Part shown: positions 1-21,151 of the stretch, piece after piece
How the letters are laid out: each line of letters begins with the position of its first letter
How positions within the stretch are numbered: the first letter of the stretch is position 1
Virus record (IMG/VR): IMGVR_UViG_3300007344_000316
Span: 1 to 21,151 of that record
Direction: 5' to 3' (one strand)
DNA from: a virus
Length of the DNA: 21,151 bases
Program-made: the position numbers and the translations under genes
The notes under the pieces: model-generated
What the model was told of the DNA's origin: nothing
Databases searched by the model: none
What the model saw: only the letters and a program-made list of their open reading frames with translations

Positions 1-58
1 ACATTTCTTTTATTTTCTTTAAAGTACCTGCCTGAAATCTTGCAGAAGAAAATTGGAT

Positions 59-153
59 ACTTAGTCCTCTTAACTAAGTTAATACAACTGTTATCTATCA
101 TAGTATTATTAAATAAGGATTATAAACTAAGTTTAGTAACTAAGTTACGTAAC
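59..153. promoter_or_regulatory. Palindrome cluster upstream of the late genes
   Basis: This 227-base non-coding leader contains repeated odd-centred palindromes built on AACTAAGTT. Copies are TTAACTAAGTTAA at 70-82, AAACTAAGTTT at 124-134 and GTAACTAAGTTAC at 136-148. The last runs into a second perfect palindrome, GTTACGTAAC (144-153). An inverted half copy, ACTTAGT (59-65), could pair with ACTAAGT at 73-79. Three exact 9-mers within 75 bases ahead of a one-directional gene block suggest binding sites for a dimeric regulator, but no regulator gene is visible here. Simple AT-rich chance repeats are the alternative, and related 8-mers do occur inside genes. Confidence 0.45.
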
Positions 154-227
154 TATAAGACGAAGTTAATGTATTTTTTTTTAAAAGTAAAGTCTTGTTG
201 AAAACTTTTTTTTAACTTTATACTGTA

Positions 228-470
228 ATGGAACGATTAGGAGATGACGTTTATGGTCAAACATACTTTAGTGTAGATTTTTTTACCCTGTTAGATGTAC
301 AGGATGATGAAGCTGTAAGACTAAAGCGTATGAATATAGATGTAGTTTATTACGAAATATCTGTGTATGAGCATGATGACACGTTGATATTTTACTTACA
401 TTTGTACTTTAAACCCAACCCTATTCGGCTGTTGTCGTATAAGGAAGTATTTGGAAATATTAACTATTAA
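228..470 (+). CDS. Hypothetical 80-aa protein
   Basis: This is the first gene of the block, and I do not recognise it. It encodes an acidic to neutral 80-residue protein rich in Asp, Tyr and Phe, with a middle part (about residues 36-62) that alternates hydrophobic and polar residues as a small beta-rich fold would. It has no signal peptide, membrane segment or cysteine motif. It differs from the lysine-rich proteins that follow and ends 12 bases before the next start. The ATG at 228 is preceded by a T-rich stretch without a clear ribosome binding site; a shorter start near residue 35 is possible but would remove much of the fold. Confidence 0.6.
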   Translation: MERLGDDVYGQTYFSVDFFTLLDVQDDEAVRLKRMNIDVVYYEISVYEHDDTLIFYLHLYFKPNPIRLLSYKEVFGNINY

Positions 471-482
471 ATAAAGATTGAC

Positions 483-665
483 ATGGAAAATCCAAAATCA
501 TTATCAGCATCTAAAGGTAACATTTTATCAGGTGCAAAGAAAGATGGGAGTAGCATACACCCTTCAAGTGCTAAACCATCAAGTTCAGGAAACTTGTATC
601 AGTACGTTCCAAAAAACGCTATTGATAAGCAAGACGTTAAATCTCACGGTAAATACGGTATTTAA
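483..665 (+). CDS. Small Ser/Lys-rich hypothetical protein, 60 aa
   Basis: This is a short soluble protein rich in Ser, Lys, Gly and Asn, without predicted membrane or catalytic features. Its end, KSHGKYGI, carries the Lys-Tyr-Gly element that recurs in the next small proteins, which supports this reading frame over an overlapping frame at 478-669. It stops exactly where the next gene starts (TAA then GTG), which also fits a compact operon. The low-complexity composition suggests a largely disordered peptide. A minor virion component or DNA-associated peptide is possible, but this is inference from composition and neighbours only. Confidence 0.55.
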   Translation: MENPKSLSASKGNILSGAKKDGSSIHPSSAKPSSSGNLYQYVPKNAIDKQDVKSHGKYGI

Positions 666-1187
666 GTGAGACAACTTTTTAGCATAGAAATGGATGGGGA
701 TGTGAAGTTGCAAGACGACACATTCCTACTCATACCTGAACTTAGGACTTTATATGAAAAACACGGTTCTAAGTACATCAGGTATGTAATCCTTATGTGC
801 GACTATAAATCTCCATACAGACAGCTTATCTTAACTAACAGGGAAAGAGAAGTCTGTTTTGACGTATGGGGGGAAGAAAAAGAAAAAGTAAAACATTTAG
901 ACTCTGAGCTTGTAATTAAAGCAAAAGAAAAATATAAGAAGCTTCAGTACGACCCAACTGTAGAACAATACTTAGTATATACTGAAAAGATATCTGAGTA
1001 CAATCAATTTCTAAGAGAGATGCCTATCGCTAAAGATAACGCAGAAATGCTTAGTAGGGTCATGAAAGCTGTAAAAGATATTACAGAAGCACGAGAAGAA
1101 TTAAAAGACCTCATCTTAAAGAAAGAAGAAGAATCTAAAATGATGGGTGGTGGAGAAGCTTCATTGTTAGAAGAAATGTTAGGATAA
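666..1187 (+). CDS. Hypothetical 173-aa helical protein near the terminase
   Basis: I do not recognise this protein. The first 70 residues look like a mixed fold (hydrophobic stretch RYVILMCDY near residue 40). The rest is strongly helical and charged, with probable coiled coil from about residue 75 to 160 and a Gly-rich end (MMGGGEASLLEEMLG). The start chosen is GTG at 666, directly after the previous stop; an ATG at 690 would shorten it by eight residues. It overlaps the next gene by one base (TAATGA). Its place four genes upstream of the large terminase and its helical make-up would fit a small terminase subunit, but no DNA-binding helix-turn-helix is evident, so this is only a candidate. 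Confidence 0.65.
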   Translation: MRQLFSIEMDGDVKLQDDTFLLIPELRTLYEKHGSKYIRYVILMCDYKSPYRQLILTNREREVCFDVWGEEKEKVKHLDSELVIKAKEKYKKLQYDPTVEQYLVYTEKISEYNQFLREMPIAKDNAEMLSRVMKAVKDITEAREELKDLILKKEEESKMMGGGEASLLEEMLG

Positions 1188-1348
1188 TGAAAACAACACA
1201 AAGTTTAAATAAACCTGAGATATCTAAAGACTTGATTAAGTCTAAGCCACAATATTCTACGTCAAAGAAAAAGAAAAAACATCGTAAGCAAAAGACAGGT
1301 GTTACTGCACCTTACGGTACTTACGGAACAATATCTGAATACTATTAA
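1187..1348 (+). CDS. Lysine-rich microprotein, 53 aa
   Basis: This very small gene begins at an ATG that overlaps the previous stop by one base (TAATGA), indicating coupled translation. The product is highly basic in the middle, with a Lys/His/Arg run at about residues 27-36 (SKKKKKHRKQK). It ends in a Gly/Tyr segment, APYGTYGTISEYY. No fold is recognisable; it is probably disordered and could bind nucleic acid by charge. The overlap, the absence of any other good frame across 1187-1348 and the family-like Tyr-Gly tail support it as a real gene. Confidence 0.55.
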   Translation: MKTTQSLNKPEISKDLIKSKPQYSTSKKKKKHRKQKTGVTAPYGTYGTISEYY

Positions 1349-1358
1349 ATTAAATAAT

Positions 1359-1601
1359 ATGAAACCAAATCAGAAAACTGAAAAAGGAGTTACCATAGTA
1401 TCTGACTATAGTGGTAATAAAGTTAAGTACGGTAAGGTAAAAGCTGAAGGTAAACCAATGTCAACTTACGATAAAGCTATGGAAGCTATGAAAGTTCCAA
1501 GCACTAAGGTTGAGAATACTGTAAAGAAATCAGCTAAACCTGTTACTAAAACAAATACAGGTGGTAAGTACGGAAGTAAAAACTCACGCAAAAGAAATTA
1601 A
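1359..1601 (+). CDS. Basic Gly/Lys-rich small protein, 80 aa
   Basis: I chose the ATG at 1359 rather than one at 1299. The earlier start would overlap the preceding gene by 50 bases and add a 20-residue piece of different composition, and 1359 follows an A-rich leader. The protein is lysine-rich: an N-terminal part with possible strands (GVTIVSDYSGNKVKYGKV), a central helix-like part (TYDKAMEAMK) and a basic tail GGKYGSKNSRKRN. That tail is close to GGMLGSKNKTKHRG in the next protein, suggesting duplication or a shared functional peptide. The next gene begins two bases after its stop. Function unknown; possibly a DNA-associated or packaged virion peptide. Confidence 0.6.
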   Translation: MKPNQKTEKGVTIVSDYSGNKVKYGKVKAEGKPMSTYDKAMEAMKVPSTKVENTVKKSAKPVTKTNTGGKYGSKNSRKRN

Positions 1602-1603
1602 TT

Positions 1604-1888
1604 ATGGGATTATTTGACAAAAGAGTTATGACTGACGATGATATGTCATCAGCTCAATTTAAGGGAGAAGATAAAAAGTTCTATAAGAAAAAGAAAAAGT
1701 CTTTTAAAAGCCAAGGTATGGATAACCGTACTGCTAAACGTATGGCAGGAGAAGACCAAGAAGATACTACAATCACTTATGGATACGGTGGTAAAATCAA
1801 ATATAAAAACGGTGGTATGCTTGGTTCTAAAAACAAGACTAAGCACAGAGGTAAGACTACCAATGGTGGTTACGGAAACGGAATGTAG
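1604..1888 (+). CDS. Basic protein with Gly-Gly motifs, 94 aa
   Basis: The N-terminal half is charged and probably helical, with a Lys run at residues 28-33. The C-terminal half is a Gly/Tyr/Lys sequence with three Gly-Gly elements: YGYGGKIKY, KNGGMLGSKN and TNGGYGNGM. No enzyme motif, cysteine or membrane segment is present. It is the only gene of the block that clearly ends with TAG; reading through would add only a few codons before another TAG, so this is an ordinary stop. The Gly-Gly-Lys/Met pattern recurs in the next protein and in the giant virion protein at the window end. Function unknown. Confidence 0.6.
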   Translation: MGLFDKRVMTDDDMSSAQFKGEDKKFYKKKKKSFKSQGMDNRTAKRMAGEDQEDTTITYGYGGKIKYKNGGMLGSKNKTKHRGKTTNGGYGNGM

Positions 1889-1890
1889 TC

Positions 1891-2343
1891 ATGGGATATG
1901 TAGGATTTAAAAAACTCGCACAGCAAGTAGGCTCTAAAAAGTTAGCAGCGTATATTGGTCGTAAGAAGTACGGTAAAAAGAAATTCCAAGAAGCTGCTGC
2001 TAAAGGCAAGAAGATGGAAGGAATGAAGCCAAAGAAGTATGCTGAAGGTGGTAAGTTTAAATCCCCTGCTTGGACACGTAAAGAAGGACAAAACCCTAAA
2101 GGTGGCTTAAACGCTAAAGGTAGAGCATCTGCAAAAGCAGAAGGTAGTAACCTTAAAGCTCCTGTTAAATCAGGTACTAATCCTCGTAGAGTTTCATTTG
2201 CTGCAAGATTTGGTGGAATGAAAGGAGCTATGAAAGACTCTAAAGGAAAACCGACTCGTAAAGCTTTAGCTCTTAGAGCGTGGGGGTTTAGAAGTCCTGA
2301 ATCTGCAACAGCGTTTGCTAATAGACATAAAAAAAGTAAGTAA
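1891..2343 (+). CDS. Basic phage protein, DUF6321-like
   Basis: This is a strongly basic 150-aa protein. The N-terminal part (residues 1-35) contains AAYIGRKKYGKKKF, a module I recall from other environmental phage proteins. Residues 46-54 carry the element KKYAEGGKF. Residues 55-148 resemble a small phage family I recall as DUF6321: SPAWTRKEGQNPKGGLNAKG, then PRRVSFAARFGGMKG, then KGKPTRKALALRAWGF, then a helix ending in KKSK. That family has no firm function; its charge suggests nucleic acid contact. The stop overlaps the terminase start by one base (TAATG), so the two are probably translated together. This is the best recognised of the small basic genes. The family name is from memory. Confidence 0.7.
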   Translation: MGYVGFKKLAQQVGSKKLAAYIGRKKYGKKKFQEAAAKGKKMEGMKPKKYAEGGKFKSPAWTRKEGQNPKGGLNAKGRASAKAEGSNLKAPVKSGTNPRRVSFAARFGGMKGAMKDSKGKPTRKALALRAWGFRSPESATAFANRHKKSK

Positions 2344-4217
2344 TGTTAAAGTATAGTCCTGTCATAAGAGATGGTATTCCAAACCTAAAGAAAGGTTCTA
2401 AAGAATATTTAAACTATTGGTCAACTCAAATAGACAGGTGTAAGAATGGATATAAACCATCAGGTGGTGTGCATATCACAGGTGCATATTACTTTTATTT
2501 AAACTTTTGCAAAATCCTTGCAAGAGATGAAAACACAAACAGAAAAAAATTACAAGCTCCTTGGTACAGAGACCTTGACCATGAATATTTTGATAAGGTC
2601 TATGATTGTAAAGACAAAGGGAGAGGTCTCATTGTACTAAAAGCAAGGGATAAAGGATTCTCGTATATGAATGCTAACTTAGCTTTATATGAATGGACAT
2701 TCTTTGCAAATAACGAAATAGGTGTAGGAGCAGCTACTCCTTCCTATGTAAGCTCTGTAAGAACTAAAATCCTAAACAGTTGGAACAAGTTACCACCTGA
2801 ATTAAGAATCAGAAAAGATTTAAAGGATAATGATGTTATAATGCAGTCAGGTTATCGTATTAAAGAAAACGGTACTTGGGTAGAGAAAGGATTAAAATCT
2901 ATATTACATTACAGATGTATGGATAACCCTGACGCTTTCAGGGGGGAGCGTTTAGGTATGATGATATTTGAAGAAGCAGGAGAGATGAAACAACTCATTC
3001 GTGCTTATATATCTTCCGAACCATGTTTCAAAGATGGTGCTGTACAGTTTGGTGTTCCTGTTATAGGGGGTACTTCCAACGTAATGAATAAAGCAGATGA
3101 CTTCATGAAGATGTGGTATGAACATGAAACATACAATCTTGAACAATTCTTTATTCCTGCATCAAAAGCATTATATGGTTTTTGGAACGCAAAGACAGGA
3201 AAGTCAGATGAACCTGCAGCAAGACAACACTTTGAGGAACGTAGAAAAAAACTACGCTCAAGTAAAGATAAATCTGCTTATTACCTTCACTTACAAGAAT
3301 ACCCATTAGAGCCTGAAGATGCTTTCATGCAATCTAATAAGTCTCCGTTTGATTTAGAGAAGCTAAATGGACAAATAGGTAACATACTTTCAAGTACAAA
3401 AATGCAAGGTATGATACAAAGAGGTAGGCTTGTTTGGAAAAATAGAAGTAAATTTGAAGTTGAATTTCATCTTGACCATGATGGAGATGTACTAATTTTA
3501 GAACACCCAAGAAAGGACATTTTGAATTTAGATATAGGTGCAGTAGATAGTTATTATCAAACAGAAGCACCAAGCTCTGACTCTAAAGGTTGTGCTATAA
3601 TCTTTCGTAGATGGCACGATAAAATAGAAACAGAGACAAACTTACCAATAGCTATGTACGTAGATAGACCGTACACAAAAGATATTTGGTATGAAAATAA
3701 TTTAAAACTCGCTGCGTATTACAATGCAAAGCTATTAGTCGAATACACAGATGAAATGTTTTTTGATTATTTTGTAAAACAGAAAGCTACTAAGTTTCTA
3801 AAAGAGAGACCACTCTCTGCAGATGCTCCTTGGGGTAGAGTAGCTAATAAGTTTGGTGTACACATGAAATCTTATCAAAAGAATCTTTTGGTAGAGTACA
3901 TTGATGAGTATATCAAAAAAAATGTAGAAGGTATTTACTTCCTTGAGCTGTTAAAGGACTTAGCAGACTTTGGGATAAGAAATACCGATTTAGCAATGGC
4001 ATTTGGTATTGTGCTAATACATGATTCCGATAATGCTAATTTAAGAATTATGAACGCAGATGAAAAAACTGAAAAAGACAGTTACTTTTTACCCACTTAC
4101 GAAATGGGTTCAGATGGTATCATGCGTGTAAATAATAATAGAAATAAGGGTTATAATTCAAAGAAGTATGACCCATTAGGTTTAGGAATTAATAAAGGAT
4201 TATTAGGTAATTTATAA
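2343..4217 (+). CDS. terL: Terminase large subunit (DNA-packaging motor)
   Basis: This protein cuts concatemeric phage DNA and pumps it into the prohead through the portal. The N-terminal ATPase half shows a variant Walker A, KARDKGFS (residues 100-107), a Walker B with catalytic acid, MMIFEEAGE (206-214), and a coupling motif IGGTSN (241-246). The common linker motif EYPLEPEDAF follows at 319-328. The C-terminal RNase H-like nuclease half has three acidic sites: NLDIG (Asp397), LLVEYTD (Glu467/Asp470) and NTDLAMAFG (Asp549). The length of 624 residues suits a complete fused motor. A Gly/Asn-rich tail ends in GINKGLLGNL. It overlaps both neighbours by one base. No clear small subunit is recognisable. 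Confidence 0.93.
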   Translation: MLKYSPVIRDGIPNLKKGSKEYLNYWSTQIDRCKNGYKPSGGVHITGAYYFYLNFCKILARDENTNRKKLQAPWYRDLDHEYFDKVYDCKDKGRGLIVLKARDKGFSYMNANLALYEWTFFANNEIGVGAATPSYVSSVRTKILNSWNKLPPELRIRKDLKDNDVIMQSGYRIKENGTWVEKGLKSILHYRCMDNPDAFRGERLGMMIFEEAGEMKQLIRAYISSEPCFKDGAVQFGVPVIGGTSNVMNKADDFMKMWYEHETYNLEQFFIPASKALYGFWNAKTGKSDEPAARQHFEERRKKLRSSKDKSAYYLHLQEYPLEPEDAFMQSNKSPFDLEKLNGQIGNILSSTKMQGMIQRGRLVWKNRSKFEVEFHLDHDGDVLILEHPRKDILNLDIGAVDSYYQTEAPSSDSKGCAIIFRRWHDKIETETNLPIAMYVDRPYTKDIWYENNLKLAAYYNAKLLVEYTDEMFFDYFVKQKATKFLKERPLSADAPWGRVANKFGVHMKSYQKNLLVEYIDEYIKKNVEGIYFLELLKDLADFGIRNTDLAMAFGIVLIHDSDNANLRIMNADEKTEKDSYFLPTYEMGSDGIMRVNNNRNKGYNSKKYDPLGLGINKGLLGNL

Positions 4218-6502
4218 TGGCAAAGTCAGAAGGTATATTTCCAAAGCAAAACATTCCTGATTCATTGAAGACAAAGGAATGGTGTAAAGACAACATCTTA
4301 GCTATGTTGGCTTATCAGAACTACACAACCAAGTTTAATCGTGAAAGAAAAAAAGATTATGAGAACTATTTACTCTACAATGGAGTATTTGACACTAAGC
4401 AGTTTGAATATGTCACTAATACTTATGGTATATCCTCTCCTGCAAGGTTGGTTAATCATCCAATTATTGCTCCTAAAGTTGATTTATTGGTTGGAGAATT
4501 TATGTCTCAACCTATGGACTTCATGGTCGAAGCAGTTAACGAAGAAGCTATCAACCAAAAATTGGATAGAAAGGTATCGTTGGTTGCCGAGAAAGTATTA
4601 AGAGGTTTACGTAAAGAGTTATCAGAAGAACTTGGTGTTCAGTTTGAGGATGAAGATATGGGTATTGAGATACCTGACGATATTGACAAGTTCCTAAAAC
4701 TAAATGGTCGTATGCAGGTAGAACAACTTGTATTTGTTGGTCTTAGACACTTAATAGAAAAATACAGGCTACAACACTTATTCAAGCAAGGTTTGTACGA
4801 CTTATGTATTACTTCTAAAGAATTTTACCATTGCTCAATTAAGAATGGAGACCCACACGCACGTAGAGTTGACCCTCGTTCATTGATATGGGATATTAAC
4901 TCTGATACAGAAAACTTACAAGACGCATCATGGGTAGCAGAAGAAAGATTCTTATCAATAAACGAAATTCTTGATGAGTATGGAGATATGCTTACGCAAG
5001 AGCAAGTAATCAAGATAGAGGAAATGAGGTATCAAGGACAAGATACTTTACAAAGATATAACAAGCCTTATCAATGGTACTACAAAGATGACCACTTAAC
5101 ACCATTAAGAATTAGATGTGTCGTAGGTGTATGGAAGTCTATTAAAACATTAAATGTTAAAGTCAGTCCTAATAAATACGACCCAAGCCTTCCTTTTAAA
5201 AAGATTCTCCCTGAGAATTACAAACCTAAGAAAGGAGAAAAGATAGAAAAGAAATCGTTTACGCATATATGGACAGCTACAATGATTGGTCATGATATTA
5301 TTGTTGATGCAAGACCATTACCAAATCAAATAAGAAGAGAAACTAATTACTCTGAAGCTCCATTACCATACGTAGGGATTATTAAAAATAACATTGACAG
5401 TATTACATTATCTATTGTAGATAGCTTAAAGAACATTCAGTTGTTATACAATATAGTAATGTATCACATAGAGTTATCACTCGCAAGGAGTGGTGGTAAA
5501 GCAGTAGTATATGATACATCTCAAAAACCTAACGGATTATCGTTAGATGATGTATTCTATCATGCTAAGAACTCAGGGGTTATTCCTATTAACACAAAGC
5601 AAGAAGGTAATCAAGTAGGTGGGTTTAACCAATTCCAACAGATTGACTTTACATTATCAAATTCTGTACAGCAACTAATTAATTTAAAAATTATGTTAGA
5701 AGCTACAGCAGAACAATTAACAGGTATTAGTAGAGCAAGAGAAGGGTTTACTAAATCAGATGCTGTAGGTGTTAACGAAAGAAGTGTGATGCAATCATCA
5801 TTAATTACTCAACCATTAATTGCTAACCATGTTAGAGTAATGGATATGGTAATGAACCAACTTGGAGATTTAATGAAAATTGCTTGGGCAGATGGAACTA
5901 AAGTAGTTCACTTTATGGGAGAAGCAGGAGCACAGATGATGAAGATGATTGGAGATTTTAAAAACTTTGATTATTCAATATTTGTAAAAAACTCTTCTAA
6001 AGACAGAAAAGACAAAGAAAAGATAGAAGCTCTTGGTACACAAATATTATCAGGTGCAGGTGCAGAAGGATTCTTACAAATGCTTAAAGTATTAAACGCA
6101 TACAATGCAAAAGATGCAGAGACAATCTTAGAGCAAGGTTTAGAAAAAATCCAAGAGTCACAAAAAGCACAGCAAGAGCAAATGGCTCAAGCACAACAGG
6201 CACAAGCTGAAGCTACTCAACAACAGACTCAAGCACAAATGCAAATGAAACAGATGGAACTTCAAACTAAAGTTCAAATTGCAGAGATTGATGCTAACGC
6301 TATTCTTGAATCTACTCGTATGAAAATTGAGGGTGGACAAGAAACTCAAGACTACAGACAGAAACATGATGCTAATATGGCAATGCTTCAAGCTGAAAAC
6401 GAATTGGGTAAAAAACGAGCTGAAAAAGATATGCAACCTGTTGAAGAGCAACAACTAACAGAGAATAAAAAAGGAGAGAAAGAACAAAATAATAAAAATT
6501 AA
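4217..6502 (+). CDS. Portal protein
   Basis: The portal is the dodecameric ring at the capsid vertex through which DNA enters and leaves; it docks the terminase and later the tail connector. At 761 residues it is long, as in crAss-like and related short-tailed phages. Features include ARRVDPRSLIWD near residue 215, a core with LPYVGIIKNN and two long helices around residues 395-430 and 480-520, and an AEQLTGISRAREG segment typical of the portal stem and wing. The last ~125 residues are Gln/Ala/Met-rich and probably coiled coil, a likely barrel facing the capsid interior. The ATG overlaps the terminase stop by one base. Position between terminase and capsid genes supports the call. Confidence 0.88.
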   Translation: MAKSEGIFPKQNIPDSLKTKEWCKDNILAMLAYQNYTTKFNRERKKDYENYLLYNGVFDTKQFEYVTNTYGISSPARLVNHPIIAPKVDLLVGEFMSQPMDFMVEAVNEEAINQKLDRKVSLVAEKVLRGLRKELSEELGVQFEDEDMGIEIPDDIDKFLKLNGRMQVEQLVFVGLRHLIEKYRLQHLFKQGLYDLCITSKEFYHCSIKNGDPHARRVDPRSLIWDINSDTENLQDASWVAEERFLSINEILDEYGDMLTQEQVIKIEEMRYQGQDTLQRYNKPYQWYYKDDHLTPLRIRCVVGVWKSIKTLNVKVSPNKYDPSLPFKKILPENYKPKKGEKIEKKSFTHIWTATMIGHDIIVDARPLPNQIRRETNYSEAPLPYVGIIKNNIDSITLSIVDSLKNIQLLYNIVMYHIELSLARSGGKAVVYDTSQKPNGLSLDDVFYHAKNSGVIPINTKQEGNQVGGFNQFQQIDFTLSNSVQQLINLKIMLEATAEQLTGISRAREGFTKSDAVGVNERSVMQSSLITQPLIANHVRVMDMVMNQLGDLMKIAWADGTKVVHFMGEAGAQMMKMIGDFKNFDYSIFVKNSSKDRKDKEKIEALGTQILSGAGAEGFLQMLKVLNAYNAKDAETILEQGLEKIQESQKAQQEQMAQAQQAQAEATQQQTQAQMQMKQMELQTKVQIAEIDANAILESTRMKIEGGQETQDYRQKHDANMAMLQAENELGKKRAEKDMQPVEEQQLTENKKGEKEQNNKN

Positions 6503-6505
6503 TTT

Positions 6506-6513
6506 TATATTTG
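6506..6513 (+). promoter_or_regulatory. Weak candidate Bacteroidota -7 box
   Basis: TATATTTG matches the Bacteroidota -7 consensus TAnnTTTG and lies 17 bases before the scaffold start, in the 28-base gap after the portal gene. No TTG is found at the usual 17-23 base spacing upstream, so this may be a chance match in AT-rich DNA. Confidence 0.25.
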
Positions 6514-6530
6514 TAAAGTAAGTTAAAGTT

Positions 6531-7526
6531 ATGGATAAAGAGAACAACACATTTGAAAGCGAAGAAACGTCAACATTGGCTCAAGAATTTGATTCTAAAG
6601 CCTTTATAGATTCAGATTTAGAACCTGAGACTGAAAGTGACGTAAACGATGTTGAAGATACAACAACTGATACTGTTACTACAGAAACAGAAGCAGAAGC
6701 AGAAACAGAAGAATCAGATGATTCAGATTGGGCAGACTACGGTACTCCTGATACTCCTGAGATTCCTGATACTACTGATGATACTTCAGATGCTACTGAT
6801 GAGTCAGAAGAAACTGTTTCAGAAAAAGAAGGTTGGCAAGATATAGCAGAAGCTATTGGTATTAATGCTGATGATTATGATACATTCATCGAAACATTAA
6901 AAGGTCAACAAGATTTAGCTGCTAAAGGAGCAACTAATGAAAAGATTTTAGGTTTAAACAAACTTGTATCATTGGATGATGAAACTTTAATGAGAGAAGA
7001 ACTAAACGCAAGAGGTTTTTCTCCTGACGAAGTGGAAGATGAAATTGATATAATGATTGAAAATAATACGATTCGTAGTGAAGCACGAAGAGTGAGAAAA
7101 GATTTGGAAGGTGTTATTTCTAATGAAAAACAGCGTATAGCGACACAATCTACAGAAATTGATGCAACGCAACAAGAGGAGATTGAAGCTGCTGCTGCCG
7201 AACTTAGAGATTATATGTCAAAGACTACTGAAATGTTTGGAGGTAGAATTAACACAAAACAAAGAGAACAACACTCAGCGTACATTACATCAGGAACGTT
7301 CTTTGATGAGATTAGTCAATCTGCTGAAACAATGGCACAAGCTGCTTGGTTATGGAAATATAAAGACCATATCATTAACGGACAAAAAAGTGCAGGAGTT
7401 GAAAAAGGAAAGGCTTCAATCTTAGATAAGATGCAAAACCCTGAGCCTACGAGGAGAACGTCTATCCCTGACCCTGAAACAGGAGATTTTAATCCTAACA
7501 GGTTCATGGATTCAGACCAAATGTAA
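6531..7526 (+). CDS. Probable capsid scaffolding protein
   Basis: This 331-aa protein lies between portal and major capsid genes, the classic place for a scaffold. Residues 1-100 are extremely acidic and low in complexity (Glu/Asp/Thr, with repeats such as TPDTPEIPDTTDDTSD). Residues 100-180 look like short helices. Residues 181-235 form a probable coiled coil, and the C-terminal 60 residues hold a basic patch (EPTRRTS) and end in Pro/Asp-rich sequence, as in scaffolds whose C-terminus binds the shell. No Ser/His/Asp protease motif is visible, and no separate prohead protease gene is seen in the window. The call rests on position and composition, not on sequence similarity. Confidence 0.6.
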   Translation: MDKENNTFESEETSTLAQEFDSKAFIDSDLEPETESDVNDVEDTTTDTVTTETEAEAETEESDDSDWADYGTPDTPEIPDTTDDTSDATDESEETVSEKEGWQDIAEAIGINADDYDTFIETLKGQQDLAAKGATNEKILGLNKLVSLDDETLMREELNARGFSPDEVEDEIDIMIENNTIRSEARRVRKDLEGVISNEKQRIATQSTEIDATQQEEIEAAAAELRDYMSKTTEMFGGRINTKQREQHSAYITSGTFFDEISQSAETMAQAAWLWKYKDHIINGQKSAGVEKGKASILDKMQNPEPTRRTSIPDPETGDFNPNRFMDSDQM

Positions 7527-7537
7527 AATATTAAAAA

Positions 7538-7559
7538 TTAAAATTTAAAAAGAAAGAAA
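7538..7559 (+). promoter_or_regulatory. A-rich translation leader of the capsid gene
   Basis: TTAAAATTTAAAAAG followed by AAAGAAA leads straight into the capsid ATG. It has no Shine-Dalgarno, in keeping with Bacteroidota A-rich leaders. A nearly identical leader precedes the 250-aa gene at 10486. Confidence 0.4.
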
Positions 7560-8945
7560 ATGAAATTTCACACAGGTTCATACGGAAAGGATACTATCGA
7601 AAACAATGCGTTAGTAACTAACTTATTAAAGTATCCTGAGATTAGTAAAGCACTAATCAGACAATTCCCTCAATACTCTTTAACTTACTTCTTAGAAGGA
7701 ACAGGTCGTTTCGCTAAAGAAGAGTTAATTGGAGATTCAGCATTTAAGTGGGCAATCTTAGGGAGATTGAATAGACCATCAACTGCATCTGCTAACAACG
7801 GTACATCTCCAACTATTGTTGGTGCTGCACACGCTGCTTTTGGAGTTGAGTTCATTGAGAACTACTTAAATAAAAATGATGTTATTCGTTTCAAAGATGG
7901 TTCATCTGCAATCATTTTAGATAACGGTACAGCTACTGCAGGTGGTACTACTTACCAAATGAAGTTACAAACAAATGACGCTGCTGCTACTATTGATTTA
8001 GGTATCGTTGCTGCTGCAGGAGAAACTGTTAACACTCAAGGTTCAGTATTTGAAGAAGGTTCATTACAAGGGTACGAAAACCACGTATTCCCTGATTGGT
8101 ATGTAAACCACTTGACTACTTCTCGTAAGGCTAAGTCAATTACAGGTACAGCTTTGACTGATGTAACATGGATTGAAAACAACGGACAAAGATTATGGTA
8201 CTTCACAGACCAAAACTTGGTTATGGAAGAGTATTTATACCAATTAGAGTTATCAAGATGGTATGGTAAATCTACAATGGATGCTAACAGCGTTGCTCAA
8301 GTAACAGATGCTGCAGGTAACCCATTAGTAGCAGGAGATGGATTGTTAGCACAAATCTCTTCAGCTAACTCTGACACTTACTCAGGTACATTAACTGAAG
8401 ATATTATCGTTGATTTTATTGCTAACTTGAGCTTAAACTCAGGTAAGAAAAACAACCAATGGATGGTATTTACAGGTACTGCAGGTAAAGTAGCGTTCCA
8501 CAAAGCGATGAGAGATTTAATCTTCCAAGGTTCTTCTTTAATCTATGATATGGATTCAGCAAGAAACTTAGAGTTAGGTGTTCACTACACTACTTACAAT
8601 GCTTTAGGACACAGAATTACTTTAGTACATTGTCCAATCTTTGACGACCCGAATTTACATACTGACTTAGACCCTGTTACAGGTTACCCTAAAGAGTCTT
8701 ACAGAATGGTATTCATGGACATGGGAGTAACTAACGGTATCTCTAACGTAGAAGTTAAGGTTAAAGGTGCAGGTGGAGTTGACAGAGGTATGATTGTAAA
8801 ATACATCCCTGGTATGGTTAACCCATTTGACCAAAAATCAATGGTAGCTTCTAACGCTAAAGATGGATTCACTTGTGAGGTATTATCTGAAAGTGGATTG
8901 ATTGTTAGAAACCCATTATCATGTGGACAATTAAGAAAGGTGTAA
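7560..8945 (+). CDS. Major capsid protein (HK97 fold)
   Basis: This builds the icosahedral shell. At 461 residues, directly after the probable scaffold, it has the make-up of an abundant structural protein. Its codon use looks richer in AAC, TTC and TAC than the neighbours, as expected for high expression. The N-terminal arm is followed by helical and strand segments; residues 105-165 look like a beta-rich insertion (KNDVIRFKDGSSAIILDNG). The segment QWMVFTGTAGKVAFHKAMRD (about 300-319) resembles the HK97-type spine or P-domain helix region. A C-terminal strand region, VDRGMIVKYIPGMVNPF, resembles the end of phage capsid proteins. No delta-domain cleavage site is obvious. Confidence 0.8.
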   Translation: MKFHTGSYGKDTIENNALVTNLLKYPEISKALIRQFPQYSLTYFLEGTGRFAKEELIGDSAFKWAILGRLNRPSTASANNGTSPTIVGAAHAAFGVEFIENYLNKNDVIRFKDGSSAIILDNGTATAGGTTYQMKLQTNDAAATIDLGIVAAAGETVNTQGSVFEEGSLQGYENHVFPDWYVNHLTTSRKAKSITGTALTDVTWIENNGQRLWYFTDQNLVMEEYLYQLELSRWYGKSTMDANSVAQVTDAAGNPLVAGDGLLAQISSANSDTYSGTLTEDIIVDFIANLSLNSGKKNNQWMVFTGTAGKVAFHKAMRDLIFQGSSLIYDMDSARNLELGVHYTTYNALGHRITLVHCPIFDDPNLHTDLDPVTGYPKESYRMVFMDMGVTNGISNVEVKVKGAGGVDRGMIVKYIPGMVNPFDQKSMVASNAKDGFTCEVLSESGLIVRNPLSCGQLRKV

Positions 8946-8971
8946 TTTAATAACTGTTAAAGATTAAGGTA

Positions 8972-9649
8972 ATGGCAACAGCTAAGACACAAGTTGAAGG
9001 AGGTATTGTTGAGGTTAGAATGATTAACCCAAAAAGAACAGGTACAGTTACGTTAAGAGATTATAATGACCCAATTACAGGAGAGTTCCGTGAGTTTAAA
9101 GATGCTCACGGTAACCCTCGTGTTAAGAAGTACACTAAAGCTCTTACGATATTAAGGTTGAATAATGAGAATGACCGTTTAGAATACGAGCATTTAAAAA
9201 ATCATCCTCTGTACGTGAACGGTTCTGAAGCTATTTTAAAAATTGTTGACGTAACACAAGAAGCAGAAGAAAGAACTTCTAAGAGAGAATCTGCTCTCGA
9301 AGCTCTTATTGAAGCTAAAGGTTTACGTGGAGAAAAACTTTACAATTTTGCAAGAGTTCTTGGTGTTCAAACATTGAACCAACTTGAGTCTATTGTAAAG
9401 GATAAAGTATATGATATCGCAGAGAAAACTCCTGAAGAGTTTTTGAAAGCATTTAATGACCCTAACAGAACGTTTAAAGAAACGTTACATAAAGGTAAGA
9501 TTAAAGGTGTCTTTACTGTATCAAACAATATTTGGAAGTTCAGAGACGTATTGATGGGTGCTAACATTGACGAAGCTATTTTATGGTTAAAGGAAAATGA
9601 TGATTTAATGCCTTCAATTAGAAAAGAACTTTCAAGCGTTAAGAACTAA
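8972..9649 (+). CDS. Hypothetical 225-aa head-module protein
   Basis: This gene begins 26 bases after the capsid stop, with a weak AAGG ahead of the ATG. The first 95 residues look like a small beta-rich domain, including LRLNNENDRLEYEHLKNHPLYV-type sequence that I recall from Bacteroidota phage head genes. The remainder is helical and charged, containing a segment ALIEAKGLRGEKLYNFARVL and a repeated helix-turn pattern. No enzyme motif or membrane segment is present. Its fixed place just after the capsid gene suggests a head-completion or capsid-associated role. It overlaps the next gene by one base, implying coupled translation with the connector-like protein. I cannot name its family. Confidence 0.6.
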   Translation: MATAKTQVEGGIVEVRMINPKRTGTVTLRDYNDPITGEFREFKDAHGNPRVKKYTKALTILRLNNENDRLEYEHLKNHPLYVNGSEAILKIVDVTQEAEERTSKRESALEALIEAKGLRGEKLYNFARVLGVQTLNQLESIVKDKVYDIAEKTPEEFLKAFNDPNRTFKETLHKGKIKGVFTVSNNIWKFRDVLMGANIDEAILWLKENDDLMPSIRKELSSVKN

Positions 9650-10266
9650 TGACATTTGCAGAAGCACACGAAAAAATTGATGTAATTATTGACAAGCACG
9701 ACCTACCATGGTTCGAGCCTGAAGAGAAAGACATTTTTTTAAATTTTGCTCAACAAGAATTTGTTAACCAAAGATACTCTGAATTTGAGGTTAATGAAAA
9801 ACGTAGGCAAGATATAAGAACGCTTATAACAACATTTTCAGCAGGTGCAGTATCAAGTATTACTGTGCCTTCTGATATGTTATTTGTGTTATCATTAAAG
9901 GGTACATTTAGAGTTGTTATATGTGGTAAAACTGTTTCGAGAGAAACTCACATAAGACCAATGCAACATGACGATGTAAATAAGATTATAAACGACCCTT
10001 TTAACAAACCTACTAATGATGAGCCTGTGTACGTAACTAATGCTAATACGCTTGAGATATTATCTGATAATACAGCCATATCTACAGAGTTAACGTATAT
10101 TAAAGAACCGTTGGTAATAGATACTGTAACAAATCCTACAGGTGTTTTTAGCACACCTACATATACTCATAACGAGATTGTAAATATAGCTGTAAGAAAG
10201 ATGTTAGGTTCTATAGAACAACAAAATTATAATTTACAAGTAAACGAAATTGATAATCAAGAATAA
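9649..10266 (+). CDS. Head-tail connector (adaptor-like) protein
   Basis: This 205-residue protein has the pattern of short-tail phage adaptor/connector proteins that bind below the portal. An N-terminal helical part (TFAEAHEKIDVIIDKHDLPW, then FLNFAQQEFV) is followed by a beta-rich middle (SITVPSDMLFVLSLKGTF) and a final helix with EIVNIAVRKMLGSIEQQ. Such an order, with early helices that pack on the portal and a late helix, is typical of this class. The gene overlaps both neighbours by one base. Exact homology is inference; one of the crAss-like ring proteins is the likely counterpart. It could alternatively be another head-completion factor. Confidence 0.6.
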   Translation: MTFAEAHEKIDVIIDKHDLPWFEPEEKDIFLNFAQQEFVNQRYSEFEVNEKRRQDIRTLITTFSAGAVSSITVPSDMLFVLSLKGTFRVVICGKTVSRETHIRPMQHDDVNKIINDPFNKPTNDEPVYVTNANTLEILSDNTAISTELTYIKEPLVIDTVTNPTGVFSTPTYTHNEIVNIAVRKMLGSIEQQNYNLQVNEIDNQE

Positions 10267-10466
10267 TGGAAAAGTACGAAGATTTATTAAAAAGCGAATT
10301 AGTTGCTCTTTGTGAAGAAAGAAAGTTAAGCTCAGAAGGTCTTAAAGCAGAGTTAATTGAAAGACTAATTGAAGACGACCACAAGAAAAAGCCTTCACAA
10401 GAAGTGGAAGCAAAGGAATTAAAGAAAGTATGGAATCCCATGCTTTTTAGATACGAATACAAATAA
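10266..10466 (+). CDS. SAP-motif microprotein, 66 aa
   Basis: This small protein is built almost entirely around a SAP-type helix-turn-helix. Residues 5-36 match the SAP pattern of a helix, a Gly-containing turn and the hallmark Gly-Leu-Lys-Ala-Glu-Leu-Ile-Glu-Arg-Leu (residues 25-34). SAP motifs usually bind DNA, often AT-rich DNA. The tail is basic (HKKKP) and ends in an aromatic segment, WNPMLFRYEYK. Its start overlaps the previous stop by one base and it sits among head genes, so it may be a virion DNA-binding or head-completion protein. The motif is clear; the role in assembly is inferred. Confidence 0.75.
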   Translation: MEKYEDLLKSELVALCEERKLSSEGLKAELIERLIEDDHKKKPSQEVEAKELKKVWNPMLFRYEYK

Positions 10467-10469
10467 CAC

Positions 10470-10485
10470 TTAAAATTTTAAAAGA
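10470..10485 (+). promoter_or_regulatory. A-rich translation leader with palindrome
   Basis: The palindrome TTAAAATTTTAA (10470-10481) followed by AAGA stands directly before the ATG of the 250-aa gene. It closely matches the capsid-gene leader (TTAAAATTTAAAAAG), suggesting that both genes use the same strong initiation signal. Confidence 0.4.
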
Positions 10486-11238
10486 ATGAAAATTTCAAAA
10501 TACAAAGTTGTTGATGCAGGTGCTACAGTTGGTGCTGCAACAAGCCAATTTGCTTCAGGTAAATTATTAGGCTCTTTCTCTGCTTCAACTGACGTAAGAT
10601 TTGAAGAAGGTATCCTTGTAAAGGATATTGTTAAAGTAACTGAGTTAGCTGCTATTCTTACAGATAGAGCTTTTACACAAGATGTTACTTTTGCTACTGC
10701 ACCATCTGCAGGAGATGAGTTTGGTGTAACAATTAGTTTTGTTCTTGATGGACAAAAAGCAAATAGAAGATTTGGACATATTGCTCAAGCAGGAGCTTTA
10801 ACAGTAACTGATATTGCTGTAGCTATTAAAGATAAGATTAATGGTTCTGATGTTCCATTTACAGCATCTAACGCTTCAGGTGTATTAACAATTACTGCTG
10901 ACGTTGCAGGAGCAGGTTATACTCCAATCTTAACAGCAGGTACAGACTCTGCAACTACAACTGTTGTTTTAGGAGCTGTAACTGAAGATTTAGAAAAATC
11001 TGATGCTGCATATTACGCTGCTAAGTTTGATTATGTTGAAGCTTCTGATTTTGCTTCTCAAACTGTAGCATACAATGCTTATGTTATCGAGCATTTAGAA
11101 GATGTAGATACAGTACATGGTATTGTTAAAGAAAAGAGATTTGGATGTTTCTTTTTAGCAAATGGTGTAGGAAACTTAAACTTAGTTAACGCACTTAATG
11201 CTGCAACTTACGATGGAGATAAGTTTGACTTATTATAA
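10486..11238 (+). CDS. Probable capsid accessory (structural) protein, 250 aa
   Basis: This is a likely abundant virion protein: it is rich in Ala, Gly, Thr and Val, with no cysteine-rich or enzymatic motif. Outer parts (residues 1-60 and 165-250) flank a central region, about residues 65-160. That region has a strand-helix-strand pattern (TFATAPSAGDEFGVTISFVL, then DIAVAIKDKING, then SGVLTITADVAGAGYT) recalling a small beta domain repeated in other phage and secreted proteins. The leader and first codons are nearly the same as those of the major capsid gene, suggesting comparable expression. It ends just before a strong terminator. A capsid decoration or auxiliary protein is most likely; this is inferred. 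Confidence 0.6.
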   Translation: MKISKYKVVDAGATVGAATSQFASGKLLGSFSASTDVRFEEGILVKDIVKVTELAAILTDRAFTQDVTFATAPSAGDEFGVTISFVLDGQKANRRFGHIAQAGALTVTDIAVAIKDKINGSDVPFTASNASGVLTITADVAGAGYTPILTAGTDSATTTVVLGAVTEDLEKSDAAYYAAKFDYVEASDFASQTVAYNAYVIEHLEDVDTVHGIVKEKRFGCFFLANGVGNLNLVNALNAATYDGDKFDLL

Positions 11239-11269
11239 TCAGTAACATTTTTTGAATTAAATATAAATT

Positions 11270-11302
11270 AGGGGGTTGGTGGGTACTAACCCTCTTTTTT
11301 TT
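11270..11302 (+). terminator. Strong intrinsic terminator after the head genes
   Basis: A near-perfect 11-bp hairpin, AGGGGGTTGGT (11270-11280) with loop GGGT and ACTAACCCTCT (11285-11295), has nine Watson-Crick and two G-T pairs. It is followed by an unbroken run of eight T (11295-11302). In otherwise AT-rich DNA the GC-rich stem stands out. It closes the unit that holds capsid and head genes. Confidence 0.9.
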
Positions 11303-11309
11303 ATCTTTG
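11302..11309 (+). promoter_or_regulatory. Bacteroidota-type promoter at the terminator
   Basis: TATCTTTG is an exact match to the -7 consensus TAnnTTTG, with a TTG (11276-11278) 23 bases upstream as a possible -33 element. The box starts on the last T of the terminator run and ends five bases before the ATG at 11314, so the transcript would begin at or next to the start codon. The -33 element would lie inside the hairpin. Confidence 0.55.
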
Positions 11310-11313
11310 TATT

Positions 11314-12024
11314 ATGGCAACACTAAACGAATTAGCATATAACATTCTTAATATTGCAAGAGGTGGTTTATCTTCTGATGACGATAGATTAAATATACGT
11401 CAAATAAAGCTTTGGATAAAATACTATAGGGCATATTATGTTAAATCTGCAATGTTGAAGGAATCTCTTAGAGACCAAACTATATTAGACCCTCAACTCG
11501 TTCAGGATTTAGGTTGTCTTACTTTAGAAGAAGTAGATAAAGCTAATTGTCCTGATGGATTATGGGGTACTTACATTAAGCGTGTAGAGATACCTAAACT
11601 TATTGATATACCTTTAGATAAGTCTATTACTTTTGTTGGATTAATAGATAAAGTAACTCCAATAATTATGGGTAATGCAGATGTGTCTTATTTTAAATCA
11701 CATCAAAGATTTACAGGTAATATGCGTAGAGCTTACTTTATAGGTAAGTATTTATATGTTACTGACCCATTCAATGAAGATATTTGTAAGATAAATGTAA
11801 GAGGTGTATTTGATGACCCTACATCTGTTAGTACAGTAGATGCTGATGGTACTGTAAATTGTTATGATGATGACCAAGAGTATCCAATTCCTTTATCGTT
11901 AATACCTGAGATTACTACAGCTATTATGCAAAGAGAATTACAGATGACTGTACAGGCTACTAATGATGAGTTAAACGACAGTAGAGAACCAAACTCTCCT
12001 ATAGATGACAGAGAACAAGTATAA
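11314..12024 (+). CDS. Tail ring/connector protein, crAss-like type
   Basis: This 236-aa protein opens with a helical pattern (LNELAYNILNIARGG, then RQIKLWIKYYRAYYVKSAML) that I recall from the crAss-like ring or tail-tubular protein family. The middle is beta-rich (TYIKRVEIPKLIDIPLDKSI, later RAYFIGKYLYVTDPF). The end returns to a helix and an acidic tail. Such proteins stack under the portal and form the tail channel in short-tailed phages. It is the first gene after the terminator and promoter. The next gene begins 19 bases before its stop codon ends. Fold and role are inferred from this pattern and its place before the muzzle-like gene. Confidence 0.7.
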   Translation: MATLNELAYNILNIARGGLSSDDDRLNIRQIKLWIKYYRAYYVKSAMLKESLRDQTILDPQLVQDLGCLTLEEVDKANCPDGLWGTYIKRVEIPKLIDIPLDKSITFVGLIDKVTPIIMGNADVSYFKSHQRFTGNMRRAYFIGKYLYVTDPFNEDICKINVRGVFDDPTSVSTVDADGTVNCYDDDQEYPIPLSLIPEITTAIMQRELQMTVQATNDELNDSREPNSPIDDREQV

Positions 12025-12442
12025 TAATGGTGTGTACGATATAGTTAGGCTTTACGACCTAATTAAAGATTCTCTAAATGAGGAATTAAAAGAAAATGGA
12101 TTTAGACCAATAGGACTAAGAAACTTTAAGCAAGTAGTTAAACACTACTTCAAACATATATTTAACAGAGTCGTATATAAGTACGAGACTGTAGAGTTGT
12201 ATGACAGGTTTGGTACTGTTACAGGTAACAAAAAACTGTGTACAGACTTTAACCCAAGATATGTAGATGTTAACAAGACAGATGGTTACTTTTACTTTAT
12301 CTTATGGTTAAGACCAAAGAAGTATAGAAAGTGGGCATTTTTTCCTGCACCAATATGGAAGAAGCGTCAGTTTCAAAATGTTAGAGATAATAAGGGAGAT
12401 TACCCTGAAGTTAATGAGATGACTTATGGCTTTTACAACTAA
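12005..12442 (+). CDS. Hypothetical 145-aa tail-module protein
   Basis: I do not recognise this protein. It is basic and rich in Tyr, Phe, Lys and Arg, with helices at about residues 10-55 (IVRLYDLIKDSLNEELKENG, then FKQVVKHYFKHIFNRVV) and an aromatic-rich C-terminal part (FYFILWLRPKKYRKWAFFPA). The chosen ATG at 12005 overlaps the previous gene by 20 bases; a GTG at 12032 is a shorter alternative. It overlaps the zinc-ribbon gene by 17 bases at its end. Sitting between two ring-like genes, it probably helps build the tail. It is small enough to be an assembly factor rather than a structural ring. Confidence 0.6.
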   Translation: MTENKYNNGVYDIVRLYDLIKDSLNEELKENGFRPIGLRNFKQVVKHYFKHIFNRVVYKYETVELYDRFGTVTGNKKLCTDFNPRYVDVNKTDGYFYFILWLRPKKYRKWAFFPAPIWKKRQFQNVRDNKGDYPEVNEMTYGFYN

Positions 12443-12584
12443 AGAAGAAGCAAAAAAAAGACTTGATATATGCAGGTCTTGCGACAGAGTAATTAAGGCT
12501 ACTTTGACTTGTAAAGAATGTGGATGTTTTATGAAAGTAAAAACAACATTAAAAACAGCAAGGTGTCCAAAAAATAAATGGTAA
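12426..12584 (+). CDS. Zinc-ribbon microprotein, 52 aa
   Basis: This short gene has six cysteines: C16xxC19, C29xxC32xC34 and C47. The motif CGCFMKVKTTLKTARCPKNKW is a pattern I recall from a family of tiny phage zinc-ribbon proteins (similar to DUF6171), so four of these cysteines probably hold a structural zinc. It starts inside the end of the previous gene and its stop lies one base before the next ATG, confirming a compact operon. Its job is unknown; short zinc ribbons can bind nucleic acid or proteins. Whether it is part of the virion cannot be told. Confidence 0.8.
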   Translation: MAFTTKEEAKKRLDICRSCDRVIKATLTCKECGCFMKVKTTLKTARCPKNKW

Positions 12585-12585
12585 A

Positions 12586-13308
12586 ATGGCAAACGGTAGA
12601 ATTAAAGTCAAGACTATAATAGCTAATGTAATTAGAGATGCTCAATTACGTAACGTAAATCATTTGATTGATTCAATGATAGAATGGGCGTACGAAGCTG
12701 AAACATTAATAGGTTCTTACGATACATTTGTAAGAAGAGAGTGTGAAATAACCTTTAAAAATTATAAAGCAAAATTACCTTCAGACCTTTATCAGTTTAT
12801 TGCATTAAAAGTAAACGGTAAGTTTCCTGAAGTAACTAACAGAGATTTTAGACTCTTTTACAAAGACAGTCCTCACTTAGCATCAGCAGGTACAGAGTAT
12901 CATGGATTAGACTTAATTAATATGGGTTCTGCTTTTAGAACTGATGGTACTGCTATAAGAACAATTAAGTTTACACTTGAAGATGGTTGGATACATATAT
13001 CAGGTGTAGATTCAGATGTAAAAGGTGGAATAGCTTATATGGCATTTGACTTAGATGACGAAGGATTTCCATTGATTAAAGATGGTCACGAAAAAGCTGT
13101 TACAGCTTATATCATGTGGAAGATGAATGTAGCACCTTTTATTAGAGGAGAATTAGCTGCAGGAGTGCATGATAGGTTAGAGCAACGTTGGTACTATCTA
13201 TGTGGACAAGCAAGAGGAGATGACGAGATGCCTGACTCTAAACAGTTAGAGTACATTGCTTCTTTGTATCATCAATTATTACCGTTACCAAATAAAAACT
13301 TCTTTTAA
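12586..13308 (+). CDS. Tail ring protein, second crAss-like type
   Basis: This 240-aa protein begins with a long helical region (IKVKTIIANVIRDAQLRNVN, then DSMIEWAYEAETLIG), followed by a beta-rich part (ITFKNYKAKLPSDLYQFIAL). The C-terminal region holds HDRLEQRWYYLCGQARGDDE, then MPDSKQLEYIASLYHQLLPL, a signature I associate with a crAss-like tail ring protein. It probably forms one of the dodecameric rings between the portal and the muzzle. Its stop overlaps the start of the muzzle-like gene by one base (TAATG), fitting stepwise assembly of neighbouring parts. The family assignment is from memory of pattern and order. Confidence 0.65.
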   Translation: MANGRIKVKTIIANVIRDAQLRNVNHLIDSMIEWAYEAETLIGSYDTFVRRECEITFKNYKAKLPSDLYQFIALKVNGKFPEVTNRDFRLFYKDSPHLASAGTEYHGLDLINMGSAFRTDGTAIRTIKFTLEDGWIHISGVDSDVKGGIAYMAFDLDDEGFPLIKDGHEKAVTAYIMWKMNVAPFIRGELAAGVHDRLEQRWYYLCGQARGDDEMPDSKQLEYIASLYHQLLPLPNKNFF

Positions 13309-16300
13309 TGGCTTCAGAAAGAATATCAAATACATTTGATGGGGGTATGAAATCTGACTTAGACAAACGTCTTAGTAAAGAAAATACCTTTGAGTTAGGA
13401 GTAAACGGAAGATTACTTTATAACGATAATGGCAGTTTAGTATGGGAGAACATTGATGGTAATACTCAGTATATACAAAACTACGACAGTAGATATACCC
13501 TTATAGGTGTTTGTGAGTTCCATGATTTTGTTTTAACATTCTCTAAATACAAATCAGGTTATGTTGAATATGATGAAATAGGGTATATAAGATTTGTACC
13601 TGCATCAGGTTATGGTACTTATTATACTCTACATAATGATACTCAAGATACGCAAAACTTGAGTATGAACTTTAACACAAATTATCCTATTAAGGCTAAA
13701 CCTTTTTATGAAAGTGATGAAATTATAAGAGCTTATTTTACTGATGACTATAACGAGCCAAGAGTTTTTACTTTCAAGAAGACCTCTAATAATCCTTTGA
13801 CTTTACAGAGAACAACGGATACAGAGTTTACAATGAATATTACTCCTGATTTTCAGATGGGAGAAATACAGTATTTTGGTATTGTAAACGGTTCTTTACG
13901 TTCAGGTATTTATCAATACTCTTACAGATTAAAGACTTTAGATGGTTATGAAACACCTTGGACTCCTGTAACATTCCCTATTCCTGTAACAGGTATTAAA
14001 CCACCTGACAGTTCACAAGTAGGTGTACAGGAAACATACGGTATGGAAGACGTAGATGTTATTGGTAAGACAGGTAATAGAATAAGAATTTCTAATCTTG
14101 ATACAAGATATGATACAATAGAGGTTGCGTATATTCACTCTATAACAGAAACGTCTCCTAAAGAAGCAGGTATCTTTTATATAAAAGACATTGATAAAAC
14201 AAAAACAACTCTTGATGTTTATCATGTGTCTGTAGAGAATATTGTTCCTTTAAATAGCATTGATGAGCTTACTGATTTAAAAGATGTAATATTAAAAGCG
14301 AAAACATTAGAAATACATGACAATAGATTATGGTTTGGTAATACTGAAAGTAAATCAACGTTTGAGATACCTGATGAAGTATTAAATAACTTCTATGTTG
14401 AACCTGAATTTAGAGCGTTACCAATAGATGTTTACGCAGACAGAATATATAAACATCAAAAAGATGGATTTAAACCTGTAGCATTGTTTGCAGGTAACTT
14501 TGGTTCTATAAAAAGAAAGTACGAAAGATTTGATGGAGTAGATACTTATAAACTTGATGTAGCTTCTCAAAGTAATCCTGACATTGGAGATTACTACAAT
14601 TATCAAGGTAGTTTGATTAATCATTCATGGAAAGGTTACTTTAGGGGAGAGACGTATCGTTTTGCTATTGTTTTCTTTGATAAGAAAGGTTATCCATTTT
14701 TTGCTAAACATTTTGCCGATGTAAACACACCTCATCATACAAGAGGTTATTATAGAGGTTCAGGAAACTTTGTAAACTTACTTAGTTACAACAGAGTAAA
14801 AGATGATGGAACAATAGTATATAAAGAAGTTGAGGTTGGTAATATGGGTGGTGTTCCTACAGATGTTAATTACACATACGTTGGGCACTCTAACGGAGAC
14901 CAAAGATTGTCTTCTTCAAATTGTAATCTTGAAAGAACAGGTGGTGCTATTGAAAATCAATATCATATACCAAACAATTCCCCTACAAAGGTAGGTGTTT
15001 CTCAATTTAGGCCAACAAGATGTATTTGGAATAATCCAAACAATAATACAGATATAGGTAACGGTTCTGAATTAAATATAAATACTTGGAAAGTAAATAG
15101 TTACAAGGCTGCTTTCTCAAGAATTTTAGGTTTAAGATTTGGTGGAATAGACTTAAATGTTGTTGTTGATAATAAAGGAACTAAACTAAAAGATATTATT
15201 GGTGGTGTTCAAATTGTAAGAGCAGAAAGAACAGGAGCTGATGAACAAGTAAAAGAGCAAGGTATTTTGTTAAACGTTCATGGTAAAGCTAACAAAGACA
15301 GAAACGCTGTAGAAGCTTATGATGGAAAAGAAAGACCTTTATACTTTGTTAATAGCTCTCCTGTGTTTAATGGAGCTAATGTTGGTACTTTTCAAAATGA
15401 AAGAGCACAACACTTGTTTAGAGATGACAAGGGTAACGAGGTAGGATACCAAAGACAAGCTCCTTATGTTTATAGTTATTTTGGTGTAAACGGAATTGTT
15501 GCAGGAGATTGGTACAAATTAAAAAAAGGTATTAGTAAAATAAGACAAGATTTTATTTGTGACCCATGTAACGTTAGGAGTGGTGCTTCTGCAGATGAAG
15601 AGTATAAGTATTTACAAGATGGATATACAGGGTTAAATATCGAAAACGAAAATAACGCACATACTCCACGTAGTTATATTAGTAAAAACTTACATACAAA
15701 TAACGTAAGAGCTTTATCAGGAGACTCAGGAAACAGATGGATTCCATGTAATCTAACAAGTGATATTTTTAAAATAGTATCTAATACAAATCCAAGAAGT
15801 GGATACGGATTCTTTGATGACCATATTGTAAACACTAATATGTGGTTAGCAAGGACTCAAGATGAAAAAGATAGAAATTGGCTTGGATTATCTTTATTCC
15901 GTTCTAATGATTATGATGGTGGTGGACTTGGTAAATCTATTAACGATAAAAAATGGTTTAGAGCAGCACAAGCATCTTCGTATATTTTAAATACAAACCA
16001 AGCCTATGCTTCTGCTTATGGTACATTAAATAATTCAGGTAGTGGAGAAGATTATATACAGCACTTATCTGTGTACGTTTCCTCTATTGTAGAGCCTAAT
16101 CCACAACCTTATGGTGGTTTAAGGAATGAAGCTATACAAAACACAAGATTTCACACTACAGGTCATTTCTTAACTATTAATGACACAGTATTAAACGAGA
16201 TAGAAAATGGTGGTAACTACATTTTAAATGAATTAGAAGTTTGGGGTGGAGATTGTATATTAGACGCTTTTTCTTTTGCAAGAGCTTATCCTGTAATAGA

Positions 16301-17846
16301 ATTTGATTCAGATTGTATTCCTCAAGCTAATGGTGCTGATGCAGATAAAAAAGAAACAGGAGAAAGCAGAGTAAATTGGGTAGGTAAAGAGTTTAGAGAA
16401 TGGTCTCATGGTGTTATTGTACCTATAGAGTCTAAGTATAATTATAGACTTACGTATAAAGATAACGCTAACGGAGTTCCTACTTTTGCAGAAATAGGTT
16501 TTGCTACAGGTGTTGGTAAAATAGGAGATACAGGAAATAAGATGTATCAGCCAAACACAAATGATGCTTTATATGAATCAACTGTAGATACTTGTGGAGA
16601 GAAGCATGAAAACTTTCAACTTCAAGCAGCATTATCATATTTTGATAAGGTAAGAGCTTTTACTACTAAACCTATTGATTATGTTGACATAACAGACCAT
16701 CCTAATAGATGGCATTGGAGTAATTTAAAACAACCTCATAATCAGAAAGTTGATGTTATGAGAAAGTTTGAAGAATTATCTAACCAAGATATTGATGGTA
16801 ATCACGGAGAAATAACAGGCTCTTGTAAGCTCGGAGATAACCTTTATTCTTTACAAAGTAAAGCTTTTGGTAGATTAAGAATTAACGAAAGAGCTGTTAC
16901 AGCTTCAGATATTGGAGATATACAACTTGGAGAAGGTGGAACAATGGATGGTGTTGATTATATATCAAACGAATTTGGTACAACACATAGAGATTCTGTT
17001 ATATCGTCTGATAAATCAATATATTGGGTTGACGCTTCTAAGAGAGCTATACTAAGGTTTGGTGGAGATGGTTTGAGTAAGATAAGCGACATGAAAGAGT
17101 TACATACATATCTACAGCCAAGGTTAGGTAATCTTGTAAACAAAGAAAACATTATTAACGGACAAGGTATTATAGCTACTTTTGACTTTAACAAGAACGA
17201 TGTTTATTTCACAGTTAAAGATATTGATACTGCTTATGATGCTGAATGGAAAGATGTAGGTAATATATCAGAATTAAAAAGAGACCAACACAACGGTAAC
17301 TTTACATTATTGTATAATGAAGATATGCAAGTATTCCAAAGTATTGTTACAGCTTATCCTACAGTTTATTTTAGAAATGGTAGTAATCTTTATTCTTCTA
17401 ACAAAACAGGAACAGGTGGTTTATACATCTACAATAAAGGAACAAAAGGACTTTTCTTTGACGAGCTTTTCTATAGCTATTTAAAATTCAATATAAATTA
17501 TCAATCAAGATTAGTTAAAAAATTTGATAGTTCAATTTGGAATGTCAATGAAAGCTCTATAACAAATATTAGAAGAGTTGATTTTACATCAGAATCATTA
17601 CAACATACATACAACAACTTGGCTGATGAAATTGTAAATATAAATGGATTTAAAACAGGTGGTTTTTTAAATAGAGCTAAATATAGAGAAGGCTTATTAA
17701 GATTTCCTATTAGAGAGAGAAACTCTAACAAATCAAGATTAGCAGGTAAGTTTGCAAAAGTAGAAATATGGTTTGAGAATAGTAATAACAAACTTTTTAG
17801 TTTATCAAACATTGATACAATTGTAAGATATCATTCTCGCAAATAA
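13308..17846 (+). CDS. Muzzle/stabilization protein of crAss-like type
   Basis: This 1512-aa beta-rich protein is the likely lower end of the short tail. Its start resembles crAss-like stabilization proteins (FDGGMKSDLDKRL, then LGVNGRLLYNDNGSLVWEN). Other recognisable parts are YQYSYRLKTLDGYETPWTPV (about residue 204), NRIRISNLDTRYDTIEVAYI (257), LEIHDNRLWFGN (335), and near the C-terminus YNEDMQVFQSIVTAYPTVYF (1336) and VKKFDSSIW (about 1405). The end, KFAKVEIWFENSNNKLFSL with IDTIVRYHSRK, also fits the family. The alternating strands suggest propeller or fibronectin-like domains. It overlaps the ring gene by one base. No depolymerase or spike motif is evident. Confidence 0.75.
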   Translation: MASERISNTFDGGMKSDLDKRLSKENTFELGVNGRLLYNDNGSLVWENIDGNTQYIQNYDSRYTLIGVCEFHDFVLTFSKYKSGYVEYDEIGYIRFVPASGYGTYYTLHNDTQDTQNLSMNFNTNYPIKAKPFYESDEIIRAYFTDDYNEPRVFTFKKTSNNPLTLQRTTDTEFTMNITPDFQMGEIQYFGIVNGSLRSGIYQYSYRLKTLDGYETPWTPVTFPIPVTGIKPPDSSQVGVQETYGMEDVDVIGKTGNRIRISNLDTRYDTIEVAYIHSITETSPKEAGIFYIKDIDKTKTTLDVYHVSVENIVPLNSIDELTDLKDVILKAKTLEIHDNRLWFGNTESKSTFEIPDEVLNNFYVEPEFRALPIDVYADRIYKHQKDGFKPVALFAGNFGSIKRKYERFDGVDTYKLDVASQSNPDIGDYYNYQGSLINHSWKGYFRGETYRFAIVFFDKKGYPFFAKHFADVNTPHHTRGYYRGSGNFVNLLSYNRVKDDGTIVYKEVEVGNMGGVPTDVNYTYVGHSNGDQRLSSSNCNLERTGGAIENQYHIPNNSPTKVGVSQFRPTRCIWNNPNNNTDIGNGSELNINTWKVNSYKAAFSRILGLRFGGIDLNVVVDNKGTKLKDIIGGVQIVRAERTGADEQVKEQGILLNVHGKANKDRNAVEAYDGKERPLYFVNSSPVFNGANVGTFQNERAQHLFRDDKGNEVGYQRQAPYVYSYFGVNGIVAGDWYKLKKGISKIRQDFICDPCNVRSGASADEEYKYLQDGYTGLNIENENNAHTPRSYISKNLHTNNVRALSGDSGNRWIPCNLTSDIFKIVSNTNPRSGYGFFDDHIVNTNMWLARTQDEKDRNWLGLSLFRSNDYDGGGLGKSINDKKWFRAAQASSYILNTNQAYASAYGTLNNSGSGEDYIQHLSVYVSSIVEPNPQPYGGLRNEAIQNTRFHTTGHFLTINDTVLNEIENGGNYILNELEVWGGDCILDAFSFARAYPVIEFDSDCIPQANGADADKKETGESRVNWVGKEFREWSHGVIVPIESKYNYRLTYKDNANGVPTFAEIGFATGVGKIGDTGNKMYQPNTNDALYESTVDTCGEKHENFQLQAALSYFDKVRAFTTKPIDYVDITDHPNRWHWSNLKQPHNQKVDVMRKFEELSNQDIDGNHGEITGSCKLGDNLYSLQSKAFGRLRINERAVTASDIGDIQLGEGGTMDGVDYISNEFGTTHRDSVISSDKSIYWVDASKRAILRFGGDGLSKISDMKELHTYLQPRLGNLVNKENIINGQGIIATFDFNKNDVYFTVKDIDTAYDAEWKDVGNISELKRDQHNGNFTLLYNEDMQVFQSIVTAYPTVYFRNGSNLYSSNKTGTGGLYIYNKGTKGLFFDELFYSYLKFNINYQSRLVKKFDSSIWNVNESSITNIRRVDFTSESLQHTYNNLADEIVNINGFKTGGFLNRAKYREGLLRFPIRERNSNKSRLAGKFAKVEIWFENSNNKLFSLSNIDTIVRYHSRK

Positions 17847-17863
17847 TTATTAACTTAGTAAAA

Positions 17864-17871
17864 CATTTTTG
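17864..17871 (+). promoter_or_regulatory. Weak Bacteroidota -7-like box
   Basis: CATTTTTG differs from TAnnTTTG by one base and ends five bases before the ATG at 17876, the same distance as the better box at 11302-11309. It lies in the 29-base gap after the muzzle gene, which also has AACTTAGT (17852-17859), the inverse of the leader palindrome core. No upstream TTG is seen at a suitable distance. Confidence 0.3.
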
Positions 17872-17875
17872 TACT

Positions 17876-20800
17876 ATGGCAAAGTTTTCACAAACACAAG
17901 ATATTATAAGAAACGCACCTGTAGAAAAACGTGCAGAGTTAGGAAGAGTAAAAGGTTTTGCTAACTTTTCTAACTTCATGGCAGGTTTAGATGCTTATGG
18001 AAGACCATTAAAAGGTGGTGCTAAATTTGGCAGTAAAGTAGCAGCTACATTAAACCCTTTTATGTTTGCAAGTACAGCAGCTGTAAAAAACAGGTATCAA
18101 GGAACTGCTGTAGGTGCAAAGAATATGAAACAAGCCAATAAGGCTTACATAGAGTCTTTAAAAAACAAAGCTGAAATTGCTTTAACTATTGCTACAGCAG
18201 GTGGTTTTGGTGGAGCTAAAGCAGGTGTAAAAGGAGCTGTTGAAGGAGCTAAAGCTACTAAGGGTGTTATTAAGTCAGTTAAGGCAGCTAAAGAAGGATT
18301 TAAAGCAGGTACTACTGCGTTTAAAGCATCTAAACTTGCAGCTAAAGCAGCAGCTAAAGCAGGAACTACAGCAGAGAAAACTGCAACTGCTTCAACAATA
18401 GCAGGTAGAACAAAACTTGCAGCAGACCCTACGATAGGTACAGCTGTTAAACTTACTGAACCATCAAAAGGAACAACTCTTATAGATTGGGCAGCAAGTG
18501 CAGGTAAAACTCCTTTATCAGAAACATTTAAAGTAGCACAACAACCTGTTGTAAAAGTAATGGATGAAGCTTTAACAACACCATTAAAAGCATTGCCTAA
18601 AATTGTTGAGCCTACAAAGATTGGTAGAATTTTAAAAGCTACTAATTTATTATCTGATGACGAGCTTACTTTAGTAGATAAGTTTCTTGCTAAGAGAAAA
18701 TCTTACCCTGATGAAGGGTTTAAAAAGATTGCTGCTGACTTTACTAAAGAAAATAAAGACAAATTATCTGAGGTTGCATTAAAAAGAAGTCAACAAGCAA
18801 TCAAAGAAGCTTGGAAAAAATACGAAGAAGAGAATCCTGAATACAACAGAACAGAAAGAACAAAAACTGTTCAAGAAGATAGAGGTAGTAATGTATATGA
18901 TAAATTTGGTGTAAAACCTATGATGTTTAAAAAGGGTGGAATGGTAAGAGGTAAATCTCATGCCGAAGGTGGTGAAAAAGCTACTATTGGAGATACTCAG
19001 ATAGAGGTAGAAGGAGATGAGAGAATCTTCTCTAAGGAAGACACTAAGTCTATGGATAGAGATGCAGAAGCAGGAAACTATACAGCACTTGGTAAAAAAT
19101 ATGCTGCTGCTAAAAATAGACACGATAAAGCAGAGCAAGACGATTACTTTGAAGGAGGTGGTAACACAGGAGAAGCTGAAAAAACTACTGAATCTAAAAC
19201 TAAAGATTTGAATTGGGCATATACACAAGCTGCTCTTGCAGGTGCTCCATATCCACAAGTAACTGCTGCTCAATGGGCATTAGAATCAGCAAGAGGTAAT
19301 AGTACAATAGCTCGTGAACATAACAACTATTTTGGGATTAAGTATGATGAAAGAGCTGCTGAAAGATTAAGAGCAAAAGGTATAAACGTAAGAAGTTCTT
19401 CTGAATTTAAAAAAGATGGTTATTATGATAAAATGGAAAAAAAGAGTGCTGACTATATGCACTTTGATAATCCTGCAGATGCGTTTAGAGCACACCAACT
19501 TTTTTTAGAAACTAATCCAAGATATGCTGAAGCTTTAAAAGCTGATAATGCTGTTGACTACGCAAAAGGATTAAAAGCAGCAGGATATGCTACAGACCCT
19601 AATTACGCTAATAAATTAATAAACTTTTTCGGAACAGAATCTCAAGCTAAAGCTAACTTTGGAGAAGTTGTTTTAGAGCCTAAAAACTTAGCTACTCAAA
19701 GTGCTAATCAAGTTACATTAAAAACTGTTACAGAGCAGGATATTGTACAGAGAACTATTGAAGGTCTTGACCCTGACTTAAAAAGAAAGTATCAGGCTTA
19801 CAAAGCAAATCAATCTTATACTGATGTTTATGCTGAAAAGTTAATGAAGGATAAATGGAATTACCTTCGTAAAGAAAGCAATAGCTATAAAACATGGGAA
19901 AAAGAATCAGGGTTTAAAGACGCTGAAGATGAAATGAAAAAGCTTGATATTTGGGAACAAAAAATTAATGATGAATTTAAAACATGGAAAGATAATACAG
20001 GTTTCTTTGAAACTGCTACTTTAGATAAAATGCCTATAAGTGAGCTTACAATGTTATATCCTGAATTAATTCCTGATGAATATAAAGGTAAAGATGGTAA
20101 TCTTTCTCCTGTAGAACTTGTTTCTGCTATTAGAGCACAGAAAAAGAAAGCTCATATAAAACGTAATGATATTTACGCTAAAAGAATGACTGAAGCTGCA
20201 CCTAAACTTTTAGATGACGCTTACAAAGCTTTAGGTTCTATAAAAAATTCTCCTGAGTTTAAAGCTATGTCTGTAGAAAAACAGGCACAAGTTATTGAGA
20301 ATTTACAAAAACAAATCAAAGAATTTAAACAACTTGAAAATCAAGCAAAATATTATAATGAATCATCTAAAAAAGCAAGATTAGCAAGAAATTCTAAGGC
20401 TGCTCAACAAATGGGTAAAGATGAATTTATAAAAGAATATGAAGATATTGTAGAAGCAGGTAAGTTAGCGTATGCTGTTGGTCAAGGTGGTGTTTCTTGG
20501 GCAGCTACTCGTGGTCAAACTGCAAATGTTTCAAGAGATGCTGATAAAATAAACATCGAACAAGGAGATGCTTTTTTTGATAAAAAATTTACTTACTTAA
20601 ATATTGGAGATGAATTTAAAATTACTCAAGATGAAAAAGATGCTTTTAAAGGTAGAGAGTACCGTACAGAAGAATTAATAAAATCTGAGTACAATGTAGA
20701 AAACATTAAAAGAGAACAGGAAGCTGAAGCTCAGAGAGAGCAACGTATTGATGAGATATTACGAGAAGCTGAAGAAGTTGAAGATGCTCAAGATACAAAA

Positions 20801-21151
20801 TATGATGCCGAAACAGAAGAAGAAATAGATACATCTTTATTTAGTGATGCTCAAGTGCAAGAGTTCTTAAATAGAAAAGATGAGCAAAGAGCATCTACAG
20901 GTCTTGCAGGTATATACGAAAAGTTTAAAGGTGCAGACCAAGTATTACAATTTGCAGGTATGTATGGTGCTTATAAATCTGCTACAGAACCGTTACCTGA
21001 ACAAAGAAAGTCTCAACAATGGCAAGACTACATGAGTACAATGAAACAACGTGCTCAATCAGGTATTGCTCCTGAAACTAAAACATTGTTACAAAGACAA
21101 GCTGAAAGAACTTACGCTTCAGATGTTGCAAGTATTGGTAGAATGGCTACA
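17876..21151 (+). CDS. Giant virion/cargo protein with GH73 lysozyme domain, partial
   Basis: The frame stays open to the window end (1092 residues, 3' end missing). Residues 94-175 form an Ala/Gly/Lys-rich amphipathic region that could line or cross a membrane. Residues 350-385 carry FKKGGMVRGKSHAEGGEKA with IEVEGDERI, a GGxxxGxSHxxGG element seen in Bacteroidota phage virion proteins. Residues 450-590 match FlgJ/GH73 glucosaminidases: QWALESARGNST with likely catalytic Glu470, NNYFGIKY (483-490), FLETNPRY and GYATDPNYANKL. The remainder is helical and charged, with a final SQQWQDYMSTMKQRAQSGIA-type segment common to phage internal proteins. It probably travels in the virion and digests peptidoglycan at entry. 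It follows the muzzle gene by 29 bases. Confidence 0.8.
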   Translation, partial: MAKFSQTQDIIRNAPVEKRAELGRVKGFANFSNFMAGLDAYGRPLKGGAKFGSKVAATLNPFMFASTAAVKNRYQGTAVGAKNMKQANKAYIESLKNKAEIALTIATAGGFGGAKAGVKGAVEGAKATKGVIKSVKAAKEGFKAGTTAFKASKLAAKAAAKAGTTAEKTATASTIAGRTKLAADPTIGTAVKLTEPSKGTTLIDWAASAGKTPLSETFKVAQQPVVKVMDEALTTPLKALPKIVEPTKIGRILKATNLLSDDELTLVDKFLAKRKSYPDEGFKKIAADFTKENKDKLSEVALKRSQQAIKEAWKKYEEENPEYNRTERTKTVQEDRGSNVYDKFGVKPMMFKKGGMVRGKSHAEGGEKATIGDTQIEVEGDERIFSKEDTKSMDRDAEAGNYTALGKKYAAAKNRHDKAEQDDYFEGGGNTGEAEKTTESKTKDLNWAYTQAALAGAPYPQVTAAQWALESARGNSTIAREHNNYFGIKYDERAAERLRAKGINVRSSSEFKKDGYYDKMEKKSADYMHFDNPADAFRAHQLFLETNPRYAEALKADNAVDYAKGLKAAGYATDPNYANKLINFFGTESQAKANFGEVVLEPKNLATQSANQVTLKTVTEQDIVQRTIEGLDPDLKRKYQAYKANQSYTDVYAEKLMKDKWNYLRKESNSYKTWEKESGFKDAEDEMKKLDIWEQKINDEFKTWKDNTGFFETATLDKMPISELTMLYPELIPDEYKGKDGNLSPVELVSAIRAQKKKAHIKRNDIYAKRMTEAAPKLLDDAYKALGSIKNSPEFKAMSVEKQAQVIENLQKQIKEFKQLENQAKYYNESSKKARLARNSKAAQQMGKDEFIKEYEDIVEAGKLAYAVGQGGVSWAATRGQTANVSRDADKINIEQGDAFFDKKFTYLNIGDEFKITQDEKDAFKGREYRTEELIKSEYNVENIKREQEAEAQREQRIDEILREAEEVEDAQDTKYDAETEEEIDTSLFSDAQVQEFLNRKDEQRASTGLAGIYEKFKGADQVLQFAGMYGAYKSATEPLPEQRKSQQWQDYMSTMKQRAQSGIAPETKTLLQRQAERTYASDVASIGRMAT

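Follow-up and report, generated by a model that had tools for sequence, protein, structure and literature searches.

A variable slot of small basic genes between a small-terminase candidate and the large terminase in a marine-type crAss-like phage

Described systems and the source of the window

The capsid internal proteins IPI-IPIII of phage T4 are small and basic, are made with the head genes and are dispensable, and encapsulin cargo is loaded via a short C-terminal peptide. In the gut Crassvirales examined, a gene of the crAss001 gp16 family precedes the gene for the large terminase subunit (TerL, terL), and what lies between the two is either small genes of other kinds (of 106-116 aa in Steigviridae, lysine-rich and of 52-79 aa in Suoliviridae), a gene for a homing endonuclease or a tRNA, or no gene at all. 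Methylophilales phage MEP401, a Zobellviridae podovirus, has small basic genes (gp49-gp46) directly upstream of its TerL, including a trio of which a DUF6321 gene is the first. In the T4-type cyanophage S-SM1, basic short modules ending in DUF6321 make up a single 495-aa protein, SSM1_115 (gene cluster 119), which is encoded between gp16 and gp17 with further genes, including metabolic ones, between it and gp17. DUF6321 is a family without described function, as had been supposed, and no mention of it by name was found in the literature searched.

The window, by which we mean the whole stretch of DNA analyzed here, is an entire IMG/VR record of 21,151 bases. Judged by its sequence, it is a Crassvirales fragment with genes for the major capsid protein (MCP), the portal and TerL. 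PHROG profiles found TerL (phrog_6681), portal (phrog_6547) and MCP (phrog_11589) in this order. The TerL (positions 2343..4217, plus strand) matched phrog_6681 at 1.3e-78, and the MCP (7560..8945, plus strand) matched the Crassvirus capsid model PF23898 (Crass_capsid, Pfam profile) at 2.3e-51. When the window TerL was searched against the phage collection by tblastn, all matches were below 60% identity, and the best were Crassvirales records, with 29% identity to cr6_1. The TerL-portal-MCP order with a related TerL places the window in the Crassvirales, and the phage is a marine-type crAss-like phage distant from the gut genera.

Here the tiny hypothetical genes before terL resolve into a defined locus, consisting of a conserved terL-partner gene, which is the best Crassvirales candidate for the small terminase subunit (TerS), and an adjoining exchange slot. 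We are highly confident of this anatomy, that is, of real genes in a slot, of exchange at the slot, and of the TerS candidate alongside.

The gene block and the slot before terL

The block starts with an acidic 80-aa gene (228..470, net charge -7), which has homologues in 8 crAss-like relatives (E 1e-29 to 1e-37) and an omega (dN/dS) of 0.19-0.37. It is followed by a 60-aa gene (483..665; IHPSSxKxGxGSGNLY...KYGI) with homologues at E 1e-15 to 1e-35, and by a gene for a 173-aa helical protein (666..1187, GTG start). Between the 173-aa gene and terL are a 53-aa gene (1187..1348), in which an MCP-like segment (residues 4-26) precedes a KKKKKHRKQK stretch; an 80-aa gene (1359..1601, ATG at 1359) of a KYGKV...MSTYDKAM family, with homologues in the related loci L001, L002, L003 and L178 and weaker ones in L004 and L186; a 94-aa gene (1604..1888) with the C-terminus KTTNGGYGNG[IM] and homologues in L001, L002, L003 and L178 at E below 1e-33; and a 150-aa gene (1891..2343), composed of an N-terminal domain (1891..2013) and a DUF6321 domain (2014..2343). 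All of these are on the plus strand. The frames listed in the earlier note were all present at their positions and co-oriented in the ORF list, and the spacing of -1 to +10 nt throughout the block agrees with its description of tight packing into TerL.

The earlier note had named a dN/dS near 1, or frames absent from relatives, as the signs by which these genes would fail. We found the frames kept as orthologues in relatives, with omega values of 0-0.37 in the informative comparisons, so that the small genes are real and spurious ORFs are ruled out. The comparisons were made with L001 (97% in TerL) and with the more distant L178 and L002, and for DUF6321 also with MEP401. Omega was 0.09-0.24 for the 60-aa gene, 0.04 for the 173-aa gene, 0.21-0.37 for the 80-aa slot gene (against L178 and L002), 0.20-0.24 for the 94-aa gene, and 0.31 (against L001) or 0.15 (against MEP401) for DUF6321. 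The 53-aa gene differed from that of L001 by two synonymous changes and nothing else. Omega exceeded 1 once, at 1.85 from 8 substitutions, for the 80-aa slot gene against L001.

The small basic proteins have a pI of 9.7-11.0. Of their supposed richness in lysine, glycine and tyrosine, the lysine part stood (15-23%), glycine was 6-16%, and tyrosine (3-9%, vs 6% in TerL) was not notable overall. A single paralogous family was rejected as their origin, the mutual similarity being weak (E 0.004-0.03 without composition correction), and neither PHROG nor Pfam gave a match below E 0.1 for the 60-aa and 80-aa proteins. Nor do the five small genes form one set, as had been assumed: the 60-aa gene lies outside the variable slot and goes with the conserved block of the acidic 80-aa and 173-aa genes. 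The acidic 80-aa and 60-aa genes are conserved throughout the clade of the window, and the variable slot comprises only the four genes 3' of the 173-aa gene.

The 173-aa gene had been read as an interruption of the small genes, but by hhalign and synteny it belongs to the terL-partner family of crAss001 gp16. Its profile aligned with that of crAss001 gp16 and gut relatives over 164 columns (probability 98.2%, E 5.3e-14), and it occupies the same place before TerL. The family search yielded 18 loci at 44-97% identity, and 82 of 84 crAss-like TerL loci had a family match, nearly always just upstream of TerL, at a distance of mostly 7-18 nt where the slot is empty; in L007 the order of the two genes is reversed. 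This retention next to TerL extends across the lineage, gut Crassvirales included. The AlphaFold model of the protein (pLDDT 81.5) best matched, in BFVD, predicted proteins of the crAss-like phages cr50_1 and cr85_1, and in cr85_1 a 179-residue gene of the family stands one gene before TerL. The model shows two long helices, at residues 97-118 and at 123-160, followed by a tail (161-173) that is modelled with low confidence and in which GGGxxSxLE is conserved. The hairpin of helices and the flexible, conserved tail, added to the place beside TerL, fit a small terminase, and the 173-aa protein is probably the TerS and the best candidate for it.

Foldseek found no match of the model at E below 1. 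The hint of a helix-turn-helix was only weak (Z 5.6 to 2ao9, residues 18-96). The top VIA rows for the model (Get1, ClpB and LSD1) matched the helical hairpin at 96-170 only, a match that we put down to common helix geometry, and a YafO-like or immunity-like identity (E 0.035-0.055) did not pass the cut-off. In Cellulophaga phage phi14:2, the gene before TerL (gp106) was the best though weak match of the 173-aa profile among 164 ORFs; this weak positional homologue is without the MS/MS label carried by many phi14:2 structural proteins. The Crassvirales literature searched contained no text naming a small terminase.

The gene order next to terL in relatives divides the locus into a stable and an unstable part: the 173-aa gene and TerL are kept, and the basic genes in between are variable. 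The slot was filled (at least one gene) in 27 and empty in 53 of 80 scored loci. On the TerL tree, at least two changes are required to explain the filled slot, which marks two separate clades, that of the window and a sister clade, L283-L311; the slot was filled in all 25 sampled members of the two. Within the clade of the window, the number of slot genes is one in L181 and L182, two in L002 and L178, four in the window, and six in L001 and L186. The slots of the sister clade hold DUF6321, a phrog_14910-like protein, and short modules that are fused in SSM1_115 of S-SM1; in many of the filled sister-clade loci, the gene immediately before TerL belongs to a 72-aa family whose members end in KYG.

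The slot genes are set apart by their charge. With a simple ORF caller applied to ORFs of 40-300 aa and near-identical copies counted, K+R was at least 0.20 in 96% of 75 slot genes vs 9% of 500 other ORFs of the same loci, and net charge differed between slot and other small ORFs at a Mann-Whitney p of 2e-31 (near-copies likewise counted). The slot also takes other genes, namely a putative spanin pair (in L252 and among the six genes of L186) and large genes (L283, L289), so position is no proof of role. That position ties the small genes to packaging, as had been proposed, is borne out by their placement at terL. A required role with the motor is not, 53 of the 80 relatives being without any slot gene; because of these empty slots, the slot genes must be accessory rather than core motor parts.

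DUF6321 and exchange among unrelated phages

The suggestion that the 150-aa protein is DUF6321-like proved correct: its C-terminal part is a full member of the family (PF19846 / phrog_4689), with a Pfam E of 1e-20 (74.6 bits vs a cut-off of 28.5), a PHROG E of 6.6e-26, and coverage of positions 2-72 of the 72 in the PF19846 profile. The core residues G72, L73, G77, R78, K89, P91, R99, S102, F103, R106, G112, R123 and W131 are all present. The window copy differs from the family at large in being fused to an N-terminal domain of the crAss-like clade and in standing directly before TerL. That domain (GFKKLAxxVGSKxLAAYIGRKKYGKxKFQ) is native to the clade, matches L181 and L182 at E 1e-33, and is 78% identical to L181 over 41 codons; the N-terminal 56 aa of the 150-aa protein had no match in the phages collection.

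The earlier note suggested that the proteins could coat or condense DNA; in the strict form of this idea, they would be protamine-like and would condense or neutralize DNA by charge alone. The pI and lysine content given above, and the lysine runs in the 53-, 94- and 150-aa proteins, are what such proteins would show. However, DUF6321 has 13 invariant residues across 22 diverse sequences and phrog_17747, a family of other slots described below, has 27 across 20 sequences; Trp, Gly and Phe are among them, and the DUF6321 domain is confidently predicted to fold (pLDDT 93-96). The conserved residues of the two families and the predicted fold of DUF6321 point to specific contacts rather than to charge alone. 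As the slot is also empty in two thirds of relatives, we hold coating by charge alone to be quite improbable.

Foldseek found no PDB match for the 150-aa model at E up to 10, and a further structure comparison, among only 8 chains and thus no proof of a new fold, gave none with Z of 2 or more. Sequence searches against solved structures with DUF6321, phrog_17747, phrog_14910 and the 173-aa family gave nothing convincing. A cellular origin of DUF6321 was considered and rejected: the 27 matches in 84,980 species genomes were nearly all in MAGs or uncultured single-cell or bin assemblies, so we treat the family as viral.

The DUF6321 domain of the window is 86% identical to MEP401 gp48, and its G+C content is 0.406 vs 0.338 for the window. 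In the DUF6321 tree (94 columns, weakly resolved), the window and L001 group with marine sequences, those of MEP401 type and others, and not with L066, the other crAss-like member. L001, the nearest relative, with its TerL 97% identical, matches the window at 95-96% of nucleotides on either side, but the two sequences cease to align within the 150-aa gene and, a second time, ahead of TerL. There L001 has a different N-terminus on DUF6321 and two extra genes between the DUF6321 gene and TerL. A TAATG overlap joins the DUF6321 gene of the window to TerL, and the same junction occurs at L001's own gene boundaries.

The trio DUF6321, phrog_17747 and phrog_14910 stands before TerL in the same order in L001 and in MEP401 (gp48-gp46), with amino acid identities of 88%, 82% and 45%, respectively. 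In contrast, the TerL, portal and MCP of MEP401 had no BLASTP similarity to those of the crAss-like window and L001. The window keeps the DUF6321 part of the trio only; phrog_17747 and phrog_14910 were not found in it. The 81-aa protein of L001 was below the cut-off for DUF5872 (PF19197; 22.5 bits vs 27.5), a family that in the literature searched is merely listed for an algal virus. Since some families are common to unrelated marine phages, the array was built partly by gene and domain exchange, and the slot is a place where phages of different bacterial phyla exchange small basic domains. The cassettes could in principle be non-functional or selfish and be kept by recombination only, as their clean TAATG boundaries and differing contents among close relatives would allow, but every gene is under purifying selection and all 25 sampled members of both clades keep a filled slot, which makes this explanation very improbable.

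The surroundings of these families were followed in 73 loci of DUF6321, phrog_17747 or phrog_14910 that have a large gene close downstream. In at least 40 of the 73, the first large gene, at most four genes downstream, encodes TerL, as called from BLAST clusters of which one member was scanned or annotated. These TerLs fall into several groups unrelated by BLAST, and other loci have the portal, connector or MCP instead. In autographiviruses, family members lie between scaffold and MCP, and some loci are found not by terL but close to lysis genes or to a point where the genes change to the opposite strand. The gene for phrog_14910 was within three genes of that for phrog_17747 in 67 of 77 cases, and isolates with this pair infect Pelagibacter, Roseobacter-group, Puniceispirillum and Methylophilales hosts.

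This distribution bears on whether the slot proteins serve the terminase as accessory subunits or as regulators, with their genes placed between those of TerS and TerL because the products act with the motor. The location of the slot between the TerS candidate and TerL, the KYG-ending family directly upstream of TerL in the sister clade, and the place of the S-SM1 DUF6321 protein between gp16 and gp17 would all suit such a role. On the other hand, 53 of 80 relatives have the same TerS/TerL pair without a slot gene, and members of these families are found next to unrelated TerLs as well as far away from any terL. We regard a role as terminase accessories as clearly improbable.

Capsid-related segments and possible roles of the slot proteins

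Two observations hint at the capsid. Residues 4-24 of the 53-aa protein have 13 identities in 21 positions to residues 20-40 of the MCP, the source of the segment copied in this gene (BLASTP about 1e-5). None of 2000 shuffles reached the 58 of this match (best shuffle, 56), with about 80-90 protein pairs compared. The segment is strongly conserved at the same position in the N-termini of related MCPs, and among 1697 ORFs its pattern was found in MCP N-termini and the 53-aa protein and nothing else. Because only 37 of 69 nucleotides match, the segment in the 53-aa gene is not a fresh copy.

A second short element belongs to the sister lineage and not to the window. In L298, L301 and L308-L311, different slot proteins have a common Q-[HLN]-D C-terminal end. 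Among 876 ORFs this ending was confined to slot proteins, except that in L308 a basic protein of 159 aa, encoded upstream of the TerS candidate, has it too. When four records were searched for Q-H-D-stop with degenerate codons, eight sites came up, at coordinates that fit slot genes, and the reversed pattern gave zero sites in the same records. The codons of the ending vary (CAA/CAG, CAC/CAT, CTT/TTA, GAT/GAC), which favours selection on the peptide, although the genomes are related and may not all have acquired the ending independently. A second shared tag was also considered in the YG-rich ends of the window's 60-, 94- and 53-aa proteins, but these are too short for a claim.

We tentatively propose that the slot proteins are head-directed nucleic-acid-binding accessories. 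A changeable array of small, strongly basic genes in the insertion slot between the TerS candidate and TerL would be expressed late, together with the packaging genes, and its products would be small accessories that bind nucleic acid at the head during assembly, kept in place at the capsid or the packaging vertex. In each slot protein, the conserved head would make a specific contact and the lysine-rich part would bind DNA, and the proteins would be useful but replaceable. The MCP-segment copy of the 53-aa protein and, in the sister lineage, the Q-[HLN]-D end may be the parts that bring the proteins to the capsid. The T4 proteins IPI-IPIII, which like the slot proteins are small, basic, encoded with head genes and dispensable, are compared here in role and not in sequence.

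A bolder form of this proposal, which we consider doubtful, is that the slot supplies capsid cargo: unrelated small basic domains, traded among marine viruses with different hosts, would be loaded into the head by short shared signals (the MCP N-terminal segment copy in the 53-aa protein and the Q-[HLN]-D end in the sister lineage), in the manner of encapsulin cargo. Entry of the slot proteins into the capsid, if it takes place, would make loading signals of the short ends that they share. The S-SM1 virion proteome has been measured (PMC3037559), and in the S-SM1 record the 495-aa DUF6321-ending protein is labelled hypothetical, others being labelled 'virion structural'; these record labels suggest that the protein was not detected in the virion.

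Such an absence from virions would suit another explanation, in which the slot proteins are late accessory cargo outside the head that acts on host or viral nucleic acid metabolism (nucleoid, ribosome or RNA polymerase) and is carried at a site where the late operon tolerates such genes. This is possible, though on balance we think it rather unlikely. Against it, DUF6321, phrog_17747 and phrog_14910 keep to the vicinity of head or packaging genes across many unrelated phages, and the copied MCP segment, like the C-terminal end that slot proteins share, indicates a common receptor of viral origin. In its favour are the spanin pair and large genes that the slot also takes, and the spread of the families over phages of different bacterial phyla, from which it follows that the target should be universal; if the slot proteins do act on the host, this spread would point to such a target. 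Also in its favour, the phrog_17747- and phrog_14910-family genes of phage HMO-2011 have between them a gene that is annotated as a methanesulfonate monooxygenase.

Other genes in the slot between the TerS candidate and TerL

The slot between the gene for the candidate small terminase (TerS candidate) and TerL holds other kinds of gene in some relatives. In locus L186 (6243-6901), and also in L185 and L252, it contains a pair of genes encoding proteins of 72 aa and 147 aa. The 72-aa protein has a single membrane segment and its 147-aa partner has a lipoprotein-like start, so that together they resemble a spanin pair with an inner and an outer member. Large genes are tolerated there as well, since L283 (1696-4254) and L289 (1073-4261) have genes of 852 aa and 1062 aa in this position. 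In L187 (387-1472), L188 (1473-2246) and L190 (4086-4940), the slot is empty, and a Lys-rich protein of 257-361 aa with a hydrophobic stretch is instead encoded 5' of the TerS candidate.

Within the TerS-candidate family, the L007 member of this 173-aa family (3009-3527) is placed after TerL, not before it. The homologue cr6_1 gp96 (L010, 4987-5514) has an uninterrupted frame only if TAG is read as Gln, which is likewise needed for the read-through of other nearby cr6_1 genes.

Micro-domains and neighbours of the traded families

The small basic family phrog_17747 is fused to short basic modules (HMMY...HLxLKxxGY; KASKAHAGQAK) in L025 (4263-5168), L022 (4800-5168), L067, L077 and L085. Similar pieces recur as stand-alone genes in gp49 of Methylophilales phage MEP401 and in L190. 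Because such modules occur both fused and separate, the pool of exchangeable micro-domains may be larger. HMO-2011 gp61 (L201, 4886-5968), annotated as a methanesulfonate monooxygenase, sits a few kilobases upstream of TerL, with the S-type small gene on one side and the W-type small gene on the other.

Other open reading frames of the window

At 17876-21151 the window has an open-ended frame of at least 1092 aa, whose product combines a domain of endolysin type (phrog_3513, phrog_1309) with a GGMVRGKSHAEGG module. A similar module is found together with DUF6321 in the 906-aa L098 protein. The window also encodes a 52-aa protein (12426-12584) that is probably a small zinc ribbon: it contains a double CxxC pattern, CRSC...CKECGC.
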